From positions 1,178,001 to 1,242,000 of the forward strand of contig NZ_CP049916.1 in NCBI RefSeq assembly GCF_011578285.1: a stretch of 64,000 bases of DNA, read 5' to 3'. The notes under the pieces were generated by a model, which did not search any database, had not been told where the DNA came from, and worked only from the letters and a program-made list of their open reading frames with translations. Shown here piece by piece: positions 1 to 64,000 of the stretch. Positions within the stretch are counted from its first letter, which is position 1. Every line of letters starts with the position of its first letter. The position numbers and the translations under genes were made by a program. Origin of the DNA: Acinetobacter lanii (GTDB lineage: Bacteria > Pseudomonadota > Gammaproteobacteria > Pseudomonadales > Moraxellaceae).

Positions 1-31
1 AAGCAGGTTGAATAATAAAGACAGGGACACA

Positions 32-997
32 ATGCGTCAAAAAGTCGTGGTATTTAGTCAAATCGATTCCAATATTCTTGAAAAATTAAAAGCACAATAT
101 GAAGTTGTGGTGATTGACCCGAAAGCAGGCGAGGTCAATCAACAAATACTTGAGCATGTGGTAGATGCAGACGGCATGATTGGGGCAGGGCGTTTATTAA
201 ATCAAAGCAATCTGAGTTCGGCCAAAGAGCTAAAGATTATTTCTTCTGTCAGTGTAGGCTATGACAATTATGATCTCGATTATCTCAATCAACGCAAAAT
301 TTGGCTGTCCAATACGCCACACGTATTAACCGAAACCACCGCAGATTTGGCCTTTGCATTGCTCATGAGTGCTGCACGTCAAGTCCCACGTTTGGATCAG
401 TGGACCAAGCAAGGGCAATGGACTCGAACCGCAGGAGCTGCGCAATTTGGACAAGATATTTTTGGAAAAAATTTAGGCATCATAGGTCTGGGGAATATTG
501 GGGCAGCCATTGCACGACGGGGTTTTCATGGCTTTAACATGAATATTCTTTATCATAATCGTCGTGAAAATATAGAACGTGCTGAAGCACTCAATGCCAC
601 GTACTGCGAATTTGATGAATTGTTAGAGCAGTCAGATTTTGTAGTGGTGGCGGTAGATTTAAATGCAGATTCTAAAGCATTAATTGGGTCGGCTGAATTT
701 GAAAAAATGAAACCAACGGCTGTTTTTGTCAATATTTCGCGGGGTTCAGTGGTCGATGAGCAAGCCTTAATAGATGCATTAAAGTCACGACGCATATTTG
801 CAGCAGGTTTGGATGTCTATCAAAAAGAGCCGCTACAACACTCTGAATTGTTTGAATTGGACAATGTTGTGACCCTACCACATGTGGGTTCTGCAACTGC
901 TGAAACGCGCTATAAAATGGCGGCTTTAGCGTATCAAAATTTGCTTGAAGGTCTCGCAGGGCGACAGCCGCAATATGTGGTGAATCCGAACTTTTAG
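32..997 (+). CDS. D-isomer-specific 2-hydroxyacid dehydrogenase (glyoxylate/2-ketogluconate reductase type)
   Basis: This is a cytoplasmic NAD(P)H-dependent 2-hydroxyacid dehydrogenase of about 321 residues, the usual family length. The Rossmann motif GLGNIG lies near residues 152-157. The catalytic arginine is in the NISRGSVVDE segment, and the C-terminal LPHVGSAT supplies the active-site histidine, with the catalytic glutamate between them. The family reduces glyoxylate, hydroxypyruvate or 2-ketogluconate, and the GhrB/TkrA branch is the best match by eye. The ATG at 32 is chosen because ACAGGGA precedes it at a good distance; an in-frame TTG at 8 adds eight unlikely residues. The exact substrate cannot be read from the sequence. 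Confidence 0.85.
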   Translation: MRQKVVVFSQIDSNILEKLKAQYEVVVIDPKAGEVNQQILEHVVDADGMIGAGRLLNQSNLSSAKELKIISSVSVGYDNYDLDYLNQRKIWLSNTPHVLTETTADLAFALLMSAARQVPRLDQWTKQGQWTRTAGAAQFGQDIFGKNLGIIGLGNIGAAIARRGFHGFNMNILYHNRRENIERAEALNATYCEFDELLEQSDFVVVAVDLNADSKALIGSAEFEKMKPTAVFVNISRGSVVDEQALIDALKSRRIFAAGLDVYQKEPLQHSELFELDNVVTLPHVGSATAETRYKMAALAYQNLLEGLAGRQPQYVVNPNF

Positions 998-1082
998 CGC
1001 ATAAGATGTCGATAAAAATTGATAACACTTCATTGCCAATTCATCCTAAATTCAATGTTATAGTCGCATAAAACAGGATTGA

Positions 1083-2531
1083 GTGTGTATTTTGAAGAAG
1101 ACCCTACTCGCCTTGAGTTTAAGTCTAAGTGCGCTGTGTAGCGCAGACAATGATTTTGGTTCTGATCAGGCATCCACGATAAAAATTCCAGAAATTGGAA
1201 GTGGAGTGGGGTTGATCGATCAACAAAAAGAAAAAATTATTGGTGAAAAAGTCTATCGCCAAGTGCAACAGCAACTCCCGGTATTGCATGATGTTTGGCT
1301 AGAAGATCAGTTTATGATGATCTTTACCCGCATCCTAAGTCATACCCAATTAGGTCGTCCTGTGGGGCTTGTGGTAGTCAATGATCCGCAGATTAATGCC
1401 TTTGCTGTGCCAGGGGGATTGTTTGCTTTAAATAGTGGTTTGATCACCTCGGCGAAAAATCTCGATGAAGTGGCAGGGGTGATGGCGCATGAAATTGCCC
1501 ATGTGTCACAGCGGCATTATAGTCGCTCACAAGAGGCCTTTAAGGGGCAAGGTCTGTTGGCACTAGCAGGTATTATTGTCGGGGCTGCCATCGCTGCACA
1601 GGCCGATAGTGATGTTGGAAACGCCCTGATGATGGGCACGCAAGCGGCAATGATTGATAAACAACTTAGCTATAGTCGAAATCAAGAGCGTGAAGCAGAC
1701 CGTATTGGGATGCAACTGATGTATGGTGCAGGCTACAATCCTCAAAGCATGGCTGATTTCTTCGAAACCATGAATCGAGCCACTGCACGCGTCAGTTATT
1801 TGCCTGATTTTTGGTATACCCATCCCTTGACCACTGAGCGTATGAGTGAGGCGCGACTACGGGCCAATCAGCTGCCTAAAGTGCCGTATAGCAATACCCA
1901 AGAAGACTTTGAAGTGATTAAGTGGTACACCGCTGTGATCACCAATCAAGCTACTGAAAATCAGCTTAAAACCATTGCCCAACGCCGTAATTTCGCAGGA
2001 CTGTTGGCGTTGTCGGTGTATTACTATCGACAAGGCGATTATAGCGAAGCACAACGTCATATGAATGAAGCCAAGCAACTGAATACATCGAGTACTTTAT
2101 TAAACTTAATACAAGCGGATATTTATCTCGGGCAAAATAAGCCTGATGATGCTTTAGCTGTGATTGAATATAAGCAACGCATCATGCCTGAAAATCGAGC
2201 GCTGAGTTATAAGCTGGCTGAAATTTACTTAAGAAAAAATAATATTCAACAAGTTGAAATGATTGCCAATAAATTCAGTCGGAAAAATCCGAGTGATGTG
2301 GTGGCATGGCAATATTTACAACGTGCTGCCAATTTAGATAAGGATAATCCAATGCGAACCATCAATGTTTTGCGTTATCGGGCTGAGGTTGAATATTGGC
2401 GAGGTGCTGAATCAACGGCGATCAAATCACTTTTGCATGCACAAAGACTGGCGAAAGATAATGTATCAATGTCTGCCAAAATCAGTCAGCGTTTAAAAGT
2501 CATGCAGGCGGAACGTCAAGAGAAAATTTAA
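1083..2531 (+). CDS. bepA: BepA/YfgC-like periplasmic M48 zinc metalloprotease with TPR domain
   Basis: The N-terminus is a hydrophobic signal peptide ending near ALCSA, so the protein is exported to the periplasm. The zinc protease motif HEIAH is at about residues 136-140, and the third ligand lies in the EREAD motif about 65 residues later. After about residue 270 the sequence becomes helical repeats of TPR character. This matches BepA, which assists or degrades outer-membrane proteins such as LptD during assembly. The start is uncertain: GTG at 1083 sits only 4 bases after AGGA, while TTG at 1092 gives a more classic MKKTLLAL signal peptide. The gene stands alone between short spacers. Confidence 0.85.
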   Translation: MCILKKTLLALSLSLSALCSADNDFGSDQASTIKIPEIGSGVGLIDQQKEKIIGEKVYRQVQQQLPVLHDVWLEDQFMMIFTRILSHTQLGRPVGLVVVNDPQINAFAVPGGLFALNSGLITSAKNLDEVAGVMAHEIAHVSQRHYSRSQEAFKGQGLLALAGIIVGAAIAAQADSDVGNALMMGTQAAMIDKQLSYSRNQEREADRIGMQLMYGAGYNPQSMADFFETMNRATARVSYLPDFWYTHPLTTERMSEARLRANQLPKVPYSNTQEDFEVIKWYTAVITNQATENQLKTIAQRRNFAGLLALSVYYYRQGDYSEAQRHMNEAKQLNTSSTLLNLIQADIYLGQNKPDDALAVIEYKQRIMPENRALSYKLAEIYLRKNNIQQVEMIANKFSRKNPSDVVAWQYLQRAANLDKDNPMRTINVLRYRAEVEYWRGAESTAIKSLLHAQRLAKDNVSMSAKISQRLKVMQAERQEKI

Positions 2532-2561
2532 ATCATTATTTCTATGTAGAGGTGAGGCTAC

Positions 2562-2942
2562 ATGATTAAAGGGCAATGTTTATGTGGGGCAATTCACTAT
2601 GCTTATCATGCAGAGATCAAACAGAGTATTTTGTGCTTTTGTCAGGATTGTCGTTTAGCACAAGGCGCACTATTTGGATGGAATAGTCCTATTGATCAAC
2701 AGGCATTTGAAATCACTCAAGGTAAGGCATTTTTAAAAGCTTATTTTCATACCCCAAATAAAGCACGTGTCTTTTGTATACAGTGTGGAAGTCCAATTTA
2801 CTCTTACCGCTTAGATTTGCCGAATGTTTTAAGGCTTAGATTGGGGAGTATTACTGAAGGTGAAATTCCACCGCCAAATCAAACATTTTATAGTCAATAT
2901 CAGCCTGATTTTATTCAAATTATTAATTGTTTAAACAATTAG
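2562..2942 (+). CDS. GFA-family (Mss4-like fold) zinc protein
   Basis: This 126-residue protein has the cysteine pattern of the GFA family (named after glutathione-dependent formaldehyde-activating enzyme): CLCG near the N-terminus, CFCQDC near residue 27, and CIQCGSP near residue 66. These are expected to bind zinc in a Mss4-like fold. Most family members have no proven activity, so an enzyme name is not justified. A GAGGTGAGG ribosome-binding stretch lies just before the ATG. It follows the bepA homologue after a 30-bp gap and may be co-transcribed with it. Confidence 0.75.
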   Translation: MIKGQCLCGAIHYAYHAEIKQSILCFCQDCRLAQGALFGWNSPIDQQAFEITQGKAFLKAYFHTPNKARVFCIQCGSPIYSYRLDLPNVLRLRLGSITEGEIPPPNQTFYSQYQPDFIQIINCLNN

Positions 2943-3022
2943 TCTTGCGGTTGTTTTAGCGTAAATTCATTCATTTTTGACGTATACTGTAGGCTAAGGC
3001 AATAGAGATTGTATGAAGTCGA

Positions 3023-3394
3023 ATGAAAAAAATAGTCTTAATGAGTGTGTTTTTGTGGATGTCAGCGACCAGCATGGCGCAGCAAGTTCCTGAAAAATAT
3101 GTCAAAGAAATTGATAATATATCGACTCAATATAATACCGATATGAAATATTTTCTACGTACATTAGATTCGCATACCACATCATTTAATCCGCAACAAA
3201 AAGCTCAATTCTGTGGCATCGTCAGTCGCTATGTGAATGCTTTTTATCAGGCGACGGACAAGAATCGTAGTTCATTACCTGTGTCTTATGCCCAAATGAG
3301 CAAGCAAGATGTGATTGATAAAGTCATGCAATCCAAAGAGATGCGCTTAATCAGCAAATATAATATTCAATGTGACTTAAACGGTTCGCTTTAA
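3023..3394 (+). CDS. Hypothetical secreted protein
   Basis: A 123-residue protein with a clear signal peptide (MKKIVLMSVFLWMSATSMAQ) and predicted cleavage after SMA or AQ. The mature part is polar and helical, with only two cysteines (in FCGIV and IQCDL) that could form a disulphide. I recognise no domain. It is probably periplasmic. The short conserved-looking helical body resembles other small Acinetobacter exported proteins of unknown role. There is no partner gene on the same strand immediately downstream. Confidence 0.6.
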   Translation: MKKIVLMSVFLWMSATSMAQQVPEKYVKEIDNISTQYNTDMKYFLRTLDSHTTSFNPQQKAQFCGIVSRYVNAFYQATDKNRSSLPVSYAQMSKQDVIDKVMQSKEMRLISKYNIQCDLNGSL

Positions 3395-3644
3395 AAAAAC
3401 GGATTTATTTATCACTGAAAAAAATAATATCGATTTTTGCAGAGATGAAATCGGAATGTGATGAATTAAGATTTAAATATGAAATTTGAAAAAGGCTTGA
3501 AAGGATAGGGGGAAATTGATTTTTAATTATTTGAATATGAAGTAGAAAATATGAAACTATTTTTAGAGGATTGAGCGGGCTATTTAAACATTAATCAATG
3601 ACACGGGTTTAAATAGTCCAAATCAAACGTGTGACGCGATAGGA

Positions 3645-4091
3645 TTAAGCAAGCTTTGCTTTGATTTTAGCTGAAACTTGTGCAGGATCGGCACGTCCGG
3701 CTATGATCGGACGTAGAGAATTCATCACCTTACCCATATCTTTAATGCTAGTAGCTTGTTGAGCAGCAATCGTTTGCTCAATCATGGAATCAAGTTCTTC
3801 CTCAGTCATAGCTGCTGGTAGAAATTGAGATAACACCTCAACTTCGGCTTGTTCCTTACTAGCTAAGTCTTGTCGATTAGCACCTTCAAAGGCTTTAATC
3901 GATTCTTTACGTTGTTTGATTTGCTTTTCAATGACCGCGAGAACTCGACTATCATCAAGTTCAACGCGCTCATCGACTTCGATTTGCTTGATTGCTGCCT
4001 GTAGACCACGAATGACCGTTAACTTATCCATTTCTTTAGCACGCATTGCAGCTTTCAAAACGTCAGTTATTTGGGTTTTTAAAGTCGTCAT
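3645..4091 (-). CDS. yqeY: GatB/YqeY domain protein
   Basis: A 148-residue protein that is entirely a YqeY domain, the tRNA-binding-like tail domain also present at the C-terminus of the amidotransferase subunit GatB. Typical features are the N-terminal ITDVLKAAMRAKE segment, the IKQRKESI helix and the C-terminal LRPIIAGRADP segment. It lies 38 bp downstream of rpsU on the same strand. The rpsU-yqeY order is common in bacteria and often continues into dnaG, which is absent here. A stand-alone role in tRNA-dependent amidation is suspected but not proven for this family. Confidence 0.85.
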   Translation of the reverse strand: MTTLKTQITDVLKAAMRAKEMDKLTVIRGLQAAIKQIEVDERVELDDSRVLAVIEKQIKQRKESIKAFEGANRQDLASKEQAEVEVLSQFLPAAMTEEELDSMIEQTIAAQQATSIKDMGKVMNSLRPIIAGRADPAQVSAKIKAKLA

Positions 4092-4129
4092 CTATATTGT
4101 CCAGACAGTCAATGTGTCACAAATTAATC

Positions 4130-4345
4130 TTAGTAAAGGCGAGTCGTACGTACTGATTCACGCGCCAATTTCTTTTGGTAGCGTTTAACAGCAGCAGCTT
4201 TTTTACGTTTACGTTCTTGAGTTGGTTTCTCGTAGAATTCACGTTTACGAACGTCAGCTAAAACGCCTGCTTTTTCGCATGAACGTTTGAAACGACGGAT
4301 AGCTACGTCTACTGGTTCGCCTTCTTTCAATTTAACTTGTGGCAT
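4130..4345 (-). CDS. rpsU: 30S ribosomal protein S21
   Basis: A 71-residue, very basic protein that is full-length for S21, with the family start [20 protein letters not shown] and a C-terminal run of lysines and arginines. S21 is the small-subunit protein that helps base pairing between the mRNA leader and 16S rRNA. It is the first gene of an rpsU-yqeY unit and is divergent from tsaD, a very widely conserved arrangement. An AGAGGAT ribosome-binding site (on the minus strand) precedes the ATG. Confidence 0.97.
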
Positions 4346-4422
4346 GAAGAATCCTCTAGTTTATGGATAAGACTGAGTGCACCATTGCACTAAGTCACAA
4401 GTGAAGTGCAGTATTTTACTCA

Positions 4423-4450
4423 TTTACATCTCATACCACAAGCCTATAAT
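4423..4450 (+). promoter_or_regulatory. Probable sigma70 promoter for tsaD
   Basis: TTTACA at 4423-4428 and a perfect TATAAT at 4445-4450 are separated by 16 bp. They lie 40 bp upstream of the tsaD start chosen at 4490, so the longer reading frame beginning at 4406 would start upstream of its own promoter. Confidence 0.55.
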
Positions 4451-4489
4451 AGCCTGAGCAATATTTTGAAATGGGTAATAGGCAGTTTA

Positions 4490-5506
4490 ATGATCGTTTT
4501 AGGCTTAGAAACGTCGTGTGATGAAACAGGTCTTGCACTGTATGACAGTGAAGTCGGCTTAAGAGGACAGGTGTTATATAGTCAAATTAAATTGCATGCA
4601 GAATATGGTGGTGTGGTGCCAGAACTCGCGTCACGTGACCATGTGCGCAAACTCATTCCGCTCATAAATCAGTTGCTTGAAGAAAGCAATCTGAAAAAAT
4701 CCGAGATTGATGCAATCGCCTATACCCGTGGTCCTGGTCTAATGGGCGCACTTATGACCGGCGCACTTTTTGGTCGAACTTTGGCATTTGCCCTGAATAA
4801 ACCTGCGATTGGTGTGCACCATATGGAAGGTCATATGTTGGCGCCTTTATTGTCAGAAACACCGCCTGAATTTCCGTTTGTCGCATTATTGGTTTCGGGT
4901 GGTCATACCCAATTGATGGCTGCTTATGGCATTGGTCAGTATGAAATGCTGGGTGAATCGATTGATGATGCAGCCGGTGAAGCCTTTGATAAAGTTGCAA
5001 AAATGATGGGCTTGCCATACCCGGGGGGGCCAAATATTTCTAAATTAGCCTTACAAGGTGATGCCAAAGCATTTGATTTCCCACGTCCAATGTTGCACCA
5101 GGGTTTGGACTTTTCTTTTAGTGGTTTGAAAACTTCTGTTTCAAATCAGTTGAAAAAAGTTGAAGGTCAGGGGCGTGAAGCAGATATTGCAGCCTCTTTC
5201 CAAGAAGCTTTAGTAGATACTTTGGTGAAAAAATCGGTGAAAGCACTGAAGCAAACCGGTTTAAAACGTTTGGTGATTGCAGGCGGTGTCAGTGCCAATA
5301 AACGTTTGCGTGAGCGTTTAGAAGCCGATTTAGCCAAAATTAAAGCCAATGTATATTATGCAGAACCGGCACTGTGTACGGACAATGGAGCGATGATTGC
5401 ATTTGCAGGTTATCAACGTTTAAAAGCAGGTCAACAAGATGGTTTGGCGGTCACCACGACACCACGTTGGCCAATGACGGAGTTGACCAATCCAGAAGCG
5501 GTATAA
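4490..5506 (+). CDS. tsaD: tRNA N6-adenosine threonylcarbamoyltransferase TsaD
   Basis: TsaD transfers the threonylcarbamoyl group from its adenylate onto A37 of ANN-decoding tRNAs, working with TsaB and TsaE in the cytoplasm. The protein begins with the family hallmark [14 protein letters not shown], has the metal-binding HMEGH motif with histidines at 111 and 115, and contains the ASKH/actin-fold segments VSGGHTQL and [10 protein letters not shown]. Its length of 338 residues is normal. The ATG at 4490 gives the standard N-terminus; an in-frame ATG at 4406 would add 28 residues not seen in the family. It is divergent from rpsU and ends in a good terminator. Confidence 0.96.
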
Positions 5507-5519
5507 AATTTCAATATAT

Positions 5520-5543
5520 AAAAGAGGCGAAAGCCTCTTTTTT
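5520..5543 (+). terminator. Rho-independent terminator after tsaD
   Basis: An 8-bp perfect stem, AAAGAGGC/GCCTCTTT with a GAAA loop, is followed by a T-run. Confidence 0.85.
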
Positions 5544-5644
5544 AATGGTGATCTGTTATTAAACTTAATAAATCTTAATTAAAGTGGAGTTTTAGCTTGA
5601 TCTAAGAATGTGATTGGGATCCATACAATATTCGTATGATTGTT

Positions 5645-6193
5645 TTATTCATAAGGCTTCCATGTTTTTGTTTTTTCGTTGTATTCATATTGAATTTGAT
5701 CATGGTAATTTGTTTCAAAGCCTATCTCATCTTCAGTTTTTTTAATTTCGAAGCATTGTCGAATATTGCTATAGGTTTCGTGGGTGCCAGGGTGGTCGCC
5801 ATCATATTGCGATCCAGATAAGCAAACTTTAGGCTGACTTATAGAATATTGAAAACTAGGTTTTTTCATCGTAGCACCTTGGTTATTTTCCCAACCTGTA
5901 TATTGATAATTGAGTGGGTAAGCCATACCAGTTTTCGTATCTAAAGCGATTAACTCTAAAGCGTCTGTGTTTCCGATATTCAATAAAATATAGTGTTGAG
6001 CAAAGTTGGCTTTCTGAGTTTTGAGTACATTTTTATATCGTGCGATATTCTTCTTTGAACAAAAAGAACCATTGTAACCATCTGAATCGCAATGGTTCAC
6101 TTTTTTGAAAGGTGCATTCTGCGTGGTATTCGCATGGCTTGCAGTTATGCTCACTAAAATGCTAGACGTGAGTAGGAGTATTTTATTCATCAA
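5645..6193 (-). CDS. Hypothetical exported protein
   Basis: A 182-residue protein with a signal peptide (MNKILLLTSSILVSITASHA, start at 6193 or one codon later) and a mature part containing four cysteines, two in a HCDSDGYNGSFC stretch and two flanking an aspartate/glycine-rich loop. This suggests disulphides in a periplasmic or secreted protein. I do not recognise a family. Neighbouring genes on both sides are also poorly characterised, so context does not help. Translation is uninterrupted and codon use looks like its neighbours. Confidence 0.6.
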   Translation of the reverse strand: MMNKILLLTSSILVSITASHANTTQNAPFKKVNHCDSDGYNGSFCSKKNIARYKNVLKTQKANFAQHYILLNIGNTDALELIALDTKTGMAYPLNYQYTGWENNQGATMKKPSFQYSISQPKVCLSGSQYDGDHPGTHETYSNIRQCFEIKKTEDEIGFETNYHDQIQYEYNEKTKTWKPYE

Positions 6194-6257
6194 TATTTCC
6201 GATTTTTTAATTTTTAAAATTGAGTTGATTTAAGATTTGATGGATCAAAACACAACG

Positions 6258-6815
6258 TTATTCAGACTTAGCCTCCTGAATCGAGGCTTGGAATTTTTCT
6301 TTCATCTCAGCATACTGAGGATGGGCTTTAGCTTCATCCCATTTTTGTTTAAAAATCTGTGCAGCAGCAGCTTTTACAGGGTCTTCTGAGCTACGAGGTA
6401 ACTCTTCACGACCATGCGCACCACTTAAACCTTTTTTATCCTCAGGCACAGCACCGTCATATTTCTTACCGCCTTTATGATTGGCATATCGGCGAGCACG
6501 GGTATAACCCATTTGTAGAAATTTTCGAGCCATGTCCGCCCCCACAAAATCATCATTTTCTAAATAATCTAAGAACAGTTGATAGATCTTTTCAGAGCTT
6601 TCCGTGGCTTTGGCTTCATCGGCGAATTTCCAATAGGGTAATATTTCTGATTTATACGGCTCAACCAACAATACGCCTTGTTCGCCACGACCAACACGAT
6701 ATAGCTCAGGGCGTTTCCGAAAGTTGATCTGTTTAAAATCGAGTGAGTAATCAAAACTATTGGAGTGAACACGTGTAGCGCGTTTAGGAATATCTGATCT
6801 GCTTTTATTGTTCAT
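6258..6815 (-). CDS. DUF4385-like protein
   Basis: A 185-residue soluble protein whose N-terminal two thirds (FDYSLDFKQINFRKRPELYR, then a GEQGVLLVEPYKSEILPYW segment and GYTRARRYANHKGGKK) matches what I recall of the DUF4385 family, which occurs in scattered bacteria and phages. The last 60 residues are charged and helical. No catalytic motif is obvious and the function is unknown. The ATG is preceded by AGGATGAT on the minus strand. The patchy family distribution suggests an accessory gene. The family name is from memory and should be treated as likely, not certain. Confidence 0.65.
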   Translation of the reverse strand: MNNKSRSDIPKRATRVHSNSFDYSLDFKQINFRKRPELYRVGRGEQGVLLVEPYKSEILPYWKFADEAKATESSEKIYQLFLDYLENDDFVGADMARKFLQMGYTRARRYANHKGGKKYDGAVPEDKKGLSGAHGREELPRSSEDPVKAAAAQIFKQKWDEAKAHPQYAEMKEKFQASIQEAKSE

Positions 6816-6996
6816 AATATCATCCTATTTAATAGATGAATCATACTTGGCAAGTCCTTCAAAATCGATACAGATTTGTAATCAAAACAACGACAGATCT
6901 CAACTTGTATCTGGCGAATTAAAGCTTTTATGATGAAAGAAATCAAAAAATCGAATAACAGCACATATTTAAAAAAATCAAAAAAGGAATGACACA

Positions 6997-8310
6997 ATGC
7001 ACCATGATGCAGAACACTTTAAAGATCATCCTGCTTTTAAAAAAGGCGTTCGTTTTGATTATGAAGTCATGGACTTACATACCATTCAAGATGGTGCAAA
7101 GCCAGAGCAAAATATCGAGTTTCGGCTAGGTGGATTTGGTTCAGATCTTTCTCCGCATCCGCTTTACCCTAATCAGTTTTATGCGCTGACCGATCGGGGG
7201 CCGAATACCGATTACAACATCAACCATGATCATGGAAAAATGTTTTTAGATCCGGGTTATGCGCCTCGGATTGGGCATTTTGAAATCACGCCACAAGGCA
7301 AAATTCAAAAAATTAAAGAAATACTTTTAAAAACTCCCACAGGTCAGCCGATTACAGGGTTGCCCAATCAACATTTTGGCGCGACCAAAGAAATTGCTTA
7401 TGACCGAAATGATCAATTGTTAAATCCAGGCACAGATGAATTTGGATTGGACACCGAAGCCTTCGTGGCTTTAGACGATGGAAGCTTTTGGGTCAGTGAT
7501 GAATACGGTCCTCATATCGTGCATTTTGATGCCAATGGTATTGAGATTGATCGGATCAACGCCTATGAGTCTGACACACGTCGCAAGCAGGGGTATTTAC
7601 TGCCATTAGAATATGCCAACCGCCGTCAAAATCGCGGCATGGAAGGGCTGACCATTACACCGGATCAAAAGACTTTGGTGGGGATCATGCAATCTGCCAT
7701 GAGTAATCCAGACGCTTCAGTGAATCATTCAGATTTAACTCGAATCGTGATGATTCATTTAGAAACCCATCAAATCTCACAGTATCTGTATAGACAAGAC
7801 ATCAGTCAAAACGTCCATTCCAATACTGCCATTAGCGCTTTATCTGAAATGCAATTTTTAGTGGCTGAGCGAGATGACGATTTTTATAAGGATAATCCGC
7901 AGGCGTTTAAGCGGGTATTTAAAATTAATATTGATGCAGCCAGCAATTTAGAGGCTATTGAAGACGCAGAGCATGTTCAGCAAGATCGACATTTAGGCTT
8001 ATTGATCGATGGTTTAACCGTAGAACAATATGTCTTACAACACGGCTGGGAAGGATTGGCAGCCGTCGGCATTAAACCTGTGAGCAAAACCTTGGTGGTG
8101 GATTTGGTTGAAAGATTGAAATATCCGCATGACAAAATTGAAGGCTTATGGGTCATCGATGATACTCATTTAGCGGTATTAAATGATGATGATTATGCCT
8201 TTAGTGATGAGGATGATGTGATTCAACAAAAGTATTTGGATACTGCCAAAACATTGATTGATGGCAATACCTTATATATTTTAGATGGATTAGATTTAAC
8301 AGCAGAATGA
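6997..8310 (+). CDS. Phytase-like domain esterase family protein
   Basis: A 437-residue protein with the beta-propeller-like 'esterase-like activity of phytase' domain. Key segments are GGFGSDLSPHP, YALTDRGPN, FWVSDEYGPHI and NRGMEGLTITPD, which carry the conserved aspartate and glutamate residues expected to bind metal. Family members are usually exported, but this one starts MHHDAEHFKDHP and shows no signal peptide; the ATG is supported by an AAAGGAATGAC ribosome-binding region. It may be cytoplasmic, exported by another route, or have lost its signal sequence. The substrate is unknown. Confidence 0.75.
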   Translation: MHHDAEHFKDHPAFKKGVRFDYEVMDLHTIQDGAKPEQNIEFRLGGFGSDLSPHPLYPNQFYALTDRGPNTDYNINHDHGKMFLDPGYAPRIGHFEITPQGKIQKIKEILLKTPTGQPITGLPNQHFGATKEIAYDRNDQLLNPGTDEFGLDTEAFVALDDGSFWVSDEYGPHIVHFDANGIEIDRINAYESDTRRKQGYLLPLEYANRRQNRGMEGLTITPDQKTLVGIMQSAMSNPDASVNHSDLTRIVMIHLETHQISQYLYRQDISQNVHSNTAISALSEMQFLVAERDDDFYKDNPQAFKRVFKINIDAASNLEAIEDAEHVQQDRHLGLLIDGLTVEQYVLQHGWEGLAAVGIKPVSKTLVVDLVERLKYPHDKIEGLWVIDDTHLAVLNDDDYAFSDEDDVIQQKYLDTAKTLIDGNTLYILDGLDLTAE

Positions 8311-8458
8311 CTCTAACAGCTCGAGATTGATGCGCGAGCAAAACGAATGCTCAATCTAAGTCTGTATAAAGCACGGCATTAATCCATGAAAGCCAAACCA
8401 AGCAGCACAGATTCAAATCAAAATTGCATCAAGCCTGACTCAAATAAAACCACATAAA

Positions 8459-8489
8459 AAACAGGATGTGTCTAGGCACATCCTGTTTG
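8459..8489. terminator. Bidirectional terminator
   Basis: A perfect 10-bp stem, ACAGGATGTG/CACATCCTGT with a 6-nt loop, is flanked by A-run and T-run. It sits between two convergent genes and can serve both. Confidence 0.8.
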
Positions 8490-8509
8490 AGTTTCTTCTA
8501 ATGAAAGGT

Positions 8510-9385
8510 TTATTTCGTTGTGTTCAATAGCTGCGAACCAATCCAATGTTTCGAGAACTGATAAGCGGCACGTCCAGAACGTTGACCACGTGATTGACAC
8601 CAGCGTAAGGCTTCGGCACGTGCTTGTTCAGTGAGCGACATACCATCTTTAGCCAAATAGGTTTCCACAATTTCTAAATATAGATTTTGATCCATTGGAT
8701 AGAAAGACAGCCACAAACCAAAACGATCAGACAGAGAAATTTTTTCTTCAATCGCTTCTTGCGGATGCAGTTCTGTGTACTGCGGTACATCAACACGGGT
8801 GACAGGGGTATTTTCATGCATAAATTCAGGCAATAAATGACGGCGGTTACTGGTCGCATAAATAATGAAATTGCTTGAACCGGATTGCAGTGAGCCATCT
8901 AATACGCTTTTTAAACTGCGATAATTTTCATCTTCAGCATTAAATGCCAAGTCATCGCAATACACGATAAATTTCTCAGGTCGGTCTTGAATCAATTTTT
9001 GAATCTCAGGCAAGTCCGACAAATCATCACGTTCAATTTCAATGAGTCGAAGTCCTTGATCTTGATACTTAGACAACAATGCACGCACGATTGAAGACTT
9101 TCCTGTACCCCGAGAACCCGTCAACAGCAAATCATTGGCAGGCAAGCCCTTTAAAAATTGTTCCGTGTTTTGTAGAACTTTTTCTTTTTGACGATCAATG
9201 CCTTTTAAGTCATCTAAATCAATGATTTTCGGTTTGGGAATGCCAATCAGTTGATGATCTTGCCATTTAAAGGCTGGCGCTGAAAAGTCAGTGGCTTGTT
9301 TCGGTGTCGGTAGAACATGTTGAAGTTGTTCCAAAACAACGCTTAAGCGTTCAATCAAATGCTCGGGTAATTCTATTGTTGCCAT
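8510..9385 (-). CDS. DUF815-family AAA ATPase
   Basis: A 291-residue ATP-binding protein. The Walker A motif GSRGTGKSS lies near residues 92-100 and the Walker B segment FIVYCDDLAF follows at about residue 140. Later YATSNRRHL looks like sensor 1 and SDRFGLWL a box VII-type arginine segment. The whole matches the DUF815 family of AAA proteins, widespread in proteobacteria and of unproven role. The gene stands alone, convergent with the phytase-like gene, and is divergent from the patatin gene. No target can be inferred. Confidence 0.85.
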   Translation of the reverse strand: MATIELPEHLIERLSVVLEQLQHVLPTPKQATDFSAPAFKWQDHQLIGIPKPKIIDLDDLKGIDRQKEKVLQNTEQFLKGLPANDLLLTGSRGTGKSSIVRALLSKYQDQGLRLIEIERDDLSDLPEIQKLIQDRPEKFIVYCDDLAFNAEDENYRSLKSVLDGSLQSGSSNFIIYATSNRRHLLPEFMHENTPVTRVDVPQYTELHPQEAIEEKISLSDRFGLWLSFYPMDQNLYLEIVETYLAKDGMSLTEQARAEALRWCQSRGQRSGRAAYQFSKHWIGSQLLNTTK

Positions 9386-9609
9386 AATGTAGCTACTAAA
9401 AATTCTGTTTCATTTATACTAATCGAGAACCAGCAAATAACCTATTCCAAAAAGGTCATGTTATTTGAACCCTAAAGAATGAAACTTTTGGTCAATAAAA
9501 AAGATCGCATTGCAGATTGATTAATTTTAACTTTTTGATCATAGTCACTGTATAAAATATGCTCAATACAACAATAGATCTCAAGGATTGAAATCTCAGG
9601 AAAAGCGCA

Positions 9610-11160
9610 ATGATGTTTAAACCGATGCATGATCTGAATCCACACCAAGCCTATCGCATTAAAAAATTAAAACGTCAGTTAGACAAAGCGGAAAGCTATG
9701 AGGAATGGAAAACCATTGCGCTAAAATTGGATGATGAAAGTGGCGCACAAGAATGGAAATACGACAACAGTTCACCGTATTTTGATGCAGAAATCATTTC
9801 ACATCGTTTGAATCTATTGCGTAAATACCAACTGAATAAACGTGTCGTGGATTTGATTTATATTCTGAGAGAAGGGTTAAGTCACGATATTGCCAATATT
9901 GGTCATCCGATGCTGTTTGCGCATACCTATATTGGCACCAAAAAACTGATTGAAGATTACATTGAGGAAGTCAGTAAAAGTTTAATCTTTATTGCTTCAC
10001 AAGACTGTGACTCCCTTAGCTTACAGCAAAAATTAGAGTTTTTTGAAAACTGCCAATTGTCCTATGGACAACCAGCGATGATGTTTTCCGGTGGCGCATC
10101 TTTAGGCTTGTTTCATAGTGGGGTCTGTAAAACTCTGATTGAACAAGATCTCATGCCCAAAGTACTCTCAGGTTCAAGTGCCGGCGCCATGATGACTGCG
10201 ATGCTGGGCGTATCCAATGCCGAAGAAATTACCCAATTGCTGACCGGTGAAAGTTTTTATAGTGAAGCCTTTCACTTCCGCAGTTTTAAAGAGTTAGTGC
10301 AGGGCAATGGTGGGGTTGCGGATGTTCGTTATTTAAAAAAATTCTTGATTGAAAATTTAGGCGATTACACCTTTAAAGAAGCCTATGAAAAATCAGGTTT
10401 AGACATCAATATCAGTGTTGCACCCTATGATGTCACGCAAGAAGATGCACGGATTATGAATAAATATACCGCGCCGGATTTGTTGGTGTGGAGTGCGGTG
10501 TTGGCGTCTTGTGCAGTGCCGATTTTGTTTCCGCCGGTACGTTTAACCAGTAAACGTTATGATGGGGTACATACGCCGTATTTGGCCAGTATCCGTTGGG
10601 TGGATGGCAGTGTACGCAGTGATTTTCCACAAGAGAAAATGGCACGTCTGTATAATATTAATTACACCATTGCCAGTCAGGTGAATCCGCATATCGTACC
10701 GTTTATGCAAAGTGATGCAGAACGCTTCCGGACCGATTTACTCAGTTGGCCTCAGCGGATTGTACGTAAACATGGCAAAACCATTGCCATGGATGTGATG
10801 AACTTTACCCGAGATCGGGTGGGGCGTGTACCGACAGTGCGCCGACTGTTAGATCATGGCTATGGGATTATTGATCAGCGTTATTATGGTGATTTAAATA
10901 TCGTGGGCAATTATAGCCTGCGTCATTATCAATATATGTTACAAAACCCACGTCCGCATTTATTTAAAATTTTACAACGAGAAGGCGAGCGGGCAACTTG
11001 GGCTAAACTATCCAGTATTGAAGCGCATGCACGAATTGGTAAAACCATTGAGCATTGCCTTACGCAATTGAAATCAAATTCTATTAAATGTGACGCCGTT
11101 GAATCTCATACTTCCCAAACACCTCACGACAGTTCTATCTCGGCTCAAGCCAGCGGTTAA
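9610..11160 (+). CDS. Patatin-like phospholipase with DUF3336 N-terminal domain
   Basis: A 516-residue lipid acyl hydrolase of the patatin class related to yeast TGL-type lipases. Residues about 1-145 form the helical DUF3336 region. The patatin core begins with the oxyanion-loop motif GGASLGLFH, followed by the nucleophile motif GSSAG with serine at about residue 190 and the DGS aspartate at about residue 332, giving a complete Ser-Asp dyad. No signal peptide is visible, so it probably acts at the inner face of the membrane. Its last 71 bp overlap the following kinase gene in another frame, implying co-expression. Confidence 0.87.
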   Translation: MMFKPMHDLNPHQAYRIKKLKRQLDKAESYEEWKTIALKLDDESGAQEWKYDNSSPYFDAEIISHRLNLLRKYQLNKRVVDLIYILREGLSHDIANIGHPMLFAHTYIGTKKLIEDYIEEVSKSLIFIASQDCDSLSLQQKLEFFENCQLSYGQPAMMFSGGASLGLFHSGVCKTLIEQDLMPKVLSGSSAGAMMTAMLGVSNAEEITQLLTGESFYSEAFHFRSFKELVQGNGGVADVRYLKKFLIENLGDYTFKEAYEKSGLDINISVAPYDVTQEDARIMNKYTAPDLLVWSAVLASCAVPILFPPVRLTSKRYDGVHTPYLASIRWVDGSVRSDFPQEKMARLYNINYTIASQVNPHIVPFMQSDAERFRTDLLSWPQRIVRKHGKTIAMDVMNFTRDRVGRVPTVRRLLDHGYGIIDQRYYGDLNIVGNYSLRHYQYMLQNPRPHLFKILQREGERATWAKLSSIEAHARIGKTIEHCLTQLKSNSIKCDAVESHTSQTPHDSSISAQASG

Positions 11161-11971
11161 TGGCAGGCACAGCCAAAGTTTTGGTCGTCGGTTGCATCAA
11201 GTGCAATTTGACGATCAATATTATTGGCTGAAATTTCAATATTTAGGTTTAAGTCATGTCCATGAACAATCTTTTCACAATGAATTGAATGTTTATCAAA
11301 GACTATTAGCTCAACAGCCCAATATCACTGCACCCTTTCAAATTCTGAGCTTAAATCAGACGGCTCAAAAAAAATTAGGGTATTTAGAGCCTATTGAAAA
11401 TGACGGAATCATTGATTCAATGTTGTGTGTAGAACATTTGAGTCCCTTATTTCAGCAAAATCCACACACCCTAGAACGTGATCAGGTACGACATGTGCTG
11501 TTACAGAGCATCGAAGTACTTGAGCAGTTGCATGATTTAGGTTTTGTACATGGCGATCTCAAACCCACGCATTTTAGACAGTATCAATCACAGGCTGTTT
11601 TGATTGATTTTGAGCAGAGTTTTCATATCAATGACCTAATGACACTTTCTAATCAGCAAGATGATTCCCAGAGCCATACGGCAACACCGCATTATATGGC
11701 CCCTGAACTGTTTCATGGACAGGCCAAATCATTTTCAAGTGATGTTTATGCTTTAGGAATTATTTGGTTGGAATGGTTAAACCAACAAAGATTTCAACAA
11801 AAAAGCTATTTGGATTGGGCGAAATGGCATTGCCAAAGTTTAGAAATTGAATTACCCATGCGGTTTAAAGATTTTGAAACAGTTTTAGGACTCATGTTGA
11901 CGAAAAACAAAGCCCAACGTTGTACGAATTTTTATCAAATAAAACAGAGATTAAACAATAATGTATATTAA
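11090..11971 (+). CDS. Small eukaryotic-type protein kinase
   Basis: A protein of up to 293 residues with a compact protein-kinase domain. A glycine-poor loop and YYWLKF supply the ATP-binding lysine. The helix-C glutamate is likely in HNELNVYQ. The catalytic loop HGDLKPTH has aspartate at about residue 156. The metal-binding motif is DFE (aspartate about 173) instead of DFG. The activation-segment end MAPELF is a normal APE motif, followed by SSDVYALGIIWLE. All essential residues appear present. The GTG at 11090 is the first start and overlaps the lipase gene by 71 bp; a later non-ATG start cannot be excluded. The lipase or its lipid pathway may be a target (inference). Confidence 0.78.
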   Translation: MTPLNLILPKHLTTVLSRLKPAVNGRHSQSFGRRLHQVQFDDQYYWLKFQYLGLSHVHEQSFHNELNVYQRLLAQQPNITAPFQILSLNQTAQKKLGYLEPIENDGIIDSMLCVEHLSPLFQQNPHTLERDQVRHVLLQSIEVLEQLHDLGFVHGDLKPTHFRQYQSQAVLIDFEQSFHINDLMTLSNQQDDSQSHTATPHYMAPELFHGQAKSFSSDVYALGIIWLEWLNQQRFQQKSYLDWAKWHCQSLEIELPMRFKDFETVLGLMLTKNKAQRCTNFYQIKQRLNNNVY

Positions 11972-12036
11972 AAAAGCATAAATAGAGTGGGTTGTTTTAT
12001 ATTTAATCAAACGCATGTTTTTTTAATAAAAAGTGC

Positions 12037-12063
12037 TTGTCAGGGCGGAGTGATCTCTATAAT
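12037..12063 (+). promoter_or_regulatory. Probable promoter of the tRNA array
   Basis: TTGTCA at 12037-12042 and a perfect TATAAT at 12058-12063 lie 14 bp upstream of the first tRNA. Spacing is a short 15 bp (16 if the -35 is shifted by one base), which is tolerable for a stable-RNA promoter. Confidence 0.6.
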
Positions 12064-12076
12064 ATACACAGCCATC

Positions 12077-12161
12077 GGGGACGTGGCGAAATTGGTAGAC
12101 GCACTGGATTTAGGTTCCAGCGCCGCAAGGTGTGAGAGTTCGAGTCTCTCCGTCCCCACCA
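12077..12161 (+). tRNA. tRNA-Leu (anticodon TAG), copy 1
   Basis: An 85-nt class II tRNA. The acceptor stem GGGGACG pairs with CGTCCCC, CCA is encoded, and the long variable arm and T-arm TTCGAGT are present. The anticodon TAG lies at 12111-12113 in an ATTTAGG loop, reading CUN leucine codons. It is the first of three near-identical copies. Confidence 0.96.
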
Positions 12162-12200
12162 AGTAATTTACTTAGGTGGAACGACCGAAGTAAGTGAAAT

Positions 12201-12274
12201 AGAGGATTGGTGTAATGGTAGCATGACGGTCTCCAAAACCGTTCGTCAAGGTTCGAGTCCTTGATCCTCTGCCA
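12201..12274 (+). tRNA. tRNA-Trp (anticodon CCA), copy 1
   Basis: A 74-nt tRNA with acceptor AGAGGAT/ATCCTCT, discriminator G and encoded CCA. The anticodon stem ACGGT/ACCGT holds the loop CTCCAAA, giving anticodon CCA at 12233-12235, and the T-arm is CAAGG/CCTTG. The A1 and G73 identity elements match bacterial tRNA-Trp. Confidence 0.92.
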
Positions 12275-12321
12275 AGTTTTATGAAACTCCATGCAATTAT
12301 CATTGTAGGTGAGTATTCAAA

Positions 12322-12406
12322 GGGGACGTGGCGAAATTGGTAGACGCACTGGATTTAGGTTCCAGCGCCGCAAGGTGTGAGAGTTCGAGTCTCTCCGTCC
12401 CCACCA
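12322..12406 (+). tRNA. tRNA-Leu (anticodon TAG), copy 2
   Basis: Identical by eye to the copy at 12077, anticodon at 12356-12358. It is followed directly by a terminator-like hairpin. Confidence 0.96.
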
Positions 12407-12411
12407 TATTT

Positions 12412-12437
12412 AAGCAAGGTTGATTCCTTGCTTTTTT
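12412..12437 (+). terminator. Terminator inside the tRNA array
   Basis: AAGCAAGG/CCTTGCTT hairpin with a T-run follows tRNA-Leu copy 2. It is nearly identical to the one ending the array, so it was probably copied along with the tRNA. Confidence 0.75.
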
Positions 12438-12465
12438 ATTGTCAAACTTAGACAATAGAAAAAAT

Positions 12466-12539
12466 AGAGGATTGGTGTAATGGTAGCATGACGGTCTCCA
12501 AAACCGTTCGTCAAGGTTCGAGTCCTTGATCCTCTGCCA
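12466..12539 (+). tRNA. tRNA-Trp (anticodon CCA), copy 2
   Basis: Same sequence as copy 1 at 12201, anticodon at 12498-12500. The downstream spacer AGTTTTATGAAACTCCATGC is shared with copy 1. Confidence 0.92.
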
Positions 12540-12587
12540 AGTTTTATGAAACTCCATGCAATGTTTTATTGCTGGTGAGTATTCAAA

Positions 12588-12672
12588 GGGGACGTGGCGA
12601 AATTGGTAGACGCACTGGATTTAGGTTCCAGCGCCGCAAGGTGTGAGAGTTCGAGTCTCTCCGTCCCCACCA
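12588..12672 (+). tRNA. tRNA-Leu (anticodon TAG), copy 3
   Basis: Third identical copy, anticodon at 12622-12624. It is the last tRNA before the final terminator. Confidence 0.96.
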
Positions 12673-12678
12673 TTATTT

Positions 12679-12705
12679 AAGCAAGGTTTGATACCTTGCT
12701 TTTTT
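12679..12705 (+). terminator. Terminator ending the tRNA array
   Basis: AAGCAAGG/CCTTGCTT stem, 7-nt loop, then a run of T. Confidence 0.85.
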
Positions 12706-13242
12706 ATTGCCTAAATTTTATAAAAGTATAGCTGTGCTGATATTTTGGAAAATACATCGCAATTTAATTGCCTGAATATGTTTTTCATTTTTATTCTAAT
12801 AAAAAAAATAGAAAGAAATTGCACATTCTGTTTATTAGCTGATTAGCACTGCTGCAAAGAAAGACAGGGGGGATTGTTTTGATATTTGAAGGACTCAATA
12901 AAAAGGCATAAAAAAGCCCAAATCCTTTGGGCATCGTGTTCTAAATATTTCAAAAATTAAATTCGTCATGCTCAGTTTAAATGTACTGAATCATGTGTGT
13001 GCCTTAAAACACTATTTATCCTGTTTCCTAGATATAGCCTAATGCACTGTCACCCGATCTGAAATTCAGAATACGGCTCAATTAATCATTGTTTAAATTC
13101 TACTTAACTTTAGAAGCATCATGATGCTGATCATGAAAATGCAATACTGGATAAACTCCGCATTCATAATCATTCTTTGAAACTATGTTAAGCCAGCATA
13201 AATTAAAAATCATTCAAAATAGAAACTGCGCTTTAGCAAGAG
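12706..13242. other. Intergenic region without recognisable gene
   Basis: AT-rich sequence with no convincing reading frame. The only structure I see is a hairpin, GCCCAAA/TTTGGGC at 12916-12932, next to an A-run that would act as a terminator for minus-strand transcription coming from the small gene at 13243. Confidence 0.5.
12910..12932 (-). terminator. Possible minus-strand terminator
   Basis: A 7-bp perfect stem with a 3-nt loop. The A-run at 12911-12915 would give a U-tail on the minus strand. Confidence 0.6.
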
Positions 13243-13446
13243 TTATGCTTTTAAATGATCCTCAAACTCTTCACCCAATTGCATTGCCAAATTATTACCT
13301 GCCAACTCATTGGTCACTAGGCCGTATTCTTTCTTAAAACTGAAAGTAAAGCCCCCATTGTCAGTCAAACTTCTCACTGAATAGCCCAACTTTTCTAACC
13401 AAATACGAAATGCGATTAAATTCTTTGCTTTAACGACCTTTTTCAC
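13243..13446 (-). CDS. Small hypothetical protein
   Basis: A 67-residue protein starting with GTG, supported by GGAG seven bases upstream on the minus strand. The sequence is basic at the N-terminus (MKKVVKAKNLIAFRIWLEKL) and acidic at the end, with a GYSVRSLTDNGGFTFSFKK middle that reads like a small alpha/beta fold. There is no signal peptide or membrane segment, and I do not recognise a family. The ribosome-binding site and protein-like composition argue that it is real. Confidence 0.5.
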   Translation of the reverse strand: MKKVVKAKNLIAFRIWLEKLGYSVRSLTDNGGFTFSFKKEYGLVTNELAGNNLAMQLGEEFEDHLKA

Positions 13447-13755
13447 GATTCAACTCCATTTAGTGATAGTAATTAAATAGGGATAAACAAATTGCTTTTA
13501 AAGGGTAAATTGCAAGATAAATGCAAAATCAATCTTGTTTGTCTATTTTATATTCAAAAATAAATTCTGTAATATTCAATATGTTTCAAAATAAATGTTA
13601 ATCCTTTGTTAATTTGTTGAATATTAACAATAATTTTGATATATCTGGTTTTTGGCTAAAGATTGTATTTTTCAATAGTTGTAAGATTTAATTTCAACAA
13701 TTACTTAATATATAAAGTAAATGGAGAGATCGGAGAATCTAATTCAAAAATATTC

Positions 13756-14103
13756 ATGGATGTATCGATTTTTTTGACTCAAATGCTTCAATCCGCTATA
13801 AACAGCTTTTTTAAAAGCCTTAAGACCATGTCTAATTGCCTGACCATTGAAGACGATGTTGCTCATACCGTTGAGCAGATGAAAAAGCTCAATCAAACTG
13901 CCGTAGCGGTGATGCTCGGGCATGAGAACTGGTTGATCTTCACTGAGCAATCTAAAGTGTCGTATACACCTTTTGGCAGTGCGCGTCGTTATCAACCCGC
14001 GTTATCGGGTTTGCTATTGGTTCGTGTCGATGAAATGGATCTCGTGCGTGTAGTAACTCAGCAAGAATTGGATGAGTACAGTCAAACCCATCAAATCCTT
14101 TAA
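13756..14103 (+). CDS. Hypothetical protein
   Basis: A protein of about 115 residues from the ATG at 13756; other in-frame ATGs at 13783 and 13828 are possible and none has a clear ribosome-binding site. The C-terminal 90 residues, from NCLTIEDDVAHTVEQMKKLN to the end, look well ordered with a beta-rich HENWLIFTEQ / GLLLVRVDEMDLVRVV core. I recognise no family. It is convergent with gloB, with only 49 bp between stops. Confidence 0.5.
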   Translation: MDVSIFLTQMLQSAINSFFKSLKTMSNCLTIEDDVAHTVEQMKKLNQTAVAVMLGHENWLIFTEQSKVSYTPFGSARRYQPALSGLLLVRVDEMDLVRVVTQQELDEYSQTHQIL

Positions 14104-14152
14104 GACTATTTTTCGGCTTGATTCTCAATTGGAGCGCCAAAAAAAAGATCAA

Positions 14153-14884
14153 TTAAAATTGATCTTTCAACTCACGGATGCGTTTAAATTCTGCTGCGCT
14201 ATCCACCCGTAAAAATGGATTGGTTGCAAGTTCTAGTTCAATCGTTGAGGGTAGCGTGATTTGATGATTAGCGCGCAGTTGATTGACGTTCTGCATCCGT
14301 GATTGCAAAGCTTTATTTTCTGGTTCAATCGTGAGTGCAAACTGTCCATTGGACTGGGTGTATTCATGTGTGCAATAGACTTGTGTACGCGGTGGTAGGG
14401 CAGCTAAACGATTCAGGGATTGATACATCTGTTCAGCTGTGCCTTCGAATAATCGCCCACAGCCCATCGCAAATAGTGTATCGCCACAAAATAGCGTATC
14501 AATTGCATCGATGAAATACACAATATGACCGAGGGTATGACCGGGAACCGAGAAAATATCAACTTTTAAGCCATTAAACTCAAAGCTTTCATCATTTTGC
14601 AGTGGACGGCTGATGAAAGGAATCTTTGATAGCTCTTCACGTGGCCCGTAAACCGGAATGGGGCGATTGGCAATTAAATCTGGCACGCCGCCAATATGAT
14701 CTTTATGCCAATGGGTTAACCAAATTTGCTTAAGATTAAAATGGTGCTGGGCACAGAAATTTTCAACAAGCACGGCTTCAGTGGGATCTACAACAATGAC
14801 CTCTTGGGTATCGGTGTCTTCTAAGACCCAAATGTAATTTTGCAATGCATTTTTTACATTGATGACATGAATTTTAAATTTCAT
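14153..14884 (-). CDS. gloB: Hydroxyacylglutathione hydrolase (glyoxalase II)
   Basis: This 243-residue metallo-beta-lactamase-fold enzyme hydrolyses S-lactoylglutathione to lactate and glutathione, the second step of methylglyoxal detoxification. The binuclear metal motif is THWHKDHIGG near residues 57-66. Further ligands are in VPGHTLGHIVYF, FCGDTLFAMGCGRLFEG and YCTHEYTQSN. The length is slightly below that of E. coli GloB but the C-terminal helical domain (EPENKALQSR) is present. It acts in the cytosol, and the gene appears to be monocistronic. Confidence 0.92.
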   Translation of the reverse strand: MKFKIHVINVKNALQNYIWVLEDTDTQEVIVVDPTEAVLVENFCAQHHFNLKQIWLTHWHKDHIGGVPDLIANRPIPVYGPREELSKIPFISRPLQNDESFEFNGLKVDIFSVPGHTLGHIVYFIDAIDTLFCGDTLFAMGCGRLFEGTAEQMYQSLNRLAALPPRTQVYCTHEYTQSNGQFALTIEPENKALQSRMQNVNQLRANHQITLPSTIELELATNPFLRVDSAAEFKRIRELKDQF

Positions 14885-15024
14885 TCAATTATTTCCTTAT
14901 CCATATCGATTAGTTTAATCAACTATTTTCGAAAGATCTAATTAAAAATTAATTTTATAAATCAGTAAATTATGTGTATTTTAAGTTTTGCTATTAGAAA
15001 GATATGATATAAAAACAATCAAGT

Positions 15025-15043
15025 GAGAATGATTATCATTGCA
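15025..15043 (+). promoter_or_regulatory. Fur box upstream of the TonB-dependent receptor
   Basis: GAGAATGATTATCATTGCA closely matches the 19-bp Fur consensus GATAATGATAATCATTATC. It ends 53 bp before the receptor start, so the operon is expected to be repressed by iron-loaded Fur. Confidence 0.75.
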
Positions 15044-15096
15044 ATTATTTCATAAATGTAAATAATAGCGATTCTTATTTATAGTATCTCTCTGCT

Positions 15097-17607
15097 ATGT
15101 TTGCTTATCTTCCTCATTTTAGTTGTGCAGTTTTGGTGGTCTTTACACCTGAGTTATACGCCAATTCTCTTTCTGAAAAGGATGCGCTAGTAGGAGCAGT
15201 ATCGGCAGAACTGAATACAATTACCATCACAGCAGAACAAGTCAAAAAAGAGGTGGGGCAACACACATATTCTAAGGAGGATTTAGAACGTACGCCCAAT
15301 ACGCAAAAAACCATCACTGATTTTTTGAAAGTCAATCCAAATGTACAGTTCTCAAATACAGCATTGTCTGGCGGCACACAAGGGGAGTTGACCGCTCAAG
15401 AAATCAGTATCAATGGGGCTTTATTTTATGACAATAAATTCTTGGTCAATAATCTAGATATTGGTAATCATTTGAATCCGGTTTCATCTGGGGATGCAGG
15501 AGCAACCAGCTTAGCAGGAGGAGGTCTTTCGGCGACGATGAATACCGATCTGCTGTGCGAACTTGAAGTTTTGGACAGCAATATTTCTGCGGAATATGGC
15601 GAATTTATGGGAGGCGTTGTAAAAGCCAAGACCTGTTCACCAAAAACCAAAACGGGCGAAGTTCATGGATCTGTGAGCTATGACTATACCAACAGCGATT
15701 GGTCAAATATTCATTTTATCGATGATGAAGAGTTTGATGATTTTGAGAAAAATACGGATGCCACATATCAAAAAGATTTTGTTAAACAAGGTATCAGTGC
15801 CACAGTTTATGGAAAAGCTCGAGATGATTTGGGTATAAGTGTTTCAGCTTCCCGTCGTTGGTCTGATATTGGATTAACGGCTAATCTTGCGAATCAACCG
15901 GAATCCAATCAACAAAGACAAATTGATCATCTTAATGCCAATATTTATTATGACTTCAATGATAAAAATAAATTAAATGTTGGCTTATACCTGCAGAATG
16001 AAACTGCTTCAAAGAAAATTAATAATATTCAAAGCGGTTCATATGAATCTAAAAAAAATAATTTTGCTTTAGATGCAGCATTCATGAGTGACTTTGATCA
16101 TTTCAAGCTTCAGCAAAATATCGTTCTACAACGCAAACAAATGCTGAAAGACTCTGCAAGCAATGAGGCTATTTTGTGGAACCATTCTGCGGATAAACCT
16201 TGGGGGACAGGCTCTACTAGTACCCAAGGCGGATATGGAGATTTAGCATCGACAGAAAATAATGTTGAATACACGATCAAAGCAGAACTTGAACCCTTAG
16301 CGTTTTTAAAAACCAATCATCTTTTAAAATTCGGTGCAGGTTATCAGCATCAGGAAGCGAATTGGGAACGTCCTGAAAGTGCTTTTATGTACTATCCACC
16401 CATAAAAAATATGGGATTGGGAATCAGCAGTTGCACAACGAATGACGGTCAGATCGACAAGTATTGTGATTTAAGCTATGACAAAGATGGTATCCAAGGG
16501 CAATATTTAGCGAAACGCTATCATTATCAAGCGGGTGAAAATGAAGTTGTACAAGACAATGTTCATGCATTCTTTGAGGACCAAATCCATTGGCAAAATT
16601 ATCTGAAAATGCGTTTAGGCGTACGCTATGACTATGACAGTATTGCTAAAAAGCATAATGTTGCTCCACGTACCAACTTACAAATTCTACCTTTTGGCAA
16701 TGCCTCCTTGGTATTGACAGGGGGATGGAATCGTTACTATGGCAACAATTCATTTTCATATCAGTTAGAAGATGGTGTAAATGCATTAACCATAGAGGAA
16801 AGACGAAATAGCATTAACGATGATTGGATTTTCTATAAAAATGTCACGGGTACAAATGTGGGTCGTTCTGCATTAGACACGCCTTATGCGGATGAGACTG
16901 TATGGGCTTTAAGTTCAGATTTGGGTAATGTGAGAACTCAGGTTAAATATGTGCATCGAGATAATAAAAATCAGATTCGAAAGAATCGAGTTGAAGGGAC
17001 AGAATATACCTACACCAATCAGGGTCAAAGTCAGGCAGATACGTATACTTTTGAAATAGGCAGTATCCAACCCTTTTCACTTTGGGGCTCTGAAAACCGA
17101 ATCAGTCTTGCTGCTGACTATACGGATATCAAACGTAATTTTAATGATTACAATGATTCACTCTTTAATAATGAAGATGTTTACATACGTTATAACGGTA
17201 AAATTATTGAAAATGTAGATCGACCTGCAGATAATTTTGCTCGTCCGTGGTCAGCAAGATTGATGTTAGATACTCAGTTTAAACACATTCCTCTCACCAT
17301 TAATCATCTTTTTCGATATCGTTCAAGCTATGACGCTATGACCCTAAATACGTTAAAAGGTCAAAATATTATCCAATATAAGGATGAGTTCATTACAAAG
17401 GATTATCTTCCTACGCGTGTAAAAGATGCCTTTACTTGGGATATCCGTGCGAATTATGCATTGAATACAGGTAAAAAGACTTCGACCATTTTGGGCCTAA
17501 CAGTGAATAATCTCCTAGATGCACATCATTATTATCTCAATAGTGAGGGTCGTAAGGTGTCTGAAATGGGTCGGCAGTTTATTGCAGATATAAGTTTTAA
17601 GTTTTAA
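15097..17607 (+). CDS. TonB-dependent outer-membrane receptor
   Basis: An 836-residue outer-membrane receptor. A signal peptide (to about residue 22, ending YANS) is followed by a possible TonB box around NTITITAEQV, a plug domain with KTITDFLKVNPNV and the SAEYGEFMGGVVKAKT segment typical of plugs, and a large beta-barrel ending in a C-terminal phenylalanine (ISFKF), the Bam recognition signature. Extracellular loops carry cysteine pairs. The upstream Fur box implies an iron, haem or siderophore ligand, but the ligand cannot be named. No good ribosome-binding site precedes the ATG. It is followed after 3 bp by a small lipoprotein gene, which is probably co-transcribed. Confidence 0.85.
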   Translation: MFAYLPHFSCAVLVVFTPELYANSLSEKDALVGAVSAELNTITITAEQVKKEVGQHTYSKEDLERTPNTQKTITDFLKVNPNVQFSNTALSGGTQGELTAQEISINGALFYDNKFLVNNLDIGNHLNPVSSGDAGATSLAGGGLSATMNTDLLCELEVLDSNISAEYGEFMGGVVKAKTCSPKTKTGEVHGSVSYDYTNSDWSNIHFIDDEEFDDFEKNTDATYQKDFVKQGISATVYGKARDDLGISVSASRRWSDIGLTANLANQPESNQQRQIDHLNANIYYDFNDKNKLNVGLYLQNETASKKINNIQSGSYESKKNNFALDAAFMSDFDHFKLQQNIVLQRKQMLKDSASNEAILWNHSADKPWGTGSTSTQGGYGDLASTENNVEYTIKAELEPLAFLKTNHLLKFGAGYQHQEANWERPESAFMYYPPIKNMGLGISSCTTNDGQIDKYCDLSYDKDGIQGQYLAKRYHYQAGENEVVQDNVHAFFEDQIHWQNYLKMRLGVRYDYDSIAKKHNVAPRTNLQILPFGNASLVLTGGWNRYYGNNSFSYQLEDGVNALTIEERRNSINDDWIFYKNVTGTNVGRSALDTPYADETVWALSSDLGNVRTQVKYVHRDNKNQIRKNRVEGTEYTYTNQGQSQADTYTFEIGSIQPFSLWGSENRISLAADYTDIKRNFNDYNDSLFNNEDVYIRYNGKIIENVDRPADNFARPWSARLMLDTQFKHIPLTINHLFRYRSSYDAMTLNTLKGQNIIQYKDEFITKDYLPTRVKDAFTWDIRANYALNTGKKTSTILGLTVNNLLDAHHYYLNSEGRKVSEMGRQFIADISFKF

Positions 17608-17610
17608 TGA

Positions 17611-18054
17611 ATGTTGATGAAAAGTGATGTCATGATGAAAATAGTATTCTGCAGTATTTCTACAATTTTAATTCTCTCCTCCCTTACAGGATGTACATTG
17701 TCAAAAACGGCTTTGCCGAAAGCTGATGTTGCACTCGGACAACCTGTAAGAACATGTAGAGTGAACCCAGATATTCAGCGTAATCAGATTCCAGAAACTC
17801 CAAACAATATGAGCTTACCTGATTTTGGACAAGGGATTATTGGATGGGCGACAGGCCCTGAAGGTGCTCAATCACGGTTAGAAAGTGTATCTAAAGCAGA
17901 TCTCCCAACTTTTAAAGAAAAGGGTGTGACTTTGGAAATGGTGGAAGAGTGGCAGGCATTTTACGAAAACGAAGTAAAACGTAATCCATGTAATCCAACA
18001 GCACCATATCGTGCACAGTTAATGAAAAAAATTGCAGACCTTTGGGTGCAATAA
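17611..18054 (+). CDS. Small lipoprotein co-transcribed with the TonB receptor (DUF4951-like)
   Basis: A protein of up to 147 residues with a type II signal peptide and the lipobox SLTGC; the start may be 17611 or the ATG pair at 17632/17635. The mature part has one likely disulphide pair (RTCRVNP and RNPCNPTA) and the segments FGQGIIGWATGPEGA and EMVEEWQAFYENE. From memory this resembles the DUF4951 family, of unknown function. It begins 3 bp after the receptor stop, so it probably belongs to the same iron-regulated unit and may be a receptor accessory lipoprotein (inference). Confidence 0.7.
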   Translation: MLMKSDVMMKIVFCSISTILILSSLTGCTLSKTALPKADVALGQPVRTCRVNPDIQRNQIPETPNNMSLPDFGQGIIGWATGPEGAQSRLESVSKADLPTFKEKGVTLEMVEEWQAFYENEVKRNPCNPTAPYRAQLMKKIADLWVQ

Positions 18055-18063
18055 TTTTATCAA

Positions 18064-18094
18064 AATAGCATGTTGATTTTATTAACATGCTATT
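18064..18094. terminator. Bidirectional terminator
   Basis: An 11-bp perfect stem, AATAGCATGTT/AACATGCTATT, lies between convergent genes and covers the stop codon of the minus-strand gene. Confidence 0.7.
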
Positions 18095-18717
18095 GCTTGA
18101 TTGATTTCAAGCTTAGTAAGTTTGCCATTTTTGAAATGAAATTGAATTGCTGCTGTATAACCCAGTTCAAACTCATCCGGCTTGTTTAAATAGATTTGAT
18201 TTTCTTTTTGATTCAATAATAAAACAGCATTTATTTTATTTTTTGCACTGTTTGGAAAGTCTTGCTTAAAACGAGCAACACTATAGCTAGCATCGACTTT
18301 CTTTTTTCCCACCCAAATTTCATCTTTCGAATGATTAAAATGATTTAAAGTGAGCCAAACATTGCCTTTGGTTGTCCCAAGTTGTTGGAAATTGCTTTTA
18401 TTTTTATAAAACTGATCAGATTGAATACTTGGATTGTCCTCAGAAAATATCTCAAATTTCAAGGTTTTTTGATCGCTTGTTTGCGTTGAAAATTCGTAAT
18501 TGCCACTGCATTCGGAGAATTCTTTTTTGACCTTTTGAACTTTGTTATTTAATAGTGATTCAACTTTTTGAGCAGACAATGCTTGGTTGAGTTCAACACC
18601 ATTCACTTTAACCGAGTTGACATAATCAAAGGGGATTGCTGCATACAGATATGATGCAGTGAAAATAGATAGTGTTGCTACCGTATAAAGGCATTTATTT
18701 ATTATCATTTTTGTCAT
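18082..18717 (-). CDS. Hypothetical exported protein
   Basis: About 211 residues from the ATG at 18717, which gives a plausible signal peptide (MIINKCLYTVATLSIFTASYLYA). A longer frame from 18756 adds residues before the signal and lacks a ribosome-binding site. The mature protein is polar and lysine-rich, with cysteines in FSECSGNY and at the very C-terminus (QAIAC). I recognise no family. It is probably periplasmic. Lower GC and no partner genes suggest a lineage-specific gene. Confidence 0.55.
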   Translation of the reverse strand: MTKMIINKCLYTVATLSIFTASYLYAAIPFDYVNSVKVNGVELNQALSAQKVESLLNNKVQKVKKEFSECSGNYEFSTQTSDQKTLKFEIFSEDNPSIQSDQFYKNKSNFQQLGTTKGNVWLTLNHFNHSKDEIWVGKKKVDASYSVARFKQDFPNSAKNKINAVLLLNQKENQIYLNKPDEFELGYTAAIQFHFKNGKLTKLEINQAIAC

Positions 18718-18770
18718 GGCTAAAATTTTATAGTTATATGGAAAGAGCATTAGCATAATTCTAAATCATA

Positions 18771-18797
18771 AAAAATTAAACCCTCATGAATGAGGGT
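18771..18797 (-). terminator. Terminator after metI
   Basis: ACCCTCA/TGAGGGT hairpin with an A-rich flank at 18771-18780, which becomes the U-tail on the minus strand. Confidence 0.75.
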
Positions 18798-18821
18798 CTA
18801 ATTGAATCACTGTACAATTGA

Positions 18822-19517
18822 TTAACGCATTTTCGCTAAACGTTCACCCACCATTTGTACGATTTGCACCAAGATCAAGAGCACCACAACAGTAAGAATC
18901 ACCACGCTGGTATCAAAGCGTTGGTAACCATAAGAAATCGCTAGGTCACCAATCCCGCCTGCACCTACAGCACCTGCCATTGCAGTCGCACCAATCAGAC
19001 TGATGGTGGCTGTAGTTAAGTTTAAGATCAATGAGCTACGTGCTTCAGGCAAAATAAACTTGAAAATGATTTGTAATGGCGATGCACCCATGGCTTGCGC
19101 AGATTCAACAATACCTTCATTGACTTCAAGCAGTGAGGTTTCAATCAAGCGACCGATATAAGGACCGACGTAAATCGTTAAAGGCACAATTGCAGCCCAA
19201 GTACCGATAGAGGTACCGACAAGGACTTTAGTCAGCGGAATCACTGCAATAAGGAGAATGATGAAGGGGAGTGAACGTAAGGCATTCACAATCGGGTTTA
19301 GTCCGTAGTAAATGGCTTTATTCGGTAAAATCCCTTCAGGGCGGGTCACCAATAGAATGATCGCTTGAATAAAGCCCCAGATACAACCAAACAACATTGA
19401 AAAGAACACCATATGAAAGGTTTCTTGTAAGGCTGTAATGAATTGATCTATGGATAAAGAACTCTTCCAAAACGGTGCAGTCAACTCAGTTAACCATTGA
19501 ACGATCAGTTCTCTCAT
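18822..19517 (-). CDS. metI: D-methionine ABC transporter permease MetI
   Basis: A 231-residue inner-membrane permease with five hydrophobic segments and the MetI EAA-loop sequence SAQAMGASPLQIIFKFILPEA, which docks onto MetN. It forms the membrane channel for methionine uptake. Its start overlaps the metN stop by 4 bp, so the two are translationally coupled. Family length and sequence (GAVGAGGIGDLAISYGYQRF near the C-terminus) are typical. Confidence 0.95.
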   Translation of the reverse strand: MRELIVQWLTELTAPFWKSSLSIDQFITALQETFHMVFFSMLFGCIWGFIQAIILLVTRPEGILPNKAIYYGLNPIVNALRSLPFIILLIAVIPLTKVLVGTSIGTWAAIVPLTIYVGPYIGRLIETSLLEVNEGIVESAQAMGASPLQIIFKFILPEARSSLILNLTTATISLIGATAMAGAVGAGGIGDLAISYGYQRFDTSVVILTVVVLLILVQIVQMVGERLAKMR

Positions 19518-20539
19518 GCTTGTACTCCTGATTGTTCAACTTCAACACCTTGTTGTTTCAAGAATGCAACTGCTTGTGCAATTTCAGCAGAGTCGCCTAA
19601 CAATTGAATAAACATTTGTCCAATGACACTACCATTGATTTCAGTCATATTGGCAAACAAAATATTTAAACTAATATCAAATTGTTTAATCACGGCTTGA
19701 ATCACTGTTTCTTGTGCTGAACTGCCCAAGAATTTTAAACAATAAATACTGTTGTGATTTTGATTTTCCAAATTTTTTAAAATATTGATCGGAAGCTGTT
19801 GTTGCAGAACCGTTTGAATAAAGGTCTTGGTGGTTGAATGTTGTGGTTGACTGAAAATTTCTAAAGTCGAACCTGTTTCAATCACTTTGCCTTGTTCCAT
19901 CACCGCAACATAGTCACAAACGGTTTCAATCACATCCATTTCATGAGTGACCATGACAATGGTGATGCCTTGCTCTTTATTGATCTTTTTCAATAAAGCC
20001 AACACAGATTGCGTGGTTTGAGGGTCAAGCGCAGACGTGGCTTCATCGCAGAGCAGAACCTTAGGATGATTTGCCAATGCACGGGCAATACCGACACGTT
20101 GCTTTTGACCGCCCGAAAGTTCATCTGGGAAAGCATCTTTTTTATGCTTGAGGTCGATGAATTCAAGCAACTCATTTAAGCGTTTTTCACGCTCAGCTTT
20201 GCTCCAACCGAGCAGCTTCATCGGCATTTCAATATTTGCAGCGACAGTTTTGGTCTGCAAAAGGTTGAAGTGCTGGAAGATCATGCCAATATTGGCACGC
20301 TCTTGACGAAGAGAACGTGCATCAAGTGCAGTAAAATCTGTCCCATTCATTATGACCTGACCTTCATTGGGTCTTTCCAATAAATTAATCAGACGGATCA
20401 GGGTACTTTTACCTGCACCACTATAGCCAATAATGCCAAAGATACTGCCTTCAGGAATCGTTAAATTAATCTGATCCAAAGCACGTAAGGTTTGACCTTT
20501 CAGCTGATAGTGTTTTGAAATATTTTTAAATTCAATCAT
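19514..20539 (-). CDS. metN: Methionine ABC transporter ATP-binding protein MetN
   Basis: A 341-residue ATPase of the methionine importer. Walker A is GYSGAGKST, the ABC signature is LSGGQKQR, Walker B is VLLCDEATSALD, and the switch histidine is in VTHEMDV. Residues about 265-341 form the C-terminal NIL domain, an ACT-like module through which intracellular methionine inhibits transport. The gene order is metQ, metQ, metN, metI in the direction of transcription. Confidence 0.96.
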   Translation of the reverse strand: MIEFKNISKHYQLKGQTLRALDQINLTIPEGSIFGIIGYSGAGKSTLIRLINLLERPNEGQVIMNGTDFTALDARSLRQERANIGMIFQHFNLLQTKTVAANIEMPMKLLGWSKAEREKRLNELLEFIDLKHKKDAFPDELSGGQKQRVGIARALANHPKVLLCDEATSALDPQTTQSVLALLKKINKEQGITIVMVTHEMDVIETVCDYVAVMEQGKVIETGSTLEIFSQPQHSTTKTFIQTVLQQQLPINILKNLENQNHNSIYCLKFLGSSAQETVIQAVIKQFDISLNILFANMTEINGSVIGQMFIQLLGDSAEIAQAVAFLKQQGVEVEQSGVQA

Positions 20540-20565
20540 ATCGTCAAGAACTACTTAGAAAAGAA

Positions 20566-20590
20566 AACAGGCAAAGATTGTTTGCCTGTT
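20566..20590 (-). terminator. Hairpin between metQ and metN
   Basis: A 10-bp perfect stem, AACAGGCAAA/TTTGCCTGTT, lies between the metQ stop and the metN start. Without a strong U-tail it is more likely an attenuating or mRNA-stabilising hairpin that makes MetQ more abundant than MetNI. Confidence 0.6.
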
Positions 20591-20609
20591 ATTTGCATGA
20601 AGTATATTA

Positions 20610-21482
20610 CTATTTCGCATCAGTAAGATAGTGAATTGGTTTGTTCACGTCGACTTTGGTGCCCCCAAAGTGTTCCAGAACGTATTTTGCGACAGCGTCA
20701 GAATGATATAGCTTACCGACTTTTTTCAGTACAGCATCGTCTTTACGTGATTGAGCAACCGCAAGCACATTGACGTTTAAGCGTGTGCTTTGGTCAATCG
20801 GTTCATAAAAAATAGAATCTTTGAGTACGTTTAGCCCCCCTTCAAGTGCAAGGGTATTACCTAAGACGATGGCATCCACTTCATCGATGATACGAACTGC
20901 AGTTGCCATTTGAATGGGCTTGATCACCACATTTTTTTCATTTTCAGTCATGTCATTGGGTGTACCTGTGGCAGGATTAAAATCGACTTTAAGTTTCAGC
21001 ACACCTGCAGATTGTAAGAGTAACAATGCCCGTGCTTCATTGGCCGCATCATTGGGAATGGCAATGGTTGCACCTTCAGCAAAGTCTTCTACTTTTTTAA
21101 CTTTCGTTGAGTAAATCCCCATTGGCTCTAAGTAGGTGGTCGAGATCGGCGCTATTTTGGCTTTGTTGCTTTCATTGAATGCTACAAGGTATGAATAGGA
21201 TTGAAATGCATTGATATCGATTTCTTGATTGGCAACCGCACTATTCATAGACACATAGTCAGTGAAGTTTTTGACATCAAGCTTAATGCCTGCTTGCTTG
21301 GTCTCAGGCAGACTTGCAATATAGCGCCAGATCTCTGCATCTGAACCTGTTGATGCCATGGTCACGGTTTGAAGTTCAGTTGAATCTTTTATTGCGGCTT
21401 TATCAGCAGTTGATGGGTTGGGTTCAGAACAGCCTGTGAGTCCTATGGCAAAGCCTAATACTAGACCAAGAATTTTTTTCAT
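20610..21482 (-). CDS. metQ: Methionine-binding lipoprotein MetQ, copy 1
   Basis: A 290-residue substrate-binding lipoprotein of the NlpA/MetQ family. The type II signal peptide ends at GLTGC. The body includes TMASTGSDAEIWRYIA, the conserved YLEPMGIYS and the AIPNDAANEARALLLLQ segment. The ATG at 21482 is preferred over 21500 because GGGGAAAG lies upstream of it and because it gives the same length as copy 2. It delivers methionine to MetNI and is the copy nearest to the permease genes. Confidence 0.93.
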   Translation of the reverse strand: MKKILGLVLGFAIGLTGCSEPNPSTADKAAIKDSTELQTVTMASTGSDAEIWRYIASLPETKQAGIKLDVKNFTDYVSMNSAVANQEIDINAFQSYSYLVAFNESNKAKIAPISTTYLEPMGIYSTKVKKVEDFAEGATIAIPNDAANEARALLLLQSAGVLKLKVDFNPATGTPNDMTENEKNVVIKPIQMATAVRIIDEVDAIVLGNTLALEGGLNVLKDSIFYEPIDQSTRLNVNVLAVAQSRKDDAVLKKVGKLYHSDAVAKYVLEHFGGTKVDVNKPIHYLTDAK

Positions 21483-21999
21483 GCTTTTTTCTTTCCCCAT
21501 AATTGAAATTCACACGATGTTTTGGATTTATTTTAAGGTGCTATTGATGTGAATTTGAATCTACACACTCCCTTAGAATAAAGCATAAAGTGAAGCAAAA
21601 ATAGCCATAAAACTGCGTCAGCCCATTCTCTACATTTGAAATTAAAGCATTGATCATACTAAAGTTCAAAGTATTCCAATTTAAATATAGTGCTAAAATT
21701 TGCAGATATATTAACAACGTTTCATTATCCGATATAGTGGAGAAGCTCAGCTTAAAAATTTGGTTCAATGCATAAGTAAAATCACATTTTTTGAATTTTT
21801 GTTAGAATTACAGAGGATTAATTAAAACTTAAATCTTTTCTAAGGAATTGTTTTTAAAAACAAGGCTTTAGAATATTTTACGTGATTAAAATATCTAAAA
21901 TGAATAAAGATTGAAGAAACAACATTATTTAAAGCAATTTGCCAATAAAAAAGCCCACACATGGCGGGCTTTTATAAGCATTTGAAATGAAGTTTTAGC
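21483..21999. other. Intergenic region between the two metQ genes
   Basis: About 500 bp, very AT-rich. A 75-codon minus-strand frame at 21541-21768 is poorly protein-like and has no ribosome-binding site, so it is not called. The terminator of the upstream metQ copy is at the left end of that copy. Confidence 0.5.
21947..21973 (-). terminator. Terminator after metQ copy 2
   Basis: AAAAGCCC/GGGCTTTT stem with A- and T-runs on either side. Confidence 0.85.
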
Positions 22000-22872
22000 T
22001 TATTTCAAATTGGCAAATTCACTTACAGGTTTGTTCACTTGAACTTTAGTGCCGGCAAATTTCTCAGTCACAAATTTTTGCACTTGAGGTAAGTGATAAA
22101 GCTCACCTAATTTTGCATAGGTTGGATCATCTTTATTGGCTTTAGATACACCCAATAAATTCACATATAACTGCGTAGTTTGGTCAATCGGCTCACGGAA
22201 GACTGAATCTTTCAGTACGTTTAAGCCACCTTCAAGCGCTAATGTATTCCCTAAGACAATCGCATCGACATCGTTTTTAACACGAACAGCTGTGGTCATT
22301 TGAATCGGTTTAAGTTTCAAAGCTTTCGGGTTTTCAAGCACATCATTTACTGTGCCTTTGGCACGGTCAAAATCAGGTTTTAATTTGATTAGACCAGCAG
22401 ACTGTAATAATGACAGGGCACGTGCTTCATTTGCCGTATCATTTGGAATTGCAATGGTTGCACCTTGTGGAAATGCATCAACAGTTTTGATGTTGTTGGT
22501 ATAGATTCCCATTGGTTCAAGGTAAGTGGTCGCCAAAGGATAGACCTGTGCATCTGGGTTTGAAGCGTTGTATGCAGCAAGATAGTTAAAAGATTGGAAT
22601 GCATTCACATCCATTTCACCACTTGCCACAGAAGTATTTAACACAACATAGTCAGTCAAATTTTTAACTTCAAGCTTAATGCCTGCTTGCTTGGTTTCAG
22701 GCAAGCTTGCAATGTAGTTCCAAACATCGGTATCTGAACCGGTTGAAGCAACCTTAATGGTTTTTACCGCTTCAGTTTTTGTATCCGTTTCAGCAGTTGT
22801 TGGTGCTTCTTGTTTTGAACAACCCGTGATCCCGACTGTTAAACCTAAAATCAAACCAAAGATTTTCTTCAT
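22000..22872 (-). CDS. metQ: Methionine-binding lipoprotein MetQ, copy 2
   Basis: A 290-residue paralogue of the neighbouring MetQ with lipobox GITGC, the same YLEPMGIYT and AIPNDTANEARALSLLQ segments, and roughly two-thirds identity by eye over the full length. It has its own terminator and presumably its own promoter, so it can be expressed apart from metN-metI. The differences may broaden the ligand range (D-methionine, methionine derivatives) while using the same permease. That is inference. Confidence 0.92.
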   Translation of the reverse strand: MKKIFGLILGLTVGITGCSKQEAPTTAETDTKTEAVKTIKVASTGSDTDVWNYIASLPETKQAGIKLEVKNLTDYVVLNTSVASGEMDVNAFQSFNYLAAYNASNPDAQVYPLATTYLEPMGIYTNNIKTVDAFPQGATIAIPNDTANEARALSLLQSAGLIKLKPDFDRAKGTVNDVLENPKALKLKPIQMTTAVRVKNDVDAIVLGNTLALEGGLNVLKDSVFREPIDQTTQLYVNLLGVSKANKDDPTYAKLGELYHLPQVQKFVTEKFAGTKVQVNKPVSEFANLK

Positions 22873-23264
22873 GATATGTCCTTAGTAAAATGAAATTTTT
22901 CAAATTACATCTAATGTGTCTTGAGTCATTGAAATTTTAAAACTTAACCAATGGCTCAATTTAATTGATCTCTATATTTTTTAGTTATCTCGATGGATAA
23001 CAATATGCATCCATCATAGCAAGATTTTTTTATTCAATACATTGAACTAAAAGATATCTCTTAGTAAAAAATGTGATAAAGAATTTAACTTAATAATATT
23101 TCATTGTTATAACTTTCAATCATTTATTTTTACTAGAGCGTTTATTAGAGTTTTTTGTGTCCTCTATAGAACCTTATAAAATTTTTAGCTATGAGTAGTC
23201 GTAAAAAAGATATAGAGCAATTCAAAATAGAATGCAGGGCGCAAAGGAGAGCATCAAAATTTAT
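22873..23264. other. Intergenic region without recognisable gene
   Basis: AT-rich, about 390 bp, no convincing reading frame or hairpin. It should contain the promoter of metQ copy 2. Confidence 0.5.
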
Positions 23265-24329
23265 CTAAGGTTTTGAGTGCTGTGTTCGATATTGACTCGG
23301 TGTAAGGCTAAACCATCGTTTAAAAGCACGGCGGAAATTGGAAGCATCATAATAATTGAGTAAGCTCGCAATAACTTCAATCGAAAGTTCAGTGTGCTTT
23401 AAGTAATAGAGGCTTTGTTGACTTAACACCGACTCCCTGATCTGTCTAAAATCTGTGCCTTCTTGCTCAAGATAACGTGCTAGCGTTCTTTTACTAACAA
23501 ATAATGACTGTGCAACTTGTTCTTCACTGATGAAATGGTGCAGATTAGAAATCAGAATTCTTTGTACCTTAGATTGGAAGCTGGCTTCAGGAAGCTGTAT
23601 TTGGTTTAACAAATATTCGCACTGCTGTTTGGCAATCAGGTAAATTTCAGGATTGGCCGCACTATTGGGGATGTCACACAGTTGCAGTGGGATCTGAATA
23701 CCTGCAATCTTATGGTCGAATGAATATTCAGCATCAAAGTAATCTGCATATAACGCGGAATAGCGTGGTTCAGGAAAATTAAAATTGATTTTGGCTGGGT
23801 TTAATGTCTGACCAATCATAAATTCTGCACATTCGCAGAATACCACCATACATGCCTCAAGCAGTACGCGACGCATCTCTTGCGATAAATCGATATTAAA
23901 GACGATGGAGCAGTGAATAAATTCATGGGTTTTTTGTAGTTCTACATGGGCGAAATTCATCCGAGTCGGTAAGAAGTGCTGTATCGCTTCGAGTGCAGTC
24001 ATGAGGTTGGGAGAGCTATGGAGTAGGAATCCCATTGATCCATGTGTCGTAGGTTTTAAACGTGCACCCAGTCTCAAACCAAAATCTTCACGATGATTTA
24101 GATGCAAAGCGTGATTAAAAATCGTTAAAAAGTCCTGAGTCGAGATTCGTTGATCTTCTTGTTGTAAGACTTCGATATTCAAGCCGGTAAATTGAAACAG
24201 TTGAGGAAGCTCTTTGAGAGATAAGCCAAGTTCCTGTGCCATTATTCTAATATAGCTTGCAGGAATCGCAGGATCAGACAGGGAATTCGTCTGATTTGGA
24301 GGGACATGATCTACATAAGGCTCAAGCAT
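23265..24329 (-). CDS. AraC-family transcriptional regulator
   Basis: A 354-residue regulator. An N-terminal arabinose-binding-like domain of the AraC/OruR type (HGSMGFLLHSSPNLMTALEA) occupies about residues 25-215. A C-terminal double helix-turn-helix spans about residues 255-350, with VAQSLFVSKRTLARYLEQEG as the first reading unit and IASLLNYYDASNFRRAFKRW as the second. It is divergent from the P450 gene, and the intervening region carries two phased direct repeats. It is therefore very probably the activator of the P450, responding to an alkane-type or fatty-acid-type ligand (inference). Confidence 0.88.
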   Translation of the reverse strand: MLEPYVDHVPPNQTNSLSDPAIPASYIRIMAQELGLSLKELPQLFQFTGLNIEVLQQEDQRISTQDFLTIFNHALHLNHREDFGLRLGARLKPTTHGSMGFLLHSSPNLMTALEAIQHFLPTRMNFAHVELQKTHEFIHCSIVFNIDLSQEMRRVLLEACMVVFCECAEFMIGQTLNPAKINFNFPEPRYSALYADYFDAEYSFDHKIAGIQIPLQLCDIPNSAANPEIYLIAKQQCEYLLNQIQLPEASFQSKVQRILISNLHHFISEEQVAQSLFVSKRTLARYLEQEGTDFRQIRESVLSQQSLYYLKHTELSIEVIASLLNYYDASNFRRAFKRWFSLTPSQYRTQHSKP

Positions 24330-24387
24330 AACGGTGTATTCATTTGTTTATTTTTTCAGTTTTAACTGAATTTTTTAAAATTGAAAA

Positions 24388-24422
24388 TGTCAAAAAATGA
24401 CTTGTTGTTGTCAAAAAATGAC
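24388..24422 (+). promoter_or_regulatory. Tandem operator for the AraC-type regulator
   Basis: The 14-bp sequence TGTCAAAAAATGAC occurs twice, at 24388-24401 and 24409-24422, exactly 21 bp (two helical turns) apart in the same orientation. This is the geometry of AraC-family sites. The downstream copy would abut a -35 region, with a TACAGT-like -10 around 24447. Confidence 0.75.
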
Positions 24423-24528
24423 CTGCACGAATCATCTAATCAGGCATACAGTGTACAGAGCAAAGGATGTGATCAATGAAAAGAACAACTCACCTGAAAA
24501 CAATACGCATAAGCAAGGAATCAATAAA

Positions 24529-25944
24529 ATGAACAGTGTGGTTAAAAAAATAAAAACTGCCCGTGTAAATCTGGTCAATTTTACGACCCGTTATATTCCT
24601 TTGGAAAATCACATTACAGTGGCGCATGTTTATCATAGTCTTAAAGACCGATATTTTGAGAGCCGTGATTTTAAAGCCTTTATAGATGAACAGCTTCCAG
24701 ATCCTAAACATTGTGATTTACAGCAGATTGATTTAAGCAATCCGTTTTTGTATCGAAATGGATTGTGGAAAGATGTATTTCAACGACTTCGGAAAGAAGC
24801 GCCTGTGCATTATCAGCCTAACAGTCCTTTTGGTGCATTTTGGTCAGTGACGCGTTATGAGGATGTGATGTTTGTCGATAAGCATCATCAGTTGTTTTCT
24901 TCAGAGCCAGTCATTTTATTAGGTGAGCCGCCGCAAGGTTTAGAACTCGAAATGTTTATCGCGATGGATCCGCCTAAACATGATGTTCAACGTAAGGCGG
25001 TACAAGGTGTTTTTGTCCCTAAAAACCTGCAAGAAATGGAAAGTCTGATTCGAACCCGAACCATAGATGTCTTAGATCATTTACCTGTGAATCAAGCTTT
25101 TGATTTTGTTGATCGGGTGTCGATTGAACTGACTTCGAGAATGCTTGCAACTTTACTGGATTTTCCTTATGAACAGCGCAGAAAATTGGTGTATTGGTCG
25201 GATCTTGCATCTTCGACTCCAGGAACTACAGGAGGAGCAATGACCCTACAAGAAACCTTTACTGGGCTGAAAGAGATGGTTAAGGCAATGTCGGCACTTT
25301 GGCATGATAAAGCAGCTAAAATTAAAGCAGGGGAAACCCCGACCTTTGATTTGATGAGTATGTTGATTCGAAGTGAAGCGACCCAAGATTTAATTCATCG
25401 TCCATTAGAGTTTATTGGAAACTTAGCACTGCTGATGGTTGCGGGAAATGATACGACGCGTAACTCGATGAGTGGAGGCGTATACGCCATGCACCTTTAT
25501 CCTCAACAGTTTGAAAAATTGAAGCAAGATCAGCTATTGTTGCCTAACGCGATCAGTGAGATCATTCGTTGGCAAACACCTTTAGCCTATATGCGCCGTG
25601 TGGCAACGCAAGATGTGATGCTAAATGGTCAATATATTCGTAAGGGCGATAAAGTGGTGATGTGGTATGCCTCTGCAAACCGAGATGAATCCGTTTTTGA
25701 GCGTGCGGATGACTTTATCATTGACCGTGATAATGTGAAAAAGCATCTGTCTTTTGGTTTTGGGATTCATCGTTGTATGGGCAGTCGCTTGGCCGAAATG
25801 CAACTGACCATTTTATGGGAAGAGTTGTTGAAGCGTTTTGATCGTATTGAAGTATTAGAACCGCCTGAGTTGGTACAATCTAATTTTGTACGGGGTTACT
25901 CAAAAATGATGGTCAAGCTCCATCCGCATGTACAACCCTCATAA
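24529..25944 (+). CDS. Cytochrome P450, CYP153-like (medium-chain alkane/fatty acid hydroxylase)
   Basis: A 471-residue soluble bacterial P450. The oxygen-activation motif AGNDTT is near residue 305, the ExxR motif EIIR begins at 344, and the haem loop FGFGIHRCMG has the thiolate cysteine at 416. The sequence around these motifs (MVAGNDTTRNSMSGG, HRCMGSRLAEMQLTILWEE, the C-terminal SNFVRGYS) is characteristic of CYP153 terminal alkane hydroxylases. The ATG at 24529 has AAGGAA 9 bp upstream; the longer frame from 24397 would start inside the operator. The usual ferredoxin and ferredoxin reductase genes are not adjacent. Confidence 0.88.
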   Translation: MNSVVKKIKTARVNLVNFTTRYIPLENHITVAHVYHSLKDRYFESRDFKAFIDEQLPDPKHCDLQQIDLSNPFLYRNGLWKDVFQRLRKEAPVHYQPNSPFGAFWSVTRYEDVMFVDKHHQLFSSEPVILLGEPPQGLELEMFIAMDPPKHDVQRKAVQGVFVPKNLQEMESLIRTRTIDVLDHLPVNQAFDFVDRVSIELTSRMLATLLDFPYEQRRKLVYWSDLASSTPGTTGGAMTLQETFTGLKEMVKAMSALWHDKAAKIKAGETPTFDLMSMLIRSEATQDLIHRPLEFIGNLALLMVAGNDTTRNSMSGGVYAMHLYPQQFEKLKQDQLLLPNAISEIIRWQTPLAYMRRVATQDVMLNGQYIRKGDKVVMWYASANRDESVFERADDFIIDRDNVKKHLSFGFGIHRCMGSRLAEMQLTILWEELLKRFDRIEVLEPPELVQSNFVRGYSKMMVKLHPHVQPS

Positions 25945-26006
25945 ATTGCAGAATATAGGATTAAAGGTGCCACATGGAGAGTGCCTCATTCAATATGTGG
26001 CTCAGA

Positions 26007-26564
26007 TTAACAGAAAGGAATTGAGAGATAATCTGATCTAAACTTTTCATACAATACATGTGGACAGAGTTCATGCTCTTTTGGAATCAAAGGGTGATCG
26101 AACGCTCTGACTTTTTCTAAGTCAATTTGTTGCATGACCCTTTGTGAGGGAAGGTTGGCTGTAGCAGTAAATGAAATCACTTTTTCTAAGCGTAGAGTTC
26201 TAAACGCATATTTTAAAACAGCTTTAGCACCCTCGGTGGCATAGCCTTGATGCCAGTACTGTGGCAGTAAGCGCCAACCGATTTCAGGTGCATCTGCCAT
26301 ATCGAATTCAGGCGGATGCACATGTAGACCGATAAATCCTATAAATTCACCTGTAGCTTTGAGCTCAACCGCAAATAATCCCCAGCCACGTGTTTCAATG
26401 GCATCACGTAGGCGATTCATAAATGCTATGGCTTCCTCAGTATTCAGTTTTTTATAGAAGTAACGCATCACGTCATCATCTGCACACATTTGGATAAATG
26501 GGGCAGTGTCGGAGTCTTGCCATTGGCGGAGGATTAGGCGAGGGGTTTGGATATAGGTAGTCAT
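26007..26564 (-). CDS. GNAT-family N-acetyltransferase (RimJ/RimL type)
   Basis: A 185-residue GCN5-related acetyltransferase of the Acetyltransf_3 group. It starts TPRLILRQWQDSD, has the core beta-strand GFIGLHV, and carries the acetyl-CoA pyrophosphate-binding segment RLLPQYWHQGYATEGAKAVLKYAF. Relatives acetylate ribosomal-protein N-termini or small molecules; the substrate here is unknown. A decayed second copy lies just upstream of its start on the same strand. Confidence 0.85.
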   Translation of the reverse strand: MTTYIQTPRLILRQWQDSDTAPFIQMCADDDVMRYFYKKLNTEEAIAFMNRLRDAIETRGWGLFAVELKATGEFIGFIGLHVHPPEFDMADAPEIGWRLLPQYWHQGYATEGAKAVLKYAFRTLRLEKVISFTATANLPSQRVMQQIDLEKVRAFDHPLIPKEHELCPHVLYEKFRSDYLSIPFC

Positions 26565-26659
26565 GTCGAAAGGATTGTTGATAGATGTTTTAAAGCATCA
26601 TAGATATATTTACTAAAAAAAGAACGATGATTTCGGTGATTCCGCAAGGGGATGAGCGG

Positions 26660-26703
26660 GGATACACCTCTCCCTGACCCTTTCCTGAGAGGGGAGGGTA
26701 ATT
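26660..26703. repeat. Small imperfect palindrome
   Basis: CCTCTCCCT and GAGAGGGGAGGG flank a short loop. It looks like a dispersed intergenic hairpin element, lying between the intact GNAT gene and the GNAT remnant. Confidence 0.4.
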
Positions 26704-26779
26704 TGGAAGTTAGAATTTTAGAGGTATATTTGAATCGATAAAATTAATAAATTCGTCTGTGGATTTCATTTCAGTTTAA

Positions 26780-26880
26780 ACGCCAACCTCGTGTTTCAAT
26801 CGCATCGCATTATCGTCTACAAATATTTGGAGAAATGGGACAGTATGAGGGGCTTGCTATTGGTACGGGATCAGAAGAAG
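26780..26880 (-). pseudogene. Remnant of a second GNAT acetyltransferase gene
   Basis: On the plus strand, CTCGTGTTTCAATCGCATCG matches the segment at about 26388 of the intact GNAT gene. After a deletion of roughly 60 bp, the stretch from about 26805 (TACAAATATTTGGAGAAATG and onward) matches 26480-26545. The reading frame is broken and the N-terminal and C-terminal parts are missing, so it is a non-functional fragment of a duplicated paralogue. Confidence 0.65.
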
Positions 26881-27012
26881 AGTTTAAATAAGTAGCATAA
26901 AACAGTATATTTTCTTTATTTGATTCGTATATGTATAATTACAAAAATATAAGCGTCGTCGCATGTAGTAAATAATTTTTGAATATCATAGGTTTAGAAC
27001 ACGGTATAACAA

Positions 27013-27255
27013 ATGAAAGTTAAAGAATTAATTGAGCAGTTAAAGAAGTTAGATCCAGAACAAACAGTATTAGCTATTTGTGAGGATGAAGATATTGTAC
27101 GCAAAAATGAGGGGTTTGAAACTTTTTGGGTTGATTCAGTATCTTCTGTTCGTGCTGAGTCAAAAAGAGAAGATTTTGGGGAAGTTAAATTTAAATTTGG
27201 TGAATATCCTGAAAGTAAAGATCATGTTTTTATTACGTTAGAACATAAATTTTAA
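27013..27255 (+). CDS. Small hypothetical protein
   Basis: An 80-residue acidic protein starting MKVKELIEQLKKLDPEQTVL, a pattern common in small phage- and plasmid-borne proteins that begin with a helix followed by a beta-strand such as AICEDEDI and end with a strand (HVFITLEHKF). No ribosome-binding site is obvious. It sits beside a GNAT remnant in an AT-rich patch, consistent with accessory DNA. It shares a terminator with purD. Confidence 0.55.
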   Translation: MKVKELIEQLKKLDPEQTVLAICEDEDIVRKNEGFETFWVDSVSSVRAESKREDFGEVKFKFGEYPESKDHVFITLEHKF

Positions 27256-27291
27256 CGTATCGAAAATATTTATTTGAGTATTTAAGGTATT

Positions 27292-27319
27292 AAAAAACCC
27301 CGCATTTAGCGAGGTTTTT
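27292..27319. terminator. Bidirectional terminator between the small gene and purD
   Basis: AAAAACCCCGC/GCGAGGTTTTT hairpin with one mismatch and a 5-nt loop, A- and T-rich on both sides. Confidence 0.85.
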
Positions 27320-27336
27320 CTCAATCAAAATATAGA

Positions 27337-28620
27337 TTAAGCATTTTCACGCGTAATGGCACGGTAACCAATATCTTTACGATATTGAACGCCATCAAAT
27401 GTTACTTTTTGGCAAAGTTCTAACGCTTTCGCTTGTGCTTCACCAATCGTATCACCTAGAGCAGTCACACAAAGCACACGACCACCTGCAGTTACGATAT
27501 CGCCATTTTCATTGGCTTTCGTACCCGCATGGAATACTTTCGCATCTGCCATCACAGTGTCTAAACCTGAAATCACATCACCATTGCTCGACGTTTCAGG
27601 GTAACCACGTGATGCAAGTACGATACCAACTGTTTTACGCTCGTCCCATTTAGCTTCTGAAGGCAAATTGCCTTCAATACCTGCTTGAACTAAATCAACT
27701 AAAGATGATTTTAAACGCATCATAATCGGTTGCGTTTCAGGGTCGCCAAAACGACAGTTAAACTCGATTACTTTTGGTTGACCTTTGTCGTCAATCATCA
27801 AACCTGCGTATAAGAAACCTGTATAAATATGACCATCTTTTTTCATACCTTCAACGGTAGGACGCATCACTTCATTCATGGTTTTTTCAAATACGTCTGC
27901 AGTCACCACAGGCGCAGGAGAGTATGCACCCATACCACCCGTGTTTGGACCTTGGTCGCCTTCAAAGATACGTTTGTGATCTTGCGAAGTTGCCATTGGC
28001 AAAATGTTGTCGCCATCAATCATACAAATGAAAGAGGCTTCTTCACCAGCAAGGAACTCTTCAATTACAACACGTGAACCTGCATCGCCAAATTTGTTGC
28101 CTGCCAACATGTCATCAATTGCATCGAATGCTTCTTGATTCGTCATCGCCACGATCACGCCTTTACCAGCAGCAAGACCGTCAGCCTTAATCACGATCGG
28201 CGCGCCATTTATCTCAACAAATGCTTTAGCGGCATGGACTTCTGTGAACACGTCATAGAAAGCGGTTGGAATGTTATGGCGTTTTAAGAAGTGTTTCGCA
28301 AATGCTTTAGAGCCTTCAAGCTGTGCAGCAAATTGGGTTGGCCCCCAAATTTTTACACCTGCTTCACGACAAGCATCCACAACACCGTTTACAAGTGGTG
28401 CTTCAGGGCCGACAATGATTAATTCGACTGCATTATTTTTGGCAAAATCAATAATGGCAAGGTTGTCGAGAATGTCTAAAGCGACATTTTCACATTTATT
28501 TTCAGTTGCAGTACCTGCATTACCTGGCGCAACAAAAACTTTTGTTACTTGATCGTCTTGTGCGATTTTCCACGCCAATGCATGCTCACGACCGCCACTA
28601 CCCAAAACTAAAATGTTCAT
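27337..28620 (-). CDS. purD: Phosphoribosylamine-glycine ligase
   Basis: A 427-residue ATP-grasp enzyme catalysing the second step of de novo purine synthesis, joining glycine to phosphoribosylamine. It begins MNILVLGSGGREHALAW, and contains the ATP-grasp segments KADGLAAGKGV and the Mg-binding VIEFNCRFGDPETQ. Full length. It is the second gene of a purH-purD pair separated by 141 bp with a hairpin between, so expression may be partly uncoupled. Confidence 0.97.
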   Translation of the reverse strand: MNILVLGSGGREHALAWKIAQDDQVTKVFVAPGNAGTATENKCENVALDILDNLAIIDFAKNNAVELIIVGPEAPLVNGVVDACREAGVKIWGPTQFAAQLEGSKAFAKHFLKRHNIPTAFYDVFTEVHAAKAFVEINGAPIVIKADGLAAGKGVIVAMTNQEAFDAIDDMLAGNKFGDAGSRVVIEEFLAGEEASFICMIDGDNILPMATSQDHKRIFEGDQGPNTGGMGAYSPAPVVTADVFEKTMNEVMRPTVEGMKKDGHIYTGFLYAGLMIDDKGQPKVIEFNCRFGDPETQPIMMRLKSSLVDLVQAGIEGNLPSEAKWDERKTVGIVLASRGYPETSSNGDVISGLDTVMADAKVFHAGTKANENGDIVTAGGRVLCVTALGDTIGEAQAKALELCQKVTFDGVQYRKDIGYRAITRENA

Positions 28621-28716
28621 CTTTAGAATAACCCTCGAAAATGAAATCCCAATGCCGAATTCGGCTTAAAAATCACTAACATCTTAAATTAAGATGCAAA
28701 TCAATACAGACATAAT

Positions 28717-28744
28717 AAACCCCCCTTTATCAAAAGGAGGGCTT
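28717..28744 (-). terminator. Terminator or attenuator after purH
   Basis: CCCCCTTT/AAAGGAGGG hairpin with one mismatch, with the A/T-rich tail expected for the minus strand. Confidence 0.65.
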
Positions 28745-28761
28745 ATTTTAAGTTTTACAAC

Positions 28762-30336
28762 TTAGTGGCGGAAATGACGCATACCAGTGAAGACCATTGC
28801 AATACCAGCTTCATCGGCTGCAGCAATTGTTTCTTCATCACGCATAGAACCACCCGGTTGAATAATGCATTTGATACCTGCTTTCGCAGCGTTATCAATA
28901 CCATCACGGAATGGGAAGAATGCATCAGATGCCATTACCGCACCTTCAACCACAAGACCTGCATGTTCAGCTTTGATTGCAGCGATACGAGCAGAGTTGA
29001 CACGGCTCATTTGACCTGCACCCACACCAATGGTTTGACGGTTTTTCGCATACACAATCGCGTTAGACTTCACGTATTTCGCCACTTTCCAAGCGAAGAT
29101 CATGTCATCGATTTCTTGTTCAGTTGGCGCGCGTTTCGTTACCACTTTTAGGTCAGATGCTTTGATCATGCCTAAGTCTTGGTCTTGTACTAACAAACCG
29201 CCGTTTACACGTTTGTAGTCAAGTTGTGCGGCACGTTCGTCAATCTTCGGAAGTTCACCACATACCAGTACACGCACGTTTTTCTTCGCGCCAGTCACTT
29301 CAAGTACGCCATCAGCAATACTTGGCGCAATGATCACTTCAACGAATTGACGGTCTACAATCGCTTGCGCTGTTGCAACGTCTAATTCACGGTTGAATGC
29401 AATGATACCGCCGAATGCAGATTCAGGATCGGTTGCATAGGCAAGGTCATACGCCGCTTTAATGCCGTCTAGAGACACCGCAACACCACATGGGTTCGCA
29501 TGTTTAACGATGACACAAGCAGGCTTCGCAAATGATTTCACGCATTCAAGTGCTGCGTCTGTATCGGCAATATTGTTATAAGAGAGTTCTTTCCCTTGTA
29601 ACTGCTTCGCTGTTGAAACAGACGCTTCAGTTGCAGCAGGGTCTACATAGAACGCAGCAGATTGATGCGGATTTTCACCGTAACGTAAATCTTGTGCTTT
29701 ATTCAATTGTGTATTGAATGTACGTGCAAATTTATCAGCTTGACCTTCTTCCTTACCTACGCGAGCGCCTAAGTAAGAGGCGATCATGCCGTCATATTGA
29801 GCTGTATGTTCAAATGCTTTAACTGCAAGGTCAAAACGTGTTGCATGAGATAAAGCACCCTCAGCTTTCAGCTCAGCAATCACGGTTGCATAGTCAGATG
29901 CATTCACAACAATACCCACAGAAGCATGGTTCTTTGCCGCAGCACGAACCATAGTTGGACCACCGATGTCGATATTTTCAATGGCATCTGCAAGTGAACA
30001 GTTTGGTTTTGCTACAGTCGCAGCAAATGGATATAAATTCACAACAACCAAATCAATGGCATCGATGTTGTGTTCAGCCATTACAGCTTCGTCTAATCCA
30101 CGACGCGCTAAAATTCCACCATGAATTTTAGGATGTAGTGTTTTTACACGGCCGTCCATCATCTCTGGGAAACCTGTGTGCTCTGAAACTTCAACAACAG
30201 CGACATTATTGTCTTTCAACAATTTATATGTACCGCCAGTTGATAAAATTTCTACCCCTAGAGCAACCAGGTTCTGGGCAAATTCAACAATACCAGTTTT
30301 GTCAGAAACAGAGATTAAAGCGCGTTTAATAGTCAT
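28762..30336 (-). CDS. purH: Bifunctional AICAR transformylase / IMP cyclohydrolase
   Basis: A 524-residue enzyme of the last two purine steps. The N-terminal IMP cyclohydrolase (MGS-like) domain, starting [15 protein letters not shown], spans about residues 1-195. The C-terminal AICAR formyltransferase domain carries the KHANPCGVA and [13 protein letters not shown] motifs. The ATG at 30336 gives the standard N-terminus, four residues shorter than the longest frame. It is transcribed after fis with a terminator between them. Confidence 0.97.
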
Positions 30337-30417
30337 GATCTTCGTCACAGTTTTTAAGAAACAAAATAAAACAAAAGGAACAGATTAAAACAATGTATTA
30401 AATTCAGGTCAAAAAAA

Positions 30418-30441
30418 ATGCCTGCGTTCAACGCAAGCATT
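30418..30441 (-). terminator. Terminator after fis
   Basis: ATGC-TGCGT/ACGCA-GCAT stem with one mismatch and a TCA loop; the flanking A-run at 30411-30418 gives a U-tail on the minus strand. Confidence 0.75.
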
Positions 30442-30448
30442 TTATCAT

Positions 30449-30718
30449 TTATTCACTCATTAAACCGTGAGCTTTCAACTTTTTACGTAAGGTACCACGG
30501 TTGAGTCCGAGGATCTCAGCAGCACGTGTCTGATTACCACGCGTGTATTCTAACACTACAGATAAAAGAGGTTTCTCCATTTCTGCTAGCACCATGTCGT
30601 AAACTTGAGATGGCTGCTCGCCTTGCAATTGTGCAAAATAATGGCGAACTGCGCGATCTACGTGAATACGAAGAGCAACATCAGATTGTGCAGTAAAAAT
30701 AGGAGATTTGCTATTCAT
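30449..30718 (-). CDS. fis: Fis-family nucleoid/transcription factor
   Basis: An 89-residue DNA-bending protein. The C-terminal helix-turn-helix [21 protein letters not shown] is the Fis/NtrC-type reading head, and the N-terminal part forms the dimerisation helices. Fis activates rRNA promoters and organises the nucleoid during fast growth. The ATG at 30718 gives the family N-terminus (MNSKSPIF); the longer frame adds nine residues. In most gammaproteobacteria dusB lies directly upstream, and here it does not. Confidence 0.93.
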
Positions 30719-31088
30719 GCGAGTTAATCCGAAAATCAATATCACTAGGATAAAGTGATAAATGTGGTCAAAAAATAAAAAATTAGCTCCGTTTTAAATA
30801 CTAAAACGGTTGGCTCTAAAACAAGAACTTTAGCTTGCCACAACTGCGACAATTGCGCGAAATTTAACCGTAACAATAGATTAATATTTGTTACAGCCCC
30901 TATTTAAAAAAAATAAAACCTGATGCGCACAATTTTTGAATCAAGCGCAGAAGTTAGATGTTATTTTTTAGAAATAATGCGAGAAGTCGATATGGCAAAG
31001 CTTTCGTGGGGCGTATCATACCATTCTGAAAAAAAAAGTGAGCAAGAAAACTACATTTTTTTGCTTTTTTTAATAGGTTTTTTCAATC
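30719..31088. other. Intergenic region where dusB is usually found
   Basis: About 370 bp of AT-rich DNA between the DUF3426 gene and fis. No tRNA-dihydrouridine synthase remnant is visible. A 73-codon plus-strand frame at 30923 has a low-complexity, non-protein-like sequence and is not called. The region should hold the fis promoter. Confidence 0.6.
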
Positions 31089-31943
31089 CTAAGGACGGAT
31101 TACTTCTATTTTGTAACTATCAAATGAATTTCGAGGGGTATTGATAAAAAAATGGAATTTAAAAGGGCTTTCAGTTGGAATTCTGGTAATGCCATGTAAA
31201 CTTTCAATCAAATATTCACTGGGTGATTTGATCATAGAGTGAATGACTTTATTTTGCTTCATTAAGCTTACCTTAATTAAAGGCAGTTCTAAACCTTTCT
31301 TATAGTGATTCACAAGTACCCCTTTAAACTCAGTTTGATCACTGCCTTTTCTAGCCAATGTGATTTGTTCAGGTTTGATATGGGTATAACGTTCATCTAA
31401 GGTTTCACAGTTAAAGGCATGACAGGTTTGGATAAACGCGGCATTTAACAAAGGATGACGTTCTAATAGTTGTGGATTGAACCAAAGCACTTGGAAAATC
31501 AGCAGAAAGACCAGCGTTAAATTCACCAATGACCACGTGCCATAATACAGCACGGTCTTTTTTGAAAATTTACCATCGGTATGATGTTGACCTGAAGCGA
31601 GGTTCAGCGCGGGGAATTGGGTAACAGGATCGTTAGTAAAGGTATTCAGGTTGTTTAAATAGGTTCTTAAATTGATATTAGAGCTTTCAGGCTTGCGCTG
31701 AAAAATATCTAAGACATGCTGTTCAGCAGAGTAGTCTTGCATCACCATCGGCGCTTGATCAAAGATCCGCCCTAGAGGGGGCTGTTGAACCTGATCATCT
31801 TTGATCTGATTCAGATTCAACAATGCATTAAATTCAGCAGAACACTTTGGACAACACACCATGCCTTGCGCTACAGTCAATTGAGTCACGGTGACTTTAT
31901 AGATCGTAGAACAGTTTGGGCAGCGGGTCTGTTTTTCACTCAT
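31089..31943 (-). CDS. Zinc-ribbon DUF3426 membrane protein
   Basis: A 284-residue protein. The N-terminal MJ0042-type zinc ribbon is CPNCSTIYKV followed by CCPKC. A polar linker leads to a single membrane helix (LVNLTLVFLLIFQVLWF, about residues 135-155) and then the DUF3426 domain, which has a beta-sandwich-like pattern (FKGVLVNHYKKGLELPLIKVSLM). It lies 21 bp after prmA and is surely in the same transcript. The function of DUF3426 proteins is unknown. Confidence 0.85.
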   Translation of the reverse strand: MSEKQTRCPNCSTIYKVTVTQLTVAQGMVCCPKCSAEFNALLNLNQIKDDQVQQPPLGRIFDQAPMVMQDYSAEQHVLDIFQRKPESSNINLRTYLNNLNTFTNDPVTQFPALNLASGQHHTDGKFSKKTVLYYGTWSLVNLTLVFLLIFQVLWFNPQLLERHPLLNAAFIQTCHAFNCETLDERYTHIKPEQITLARKGSDQTEFKGVLVNHYKKGLELPLIKVSLMKQNKVIHSMIKSPSEYLIESLHGITRIPTESPFKFHFFINTPRNSFDSYKIEVIRP

Positions 31944-31964
31944 AGTTCAGAATTTAACTCTTTT

Positions 31965-32867
31965 TTAAATTTTATGGCGTTTTCCTGAAATACGGCACCA
32001 GTTCTGGTCACGTTTTTCAACCGCTAATATATCAAAAAATTCGGCATAAACATTAGAAACATCATCAACTTGCTCTTCAATTACACCTGCAAGTGCGAAC
32101 TCACCCTCAGATTTAATCAAAGTTGAGAAGTCAGCCGCAAGCGCCATCAGCGGACCTGCCAAAATGTTAGCCACAAACACGTCAGCTTTAATATCACCGA
32201 GTTCAGCATTAAACTCTTCAGGTAAGCCAACATAAAGGTTGTCTAAAACGCCATTCAGTTCAGCATTTTGTTGGGTCGCCAACACCGCTTGTGGGTCAAT
32301 GTCTGTGGCATAGACTTTCTTTGCACCTAAAAGCAGGGCAGCCACACCTAAAATGCCTGAACCACAACCATAGTCAATCACGATTTTGTCTTTCACATCG
32401 GTTTGACCGAGCCATTGTAGGCAAAGGAAAGTCGAAGCATGGTTACCGGTACCAAACGCCAAACCTGGATCAAGTTTGATATTCACCGCATCTGCTTCAG
32501 GTGGCTGCATCCATTCAGGGACGATCCAGTATTTTTCACCAATTTGAATCGGTTCATAGGCATCCATCCAAGTGCGTTCCCATTCTTGGTCTTCCATGAA
32601 CTCACTGCGCATTGGTTCTGTTGGTAATTGCGTGCGAATAAAAGTTTCTAATGCTGCAACATCAATGTGCTCATCATCTTCTTGGGCATAAATACCGGTC
32701 ACAATCACTTTATTCCAAAGTGGCGTTTCCCCTGGAAGAGGCTCAAGCAAATCTTGATTTTCAGCATCATCTAAAGTCACGCTCACTGCGCCTAAAGATT
32801 CTAAAAGCGTTTCAGTAAAATCAACTTGTGACTTTTCAACCGTAATATGAATTTGTAACCACTTCAC
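31965..32867 (-). CDS. prmA: Ribosomal protein L11 methyltransferase
   Basis: A 300-residue SAM-dependent methyltransferase that trimethylates L11 in the cytosol. The N-terminal substrate-binding domain starts [16 protein letters not shown]. The SAM-binding core includes [20 protein letters not shown] and [20 protein letters not shown] (motif I), followed by VANILAGPL (motif IV). Full length. It heads the prmA-DUF3426 unit. Confidence 0.96.
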
Positions 32868-33000
32868 AGGAATAACCTAAATCTATACGTATAAAGGCAG
32901 TATTGTAGCCGAAGCGTGGCAAATACGCTTCATTTTCAGTAAATCGACTTTAAATAAGCAGGGTCAAGATACAGTGTCCTCAACATCATGATCCATAGTT

Positions 33001-33035
33001 GAAGATAAAGGATGCATAGCGCATCCTTTATCTTC
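33001..33035. repeat. Perfect 15-bp inverted repeat
   Basis: GAAGATAAAGGATGC and GCATCCTTTATCTTC flank a 5-nt loop. It lies downstream of the BASS transporter stop. It lacks a T-run on either strand, so it is an unusual terminator, an mRNA 3'-end stabiliser or a binding site. Confidence 0.7.
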
Positions 33036-33106
33036 ATCAGTGTGGGCATAGATAGATTGAACAAATGTAATGCATCATGCCTCATTTCAATCAATCACTA
33101 GTTTAA

Positions 33107-33988
33107 TCAATCACTATGCTGTGCTTCCAAAGGAAAAGGCATGTAGCGATTAAGCATCAAACCAAATAGCGCAGCGAAGATATACATAAAGATCGAATAC
33201 ACCGCAGCAGGCATGGCGACGGTTGAACTCGCCATAACGGTAAGAGCAATGGTCATGGCCAAGGTACTGTTGTGAATGCCAATTTCAAAGGCACAGGCAC
33301 GCGCTTGTGCACTATTAATGCCAAAGAACCGTGGTACACAATAGCCGACCAATAAGCTACAGATACAAAAAATGGCAGTTGCCATACCCACTTGTGCGAA
33401 ATACTCCATGATATGAGCACGTTCTTTTAAAATCGCACCTACAATAATCAGCACTAAAAATAGTACTGAGAATATACGTAATGGCTTATTCAATTTCTCA
33501 GTAAAATGTGGGGCAAAATGACGAATCAGCATACCAATCGCAACGGGAATCAAAATAATCCCAAACACTTGCATGATTTTACTGAACTGAAGTGAAATCT
33601 GTTGCCCCTCATTCATAAAGTGATAAATGGCAAAATTCATAATCAAAGGCAGGGTAAATGCAGCGACCACCGAATTGATGGCGGTTAAGCTAATATTTAA
33701 GGCTAAGTCACCCTTAAATAAGTAACTGAACAGATTGGCTGTACTGCCCCCAGGGGAGGCTGCCAATAACATCAGTCCGACCGCAAGCAAGGGCGGTAAT
33801 GCAAACAATTTACATAACAGGTAGGCGATCCCCACCAATAAGAACAACTGACAGAACAAAGCAATTAAGACTGCTTTGGGGTGTTTGCTAACTCGCTTAA
33901 AGTCGTTTGGGGTCAGTTCAAGCCCTAAACCAATCATGATAATGGCTAATGCCAAGGGCAATATAATGGTAATCATCCCGCTATCCAT
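33107..33988 (-). CDS. Bile acid:sodium symporter (BASS) family transporter
   Basis: A 293-residue inner-membrane protein with about nine or ten hydrophobic helices. It contains the BASS core segments LMLLAASPGGSTANLFSYL and ARACAFEIGIHNSTLAMTIA, which line the two sodium sites. Bacterial members carry organic anions such as pyruvate, pantoate or sulphated steroids, and the substrate here is not readable. It stands alone; a strong inverted repeat follows it. Confidence 0.88.
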   Translation of the reverse strand: MDSGMITIILPLALAIIMIGLGLELTPNDFKRVSKHPKAVLIALFCQLFLLVGIAYLLCKLFALPPLLAVGLMLLAASPGGSTANLFSYLFKGDLALNISLTAINSVVAAFTLPLIMNFAIYHFMNEGQQISLQFSKIMQVFGIILIPVAIGMLIRHFAPHFTEKLNKPLRIFSVLFLVLIIVGAILKERAHIMEYFAQVGMATAIFCICSLLVGYCVPRFFGINSAQARACAFEIGIHNSTLAMTIALTVMASSTVAMPAAVYSIFMYIFAALFGLMLNRYMPFPLEAQHSD

Positions 33989-34133
33989 AACATTCTTCCT
34001 GAATGAGTTTATTTAAATTCGGCGTTCAGTCGCTGTGAACGTATTTATTGTTTTAAAGCATGTGATCGAAATCCACATTTTTAATATAGCTGAATGTTTT
34101 TGATTGTGCTGAATAAATACGCAATTTTAGATA

Positions 34134-34178
34134 TAAAAAAAGCAATCCACTCAAATGCAAGGCTTTGAATGGATTGCT
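34134..34178 (-). terminator. Terminator of the small secreted-protein gene
   Basis: AGCAATCCA/TGGATTGCT plus an inner TCAAA/TTTGA pair form a long stem with one mismatch, beside an A-run that becomes the U-tail on the minus strand. Confidence 0.75.
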
Positions 34179-34251
34179 GATCGATCTATAACATCGGTTA
34201 ACAGTTTTTAGATGGATAAAGGTGCTGAAGTAATATCGGCAAGCTTAAAAA

Positions 34252-34599
34252 TTAGGATTTAGGCATCGGTGGTGCATAGCCGAGTGCACATTTACCTTTA
34301 TATTCCTGACCACCTATGCTGGCTGTTTTCGCGGCTGCATCACTTGCGCAGACAGAGCGTAATTCTGCTTCATCGCCTTTTAAGCCTTTGGTGACCGTTG
34401 GGAAAAACTGGGTTTGACATGTCCCATTCCAAATAATACCGCGATAAGCAAAGCTGACTTCCGCACCTTCGGATTTGCCTTTACAGACTTGTTGATATTG
34501 TTTGGCGTTATAGGTGCTTTCCACCTTATCGTTGGCAAAACCAACAGTACTCAAACCCATGCTACATAAAAACGCACTTAATAGAATTTTATTTTTCAT
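34252..34599 (-). CDS. Small secreted hypothetical protein
   Basis: A 115-residue protein with a signal peptide ending at VGFA. The mature part has four cysteines (QVCKGK, GTCQTQ, SVCASD, GKCALG) spaced as two likely disulphides, in a small beta-rich domain with FAYRGIIWNGTC and GGQEYKGKC halves that look like an internal repeat. It is periplasmic or secreted. No family is recognised. It has its own terminator. Confidence 0.65.
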   Translation of the reverse strand: MKNKILLSAFLCSMGLSTVGFANDKVESTYNAKQYQQVCKGKSEGAEVSFAYRGIIWNGTCQTQFFPTVTKGLKGDEAELRSVCASDAAAKTASIGGQEYKGKCALGYAPPMPKS

Positions 34600-34855
34600 G
34601 TTGTATCCCTATAGCGTGAACTTAGCTCATTTCAGACTAAACTTTTCTGTTTATTTGTTAAGTTGGCTTGCTGTAAGGATTCATTTTTGATTGTGAAATT
34701 TATATATAAATGTGCAAATTTTATACACATTTTCATTTTTTGCGTGTAAATTATTATGCCCAATTCAACAATGAATAAAAATCTGAGAATCTGTCTCCTC
34801 AATCTCAAAATTTGTTATAATTTTAAGTCATTCATTTTATCTCCTAATTACCACT

Positions 34856-36739
34856 ATGCATTATCCTAAAGTTTACGATGTCATTGTTATCGGTGGCGGT
34901 CACGCAGGTACGGAAGCGGCATTGGCTGCAGCGCGTATGGGTCGTCAGACATTGCTTTTAACTCATAACATTGAGACTTTGGGGCAGATGAGCTGTAACC
35001 CAGCGATCGGTGGTATTGGTAAATCACATTTGGTACGTGAAATTGATGCTTTAGGCGGTGCAATGGCATTGGCTGCCGACAAAGGCGGTATTCAATTCCG
35101 TATTTTAAACTCACGTAAAGGTGCTGCGGTTCGTGCAACGCGCGCGCAGGCTGACCGTGTACGTTTTAAAGCTGCCATTCGTCATACCTTAGAAAATCAA
35201 GCGAATTTGGATATTTTCCAACAAGCAGCAGATGACCTAATTGTGGAAGGCGATACCGTAAAAGGTGTTGTGACCCAAATGGGGATTCGCTTTGATGCGA
35301 AAACGGTTGTGCTTACTGCTGGTACATTCCTCGGTGGCGTGATCCACGTCGGTTTAAACAATTCTTCAGGTGGTCGTGCTGGAGATCCTCCTTCGATTTC
35401 ACTTGCAGCACGTTTACGTGAACTTAAACTGCCTGTGGGTCGTTTAAAAACAGGTACACCACCGCGTATTGATGCACGTTCAGTGGATTTTTCAGTGATG
35501 ACGGCGCAACCGGGTGACTTCCCATCTCCAACCATGTCATTCATGGGCGATGTGTCGATGCATCCTGAGCAAGTCAATTGCTACATTACGCATACCAATG
35601 AACGTACCCATGACATTATCCGTGGTGGTTTAGACCGCTCTCCGATGTATACAGGTGTGATTGAAGGCGTTGGTCCACGTTACTGCCCATCCATTGAAGA
35701 CAAAATTCACCGTTTTGCCGATAAAGACTCACATCAAATCTTTTTGGAACCAGAAGGTTTAGATACACACGAGCTTTATCCAAATGGTATTTCAACGTCG
35801 CTTCCATTTGACGTGCAGTTTGAATTGGTTCGTTCAATGAAAGGGATGGAGAATGCGCACATTCTTCGTCCGGGTTATGCAATCGAGTATGATTACTTCA
35901 ACCCACAAGCCTTGAAGTTCTCTTTAGAAACTAAAGCGATTAATAACTTGTACTTTGCAGGTCAGATTAACGGGACAACCGGTTATGAAGAAGCAGGTGC
36001 ACAAGGCTTATTGGCAGGTTTAAATGCTGCACGCCGTGCATGGGATCAAGAACAATGGACACCTAAACGTGATGAAGCGTACATGGGTGTATTGGTTGAT
36101 GACTTAATTACACTCGGGACTAAAGAACCTTACCGCATGTTCACTTCACGTGCGGAATATCGTTTGATGCTTCGTGAAGACAATGCGGATCAGCGTTTAA
36201 CGCCAATTGGTCGTGAAATGGGCTTGGTGGATGACGAGCGTTGGGCGTCTTACTGCGAAAAAATGGAAGCCGTAGAGAAAGAAACGGGTCGTCTGCAACA
36301 TCTATGGGCTGCGCCAAACAATCCATTGGGTAAAAAATTCGTAGAGTTAACGGGTGGTGATTTAAGCAAAGAAACCACTGCAATCGACTTATTAAAACGT
36401 CCAAATGTGAACTTCGCTCAAATTGCTGAATTGACTGATTCTGAAGTTACGCCATTTGTCGGTGAGCAAATTGAAATTGCAGTGAAATATGCCGGTTATA
36501 TCAACCGTCAGCATGAAGACGTTGCACAAATGAAGCGTTTGGAGGAGACTCGTATTCCTGTAGATTTCGATTATGACATCGTTTCAGGTCTTTCTCGTGA
36601 AATTACTTTGAAATTGAAAGACATTCGCCCTGAGACTTTGGCGCAAGCCAGCCGTATTCCGGGTGTAACGCCAGCCGCAGTACAATTGGTGATGATCACT
36701 ATTCGTAAAAATGCTGCCGCAGCTAAAAAATCTGCTTAA
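34856..36739 (+). CDS. mnmG: tRNA uridine-5-carboxymethylaminomethyl synthesis enzyme MnmG
   Basis: A 627-residue FAD enzyme that works with MnmE to modify U34 of several tRNAs. The FAD-binding motif [17 protein letters not shown] is at about residues 13-29. The GidA signature [15 protein letters not shown] and the second signature [21 protein letters not shown] are both intact, and the C-terminal helical domain that binds MnmE and tRNA is present. It is full length and followed by a strong terminator. Confidence 0.97.
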
Positions 36740-36755
36740 TCCTTTAAGCATTTAG

Positions 36756-36783
36756 AAAAGCCCGCATAATGCGGGCTTTTTTT
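36756..36783 (+). terminator. Terminator after mnmG
   Basis: AAAAGCCCGC/GCGGGCTTTT perfect stem with an ATAAT-type loop and a T-run. Confidence 0.92.
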
Positions 36784-37367
36784 ATGATGAAAATAAGTCC
36801 AATCAGAAACAAATGATCAACCCAGTTATCGGTGAATGTTGCCAGCGAATAGATCGGCGAATCGTACTATCTACAGAAGAGAAAACCAATCTAGATGACT
36901 GAATGCTTAATTTATTTTAAAAGCATATAAACAAAGCCAAATCCTTCCTAATGAAAGAATCAGATTTAAGCTGCAAAAAAGTGTATTTCACATTTTTTTT
37001 GAATAAGCTTAAAGTGACTCTACACCAACAACCAAGAGGAAGATGCCATGACGATGAAATCGATTCGTTATAATGGATATGATCTCGCATGCTGCAGTTA
37101 AATATGCGACAACATGATCTCCAAACGATGTCTACATTGCCATTTAGTCCAATGGCTACTCGGGGCTGGATTGAATGCAATGTAGATAAATCTCATCCAA
37201 TAAGAACAACATCGCCTATTAAAATAACAATTCTAAAAAATCTACAAAGAGCCCTTGATGGCTCTATTTTTTTGTCGAGTCATTCATCCAAACGAGAGTG
37301 GATAGAATGTGCTATTTGAGGCTCTGAAAAGATGACGCTATATGAATACAAAGCTACATTTAAAATA
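36784..37367. other. Intergenic region with possible gene debris
   Basis: About 580 bp without an intact gene. A strong ribosome-binding site (AAGAGGAAG) precedes an ATG at 37048 whose frame stops after 17 codons. Other frames further on stay open in pieces up to about 37319, and a plus-strand terminator lies at 37246. This is what a decayed small plus-strand gene would look like, but no parent family is recognisable. Confidence 0.4.
37246..37273 (+). terminator. Orphan plus-strand terminator
   Basis: AGAGCC/GGCTCT stem, 6-nt loop and an eight-T run, with no intact gene upstream on this strand. Confidence 0.7.
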
Positions 37368-38363
37368 TTATTCGATCTCATGCACCGCATTAAATACATT
37401 TACAGGCTCAATGCGAATAATCTTTTTCCCAAAACTTCTCAGCCACCACACCAACTGAGAGGTAAAAGGCACAGAAGCGCTGACTTTAAAGAGCTCTTCT
37501 GAAATTTGAGTAATGGTCTGTTCTTTACTGAGCTGACTTTCAGTGAAATATAAGGCATCTGCTTCATTCATAATCAATTCAAGATCAACCATTTCTGTGG
37601 GTTGATTAAAATCAACACGAAAGCCGAGTGCACCTGAGTCGATATATTCATCAATATCGAAATTCACCGGATGTAAGGCACGACTGTCCAGCACATGGGC
37701 AGATTTAAAGCGATGTAAAGCAAAGGTTTGCACTTCGGTTTTATCATGACGGGTACAGATCAAATAAATGATCGAGCCTTTTTGCACCAAAGCCAATGGA
37801 TTTAAAATATAACTGCGGTCTTCACCCAATGGTCCTCGTGCGCGATAGACACATTCAATTTGCTTGTCTTGTAATAAACCTTCATAAATCGCTTGTTGTG
37901 CCGCTTTCTCGACCACAGGAGGAATCAGCGGTTGGCTGGCCGGTACAATGCGAACCCGATTGATCCATTGCCGCACATTGTTTTGGGTGGATAAGCTCCG
38001 CCGTGCCAAATCAAACCACGGATTCATTTCTTCAATCAGGCTCGGTGGAAGCAGATGTTTTAAATGTTCTTCCACCATCATAAAGGTAACCGCTTGTGAG
38101 CTGGTCATATGCGGTAGGCTTTGAATCGGAGCATCTGAGCGCCAGCGCCAACCTTGAGGAACAGTTTTATTGCTTTCGATCGGAAAGCGTTGTGAAATTT
38201 GGTTTAAGTCACGTTGAATCGTACGTAAACTGATTTCAATACCTTCACGTTCAAGGGTTTCTTGAAGTTCACGTGTGCCCATCCATTTCCCAGTGGACAG
38301 ACGTGAAAGAATTTGCCACTGTCGATAGAGGCTATTCGAGGTTTCTTTTTCTTGTGATGACAT
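37368..38363 (-). CDS. WYL-domain transcriptional regulator
   Basis: A 331-residue regulator. The N-terminal winged helix-turn-helix of the DeoR-like type (RQWQILSRLSTGKWMGTRELQETLEREG) is followed by a WYL domain at about residues 150-230 (EGLLQDKQIECVYRARG, then LNPLALVQKGSIIYLICTRHD) and a C-terminal WCX-like extension. WYL domains bind small molecules or nucleic acid ligands and control stress-related operons. It is divergent from the ATP-grasp/Anbu operon and is its most likely regulator (inference). Confidence 0.85.
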   Translation of the reverse strand: MSSQEKETSNSLYRQWQILSRLSTGKWMGTRELQETLEREGIEISLRTIQRDLNQISQRFPIESNKTVPQGWRWRSDAPIQSLPHMTSSQAVTFMMVEEHLKHLLPPSLIEEMNPWFDLARRSLSTQNNVRQWINRVRIVPASQPLIPPVVEKAAQQAIYEGLLQDKQIECVYRARGPLGEDRSYILNPLALVQKGSIIYLICTRHDKTEVQTFALHRFKSAHVLDSRALHPVNFDIDEYIDSGALGFRVDFNQPTEMVDLELIMNEADALYFTESQLSKEQTITQISEELFKVSASVPFTSQLVWWLRSFGKKIIRIEPVNVFNAVHEIE

Positions 38364-38429
38364 AAATGTATGAACAACGAAAAATTAAAATAAGTGACTC
38401 GATCACAATAAAAAAACTCGCTTAGATAA

Positions 38430-38444
38430 GCAAGCATCGCTTGC
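38430..38444. promoter_or_regulatory. Palindrome between the WYL regulator and the Anbu operon
   Basis: GCAAGC-ATC-GCTTGC is a perfect 6-bp inverted repeat with a 3-nt spacer in the 244-bp divergent region. It may be an operator; a weak hairpin is the alternative. Confidence 0.4.
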
Positions 38445-38607
38445 GTTTCTTTTTCTATATTTGGAAACAACTTAGTTGATTTAATTCTAACTTCGGCCAT
38501 TGAATTGGCTGAACTTCTGAGTATTAATAGCCATACAGCCAATGATTTTTAATTTGGCATTAAACTTGCTACCTACACTTACAATTGATAACAAATCAGA
38601 GGTTAGT

Positions 38608-40158
38608 ATGCTTAAAGAAGATCAAGATACAACTTCGGTAATAAATAATTTGAGCATGGAAAATAATACCCAAGCATTTGAAAAATCATTAGATATCGAA
38701 GTGAAACACAACAGTACTGCATACTTATTTGATCAATTAAAATCCGAGTTTTTTAATGAAATGTTGGATGATGAAGCGATATGTAATGAGGCTTCAAAGA
38801 AAATTGAAGCATGGCTATGTCAGCACAGTCTAGATGAATTAAAGGCACTGAATCATCAAGCCAAAGAACATTTTTTATATCAAGGGATTACTTTTGCCAT
38901 GTATGGTGAAGCGGAAGGCACTGATCGAATTATTCCCTTTGATTTAATTCCACGCGTCATCGCAAAACAACAGTGGAATAAAATGGAGCAAGGATGCTCA
39001 CAAAGGGTGCGTGCACTGAATTTGTTCCTCGATGATATCTATCATGATCAAGCGATTTTAAAAGAGAACATTATTCCTGCTGAACAAGTACTGAGTCATG
39101 AGGCTTATCAACCTTTAATGTATAAACATGATTTGAAAGGAAAAATTTATAGTCAAATCAGTGGAATCGACATTGTTCGAGACAAGAAAGGCGAATTTTA
39201 TGTGCTTGAAGATAATTTAAGAACACCATCAGGTGTGTCTTATATGTTGGAAAGTCGAAAGATTAGTGAAAAGCTGATGCCTGAACTGTGCCAAAAAAAT
39301 CAACTTTTAGGCATAGAGCAATACCCTAAGCTATTAAAAGAAATCTTAGAAGAAAATGCCTACGTGGATAATCCTTTTATTGTTGTGCTCACCCCAGGTC
39401 GCTATAACAGTGCATTTTATGAACATTGTTTTTTAGCAAGGGAAATGGATGTACCTCTTGTGACAGGAAGTGACCTTTTTGTTGAGAACAACAAGGTTTA
39501 TGTAAAAACAGTATGGGGCAAGAAGCAAGTTGATGTAATTTATAAGCGATTGGATGATGTTTTTATTGACCCATTGTGTTTTAAACCAGACAGTACCTTA
39601 GGTGTTGCAGGTTTAATGTCGGCTTATTTAAATCATAATGTAGTGATTGCCAATGCACCAGGTACGGGTGTCGCAGATGACAAATCAATTTATCCTTATG
39701 TTGATCAGATGATCGAATTCTATTTGGGTGAAAAACCCATTCTACACAATGTTCCGACTTATCAATGTCGTCAAGCCGATCAATTGGACTATGTGGTTCA
39801 AAATTTAGATCAATTGGTGGTAAAAGAAGCCCAAGGTTCGGGTGGATATGGTATGTTGATTGGACCTCAAGCATCGGAGCAAGAAATCGATGCATTTAAA
39901 ATCAAACTCCTCAAAAATCCACATCATTACATTGCACAGCCGACCTTAGCCCTTTCAGTTGCACCAACACTCACTGAAACCGGTTTAGGTGAACGTCATA
40001 TTGACCTTAGACCTTTTGTGCTGAGTTCGCCATTTAGAACGGAAATTGTGCCCGGTGGACTAACACGGGTGGCGATGCAACCAGGCTCTTTGGTGGTCAA
40101 CTCTTCACAGGGTGGTGGTATTAAAGACACATGGATTATTGATGCTTTGCACTCTTAA
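38608..40158 (+). CDS. Circularly permuted ATP-grasp ligase (type 2, DUF404/DUF407)
   Basis: A 516-residue predicted ATP-dependent amide ligase. Family landmarks are FAMYGEAEGTDRIIPFDLIPR, SGIDIVRD, YVLEDNLRTPSGVSYMLESR and, near the end, VKEAQGSGGYGMLIGPQA and ERHIDLRPFVL, which carry the ATP/Mg-binding residues of this permuted ATP-grasp fold. The ATG at 38608 has AGAGG five bases upstream and is preferred to the frame start at 38542. It is the first gene of the four-gene Anbu operon and probably forms a peptide bond on an unknown substrate. Confidence 0.88.
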   Translation: MLKEDQDTTSVINNLSMENNTQAFEKSLDIEVKHNSTAYLFDQLKSEFFNEMLDDEAICNEASKKIEAWLCQHSLDELKALNHQAKEHFLYQGITFAMYGEAEGTDRIIPFDLIPRVIAKQQWNKMEQGCSQRVRALNLFLDDIYHDQAILKENIIPAEQVLSHEAYQPLMYKHDLKGKIYSQISGIDIVRDKKGEFYVLEDNLRTPSGVSYMLESRKISEKLMPELCQKNQLLGIEQYPKLLKEILEENAYVDNPFIVVLTPGRYNSAFYEHCFLAREMDVPLVTGSDLFVENNKVYVKTVWGKKQVDVIYKRLDDVFIDPLCFKPDSTLGVAGLMSAYLNHNVVIANAPGTGVADDKSIYPYVDQMIEFYLGEKPILHNVPTYQCRQADQLDYVVQNLDQLVVKEAQGSGGYGMLIGPQASEQEIDAFKIKLLKNPHHYIAQPTLALSVAPTLTETGLGERHIDLRPFVLSSPFRTEIVPGGLTRVAMQPGSLVVNSSQGGGIKDTWIIDALHS

Positions 40159-40271
40159 TTCAGGATTTAAAGACTCGATGTGAAATCAAAGCTTTAAAAG
40201 CTTTAATTTCCGAGCATTTTTGAAACATTTTTATATTTATTAGAATATTTTTGAAACACCAGGAGGATGGC

Positions 40272-40874
40272 ATGATTATATTAAATAGTAATGCGCAAAA
40301 TATTTACTGGGTTGGACGTTATCTGGCACGTATTCAATATCTGTGCGGGCAATTTCCATTTCAAACCGATGAAGAAGCCAACCAATATTCACATGCATTT
40401 TGTTTGCCGGCGTTTAATGCCTCATCTTTAAATGAATTGGTACTGAACCCTGAGCAACCGGCATCATTCCATCAACAATTTCAATATGTCAAAAACAATA
40501 TTCAAGACCTGCGTGGTGTACTGTCGATTAAAGCCTACTGCGAATTAAAGCAGATGATTGATACCGCAAATGCCAATGCCGGTTATATCTGTACAGTGGT
40601 CGACGAATGCAGTGATGTACTTGAAGCCGAAAATGAAGATATCTTTTTGTTTTATAGCTTAGGTCAGTTGTTTGAAAATTTAGACCGTCAGATTCGTCTC
40701 AACCATGATATTGAAAAAACCATGCAGTCTCTGTCAGGCTTGATTGAGATGCTCAAAGCTAAAGGTTGGGACAGTGTAGATGAAGCATGGCAACATTTGA
40801 TTCAGCATCCGAACAGTAATAGCTTTTATCAGTTGCATGATCAAGTTCAGTACCTGTTTGAGGTGGCTGCATGA
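40272..40874 (+). CDS. Alpha-E domain protein (DUF403), short form
   Basis: A 200-residue, all-helical cytosolic protein of the alpha-E family, with the typical N-terminus ILNSNAQNIYWVGRYLARIQY and conserved arginine/glutamate helices (LGQLFENLDRQIRLNHDIEK). Stand-alone alpha-E proteins are usually about 300 residues, so this is a shortened version. The ATG at 40272 has a perfect AGGAGG six bases upstream. Its stop overlaps the next start by 4 bp. Alpha-E proteins always occur with permuted ATP-grasp ligases; their activity is unknown. Confidence 0.82.
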   Translation: MIILNSNAQNIYWVGRYLARIQYLCGQFPFQTDEEANQYSHAFCLPAFNASSLNELVLNPEQPASFHQQFQYVKNNIQDLRGVLSIKAYCELKQMIDTANANAGYICTVVDECSDVLEAENEDIFLFYSLGQLFENLDRQIRLNHDIEKTMQSLSGLIEMLKAKGWDSVDEAWQHLIQHPNSNSFYQLHDQVQYLFEVAA

Positions 40875-41650
40875 AATTGATGATTAATCATCAAACCCAC
40901 TATCAATATACCGATTGGGCGAAAAATAGTGTCCAATATATCAAAATGACGCCTCAAACCAACGCGCACCAAGCGGTGTTGACCTGGGGAGTGAGTGTGC
41001 CGGGTCAAACGCAGTCGCAATTGGATGCGTTTCAGAATATTTGGCTGACCAGTACACAGCGTTATGCCTACCAGAATATGACCATCATGGCGCAAGGTAT
41101 AGTGGAAATTAACCCACATACTCAATATGCGATTGATTTAGATCTTCTGCCTCAGATTTTCTTACAAAATACCGAGAGTACCCAATGCGATGCAGAAATG
41201 CGGGCATTTGCCCAGACTTATGTTCCTGACATTAGTCATGCCAATTTGGTCAAGCTTTCAGAAGCTTTAATTCAGCGTATGCCGTATATTAGCTATACCA
41301 CAGACGTACATACCAAGGCAGTTGATGCCTTTCATCAGCAACAAGGGGTATGCCAAGACCATAGTCATGTGTTTATCGGCATGTGCAAAGCTTTAGGGAT
41401 ACCGGCACGTTATGCTTCTGGGTATTTATATGTACCGGATAGTAGCCATTTGGCAAGCCATGCTTGGGCTGAAGTATTCTTAGATCATAAATGGCATAGT
41501 TTTGACATTAGTAATCAACTCTATACGCCTAGTTCACACATTTATGTTGCAATTGGGCGTGATTATTGGGATGTTGCACCTGTAAGAGGGGTTCGTGAAA
41601 AAGGTGGTATTGAGAGCATGAGTTCGATTGTGCAGGTACTGCCATGTTAA
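40871..41650 (+). CDS. Transglutaminase-like peptidase of the Anbu operon
   Basis: A 259-residue protein with a beta-sandwich N-terminal domain (about residues 1-85) and a transglutaminase-fold cysteine peptidase domain. The triad is complete: cysteine 161 in GVCQDHSH, histidine 197 in SHAWAEV, and aspartate 212 in SFDISN. There is no signal peptide, so it is cytosolic. Members in this context are predicted to cleave, or possibly transfer, the peptide made by the ATP-grasp ligase. It is translationally coupled to the alpha-E gene through an ATGA overlap. Confidence 0.88.
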   Translation: MKLMINHQTHYQYTDWAKNSVQYIKMTPQTNAHQAVLTWGVSVPGQTQSQLDAFQNIWLTSTQRYAYQNMTIMAQGIVEINPHTQYAIDLDLLPQIFLQNTESTQCDAEMRAFAQTYVPDISHANLVKLSEALIQRMPYISYTTDVHTKAVDAFHQQQGVCQDHSHVFIGMCKALGIPARYASGYLYVPDSSHLASHAWAEVFLDHKWHSFDISNQLYTPSSHIYVAIGRDYWDVAPVRGVREKGGIESMSSIVQVLPC

Positions 41651-41672
41651 AAAAATAAATGAAGGGTGTTTA

Positions 41673-42407
41673 ATGACTTATTGTTGTGCAATGCGTTTGA
41701 AAGACGGTTTGGTATTTATTAGTGATACTCGAACCAATGCAGGCGTCGATCATATTTCTGTATTTCGTAAACTGTATACCTTTGCAGTCGAAGGTGAGCG
41801 CTTTATTACGATTCAAACGTCTGGAAATTTGGCAACAACACAGGCGGTCATTGGACACCTTAAGAATCAACTGGATTTAAGACAAGAGCCTAATCTGTAT
41901 AGCGTGAACAACATGTTCGAGTTGGCAGAGTTGGTTGGACATACTTTAAAACGCGTCATTGCAGATGTGACAGCAGATCAACAAGAACAAAGTAATTATT
42001 ACTGTAGTTTGTTGGTGGGTGGTCAAATTCGTGGTGAAGAAATGCAGTTGTATAATATTTACCCGCAAGGAAATTTTATTAGCGCCACAGATGACACGCC
42101 GTTCTTTCAAATTGGTGAAAGTAAGTATGGCAAACCGATTTTAGATCGGGCTTTGCGTTATGACACTTCACTTTCAGATGCACTGCGTTATGGTTTGGTG
42201 TCTTTTGATTCGACCTTAAGATCCAATGTTTCTGTGGGAATGCCTTTGGATGCGATCATCTATAAAAAAGACAGTTTTGCATTTCCGAAAGGTAAAAGGA
42301 TCTATGAACAAGACCCGTATTTTAATCACATCAGTCGTGAATGGTCAGATATACTCAGACAAGGTTTAAATACTTTACCTGACCCTACAGAAGATTATTG
42401 GCAATAA
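41673..42407 (+). CDS. Anbu, bacterial proteasome beta-subunit homologue
   Basis: A 244-residue Ntn-hydrolase. The N-terminus MTYCCAMRLKDGLVFISDTRTNAGVD is the Anbu signature; removal of methionine exposes threonine 2 as the expected nucleophile, and FRKLYTF supplies the lysine equivalent to Lys33 of proteasome beta subunits. The ATG at 41673 is chosen over an earlier in-frame start because the nucleophile must be at the N-terminus. Structures of homologues show open helical or ring-like assemblies, and peptidase substrates remain unknown. It is the last gene of the operon, before a strong terminator. Confidence 0.9.
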   Translation: MTYCCAMRLKDGLVFISDTRTNAGVDHISVFRKLYTFAVEGERFITIQTSGNLATTQAVIGHLKNQLDLRQEPNLYSVNNMFELAELVGHTLKRVIADVTADQQEQSNYYCSLLVGGQIRGEEMQLYNIYPQGNFISATDDTPFFQIGESKYGKPILDRALRYDTSLSDALRYGLVSFDSTLRSNVSVGMPLDAIIYKKDSFAFPKGKRIYEQDPYFNHISREWSDILRQGLNTLPDPTEDYWQ

Positions 42408-42458
42408 GCAAAGATTATCTAAATGCCTTGAATATAACAAATAGACATATTTTTAAAG

Positions 42459-42485
42459 AAAAAGCCCAATTTGATTGGGCTTTTT
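42459..42485. terminator. Bidirectional terminator between Anbu operon and alr
   Basis: AAAGCCCAAT/ATTGGGCTTT perfect 10-bp stem, TTG loop, A- and T-runs outside. Confidence 0.9.
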
Positions 42486-42504
42486 GATTAATGAGAAGAG
42501 TGAA

Positions 42505-43578
42505 TTAAATTTGTTTGCGTTGAGGACGATTGCTTAAACGACATAACAGTTCATAACCAATGGTTCCATTGGCTTCTGCAACGTCATCCACCAAACGGGT
42601 ATTGCCCCAAAGCTCAACTTTAGTGCCCAACGAGGCATTCAAGCCTGATACATCAATTGCGATCATATCCATCGCTACACGACCAATCACACGGGTCAAT
42701 TGACCATCCATTGCCACATAATTTTGTTTCGGGAACGCACGTGGGTAACCGTCACCATAGCCAATGGAGACAATCGCCAATTGCATTGCTTGATCTGCAA
42801 CAAAATGAGAGCCATATCCGACACTTTCGCCGGCTTGAATGGTGTTTAAAGCAATAATTTCAGCTTCAAAAGTCATGACTGGCTTGAGATCAAGTTCTTT
42901 GACAGATTTGTCGGCAAAAGGTGATGCACCGTAAAGCATAATGCCCGGGCGTACAAAATCGAAATTCAGTTCAGGCCATTTAAAGAGGGCAGCCGAGTTA
43001 CAGCATGAGGCCAGCACAGGGGCACAAGCTTCTTTGACCTGTAGAAACTGCTGTTTTTGTTGTTCATTCAATGGATGCTGTTCAGCATCGGCATTGGCAA
43101 AATGCATGGCAAGTACGCAAGTAAAGCCTTCAGCTTTTAAGCTGTTAATGACTTCAATAATTTCAGGCACTTTAAAGCCTAAACGGTTCATACCGCTGTT
43201 GAGTTTGACCCATACTTTAAGGTTTTTACCGACATAGGCATTTTTGTGAGTGCGTAGCCAATCGACTTGCTGCTGATGATGCACCACCACTTCGATATTT
43301 TGGTCAACCGCAACTTGCATTTCATCTTCAGAAAATACCCCTTCAATCAGGGTAATCGGTTGATGATAACCCAGTTCACGAATCTCTAAGGCTTCTTCCA
43401 AGCACGCTACACCAAAAGCATCCGTTGCGCTTAATCCGCCCAAGCAATCTGCGACACCATGACCATAGGCATTGGCTTTGACCATGCTGACGATTTTGGC
43501 TTGAGGGGCAAGTTGTTTAACACGATTTAAATTATATTGAAGGGCTTGATGATCAATATAAACTGTAGCTTGGCGCAC
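42505..43578 (-). CDS. alr: Alanine racemase
   Basis: A 357-residue PLP enzyme that interconverts L- and D-alanine for peptidoglycan. The PLP lysine is in VSMVKANAYGHG near residue 34. The catalytic tyrosine is in AGESVGYGSHFV, and the C-terminal beta-domain contains VGRVAMDMIAIDV. It is full length. It is transcribed after dnaB, but a terminator and a gap of about 270 bp separate them, so it probably has its own promoter. Confidence 0.95.
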   Translation of the reverse strand: MRQATVYIDHQALQYNLNRVKQLAPQAKIVSMVKANAYGHGVADCLGGLSATDAFGVACLEEALEIRELGYHQPITLIEGVFSEDEMQVAVDQNIEVVVHHQQQVDWLRTHKNAYVGKNLKVWVKLNSGMNRLGFKVPEIIEVINSLKAEGFTCVLAMHFANADAEQHPLNEQQKQQFLQVKEACAPVLASCCNSAALFKWPELNFDFVRPGIMLYGASPFADKSVKELDLKPVMTFEAEIIALNTIQAGESVGYGSHFVADQAMQLAIVSIGYGDGYPRAFPKQNYVAMDGQLTRVIGRVAMDMIAIDVSGLNASLGTKVELWGNTRLVDDVAEANGTIGYELLCRLSNRPQRKQI

Positions 43579-43800
43579 CGAGTGACTCCCGTGGTTAATG
43601 AAATATCATGCATGAAACTTCATCTAAAACATCAGACTAATTTGAAATAAAATCATCAGTCTGAATTGAACTGGATGGATAGCGGAGTATTGTATGCCGA
43701 TGTTTGGCAAATAAACATGCTTGATTGATTCTATTTCTAAGTTTTGAAAATTTTATCTAATTTAGCATTTTTATAGTGCATTAAATTTCCACTGCACATA

Positions 43801-43827
43801 AAAAATGGACCCAATCAGTCCATTTTT
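43801..43827 (-). terminator. Terminator after dnaB
   Basis: AAAAATGGAC/GTCCATTTTT perfect 10-bp stem with a 7-nt loop. Confidence 0.85.
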
Positions 43828-43851
43828 ACATGCTTATAAAGCCCATCAGTA

Positions 43852-45297
43852 TTATTCTTCATCATCGTACTGGGCATAGTATTCAGGTGATAGGTTACTA
43901 AAACGCGTATATTGACCTTCAAATGCCAAGCGTACTGTACCAATCGGGCCATTACGCTGTTTACCGATGATGACTTCTGCTGTGCCGGCTTCTTTGGATT
44001 CTTTGTTATAGACTTCATCACGGTAAATAAACATGATCAAATCGGCATCCTGCTCGATGGCACCAGATTCACGTAAGTCAGACATTACAGGGCGTTTATT
44101 GGGACGATTTTCCAAAGAACGGTTGAGCTGTGATAAGGCGATGACAGGGCACTGCATTTCTTTGGCCAAGGCTTTTAAACTTCGAGAAATTTCACCAATC
44201 TCACCAACACGGTTATCGCCCATGCCCGGTACTTTCATCAACTGTAAGTAATCGACCATGATACAACCGAGTTTGCCCCCATGTTGTTTGGCAATACGAC
44301 GTGCACGTGCGCGCATTTCCGTTGGAGGTAATGCCGAGGAGTCATCGATATATAGGTGTTTTTCTTGGAGTTGTAGAATGGTGCCAGTAACTTTAGACCA
44401 TTCATCTCCATCCATTTTACCTGAACGCAAATGTCCTTGATGGACACGTCCCCACGATGAAATCAAACGCATCGCAATCGAGTCTGCAGGCATTTCCATA
44501 GAGAAAACCAATGCAGGTAGATTGCTATTAAACAGAACACTTTCGACCAAGTTCATAGCTAGGGTAGTTTTACCCATGGATGGACGGGCTGCGACAATAA
44601 TCATGTCACCGGCTTGCATTCCAGAGGTTTTATTGTCTAGTTCTACGAAACCTGTACTTAGACCAGTAATACTGCCTTCAAGCTGAGAAAGCTCATCGAG
44701 TTTAGTGATCAGATCCGCTGTCACGCTACTGATCGGCTTAGGACCTTGTGCTTTGGCGTTATTATTATGTTGTTCTGCAATAGAGAAAATATTGGTTTCG
44801 GCTAGATCTAAAATTTCACTGACTTCACGACCTTTGGTGTCATAGGCATTTTGCAAAATTTCATTGCCGACTTTGATCATGTTGCGAAGCGTGGCAAATT
44901 CACGAATTTTGGTGGCATAGGTTTCTAAGTTATAGAAGCTGGCAGGGGAGTCTGCCATCAATTGCATTAAATACTCTTCACCACCAATGGCATCGAGCAA
45001 ATTTTGCTTGATCAGCCAATCGTTTACTAATACCGCATCATAAGGTGAATTTTCTTGTGCCAATTTTTCAATGGCACGATAGATGTATTTATGACGTGTC
45101 GCATAAAAATCATTTTCAGACAAAATATCACTGACTTGCTCATAAGATTCAGCAACGGTCATGAGTGCCGCCAAAACCGCTTGTTCAATCGACAAGTTAT
45201 GCGGAGGCGTGCGGAATTCTTTTAATGATGCTGCATCATTTTTTTTAGCGTCAGCATTAAAGTTGTTAGATTTCGCAGTGGCAGTCGCCTGTGACAT
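43852..45297 (-). CDS. dnaB: Replicative DNA helicase DnaB
   Basis: A 481-residue hexameric helicase of the replication fork. The N-terminal helical domain starts near RTPPHNLSIEQAVLAALM, and the RecA-like domain has Walker A ARPSMGKTTLA, Walker B CIMVDYLQLM and the H4 motif QLNRSLENRPNKRPVMSDLRESG. There is no intein. It follows the rpsF-rpsR-rplI genes as in many gammaproteobacteria, but a terminator after rplI separates the units. Confidence 0.97.
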   Translation of the reverse strand: MSQATATAKSNNFNADAKKNDAASLKEFRTPPHNLSIEQAVLAALMTVAESYEQVSDILSENDFYATRHKYIYRAIEKLAQENSPYDAVLVNDWLIKQNLLDAIGGEEYLMQLMADSPASFYNLETYATKIREFATLRNMIKVGNEILQNAYDTKGREVSEILDLAETNIFSIAEQHNNNAKAQGPKPISSVTADLITKLDELSQLEGSITGLSTGFVELDNKTSGMQAGDMIIVAARPSMGKTTLAMNLVESVLFNSNLPALVFSMEMPADSIAMRLISSWGRVHQGHLRSGKMDGDEWSKVTGTILQLQEKHLYIDDSSALPPTEMRARARRIAKQHGGKLGCIMVDYLQLMKVPGMGDNRVGEIGEISRSLKALAKEMQCPVIALSQLNRSLENRPNKRPVMSDLRESGAIEQDADLIMFIYRDEVYNKESKEAGTAEVIIGKQRNGPIGTVRLAFEGQYTRFSNLSPEYYAQYDDEE

Positions 45298-45490
45298 ATA
45301 AGACCTTGATTTTTAATAAAACTGAAACGATCAGTTAAAACTGATGGGTTTAATCTAGAGAGATTAAGAGCATAACTGAAATATCAGTTGGAGAGGAGAT
45401 ATTACAAATAAAAATCGCTAAAAATAATAGCCAACTCAAAAAATGCTGAGTTTAAAAATAAAAATATTACGCTCGATCAAATTTTAAAGA

Positions 45491-45519
45491 TAAAAAAAGA
45501 GCATGCAAAAGCATGCTCT
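45491..45519 (-). terminator. Terminator after rplI
   Basis: AGAGCATGC/GCATGCTCT perfect stem, AAAA loop, with an A-run at 45492-45498 giving the U-tail on the minus strand. Confidence 0.88.
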
Positions 45520-45533
45520 CTTTTCTACAAAAA

Positions 45534-45980
45534 TTACTCTGCTACGATAGTAACAAGAACTTCTGCAGCAACATCGTGGTGCAATTGGATTGCGATGTTG
45601 AATTCGCCAGTGTGACGAAGTGCACCGTTCGGTAAACGAACTTCTGCACGGTCAACTTCAAGACCAGCATTTGTCAACGCGTCAGCGATGTCACGTGTAC
45701 CGATTGAACCGAATAATTTACCTTCATCACCAGATTTAGCAGTGATCACGATATTTACTTCGTTCAACTGGTCAGCACGTGCTTGAGCAGCAGCTAAAAC
45801 TTCAGCTTCAGCTTTCTCAAGTTCTGCACGACGAGCTTCGAATGCAGCAGTGTTTGCTTCAGTAGCAGCTACTGCTTTACCTTGAGGGATAAGGAAGTTA
45901 CGGCCGTAACCAGCTTTAACTGAAACTTTATCGCCTAATTTACCAAGGTTTTTAATGCGTTGTAATAAAATAATATCCAC
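45534..45980 (-). CDS. rplI: 50S ribosomal protein L9
   Basis: A 148-residue two-domain ribosomal protein: the N-terminal rRNA-binding domain [20 protein letters not shown], a long connecting helix rich in alanine and glutamate, and a C-terminal domain with [12 protein letters not shown]. It is the third gene of the rpsF-rpsR-rplI operon and lies 9 bp after rpsR. Confidence 0.98.
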
Positions 45981-45989
45981 AGCTCAACC

Positions 45990-46217
45990 TCACTTATGAT
46001 TGTCAGTGTAAGGAATCAACGCTAAGTAGCGAGCTTGTTTAATCGCAAGCGCTAATTGACGTTGGTAACGAGCTTTAGTACCAGTGATACGGCTAGGAAC
46101 AATTTTGCCGTTTTCAGTGATGTACTGTTTTAAAGTATCGATATCTTTGTAGTCGATGTACGCAACTTTCTCAGCTGTAAAGCGGCAGAACTTGCGACGA
46201 CGGTAAAAACGTGCCAT
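45990..46217 (-). CDS. rpsR: 30S ribosomal protein S18
   Basis: A 75-residue basic protein, full length, with the S18 signature [20 protein letters not shown] and the [20 protein letters not shown] helix. It binds next to S6 on the 30S platform. It is located 11 bp after rpsF in the conserved order. Confidence 0.98.
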
Positions 46218-46228
46218 GTAGGTTCTCC

Positions 46229-46615
46229 TTAAGCTTCAGCAGAGTCTTGAGTTTGTTGTGCTTCTTCACGTTGAGCTTTACGCGCACGCTTTTCTTCAGC
46301 ACTTTTAGCAAGCAATGACTCTTCAGTGATTGCGTTCTCACGACGAATAATAACGTTACGAAGGATAGCATCGTTGTAACGGAATAATTCTTCTAATTCA
46401 TTAAGCGTAGTTTGGTTACATTCTACGTTCATTAGAATGTAATGCGCTTTGTGAATTTTGTTGATTGGGTAAGCCAATTGGCGACGGCCCCAATCTTCAA
46501 GACGGTGAATTTGACCTTCAGCATCTTTGATGTGAGAAATGTAGCGTTCTACCATTCCCACAACTTGATCGCTTTGGTCTGGGTGTACCAGAATTACGAT
46601 TTCGTAGTGACGCAT
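46229..46615 (-). CDS. rpsF: 30S ribosomal protein S6
   Basis: A 128-residue protein with the N-terminal [18 protein letters not shown], the conserved [20 protein letters not shown] segment and an acidic, glutamine-rich C-terminal tail that can be glutamylated in other bacteria by RimK. It is the first gene of the rpsF-rpsR-rplI operon, with an AAGGAG ribosome-binding site upstream. Confidence 0.98.
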
Positions 46616-46935
46616 TGTCAGCTCCTTACGGTTTTATGCAGCCCCTAACTTAAATGTTAGAAGCAAGGAGTCACAATTCAAAAAGCCTAAAAGACCAGAT
46701 CATTGTGTCGCAAAAAATTGCGAAGCTGTATTCTAGGCACTTTGCTTGAAAATTACAAGGAATGTCAGGCGAATTCCAAGAAGAATTTAAGGTTTTAGAA
46801 TTAATTAAAAATGTCTTTCTTACATAAAGTAAGTAAATGACTGAGAGAAATAAAGTGAAGAAAGCAGGGAGGGGTTTTGCTTAGATTATTTGTAAGAAGT
46901 GAAAAACAAAAAAGATAGAGTTGAACTCTATCTTT
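46616..46935. other. Intergenic region: rpsF leader and cyoE downstream region
   Basis: About 320 bp holding the rpsF promoter and a leader of roughly 110 nt, plus the cyoE terminator. No gene is visible. The leader could carry the S6:S18 autoregulatory structure known from other bacteria; I could not confirm the fold by eye. Confidence 0.55.
46730..46758 (-). promoter_or_regulatory. Probable promoter of the rpsF operon
   Basis: On the minus strand TTGTAA (46758-46753) and TAGAAT (46735-46730) are separated by exactly 17 bp, about 115 bp upstream of rpsF. Confidence 0.5.
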
Positions 46936-46937
46936 TT
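46908..46937 (-). terminator. Terminator after cyoE
   Basis: AAAAGATAGAGTT/AACTCTATCTTTT stem with a minimal loop. It overlaps the cyoE stop region and ends the cyoABCDE transcript. Confidence 0.85.
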
Positions 46938-47814
46938 AAAAAATTGGCAATTGCGGAGCAGGAGATAAAGCAATAAAGAAGAAGCTTATGCTTAACACGG
47001 TAATCAAAGTGACTGAGAAAAGGAAATAACGTTTTGCCCAGATTTGATCATTCTCTGCTTTGAAACCAATCACACTCAAATATAACCAATAAATACAGAG
47101 TGCATTTAAAATCACTAAATAGAACCAATGGGTATAACCAAATACAAAAAGTAAATTCATGCAAATGGTAAACAATACGACATAAATCAATGATTCGATT
47201 TTTGTGCGTAAAACTGAACGTGCCACGGGTAAAATCGGGACACCCGCATTTTTATAATCATCAAAACGATAAATTGCAATGGCCCATGAATGTGGCATTT
47301 GCCATAAAGCGTATCCGATAAAAATAAGTAATGCAGCTACATCAAACTGTTCTGCAACAGCGACATAACCAATGACAGGTGGACTTGCACCTGAAATGCT
47401 GCCTACAACAGTTTGGTGAATTGTTGTTCTCTTGGTCCAAAGACTGTAGAAAACCACATAAACCACAAAACCAATCAATGCAAATAAAACAGCATAAGCA
47501 TTAACGAGGAACCAAAGTAAAGCAAATCCTAAAACACCCAGCACTAAAGCGAATACTAAGGCAACGGAGGGTTTAATGGTTTTTTTTACTAAAGCCCGGT
47601 TTCGTGTGCGTTGCATTTTATGGTCGATATCTTGGTCGATCACATTGTTGACAACACAACCTGAAGCAACAACCAGTGTTGTTCCGAGTAGGGTGATAAA
47701 GAGGAGAAGGAGATCTATAGAGCCTTGGGTGGCTAAGAAATAGCCACCCAAAGTGGTAACGAAGTTACCAAATAGAATCCCTGGCTTAGTCAGGAATAAA
47801 TATTTTTTTAACAT
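46936..47814 (-). CDS. cyoE: Protohaem IX farnesyltransferase (haem O synthase)
   Basis: A 292-residue inner-membrane prenyltransferase of the UbiA family with about nine helices. It converts haem B to haem O for the bo3 oxidase. Conserved segments are NNVIDQDIDHKMQRTRNR (prenyl-diphosphate/Mg site) and YAVLFALIGFVVYV. It is the last gene of cyoABCDE, 10 bp after cyoD. Confidence 0.96.
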   Translation of the reverse strand: MLKKYLFLTKPGILFGNFVTTLGGYFLATQGSIDLLLLFITLLGTTLVVASGCVVNNVIDQDIDHKMQRTRNRALVKKTIKPSVALVFALVLGVLGFALLWFLVNAYAVLFALIGFVVYVVFYSLWTKRTTIHQTVVGSISGASPPVIGYVAVAEQFDVAALLIFIGYALWQMPHSWAIAIYRFDDYKNAGVPILPVARSVLRTKIESLIYVVLFTICMNLLFVFGYTHWFYLVILNALCIYWLYLSVIGFKAENDQIWAKRYFLFSVTLITVLSISFFFIALSPAPQLPIF

Positions 47815-47824
47815 GATGAGCTGA

Positions 47825-48154
47825 TTAGATCATCATATTAGAGTGTAGGTAATTCATGATCCATACAGAACCCACTAATAGAACAGCAATAGTAAGAATT
47901 GTATAAATAAACGCGACCACGTTCCAACGTTGTTCAGAAGATGAGTTCATGTGCAAGAAGAAAACTAATTGAACAAGAACCTGAGCAACAGCGGTAATTG
48001 CAATCACTGCAACAATCGCACCACGGCTGAAACTATCAGCATGCATTGCCATGTAGAAAGGAACTACAGTCAACAATACTGAAAGAATAAAACCTACAGT
48101 GTATTGCTTCACAGTACCGTGTGAAGCACCAGCAGCATTATGATCGTGACTCAT
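47825..48154 (-). CDS. cyoD: Cytochrome bo3 oxidase subunit IV
   Basis: A 109-residue membrane subunit with three hydrophobic helices, including FILSVLLTVVPFYMAMHAD and VLVQLVFFLHM. It assists assembly of the copper-containing subunit I. The ATG at 48154, overlapping the cyoC stop by one base (TAATG), gives the family length; the longer frame from 48199 runs inside cyoC. Confidence 0.95.
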   Translation of the reverse strand: MSHDHNAAGASHGTVKQYTVGFILSVLLTVVPFYMAMHADSFSRGAIVAVIAITAVAQVLVQLVFFLHMNSSSEQRWNVVAFIYTILTIAVLLVGSVWIMNYLHSNMMI

Positions 48155-48771
48155 TATAATACTCCCATCAAGTAGACTACGCTGAATACGCAGATCCAAA
48201 CGATGTCAAGGAAGTGCCAGAACAAGCTTAAGCAAGCTAGACGACGAGTGTTAGGAAGCGTCAAACCATTTTTCTTGATTTGAATCATTAACACGATCAT
48301 CCACACCAAACCAGATGTTACGTGAATACCGTGCGTACCAACTAAGGTAAAGAACGCAGATAAGAACGCACTGTGGCTTGGGCCATGGCCTTCGTGAACT
48401 AAATGAGAGAACTCATAAAGTTCCATACCGATGAATGATGCACCGAATACAAATGTGATTGCTAACCAAGCTAACACTTGACCAACATTCTTTTTGTAAG
48501 AAGCAAGTACTGCGAAACCAAAAGTTACAGATGAAATCAAGAGAGCAAAAGTTTCAGTTAAAACGAAACCTAAAGACTCACTGAAAAGATCATGTGGACT
48601 TGGTGTTCCCGCAGGAATATGGCTGCTTAAAACAGCGAAAGCGATGAAGAGTGTACCGAATAAAATCAAGTCACTCATCAAGTAAACCCAAAAACCGAAG
48701 ACTGTGATGTCAGTATCATCGTGATGATGATCATCATGTCCGTGGCTTTCGTGATGAAGTACTTCAGTCAT
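48154..48771 (-). CDS. cyoC: Cytochrome bo3 oxidase subunit III
   Basis: A 205-residue subunit III with five membrane helices. The histidine-rich N-terminus ([16 protein letters not shown]) is followed by [18 protein letters not shown], then the [22 protein letters not shown] region with the conserved glutamate. It lies 4 bp after cyoB and is translationally coupled to cyoD. Confidence 0.96.
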
Positions 48772-48775
48772 ATCC

Positions 48776-50767
48776 TTAGTCCTTCTTCAAATGTTTTTCA
48801 AGGATCGCATAGCGTTCGTTTTCAATACGTTCAACTTCAGCAGCTGGTACATAGTAGTCCACTTTCTTAGTGAAAGAAGAAACAATGAAAGTGATGATTG
48901 AAGCAGCGAATGAAACAACGACTAACCACCAAATATGCCAGATTAACGCAAAGCCCATTACAGTGATAACTAAGCCTAATACGATACCAGCAGCACGGTT
49001 TGTTGGCATGTGAACGTCTTCATAATGCGTTGGACGTGCATACGCAACACCATTCTCTTTGTCTGTCCAGAAGCGGTCGATACCGTCAGCTTGTGGAAGT
49101 ACAGCAAAGTTATAGAACGGAGCAGGAGATGAAGTCGCCCATTCAAGCGTACGACCATCCCAAGCATCACCTGTAACATCCAAGTGTTTGTCGCGTTGTA
49201 AGTAACCAACTACGATTTGAAGGATGAAAGAAGCAATACCACAAGCAACCAATACAGCACCGAACAAAGCGATCGCTAGGTACGGGTCCCAATCAGGGTT
49301 GTTGTAAGAGTTCAAACGACGAGTCATACCCATGAAACCAAGGATATAAAGTGGCATGAACGCAAAGTAGAAACCGAAGAACCAGAACCAGAAGCATGCT
49401 TTGCCCCAGAATTCACTCAATTTCCAACCAAACATTTTTGGCCAGTAGAAAGTGATACCTGCGAACATTGCGAATACTACACCACCAATAATTACGTTAT
49501 GGAAGTGGGCAATCAAGAACAATGAGTTATGTACCAAGAAGTCCGCTGGTGGCATAGCCATCAACACACCTGTTAAACCACCGATACCGAAAGTTACAAG
49601 GAAACCGATAGTCCAGTACATTGGAGATGTGAATGTAATACGACCCTTGTACATAGTGAACAACCAAGAGAAGATTTTCACACCAGTAGGAATCGCAATA
49701 ACCATGGTCATGATACCGAAGAACGAGTTAACGTTGGCACCTGAACCCATAGTGAAGAAATGGTGAACCCATACAACGAACGCAAGTACAGTAATTGCGA
49801 TAGTTGCATAAACCATTGATTTGTAGCCGAACAATGTTTTGCGAGAGAACACTGAAGTGACTTCTGAGAAAATACCAAATGCTGGTAATACCAAGATGTA
49901 AACTTCTGGGTGACCCCAAGTCCAAATCAAGTTCACGTACAACATTGGGCTACCGCCTAAGTCGTTTGTGAAGAAATGGAAACCGAAGTAGCGGTCAACC
50001 GTTAACATTGCAATTGTAGCTGTTAACACTGGGAATGATGCAATGATCAGAATCGCAGCACATAAAGATGTCCACGTAAAGATCGGCATATCCATAAGTT
50101 TCATACCAGGTGCACGCATTTTGATGATGGTAACGAAGAAGTTAACACCTGTTAAAAGCGTACCTAAACCTGAAACCTGAAGTGCCCAGATATAGTAGTC
50201 AACACCTGCACCTGGAGAGTATTCGATACCTGATAGAGGCGGGTAAGCCATCCAACCAGTTGCAGCGAATTCACCAATTGCGAGTGAAGCCATCATTAAG
50301 CCTGCAGCACCGGCGAATAACCAGAAGCTCAAAGAGTTTAATAATGGGAATGCAACGTCACGAGCACCGATCTGTAAAGGTACAGCGATGTTCATTAAGC
50401 CAACAACAAGACCCATCGCCACGAAGAAGATCATGATCACACCGTGTGCTGTGAAGATCTGGTCGTAATGTTCAGGGTGTAAGTAACCTTCACCGCCGCC
50501 TTTAGCGAGGAAAAGTTGTAAACGCATCATAATCGCATCGGCAAAACCACGCACAAGCATGATTGTCGATACCAATAGATACATGATACCAATTTTTTTA
50601 TGGTCTACAGAGGTAAACCATTCAGTCCAAAGGTAGTTCCATTTTTTGAAATAAGTGATCGCACCAACAACGGCGATACCACCTAAGATCATCATGGCAA
50701 CAGTTACCAACACGATTGGATCGTGCGGAATTGCTTCTGGACCTAACTTACCTAATAAGAAACTCAT
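48776..50767 (-). CDS. cyoB: Cytochrome bo3 oxidase subunit I
   Basis: A 663-residue catalytic subunit with about 15 membrane helices. It carries low-spin haem b, high-spin haem o and CuB. Recognisable segments are [14 protein letters not shown] (low-spin haem histidine), [17 protein letters not shown] (CuB histidine and cross-linked tyrosine) and HFHNVIIGG (haem-ligand histidines). It reduces oxygen to water and pumps protons, taking electrons from ubiquinol. It lies 3 bp after cyoA. Confidence 0.98.
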
Positions 50768-50770
50768 GTC

Positions 50771-51805
50771 TTATTCCTCTACAGAAGCCGCATGATCTAC
50801 ATGTGCTGCTTCAACCGCTGCTTTAGTGTCAGCATTGTTAAAGTTGCTCATGTATTTGTTGATCACAGATTCAAATAACTTCGGTTCTACTGAAGAATAG
50901 TAAGTCACAGGGTGTGGCTTTTTAGGATAAGGCTTCATTGCTTCAGCTTTAGCCTTTTCTTCAGGAGTAGTTGCATTTGCAATAATTGCTTCGATTTGAT
51001 GTGGAGAACGATCACCATCACGTAACGCCGCAAATTCAACTTTATCCAAAATGCCTTTTTGAACAGCTTCTGGATTTACTGAAGTACCGTTACCTGCTTT
51101 GATTGCAGCAACCCATTCAGCAAATTGAGCTTCACTTACAGAGTGAGCCAAGAAGTGCATTTGCGAGAAACCATAACCCGAGTAGTTTGATGAGAAACCA
51201 CGGTATACGCCTTGTTCATCAGCAAGCATATGAAGTTTGGTTTGCATACCCGCCATTGCATAGACCTGACCTGCTAACTGTGGAATGAAGAATGAGTTCA
51301 TTGTGAAGTTAGAAGTGATTTTGAAGTTAACTGGAGTTTTTTCTGGGAAACGTACTTCGTTAACAGTTGCAATTTCTTGTTCAGGGTAAACGAAGATCCA
51401 TTTGAACTGTTCAGCGATAACTTGAACGGTTACAGGAGCTTTGTCACTCTCAAGTGGACGGTATGGGTCATACTTGTGGGAACCCCACCAAGTTAACCAT
51501 GCAAGAATACCAATAATAATTACAGGAATACCCCAAACAACGATTTCAATCGTAGTTGAGTGTGCCCATGTTGGTTTATAGTCTGCATCTTTATTTGACG
51601 CGCGATATTTCCAACCAAACCACAATGCCATTACTGCAGATGGAATAACCACCAACAGCATTAGGTAAATCGCAGTCATCATTAGGTTACTTTGACCTGC
51701 AGCGACTGGACCTTTTGAGTTTAGAAGTACTAAATCACCACCACACCCAGTTAAGAGTGCAGCAAGCGTTGATAAAGACAATACAGCTAAAGTCGTTTGT
51801 CTCAT
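50771..51805 (-). CDS. cyoA: Cytochrome bo3 oxidase subunit II
   Basis: A 344-residue lipoprotein subunit. The lipobox LLTGC is near residues 18-22. Two membrane helices follow, then a periplasmic cupredoxin domain (IAEQFKWIFVYPEQ to FSSNYSGYGFSQMHF) lacking the CuA ligands, as expected for quinol oxidases. The ATG at 51805 has GAGG upstream and starts the signal peptide; the frame from 51937 adds 44 residues of non-protein character. It is the first gene of cyoABCDE. Confidence 0.96.
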   Translation of the reverse strand: MRQTTLAVLSLSTLAALLTGCGGDLVLLNSKGPVAAGQSNLMMTAIYLMLLVVIPSAVMALWFGWKYRASNKDADYKPTWAHSTTIEIVVWGIPVIIIGILAWLTWWGSHKYDPYRPLESDKAPVTVQVIAEQFKWIFVYPEQEIATVNEVRFPEKTPVNFKITSNFTMNSFFIPQLAGQVYAMAGMQTKLHMLADEQGVYRGFSSNYSGYGFSQMHFLAHSVSEAQFAEWVAAIKAGNGTSVNPEAVQKGILDKVEFAALRDGDRSPHQIEAIIANATTPEEKAKAEAMKPYPKKPHPVTYYSSVEPKLFESVINKYMSNFNNADTKAAVEAAHVDHAASVEE

Positions 51806-51885
51806 TTTACAACCTCGGTGAAGAGTCCCATTCCCTAAAATTAATTTATGGGATAGCGAATAAAGTGTCACATGATTGAGAACAT

Positions 51886-52015
51886 TCTCACATCGTGAGA
51901 GTTCGCAATCATGAAACACCGCTACGTTGTGGTGCATTATGCCCTAATTAGAGCAACTAAGCTATACATAAAGTAGTATTGACTTAGTTGACTAATCCCG
52001 ATATTTATAGTCAAC
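51886..52015. promoter_or_regulatory. Inverted repeats in the cyo leader
   Basis: Two symmetric sites lie upstream of cyoA: TCTCAC-ATC-GTGAGA at 51886-51900, and GTTGACTA/TAGTCAAC at 51987-51994 and 52008-52015 with a 13-bp gap. They are candidate regulator-binding sites for oxygen or redox control, but no regulator can be named. Confidence 0.4.
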
Positions 52016-52098
52016 TTTAAAATGCTTGACTTATCTTTCTTTTTTTAAATCAATGAAATAGAAAAATCACATTGAAATTAAGCGTTTAGCTGATGGTG

Positions 52099-52896
52099 TT
52101 AATTTTGACGCTTAATGACCTTGGTTTTGGCTAATTTATCGTGCAGTGTTTGACGTTTTTTACTCAAAGCGAACACATGGTCAACAACCGTGATAAATGG
52201 AAAGAAAACCAGATTCAAAACGATAAAAATCACACTTCTTAAGCTAAATCCGCGCATTAAGTTTACTTTTTGATCTGTTTCTGCATCTACAATTTGAATC
52301 TTAACAAGTTTCTTACCAATACTTTGTCCGCTTTTTGAAATAAATATTGCTTGCATAATAAGCATCAAAACAACGTAAATTCCCATTGCTTGCCAAGCTT
52401 CCATTGGAATTAATGAAAATAGCTCACTTTGGAGTGCAATGGCTTGATCAGAAGTGGTCGCAGCTTGCATCTTTTGTTGAATCACAGCCAATTGATCTAT
52501 TTGACTTTTGTCCAAAAAGAATGAGGGCATCGCAAGGCTTGGAATCCAAAATAAAAAATCGATCAATTTTGCTGCAACCCGAGAGCCAATAGAGGCTAAT
52601 TCAGGCTTATTTTTTTTATTTACGCCGATATGACGAATTGTAGGGTTTTGATCAGCATTTGAATTGTTATTATTTAATCTATTATCAGATGGTGATAAAT
52701 TGCTATTTTGTTGGTAACCGATGGGTTCAAACACCAATTTTCCTTGAGTGATTTCACCTAAAGCTTTCCATTCAGGCATTCCTTGGTACCACGCTAAATC
52801 AGTCAGGAGTACCTGTTGGCTTGCGAGCATTTGATTGATTTGCTCAACGGTATAAGGACCAGCTTGTTGATTATTTCGCGCCAAGTAAATTTGCAT
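52099..52896 (-). CDS. GYF_2/RDD-domain membrane protein
   Basis: A 265-residue protein. The N-terminal GYF_2 domain (YLARNNQQAGPYTVEQINQM, then TDLAWYQGMPEWKALGE) spans about residues 1-52. An asparagine-rich linker follows, then an RDD membrane domain with the family arginine and aspartates in GSRVAAKLIDFLFW and GKKLVKIQIVDAETDQ, and two or three helices. GYF-like domains bind proline-rich peptides in eukaryotes, but the bacterial role is unknown; some RDD proteins are ion exchangers. Confidence 0.88.
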   Translation of the reverse strand: MQIYLARNNQQAGPYTVEQINQMLASQQVLLTDLAWYQGMPEWKALGEITQGKLVFEPIGYQQNSNLSPSDNRLNNNNSNADQNPTIRHIGVNKKNKPELASIGSRVAAKLIDFLFWIPSLAMPSFFLDKSQIDQLAVIQQKMQAATTSDQAIALQSELFSLIPMEAWQAMGIYVVLMLIMQAIFISKSGQSIGKKLVKIQIVDAETDQKVNLMRGFSLRSVIFIVLNLVFFPFITVVDHVFALSKKRQTLHDKLAKTKVIKRQN

Positions 52897-52933
52897 AAAC
52901 TAACATCTCAAACGAATTCTAAAAATAGTGGAC

Positions 52934-52964
52934 AAAAAAAAGACCCACGAATGGGTCTTTTTTT
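52934..52964 (-). terminator. Terminator after ppsA
   Basis: AAAAAGACCCA/TGGGTCTTTTT perfect stem with a CGAA loop. Confidence 0.9.
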
Positions 52965-52972
52965 AACACGTT

Positions 52973-55354
52973 TTACTGTGCTTGTTTAGTCTTTTCTTCA
53001 GCAAGGAAGAACCAAGTATCTAAAACAGAGTCTGGGTTTAATGAAACTGATTCAATACCTTGTTCCATGAGCCAAAGTGCAAGATCTGGGTGATCCGAAG
53101 GACCTTGACCACAGATACCCACATATTTACCCGCTTTACGGCAAGCATGGATCGCCATAGAAAGAAGTGCTTTCACTGCAGGATCACGTTCATCAAATAA
53201 ATGAGACACAATGCCTGAGTCACGGTCTAGACCAAGCGTCAATTGAGTTAAGTCATTTGAACCGATAGAGAAACCATCGAAGTGTTCAAGGAATTGTTCA
53301 GCTAATAATGCATTGGTTGGTAATTCACACATCATGATCACTTTAAGGCCGTTCTCGCCACGTTTAAGACCGTTTTGACCCAATAGCTCAATCACACGTT
53401 TCGCTTCAGCTACGGTACGTACAAAAGGAATCATGATTTGGATGTTGGTTAAGCCCATTTCGTCACGCGCTTTTTTCAAGGCACGGCATTCAAGCTCAAA
53501 ACAGTCACGGAAGTTATCAGATACATAACGACTCGCACCACGGAAGCCCAACATTGGGTTTTCTTCTTCAGGCTCGTATAACTTACCGCCAATCAAGTTT
53601 GCATATTCGTTTGACTTAAAGTCAGACATACGAACGATCACTGGCTTATCAGCAAATGCTGCAGCAAGGGTGGAAATGCCTTCAACCAATTTTTCAACGT
53701 AGAACTCAACAGGAGATGCATAACCTGCAGTACGTGCCATCACAGCGGCACGTGTTTCGCGTGGCAGACTGTCAATGTTGAGTAAGGCTTTAGGATGCAC
53801 ACCGATCATACGGTTAATGATGAATTCTAAACGTGCTAGACCGATACCCGCATTTGGAATTTGCGCGAAGTCGAATGCACGGTCAGGGTTACCGACGTTC
53901 ATCATCACTTTAAATGGTAAATCTGGCATGGATTCAATTGAATTGCGTTGTACTTCAAAGTCCAAAGCGCCTTCATAGATGAAACCTGTATCACCTTCAG
54001 CACAAGATACAGTCACTTCTTGACCATCAACAAGCAATTCTGTTGCGTTACCACAACCGACGATTGCTGGTACGCCCAGTTCACGTGCAATGATCGCAGC
54101 GTGACAGGTACGACCACCACGGTTGGTGACAATCGCAGCAGCACGTTTCATTACTGGTTCCCAATCTGGGTCAGTCATGTCTGATACAAGTACGTCACCG
54201 TCTTGTACTTTGTCCATTTCACGGATTGAAGAGACAATACGTACACGACCAGAACCAATACGTTGACCGATTGAACGACCTTCACATAAAACAGTACCTT
54301 TTTGTTTGAGTAGGTAGCGTTCCATCGTGCCGACATTTTCACGGCTCTTCACTGTTTCTGGACGTGCTTGAACGATATAGATTTGACCGTCGTCACCATC
54401 TTTTGCCCATTCGATGTCCATTGGCGCACCGTAATGTTGTTCGATGATCATGGCTTGTTTAGCTAAGTTTTCAAGTTCAGCATCCGTTAATGCAAATTGT
54501 TGACGTTCTTGTTTTTCAACATCAACAACAACAACCGACTTACCTGCAGAACCTTCTTCACCATAAATCATTTTTTGGTGTTTAGAACCGAGGTTACGAC
54601 GGATCACAGCATGTTTACCTGCGTTCAATAACGGTTTAGACAGGTAGAATTCATCCGGATTCACCGCACCTTGAACCACCATTTCACCCAAACCATAAGA
54701 TGCAGTCACGAACACTACATCACGGAAACCTGATTCAGTGTCGAGGGTAAACATTACACCCGCAGCACCTGTTTCAGAGCGAACCATGCGCTGAATACCA
54801 GCAGACAGGGCAACGATGTCATGATCAAAGTTTTGGTGTACACGGTACGCAATTGCACGGTCGTTATACAAAGATGCAAACACTTCTTTGATCGCGATTA
54901 GAACGTTATCGATCCCACGGATATTTAAGAAAGTTTCTTGTTGACCCGCAAAAGATGCATCGGGTAAGTCTTCCGCTGTTGCTGAAGAGCGTACAGCCAC
55001 CGCAATATGTGGGTTACCAATCGACAAAGTCGCGAATGCTTCGCGAACTTCTTTTTCTAAAGCAGGAGTAAGTGGCGTATCTACGATCCATTTACGAATT
55101 TTGGCACCTGTTTCAGCCAGTGCGTTTACATCATCTACATTCAGCTGTTTCAATTCAGCAGAGATTTTTGCGTTTAAACCACTTTGTTCTAGGAATTCAC
55201 GGTATGCAGCAGCAGTAGTCGCAAAACCACCTGGAACTGAAACGCCAGCATTTGCTAAATGACTGATCATTTCTCCAAGTGAAGAGTTTTTACCACCCAC
55301 GATCTCAACGTCGTGTTTACCTAATTTTTCCAGACCGATTACGCGTGCTTCCAA
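52973..55354 (-). CDS. ppsA: Phosphoenolpyruvate synthase
   Basis: A 793-residue enzyme making PEP from pyruvate and ATP for gluconeogenesis. The ATP-binding domain includes [12 protein letters not shown] and [22 protein letters not shown]. The phosphohistidine domain has the catalytic GGRTCHAAI, and the C-terminal PEP/pyruvate domain ends with [16 protein letters not shown] after the active-site ICGQGPSD. The start is very likely TTG at 55354, with GTGGAG 8 bases upstream, giving the family N-terminus; a longer frame from 55411 adds 19 unlikely residues. It is divergent from its regulator ppsR. Confidence 0.95.
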
Positions 55355-55508
55355 AGTTGTTACTCCACTTATGCAGTATTTATCACCATCTTGGCATGAT
55401 GATTTTGACAAAAACTCAGTAAAAATATTTTACTAAGCGACAGCCATGTAAGATCAGTTTACTATAAAGATTATACTGTACTTAAACAAATTTTTAAGGA
55501 GATTTTTA

Positions 55509-56345
55509 ATGTCGGAAAGTAAAGAAATTAAAAGGAGCGTTTTTTTCATTTCTGATGGAACAGCCATTACTGCAGAAACCTTAGGTCACTCATTATTGGC
55601 TCAATTTCCGCACGTCACTTTTGACATTCATATCATTCCTTATATTAGCTCAGAAGAAGCAGCCACAAGCGTTGTAGCCGAAATTAACAAACGTGCAGAG
55701 ATCGACGGAGAGCCACCTTTGGTGTTTGACACATTGGTCGATCCTTATGTACGAGACATCATTAATACCGCCAATGCGATTAATTTAGATGTGTTCGAGG
55801 GGCTCATCAGTAAGCTATCTGAAGTGCTTGAAACAGAGCCTACAACTTTAGTCGGACAAACGCATGCGGTGACCGATTCAGAGTCATATAAAGCACGTAT
55901 TGATGCAGTACATTTTGCACTCGATAATGATGATGGTGCCCGTACTCGACATTACGATAAAGCTGACCTGATTTTGATTGGGGTCTCACGTTCGGGTAAA
56001 ACACCGACCTCTATTTATTTGTCGCTGCAATTTGGTATTCGGGTCGCAAACTATCCGTTGACTGAAGAAGACTTAGATGACAACCGACTGCCTGCTGTTT
56101 TGAAAGAACATAAACACAAGTTGTTTGGTCTAATGATTGATGCTGAAAGGCTTGTAGCAATTCGTTCTGAACGTAAAGCCAATAGCCGTTATGCCAGTTT
56201 TAGACAGTGTGAGATGGAACTGCGTGCAGTTGAAGGGATTTATATTTCGGAAGGCATTAAATTTTTAAACGTCTCAGAAATGTCGATTGAGGAAATTTCA
56301 ACACGTGTTTTACAAATGACAGGTCTTAAACGTCGTATTGGTTAA
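55509..56345 (+). CDS. ppsR: PEP synthase regulatory protein (bifunctional kinase/pyrophosphorylase)
   Basis: A 278-residue DUF299-family protein. It inactivates PEP synthase by ADP-dependent phosphorylation of a threonine next to the catalytic histidine and reactivates it by phosphate-dependent removal. The P-loop-like motif GVSRSGKTPTSIYLS is near residues 158-172, and the C-terminal EISTRVLQMTGLKRR segment is typical. AAGGAG lies just before the ATG. Divergent placement from ppsA matches E. coli and many proteobacteria. Confidence 0.95.
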   Translation: MSESKEIKRSVFFISDGTAITAETLGHSLLAQFPHVTFDIHIIPYISSEEAATSVVAEINKRAEIDGEPPLVFDTLVDPYVRDIINTANAINLDVFEGLISKLSEVLETEPTTLVGQTHAVTDSESYKARIDAVHFALDNDDGARTRHYDKADLILIGVSRSGKTPTSIYLSLQFGIRVANYPLTEEDLDDNRLPAVLKEHKHKLFGLMIDAERLVAIRSERKANSRYASFRQCEMELRAVEGIYISEGIKFLNVSEMSIEEISTRVLQMTGLKRRIG

Positions 56346-56374
56346 GTCCGTCATGTTGTCGCTAGTTGTGGAAG

Positions 56375-56403
56375 AAAAGAGCTAAATTGATTTGGCTCTT
56401 TTT
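56375..56403 (+). terminator. Terminator after ppsR
   Basis: AAAAGAGC/GCTCTTTT stem with an A/T-rich loop and a T-run. Confidence 0.8.
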
Positions 56404-57032
56404 GATGATTATCTAGCTCAAAATCATATAATTTTTGTATTAATTGTTAATAAAGGCTTATAAATTTTACAAGAAAAGTGCTTTATTTATTCTTAAGAGG
56501 CCTCGATCTTCCTTAGAATTTGACCCATTATAAATAAAATAAATAATCGGCTTTGTTCGATGTTTAAATCATCAACTTAGCCATTTTTTTATGTTCAAGC
56601 GCCTAATATTTAATCTTTAGCTAGGATTTTTTTTAAGTTTTTAGGATTGAAAATAGACTGAAATCACGCAGAAAAATAATACCAAACACAAAATCAGGAT
56701 AAAAATTGACTCATTTGACGCAACATTTTGTTTTCTGGTCATGGAATTTTGAAGTGCAATGGATTCTTTTTAACACGATATTGAAGTAATGATAATGAAA
56801 TAATTTAGTTTTACTTACATAGAGCAACATAAAAACCATACAAAGATTAAGAGATTTTTTTATGTACTTTGATCATTATTCAATAGAGGATTGTTTTTTG
56901 AGAATTTAATCAAAAAATAAACAATTTTAGGCATTACATTAGATAACGATAATTTTGATAGGGTTTGCATAAGATTCGAAAAACTTGAGTAAACACTCAT
57001 TTTTTGATGAAGAACTTAATGTGAACTCTATA
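56404..57032. other. Long AT-rich leader of the pga operon
   Basis: About 630 bp without a gene between the ppsR terminator and pgaA. It is unusually AT-rich with many short A- and T-runs, as expected of curved, H-NS-bound regulatory DNA. No binding site is clear enough to name. The pga promoter must lie here. Confidence 0.5.
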
Positions 57033-59555
57033 ATGAAAAATTCTTATTATCTTGAAAAATTTTATGCTTTTATCCCGATTTCATTGCTTATTTTAACGCC
57101 TGAAGTAGTTTTTGCTCAGAACTCCAAGGATCAGAAAGAATTTGATCACAAACGTGAAAATATCGTGGTTGCGATCAAACAAGGGCAAGTAGCGTCAGGC
57201 TTGCAGCAGTTGAAATTCCTCCATCAACAACAGCCACATGACCAAAAGGTATTGGCTGATTATCTATTATTGTCATTACAACATCATTACTTTAAGCCTG
57301 AAGACGATAAATTGCTGAGTCACATTCAGTCCTCAACTTTTCCTCAATATGCACAAATTCCATTGATTAAAGGTTTGCGTGATCTGAAAAAATTTACTGA
57401 GGCATTGAGATTAACCGATGCCTTTATTGCGGTGACACCAACTCAAGCTGTGGTGGTGAAGGAGCAGGTCAATCATCTTCGGGATTTAAAACTACTCAGA
57501 GCGTTGTTGTTGGCGGAAAATCAACAAAAAGATTTGGCAAAGGCTCAGCTAAAAGATGTAGCTACAGATCAACTGAATCTAGACCAACTGATTCAGTTGT
57601 CCTACGCCTATCGGCTGGTCGGTCAACCGATTTATTCTTTAACCCTGATGCAACGGGCACAGCAAACAGCACCGAATGCAGCAAAAGTACAAGCTGAATA
57701 TGCCAATGTGTTATTGGCATTGGGTGCCAATCAGCAAGCGATGAATGTGTTAAAGCAACAGCCTGAGTTGAAGGTTGATCAAGGTGTACAGCAACAAGCA
57801 GTGCTAGCACAGTTTTCCGAAAATATTCGCGATGCGATCAAAAATCAAAAGTATTTATCACGCCAAGGTGAAACGGATTTATCTAGTTTTCAACAGTTAG
57901 ATCAAGTACTCGCTCAAGCTGAGAGTGTGAGAAAGCAGTTTCCGATCGGTACGCCTTTATACAATCGTTTTCAGTACGAATACATTTATGCTTTGAGCTA
58001 TCGTGGACGATATCAAGAGGCAATCGATACAGCGACGGCTCTAAATCTTGGTGTTGGTCAGATGCCTGCCTATGTCCGACATGCGATCGCGGATGCGTAT
58101 TTAGCCCAAAAAAAACCAGCGCAAGCAGAACGGTTGTACCGTTCTTTGCTGACTGAAAAAAATTATGCAGATATGAATCTGTATAGCGCTTTGTATTATG
58201 CCTTGATTGATCAAGAAAAATATCAACAAGCCAATCAGTTCATTCAGCAAGTCGACAAACTGATTCCGACCTTTCAGTACAGTTTGGCAAAAGGGGTCGA
58301 CAAAAGAGTTCATCCCGATCGTGCTGATTACTTGGGTCTAAAGGAAACCGCACATGCTTATGCCAATCAATTGAATTTGGCGGAAAACAATCTTAAAGAC
58401 ATGACCGAAAAGTCGCCCAATAATGAAGACTATTTAAATGCATTGGTACGTGTGCAACGTTGGCGAGAATTACCTGAAACAGCACAAGCGACCTTGAGCC
58501 GTTTAAATGGACTTGAGCCAAAGTCGAAAACCACAAAAATTAATCAAATGCAAAATGATCAAGCGCTTGGAGATATTCAAGCGTGGCGTGAGCAGGCCGA
58601 ACAACTGCATTTGTTTTATCCGACCGATAGTAGTGTGATTAAAAGTCGTAAAGAGTTGTTTGATCGCAATCGTTTTTCCATTTCTCATGACACTCGCTTT
58701 TCGAAAAGTGAAGCCAATCAAGATCAGGTTTTAGAAACTTTGAAAGGCTCTAAAGACATTGAATCATCGACGCGTATCAACTCACCGTGGTTCTCAGACA
58801 ACTACCGTGCCTTTGCTCAGTATGACGACCGAATGGGGGATTATCGTGATGGCAAAATCCATGATCAGCGCATTGGACTCGGTGCTGAATGGGAGTCAAA
58901 ACGTAAATCACTGAGTGTGATGGCTTCTCAACAAATTGATGGTGATCGTGCAGGTTTTGATATTGATTGGAAACAGCATTTAAATGATTTTTGGAGTTAT
59001 CAACTTAACTTCACTACGCAAGCACCCGTTCCGTTACAAGCGCTGAAGCAAGATCATGATGCTAAAGGGTATGGGATTGGTTTGAATTGGCAAGCCAATG
59101 AATCTAAGAAGGCGGGACTGCAATATCAAGCGACAGACATTAGTGATGGCAACCTGCGCCAAGAACTGAGTGCGTCTTATCGTCAAACTTTATTTTTACA
59201 GCCACACCATACGACACGTGGTGGCATCTCTGCCTATTACGGCAAAAATAGTACCGATCAAGTGCCTTACTTTAGCCCTAAAAGCAGTTATAGCGTTGGG
59301 GTAGATTTGAATCATGACTGGTTAACTTGGCGCCAAGATGAACAGTCGCTGACCCAACAGTTTGCAGTGAGTACAGGATTTTACGATCAAAGCCAGCACA
59401 GTGCCAAAGCCATATTTGATCTGCGTTATTCACACCTATGGCAATTGACCCGAACTTGGGGACTACGTTATGGCGTTGGCTGGAATATGCATCCTTATGA
59501 TGGCATCAATGAAAAACAATGGTATGGCAACTTCGGTTTTGAGGGGCGTTTCTAA
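57033..59555 (+). CDS. pgaA: Poly-beta-1,6-GlcNAc export porin PgaA
   Basis: An 840-residue outer-membrane protein that exports PNAG. A signal peptide ending at VVFAQ is followed by a periplasmic TPR superhelix (about residues 30-500, repeats such as ALSYRGRYQEAIDTATAL) that binds PgaB and de-acetylated polymer. The C-terminal beta-barrel, from about residue 555, ends in NFGFEGRF with a terminal phenylalanine. The start is uncertain: TTG at 56985, GTG at 57021 or ATG at 57033, none with a strong ribosome-binding site; the ATG gives the neatest signal peptide. It is the first gene of pgaABCD. Confidence 0.92.
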   Translation: MKNSYYLEKFYAFIPISLLILTPEVVFAQNSKDQKEFDHKRENIVVAIKQGQVASGLQQLKFLHQQQPHDQKVLADYLLLSLQHHYFKPEDDKLLSHIQSSTFPQYAQIPLIKGLRDLKKFTEALRLTDAFIAVTPTQAVVVKEQVNHLRDLKLLRALLLAENQQKDLAKAQLKDVATDQLNLDQLIQLSYAYRLVGQPIYSLTLMQRAQQTAPNAAKVQAEYANVLLALGANQQAMNVLKQQPELKVDQGVQQQAVLAQFSENIRDAIKNQKYLSRQGETDLSSFQQLDQVLAQAESVRKQFPIGTPLYNRFQYEYIYALSYRGRYQEAIDTATALNLGVGQMPAYVRHAIADAYLAQKKPAQAERLYRSLLTEKNYADMNLYSALYYALIDQEKYQQANQFIQQVDKLIPTFQYSLAKGVDKRVHPDRADYLGLKETAHAYANQLNLAENNLKDMTEKSPNNEDYLNALVRVQRWRELPETAQATLSRLNGLEPKSKTTKINQMQNDQALGDIQAWREQAEQLHLFYPTDSSVIKSRKELFDRNRFSISHDTRFSKSEANQDQVLETLKGSKDIESSTRINSPWFSDNYRAFAQYDDRMGDYRDGKIHDQRIGLGAEWESKRKSLSVMASQQIDGDRAGFDIDWKQHLNDFWSYQLNFTTQAPVPLQALKQDHDAKGYGIGLNWQANESKKAGLQYQATDISDGNLRQELSASYRQTLFLQPHHTTRGGISAYYGKNSTDQVPYFSPKSSYSVGVDLNHDWLTWRQDEQSLTQQFAVSTGFYDQSQHSAKAIFDLRYSHLWQLTRTWGLRYGVGWNMHPYDGINEKQWYGNFGFEGRF

Positions 59556-61660
59556 TGAAAAAACGATTTAGAGCACCCGCACTGCAAAATCAACTGCCAT
59601 TCAACATGCGCTTTACAATTAAATCATTCATTCAACCGCATCCAATGACATTCAATAGATTAAAAAAAAGTTTAATGAAACAAACCAACCTTTCAAATTG
59701 CTGTGAAAAGACCAGTTCATTTGATCCATCAGCAATGCAGAAAAAAACGAATTTTTCTTTTATGCAAAAAATTGCTCTATTCCTCGGTTCACTTGTGATG
59801 AGTGTTTCGATGGCACAGGCAGAACCGAGTCAAAAAGATCATTTGCCTGAAAATACCTTTATCGGGTTGACCTTTCACAATGTACGAGATGATGTGTTAA
59901 AGCAGGGAGACAAGGACCTGTATGCTATTAACACCAGCAACTTGGTGCAATATTTTGAATGGTTAAAACAGTCCAAATGGCATCCGATCAGTTTAAAAGA
60001 GATCATGCATGCCAAACAAAGCGGTCAACCCTTGCCGGAAAACTCAGTGGTGATCAGTTTTGATGATGGTGCGCTCAGTGGTTACACCCACGTTTATCCT
60101 TTATTGAAGCAATACAAGATTCCGGCTGTATTTGCGATTGTGACCAGTTGGACTAACGGCAATACCCAAGCGCCATATGAAGCTTATGGTCAAGGCAACT
60201 TGATGAGCTGGGCACAAATGCGGGAAATGCAACAATCCGAATGGGTTGAATTTGCCAGCCATTCCGATGATTTACATAAGGGGATTTTGGCCAATCCTCA
60301 AAATAATCAGGAGCCTGCCGCACTGACCCATCAATATTTTCCTTTAGAAAAGCGTTATGAAACGGATCAAGAATATCAACAACGCATATTTCAAGATTTA
60401 GTGAAATCCAAAGCAGTATTAAAAAAAGAACTGGGCATCGACACGTTAGCTGTGATTTGGCCTTATGGCGCGGTCAGTCCGCAAGTGGAAAGAATTGCAG
60501 AACAAGCGGGCTATCCCTTGTCTTTTAGTTTAGGCATTGACAGCTTAAATCATAAGGATGATGGCACCTTTCAACGGGGACTGATCATGAACAATCCCAG
60601 TGCTGAAGATATTCGTCAGCAAATGACTGAGTTTGTGAATTATCAACATTTGGCCAATTTCGAACCTGTCCGCTCGATGGGTTTAGATTTAAAACAACTT
60701 GAAGCCAATAGCATTGATGAGGGTAATCAGAAACTCGGTTTAGCCCTTAATCAAATCAGTGCAGTAGCGAATAATGCCTTAATTGTAAATGTACTCGCTG
60801 ATGAAAATCAGGATGGAGTCTATGAGCATGCGTATTTCCCAACCCAACATTTAACCGTGGCGCAAGATCTCTTAAATCGTGTGGCATGGCAGGCACGAAC
60901 AAGGGTCTTTAATCGGGTTACGGCGAAACTACCGTTTTACCCTGACCCGAAACAGCCTTTATTGGTCTTAGATTTGGCTGAAGATTTGGTCAAAAATAAT
61001 AAGGGCATTGATGGGATTATGCTGAATGCGGATGACCGTTTGCAGTGTTTATTGGAACAACCTACAAATACACAGACTCAAACGCTATCAGATCCTTGTC
61101 AGCAACAACTCAATCAATTGTTTGAGCTGAGTAAAGGCATTCATCAACGAACCAATCCTTATTTAAATATCAGTAACCATCAGAAATTTTCGATTCAACT
61201 GAATGTTCAACCAAGCAAAAACATTGCGGTACAACAGGCAGTGACCCAATTGCAAAAGAATTATTCGTTGATCAATTTTGAAATTGATTCGATTCATCAG
61301 CCACAGTTGTTTCAGTCATTTGTGAAAAATGTGGAAAAACTAAATCAGACCGATAAAGCCATGGTGATGGTGACCTTGAACAATCATCAGCTTAAAGACA
61401 GGCAACAGTGGCAACAACTGCAAAAAGATTTATTGCGGTTGCAGTCGGTCGGCGTGCAGAAAATCGGGATTTCTGAATACTCCTTTAACAATGCACTAAA
61501 TATTCATCAATATTTGTATAAGCCGATGAGCTTAAATCCAAGTCCATTGCTGTATCGTGACCCGTTTCGTATCGAACTCAAGCAAGAGGTTAAAGCGGAT
61601 ATAAAATCAGATACAAAACCAAATGTTACACCCGATATTAATCAGGGAGTGAAACCATGA
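59555..61660 (+). CDS. pgaB: Poly-beta-1,6-GlcNAc N-deacetylase PgaB
   Basis: This two-domain periplasmic enzyme partly de-acetylates PNAG before export. The deacetylase domain has FDDGALSGYTHVYP and the metal histidines in FASHSDDLHKG. The C-terminal glycoside-hydrolase-like domain (about the last 330 residues) includes GIDGIMLNADDRLQ and the end motif KIGISEYSFNN. The frame starting at 59555 (one-base overlap with pgaA) has about 60 extra residues before a signal peptide ending SMAQA; ATGs at 59735 or 59762 would give a normal exported protein. A short lysine/aspartate-repeat tail (KADIKSDTKPNVTPD) is unusual. The signal looks type I, unlike the E. coli lipoprotein. Confidence 0.92.
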   Translation: MKKRFRAPALQNQLPFNMRFTIKSFIQPHPMTFNRLKKSLMKQTNLSNCCEKTSSFDPSAMQKKTNFSFMQKIALFLGSLVMSVSMAQAEPSQKDHLPENTFIGLTFHNVRDDVLKQGDKDLYAINTSNLVQYFEWLKQSKWHPISLKEIMHAKQSGQPLPENSVVISFDDGALSGYTHVYPLLKQYKIPAVFAIVTSWTNGNTQAPYEAYGQGNLMSWAQMREMQQSEWVEFASHSDDLHKGILANPQNNQEPAALTHQYFPLEKRYETDQEYQQRIFQDLVKSKAVLKKELGIDTLAVIWPYGAVSPQVERIAEQAGYPLSFSLGIDSLNHKDDGTFQRGLIMNNPSAEDIRQQMTEFVNYQHLANFEPVRSMGLDLKQLEANSIDEGNQKLGLALNQISAVANNALIVNVLADENQDGVYEHAYFPTQHLTVAQDLLNRVAWQARTRVFNRVTAKLPFYPDPKQPLLVLDLAEDLVKNNKGIDGIMLNADDRLQCLLEQPTNTQTQTLSDPCQQQLNQLFELSKGIHQRTNPYLNISNHQKFSIQLNVQPSKNIAVQQAVTQLQKNYSLINFEIDSIHQPQLFQSFVKNVEKLNQTDKAMVMVTLNNHQLKDRQQWQQLQKDLLRLQSVGVQKIGISEYSFNNALNIHQYLYKPMSLNPSPLLYRDPFRIELKQEVKADIKSDTKPNVTPDINQGVKP

Positions 61661-62898
61661 GTACGGTTGAAGCTCTATTTTTCTTTGCCTTTTTATATCC
61701 TTTGGTGATGGCGTGGACATGGATGATTGGCGGGATTTGGTTTTTCTTTAAATATGAGTTCCGAGATCGAAGTTTACCTGTGCCCAGTCAAGAGGGCGCA
61801 AGTATTATCATCCCTTGTTTTAACGAAGATGAGCAGGTTCGAGAAACCATTCGCTATGCTTTACAGACACAATATCCCAATTTCGAAGTGATCGCCGTGA
61901 ATGATGGCAGTTCAGATCGAACCGCTGAAATTTTGGATGAACTGGCAGAGCAACATGAACGTTTGCGTGTGGTGCATCTTGCTAATAATCAAGGGAAAGC
62001 CTTCGCTTTGAAATCAGGTGCGATGGTGAGTCAATATGAATATTTGATTTGTATTGATGGGGATGCCTTATTGCATCCGCATGCGGTACTGTGGATGATG
62101 CATCATTTATTAAATTTCCGAGTCGTCGGTGCGGTGACGGGTAATCCACGGATTATTAACCGTTCAAGCATTTTAGGTAAACTCCAAGTCGGCGAGTTTT
62201 CCTCCATTATTGGTTTAATTAAACGAGCCCAGCGTACCTACGGACAAATTTTTACCGTATCAGGGGTGATTGCTGGATTCCGTAAAACCGCTTTGGCGCA
62301 AGTGGGCTTTTGGTCGCCAGATAAGATTACCGAGGATATTGATATCTCTTGGAAAATCCAAATGGAGAAATGGAAGATTCACTATGTCCCTCATGCGCTA
62401 TGTTACATCTATATGCCAGAAACATTTACAGGCTTATGGAAGCAACGTGTGCGTTGGGCGCAAGGCGGGGTTGAGGTATTAAAAACCTATTTGCCCAAAT
62501 TGTTCAAATTAAAATATCTCGGTATGTGGCCGGTTGCGATTGAATGTCTACTCAGTGTGATTTGGTCGTATTTAATTCTGTTCATTGTATTTCTATTTAT
62601 CAGCGGTTTTTTGATTGATTATCCAACTGCATTGCAAGTGCATTCACTGATGCCGCAGTGGTATGGCGTGATTTTAGCCATGACCTGTTTAATCCAATTT
62701 TTTATCAGTTTATGGATTGATAAACGCTATGACCATCAACGATTCTTTCGCAATTATTTTTGGGTGATTTGGTACCCGATTTTCTTTTGGGTGTTGTCGG
62801 TGACAACGACGGTAGTCGCCGTGCCAAAAGCACTGTTTAATCGAAATAAACGTGCACGTTGGGTCAGCCCAGACCGTGGTTTTAAAGGAGAAGAATAA
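61657..62898 (+). CDS. pgaC: Poly-beta-1,6-GlcNAc synthase PgaC
   Basis: A 413-residue processive family-2 glycosyltransferase in the inner membrane. It uses UDP-GlcNAc and needs PgaD and, in E. coli, cyclic di-GMP. Motifs are the nucleotide-binding NDGSSDRTAE, the DGDALLHP aspartates, TEDIDIS and the processivity motif QRVRWAQGG. Membrane segments flank the cytosolic catalytic domain at the N-terminus and at about residues 300-395. It has an ATGA overlap with pgaB. Confidence 0.95.
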   Translation: MSTVEALFFFAFLYPLVMAWTWMIGGIWFFFKYEFRDRSLPVPSQEGASIIIPCFNEDEQVRETIRYALQTQYPNFEVIAVNDGSSDRTAEILDELAEQHERLRVVHLANNQGKAFALKSGAMVSQYEYLICIDGDALLHPHAVLWMMHHLLNFRVVGAVTGNPRIINRSSILGKLQVGEFSSIIGLIKRAQRTYGQIFTVSGVIAGFRKTALAQVGFWSPDKITEDIDISWKIQMEKWKIHYVPHALCYIYMPETFTGLWKQRVRWAQGGVEVLKTYLPKLFKLKYLGMWPVAIECLLSVIWSYLILFIVFLFISGFLIDYPTALQVHSLMPQWYGVILAMTCLIQFFISLWIDKRYDHQRFFRNYFWVIWYPIFFWVLSVTTTVVAVPKALFNRNKRARWVSPDRGFKGEE

Positions 62899-63404
62899 TG
62901 TCCTTCAATCATCCAACCCAGATCGATCATGACAGTCATGCCATCGTCAGTGATCCAGAATTATTGGATCTGCCACAATATATTGACCAAGCTAAATTTG
63001 TACGCAATAAAAAAGGCCATCAAACCTTACAATTTGTCGGTTGGGTATTTTGGAGCTTTCTATTTATGCCGATATTCACGCTCTTGCTGTGGATTTTTCA
63101 AGGCAATCTAATTCGTAATTATATTTTTGCTGAAAAACTCAATGTGCAATTGTTAAATATCGCTTGGCTCGCCGTGTTGGTGCTAGTCTTTGGTGCGACT
63201 CTATTGTTGTGGGCGAGTTTTAACTGGATCCGCTTTCGTAAACATCATATCCAACCGATGATTGAAAATGTCAGCATCCAATCTTTAGCAAATTATTTAA
63301 AGATCAGCCCACAAGAGTTAGATGGGATGCAACATTCTAAACGGGTGGTGCTGTACTATGATGAAAATGGTGTGTTATACGATTATCAGATGAATCGGGC
63401 CTAG
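62898..63404 (+). CDS. pgaD: PNAG biosynthesis protein PgaD
   Basis: A 168-residue membrane protein with two hydrophobic helices (about residues 48-72 and 88-112) and an arginine/histidine-rich cytosolic loop (NWIRFRKHHIQP) consistent with the cyclic-di-GMP-responsive partner of PgaC. Sequence conservation in this family is low, and identification rests on position, length and topology. It overlaps the pgaC stop by one base and ends the operon. Confidence 0.9.
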   Translation: MSFNHPTQIDHDSHAIVSDPELLDLPQYIDQAKFVRNKKGHQTLQFVGWVFWSFLFMPIFTLLLWIFQGNLIRNYIFAEKLNVQLLNIAWLAVLVLVFGATLLLWASFNWIRFRKHHIQPMIENVSIQSLANYLKISPQELDGMQHSKRVVLYYDENGVLYDYQMNRA

Positions 63405-63437
63405 CTTCATCAGCAATCGCATTGAATTTATAAATAG

Positions 63438-63465
63438 AAAAAAGGAGCTGATCGGCTCCTTTTTT
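63438..63465. terminator. Bidirectional terminator after pgaD
   Basis: AAAAAAGGAGC/GCTCCTTTTTT perfect 11-bp stem with a 6-nt loop. Confidence 0.92.
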
Positions 63466-63490
63466 GTCTTTGACCATTTAACAGCATGAA

Positions 63491-64000
63491 TCAATCATAG
63501 GTGGTAATGATTACATCCACGATATGTTCAACGCCTTCCATACTTTGAATGGCATCCGGAGTGATTTTGACAATCGGCCATGTGATCAATTTGCAATTGT
63601 CACGCTGCAAGGCATTGTAATAGCTGTCCGACTTAAAAAAGACTTTTCGTTCACTGGCAGAGTTGGGCATCAATTGACGTTTCAGCCAAGTGTCCGCAAC
63701 TTGTGATTCAAGATAACGAATCGCCAACAGTGATTTAATTCGGTTGTTAAATAGGCGGCGGTTTTTAATCATTAAGGGATGTGAAACCAAGCGTTGCACG
63801 CCTTTTTCTGTATGCGGTAACACAAAATGCGGACGTATTTGAAAAACTTTGACAAATTCAGCCTGATCACAGATCAAGTTTAAGTGTGATACTGACATTT
63901 GATTGGCACCAATGATGGCGACTTTTAAGCCTGTAAAATCGGTGAGTTTAATGTTTTCTGCCGCAATCATTTTTCCGCTGTATTGTCCAAAGTATTCAGG
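63491..64000 (-). CDS. C-terminal part of a FAD/NAD(P)-binding oxidoreductase (truncated by the window edge)
   Basis: The frame stays open to the right edge, so the ATG at 63970 is internal and only the last 170 codons are visible. The first residues read PEYFGQYSGKMIAAENI and then TGLKVAIIGANQMSVSHLN, which looks like the end of a flavin-monooxygenase signature followed by a second Rossmann fold (GANQMS in place of a regular GxGxSG). The remainder resembles the C-terminal half of flavin-containing or Baeyer-Villiger-type monooxygenases. The family assignment is tentative; the rest of the gene would decide. Confidence 0.5.
   Translation of the reverse strand, partial: PEYFGQYSGKMIAAENIKLTDFTGLKVAIIGANQMSVSHLNLICDQAEFVKVFQIRPHFVLPHTEKGVQRLVSHPLMIKNRRLFNNRIKSLLAIRYLESQVADTWLKRQLMPNSASERKVFFKSDSYYNALQRDNCKLITWPIVKITPDAIQSMEGVEHIVDVIITTYD

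Follow-up and report, generated by a model that had tools for sequence, protein, structure and literature searches.

The Anbu operon of Acinetobacter lanii: a reduced alpha-E protein and an Anbu that may act independently of the ligase

Organization of the Anbu operon in Acinetobacter lanii

Within the 64-kb stretch of Acinetobacter lanii DNA analyzed here (the window), an Anbu operon at positions 38608-42407 of the plus strand encodes a permuted ATP-grasp ligase, an alpha-E protein, a transglutaminase-like peptidase and Anbu. The genes are adjacent, lie on one strand and follow a conserved order, and the tight packing described in the initial annotation is correct at every junction (intergenic spacings: 113, -4 and 22 bp). 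The features of the locus are:

37368..38363, minus strand: WYL-domain regulator gene, divergent (Pfam; frequent neighbour)
38555..38570, plus strand: putative sigma-54 -24/-12 promoter element, TGGCAT-N5-TTGCT (conserved position upstream of the ligase)
38608..40158, plus strand: circularly permuted ATP-grasp ligase (CP_ATPgrasp_1/2), 516 aa (Pfam; 3n6x alignment)
40272..40874, plus strand: short alpha-E protein, 200 aa, R20 and E135 kept (Pfam; alignments; AlphaFold2 model)
40871..41650, plus strand: transglutaminase-like cysteine peptidase, 259 aa, C161/H197/D212 (Pfam; alignments)
41673..42407, plus strand: Anbu, a proteasome-like Thr Ntn-hydrolase, 244 aa (Pfam; matches to solved Anbu)

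The gene order was identical across the intact loci compared, with one genome (G019) carrying an additional alpha-E. Pfam bore out the proposed gene identities, placing all four domain types at the claimed positions, and the profile check suggested at the outset (DUF404/407, DUF403, Bact_transglu_N/Transglut_core and Anbu) matched each of these domains, Anbu being recognized through the Proteasome profile together with solved chains.

Earlier accounts of a four-gene Anbu operon are said to be those of Valas and Bourne (2008) and Iyer et al. (2009). The operon has since been published in detail by Fuchs et al. 2017 (PMC5666114) and Piasecka et al. 2018 (PMC6376114), and the present locus resembles it in having the same four kinds of gene in the same order. 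It differs in that the Acinetobacter alpha-E is a reduced form in which no ER motif is complete, and in that ligase, transglutaminase and alpha-E have been lost repeatedly in this genus while Anbu stays; neither a reduced alpha-E nor losses that retain Anbu are mentioned in the consulted portions of PMC5666114, PMC6376114 and PMC8665760. The same portions agree with the initial annotation that substrate and purpose of the operon are unresolved. Among the matches listed from the open-licence literature, no paper dealt with Anbu without its partners, with the Acinetobacter operon or with a short alpha-E. The system itself is known, and the natural gene losses and reduced alpha-E are an informative new variant of it.

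The ligase is matched by CP_ATPgrasp_2 at 501.1 bits (cut-off 32) and by CP_ATPgrasp_1 at 439 bits, and its nearest solved structure is 3n6x (E 7.8e-169), with which it aligns from end to end. The stretches LEDN, VVKE.QGSGGYGM and RH.DLRPF, which we take to contain the Mg-ATP-binding residues, are conserved between the two proteins. For the corresponding Yersinia bercovieri protein only phosphate release from ATP has been reported (PMC6376114). A longer ligase ORF starting at 38542 is unlikely, since the sigma-54 element would then sit within it.

The transglutaminase-like peptidase scores 72 bits with Transglut_core and 46 bits with Bact_transglu_N, aligns with 3isr and, weakly, with 9crn, and has the complete Cys161/His197/Asp212 triad first read from the A. 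lanii sequence, as do all genus sequences aligned (63/63). Anbu scores 38.6 bits with the Pfam Proteasome profile and matches solved Anbu chains at E values of 7e-81 to 3e-68, the nearest being 5lox, 5loy and 5nyw (to 6e-78); its match to 5lox_A is full-length (residues 1-240, E 7.3e-81). The active-site residues Thr2 (corresponding to Thr1), Asp18 and Lys33 are present in 69/69 genus sequences, with the Thr immediately after the start Met. Other Anbu proteins form a split-ring dodecamer that is reactive with epoxomicin (PMC5666114), whereas published assays with the Y. bercovieri proteins detected neither peptidase activity of Anbu nor specific binding between any of the operon's products (PMC6376114). 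No HslV match was found in any of 175 Acinetobacter genomes.

Acinetobacter encodes a reduced alpha-E

The initial annotation held all visible active sites to be intact, which is true of the transglutaminase triad and the Anbu residues and fails for alpha-E, where complete ER motifs are missing. The protein passes the Pfam cut-off (27.4 bits versus 20.8), yet covers only positions 5-164 of the 294 in PF04168, a profile on which a full-length relative scores 296; at 200 aa it is without ~100 C-terminal residues, about a third of the family length. Not one of 69 genus sequences has a complete Glu-Arg pair. The ER1 Glu and ER2 Arg are absent throughout (0/69 each), as against 45/47 and 47/47 in a full-length set whose 47 rows, drawn from the best 120 matches of a single query, limit the comparison. 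The AlphaFold2 model of the short protein has a pLDDT of 92.8. As judged from sequence, then, the Acinetobacter protein is an alpha-E-derived short form and not a canonical alpha-E. In G028, G144, G170 and G152 it persists although ligase and Anbu have both gone, and it must therefore also act alone. The first three of these genomes form one clade; G152 is absent from the tree.

A sigma-54-like element precedes the ligase

The TGGCAT-N5-TTGCT element ends 37 bp before the ligase ATG. Scanning with at most two mismatches and with GG and GC obligatory, we found it in all 56 intact operons scanned, 53 of them at 37-48 bp from the ligase start and the others at 149, 153 and 303 bp, versus 12 of 1120 mononucleotide-shuffled upstream regions; this set has the fixed-distance -24/-12 arrangement of a sigma-54-dependent operon. 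Counted over all genomes scanned, sigma-54-like elements were present in 63/63 ligase-bearing genomes and in 0/27 ligase-less ones. A. baylyi DSM 14961 has the complete operon preceded by a perfect -24/-12 match. In the window alone the element is not significant (1 match versus 0.40 expected), and its weight comes from its conserved position and not from window statistics. That it is lost together with the ligase is partly trivial, because the two are only 37 bp apart and a single deletion removes both. No such element was found in the locus of A. albensis, where the operon is present, or in any of 7 Psychrobacter loci, and sigma-70-like promoters occur in the region at chance level (14 versus 13.9).

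Similar gene sets are nitrogen-regulated elsewhere. In Pseudomonas putida the proteasome beta subunit PP_2685 and the permuted ATP-grasp protein PP_2688 are both raised on nitrate versus ammonium, ~22- and 16-fold respectively (PMC8050072, table 2), and in Burkholderia cenocepacia the genes I35_5080-83, for DUF404/407, DUF403 and two transglutaminase-like proteins, are listed among the common targets of NtrC and sigma-54 (PMC5491218). Unlike in these cases, what points to such regulation in Acinetobacter is the conserved -24/-12 element, and none of the matches listed stood out as measuring expression of this operon in the genus. From the element we infer that the operon may be under sigma-54/NtrC control in Acinetobacter, which points to nitrogen limitation as the condition in which to study it.

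Anbu persists in some genomes without the ligase

In a census of 175 Acinetobacter genomes, whose presence sets were compared by hand, Anbu was found in 150 and the ligase in 145, the latter including a stop-riddled remnant in G037. The ligase never occurred without Anbu (0/175). In six genomes of about four lineages Anbu stands without an intact ligase and without a local transglutaminase. Searching these genomes in full uncovered no ligase at another site in five of them and nothing but the remnant in G037, and a whole-genome search of the four Anbu-only genomes for alpha-E was negative. On an 83-genome tree the Anbu-without-ligase genomes fall into four lineages, and AU tests reject all three completed groupings of these, a set that was named after viewing the tree and excludes G044+G045, the Anbu-only clade+G045 and G044+G037. 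For the Anbu-only clade, one deletion that placed Anbu behind the upstream region of the operon fits the upstream alignment.

Ligase and transglutaminase are both intact in the same 67 of 79 genomes, and the idea that they are always lost together was ruled out by G118, whose operon is missing the transglutaminase alone and has both ligase and sigma-54 element; the two are therefore not inseparable. Among 77 further ligase-bearing genomes inspected by hand the ligase-to-Anbu spacing is 1418-1622 bp in 76 and 938 bp in G118. The genome-wide transglutaminase search covered genomes other than G118, G131 and G173.

In a class-level sample of 369 genomes, lone Anbu was seen in 5 of 87 Anbu-bearing genomes, only one of which (G448) is clear, and about 25 genomes had a ligase match and no Anbu match. 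As lone Anbu is rare outside the genus, ligase-independence may be peculiar to Acinetobacter.

Anbu is conserved where the ligase is missing

Of three pairs from the Anbu-only clade one was saturated, and the other two gave w values for Anbu of 0.018 and 0.010, with dnaB comparison values of 0.012-0.017; for G037 the w of Anbu was 0.032 versus 0.031 in an intact pair. The G045 gene has a dN/dS of 0.050-0.076, slightly above the 0.037-0.055 of its intact neighbours, and mild relaxation is therefore possible there. All six ligase-less copies keep Thr1/Asp17/Lys32 and an uninterrupted 244-aa frame, and depart from 86 invariant columns 0-2 times, matching intact copies in a leave-one-out count. 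Under neutral simulation a stop-free frame survived in 5% of runs at 0.1 substitutions per site and in 0.45% at 0.2. By these sequence measures, Anbu copies without the ligase are under purifying selection, and such retention suggests that Anbu has a ligase-independent role and that removal of the ligase product is not its sole one.

A probable two-arm operon

We consider it likely that this Anbu operon is genuine, probably works, and is made up of two arms that can be separated, in which Anbu has a substrate independent of the ligase. The first arm would consist of the ATP-grasp ligase with the reduced alpha-E as accessory subunit, transcribed from a sigma-54 promoter of the nitrogen-limitation type; the ligase would activate a carboxylate with ATP and form an amide bond, and the transglutaminase-like Cys enzyme would work in its pathway. 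The ligase/alpha-E complex is one we infer, and a ligase-subunit view of alpha-E leaves its lone retention in four genomes unexplained. The second arm would be Anbu, a split-ring Thr hydrolase that is co-transcribed and hence present whenever the ligase works, and that would also have its own substrate, one existing without the ligase, for which peptides or a small amide are the likeliest candidates.

In four Psychrobacter loci, compared by domain, a single ORF of 794-836 aa carries both ligase and short alpha-E, whereas the two are separate genes in Acinetobacter; this joining was counted in favour of the two-arm explanation.

A fuller version, which we judge to have an even chance of being right, sees two systems on one transcript: a losable amide-ligase arm for nitrogen starvation (ligase and alpha-E, with the transglutaminase helping), and a more indispensable Anbu that may replace the absent HslV. 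In this version the alpha-E of Acinetobacter and Alkanindiges would have been cut to one repeat and a stump, keeping the ER1 Arg and ER2 Glu, as if one salt-bridge pair across the internal two-fold had gone together. Structures of Anbu have been solved, and in species that naturally retain it after losing ligase, transglutaminase and alpha-E its activity can be examined in isolation from these partners.

The initial annotation cited a prediction that such clusters make and remove a peptide or peptide tag. In the peptide-tag cycle of Iyer et al. 2009, which PMC5666114 and PMC6376114 cite, a peptide or tag attached by the ligase is removed or recycled by transglutaminase and Anbu, and Anbu has no other job. 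The idea is indeed published and the genes are present, and both their tight packing and the constant company of Anbu wherever the ligase occurs in the 175 genomes would suit it. As an account of the whole role of Anbu it is unlikely, given that selected Anbu persists without intact ligase and local transglutaminase in six genomes of about four lineages, that about 25 genomes of the class sample have a ligase match with no Anbu match, and that Fuchs et al. rated a peptide-synthesis role less likely (PMC5666114). We find it very improbable that Anbu genes without the ligase are functionless relics being lost: the decay of ligase and transglutaminase beside Anbu in G037 and the disappearance of the whole operon from several lineages would agree with this, but low dN/dS speaks against it, as do the catalytic residues and unbroken 244-aa frame of each of the six copies and an Anbu-only state common to three related species. 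Little credence can be given to a chiefly protective Anbu, which would shield the cell from a harmful ligase/transglutaminase product and be kept in ligase-less species since the same compound arrives from outside or from neighbours, as the class contains ligase relatives without Anbu even though no genome of the genus does.

The WYL-domain neighbour

The divergent WYL gene was also found in 23 of 27 searched genomes without Anbu or ligase, mostly adjoining alr or dnaB; it is a frequent neighbour rather than an established part of the operon. The conserved sequence CACAATAAAAAAACT beside it was weighed as a possible control site of the operon, an idea given up on two grounds: allowing 2 mismatches, it is present upstream in 43/56 intact but also in 4/16 operon-less genomes, and read on the opposite strand it fits a putative -10 region of the WYL gene.

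Organization of the Anbu operon

The Anbu operon of Acinetobacter lanii (window positions 38608..42407) is real and, as judged from its sequence, very probably functional. Its four genes are as follows:

38608-40158, circularly permuted ATP-grasp ligase
40272-40874, short alpha-E protein
40871-41650, transglutaminase-like Cys peptidase (TGase)
41673-42407, Anbu, a proteasome-like Thr hydrolase

The intergenic distances of 113, -4 and 22 bp are those of the initial annotation, and the ligase gene is found in one copy in the host genome (3.43 Mb). The ligase and 3n6x align over their full lengths. Among the extracted genus sequences, Anbu Thr2 (Thr1 once Met is removed), Asp18 and Lys33 were invariant in 69/69, as were TGase Cys161, His197 and Asp212 in 63/63. 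Upstream of the operon lies a divergent gene for a WYL-domain regulator, and downstream is the convergent alr-dnaB-rplI. A short sequence upstream of the WYL gene, CACAATAAAAAAACT (38404-38418), is kept at the same place in other genomes and probably forms the gene's -10 region. Between Anbu and alr is an inverted repeat, AAAAGCCCAA-TTTGA-TTGGGCTTTTT (42460-42485), which by eye reads as a putative two-way terminator and is absent from the terminator-scan list.

The operon, the tag hypothesis and the open question of function are already published. Fuchs et al. 2017 (PMC5666114) described the operon together with Anbu's split-ring dodecamer and its binding of epoxomicin; they rated a peptide-synthesis role less likely. 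Piasecka et al. 2018 (PMC6376114) reported that the ligase releases phosphate from ATP, that Anbu showed no peptidase activity on standard substrates and that the operon's proteins did not interact specifically with one another; Fuchs et al. 2021 (PMC8665760) state that Anbu has no known function.

Losses of ligase and TGase with Anbu retained in the genus

Of the 175 genomes in the genus set, 150 gave an Anbu match and 145 a ligase match, or 144 without G037, where numerous stops leave only a ligase remnant; the ligase match is split in G078, G109 and G163. No genus genome carried the ligase without Anbu, and six carried Anbu without an intact ligase: alpha-E accompanies Anbu in G037 and G045, and Anbu stands alone in G044, G055, G131 and G173. 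Only alpha-E is left in four genomes (G028, locus L036; G170, L048; G144, L049; G152, L050), where the gene is intact and under purifying selection. Anbu, ligase and alpha-E were all absent from 21 genomes, some of them incomplete assemblies (G029, 65%; G031, 90%). TGase, searched for directly in 79 genomes, had an operonic copy in 67, and these are exactly the genomes with an intact ligase (hand comparison); in the other 77 ligase-bearing genomes TGase was assigned by spacing, except G118, where it is missing from the operon. Leaving the alpha-E-only genomes apart, this distribution is compatible with nested losses in which TGase goes first, the ligase second, alpha-E third and Anbu only at the end.

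INDEPENDENCE and selection were examined by tree, AU tests and dN/dS. On a quick tree of 83 genomes built from four neighbouring genes, with several forks open, G055, G131 and G173 cluster together and G044, G045 and G037 are placed elsewhere; the three joint groupings for which AU tests were completed were all rejected (p 4e-5 to 1e-9). In the Anbu-only clade the retained upstream region abuts what is left of TGase, the gene's end, as would follow from a single deletion of the sigma-54 element, the ligase, alpha-E and most of TGase. By simple NG86 counts, rough values given that dS was often >1, two pairs of this clade had an Anbu dN/dS of 0.018 and 0.010 (the third being synonymous-saturated); the Anbu value was 0.032 for G037-G060, matched by 0.031 for the intact pair G060-G042, 0.050-0.076 for G045 versus 0.037-0.055 for intact neighbours, and 0.073 for G044-G018 versus 0.096 for the intact pair G034-G018. 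For alpha-E without ligase and Anbu it was 0.06-0.12, inside the intact range (one near-identical pair omitted).

The initial annotation pictured the operon making and removing a peptide or peptide tag. This may cover part of the intact operon's work, but it cannot be the whole role of Anbu, since in the genus Anbu is separable from both ligase and TGase. HslV (TIGR03692) matched in 0/175 genus genomes, and in 9/14 control genomes, E. coli included; therefore, of these two kinds of peptidase, Anbu is the only one found. Across the class sample of 369 genomes, 87 had an Anbu match and 107 a ligase relative. Five of the 87 lacked any ligase match (G196, G244, G344, G448 and G521), among them two with partial weak matches only, one genome 78% complete and one locus at a contig end; about 25 had ligase relatives and no Anbu match (hand comparison of sets).

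A sigma-54-like element upstream of the ligase

A site of the TGGCAY-N5-TTGCW type (≤2 mismatches) precedes the ligase in 56/56 scanned intact operons, 37-48 bp from its start in 53 of them, compared with 12/1120 shuffled upstream regions. The ligase-bearing total reaches 63/63, from 144 genomes with more than a ligase remnant, once G118, G078 (for which a longer stretch was scanned) and five ligase-bearing genomes labelled '?' in the scan (G024, G073, G034, G030 and G014) are added; the G117 locus was excluded, its WYL gene lying outside the stretch. The same scan found the site in 0/27 ligase-less genomes. Species-named Acinetobacter loci with the ligase, which overlap the 175-genome set, had the element in 50/51; the 10.7-kb A. 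albensis locus (L180) holds all four genes and no recognisable element. It was also seen in 12/13 Pseudomonadaceae ligase loci and in 0/7 Psychrobacter loci, weaker evidence given the wider search span and higher GC. Only one of 13 further class loci (L122) had a clear element upstream of the ligase, and it is therefore not general in the class.

The ligase arm looks nitrogen-regulated. P. putida PP_2685 and PP_2688 are up on nitrate versus ammonium (log2 4.44 and 3.99; PMC8050072), and the shared NtrC and sigma-54 targets of B. cenocepacia include a cluster of DUF404/407, DUF403 and transglutaminase genes (PMC5491218).

The alpha-E protein is a reduced variant

The alpha-E of the operon is a reduced variant, 198-202 aa long in the genus (n=69), compared with about 311-321 aa for full-length relatives among the matches listed, and it maps to long-form residues 1-212 (profile comparison, 95.1%, E 3.3e-8). 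In 47 long-form rows from the best 120 matches of one query, the first ER motif has Glu in 45/47 and Arg in 47/47, and the second has both in 47/47. The genus proteins have Glu in 0/69 and Arg in 69/69 at the first motif, and Glu in 68/69 and Arg in 0/69 at the second. The Acinetobacter form is short with no complete ER pair, as is that of Alkanindiges (two loci). Pseudomonas tumuqii alpha-E is of the long kind and carries both motifs. Psychrobacter short alpha-E retains the first motif in 2/2 sequences read and the second in 1/2. The short form is common to all three Moraxellaceae genera compared (Acinetobacter, Alkanindiges and Psychrobacter), from which its shortening seems to be older than the loss of the ER motifs. 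At four Psychrobacter loci (L212, L213, L215 and L216) the ligase and the short alpha-E behind it form, by domain, one ORF of 794-836 aa, a hint that alpha-E may act as a ligase subunit.

A second, diverged alpha-E copy lies ahead of the ligase in G019 (L037:2138-2746) and A. gerneri (L168), giving the order E-G-E-T-A (alpha-E, ligase, alpha-E, TGase, Anbu).
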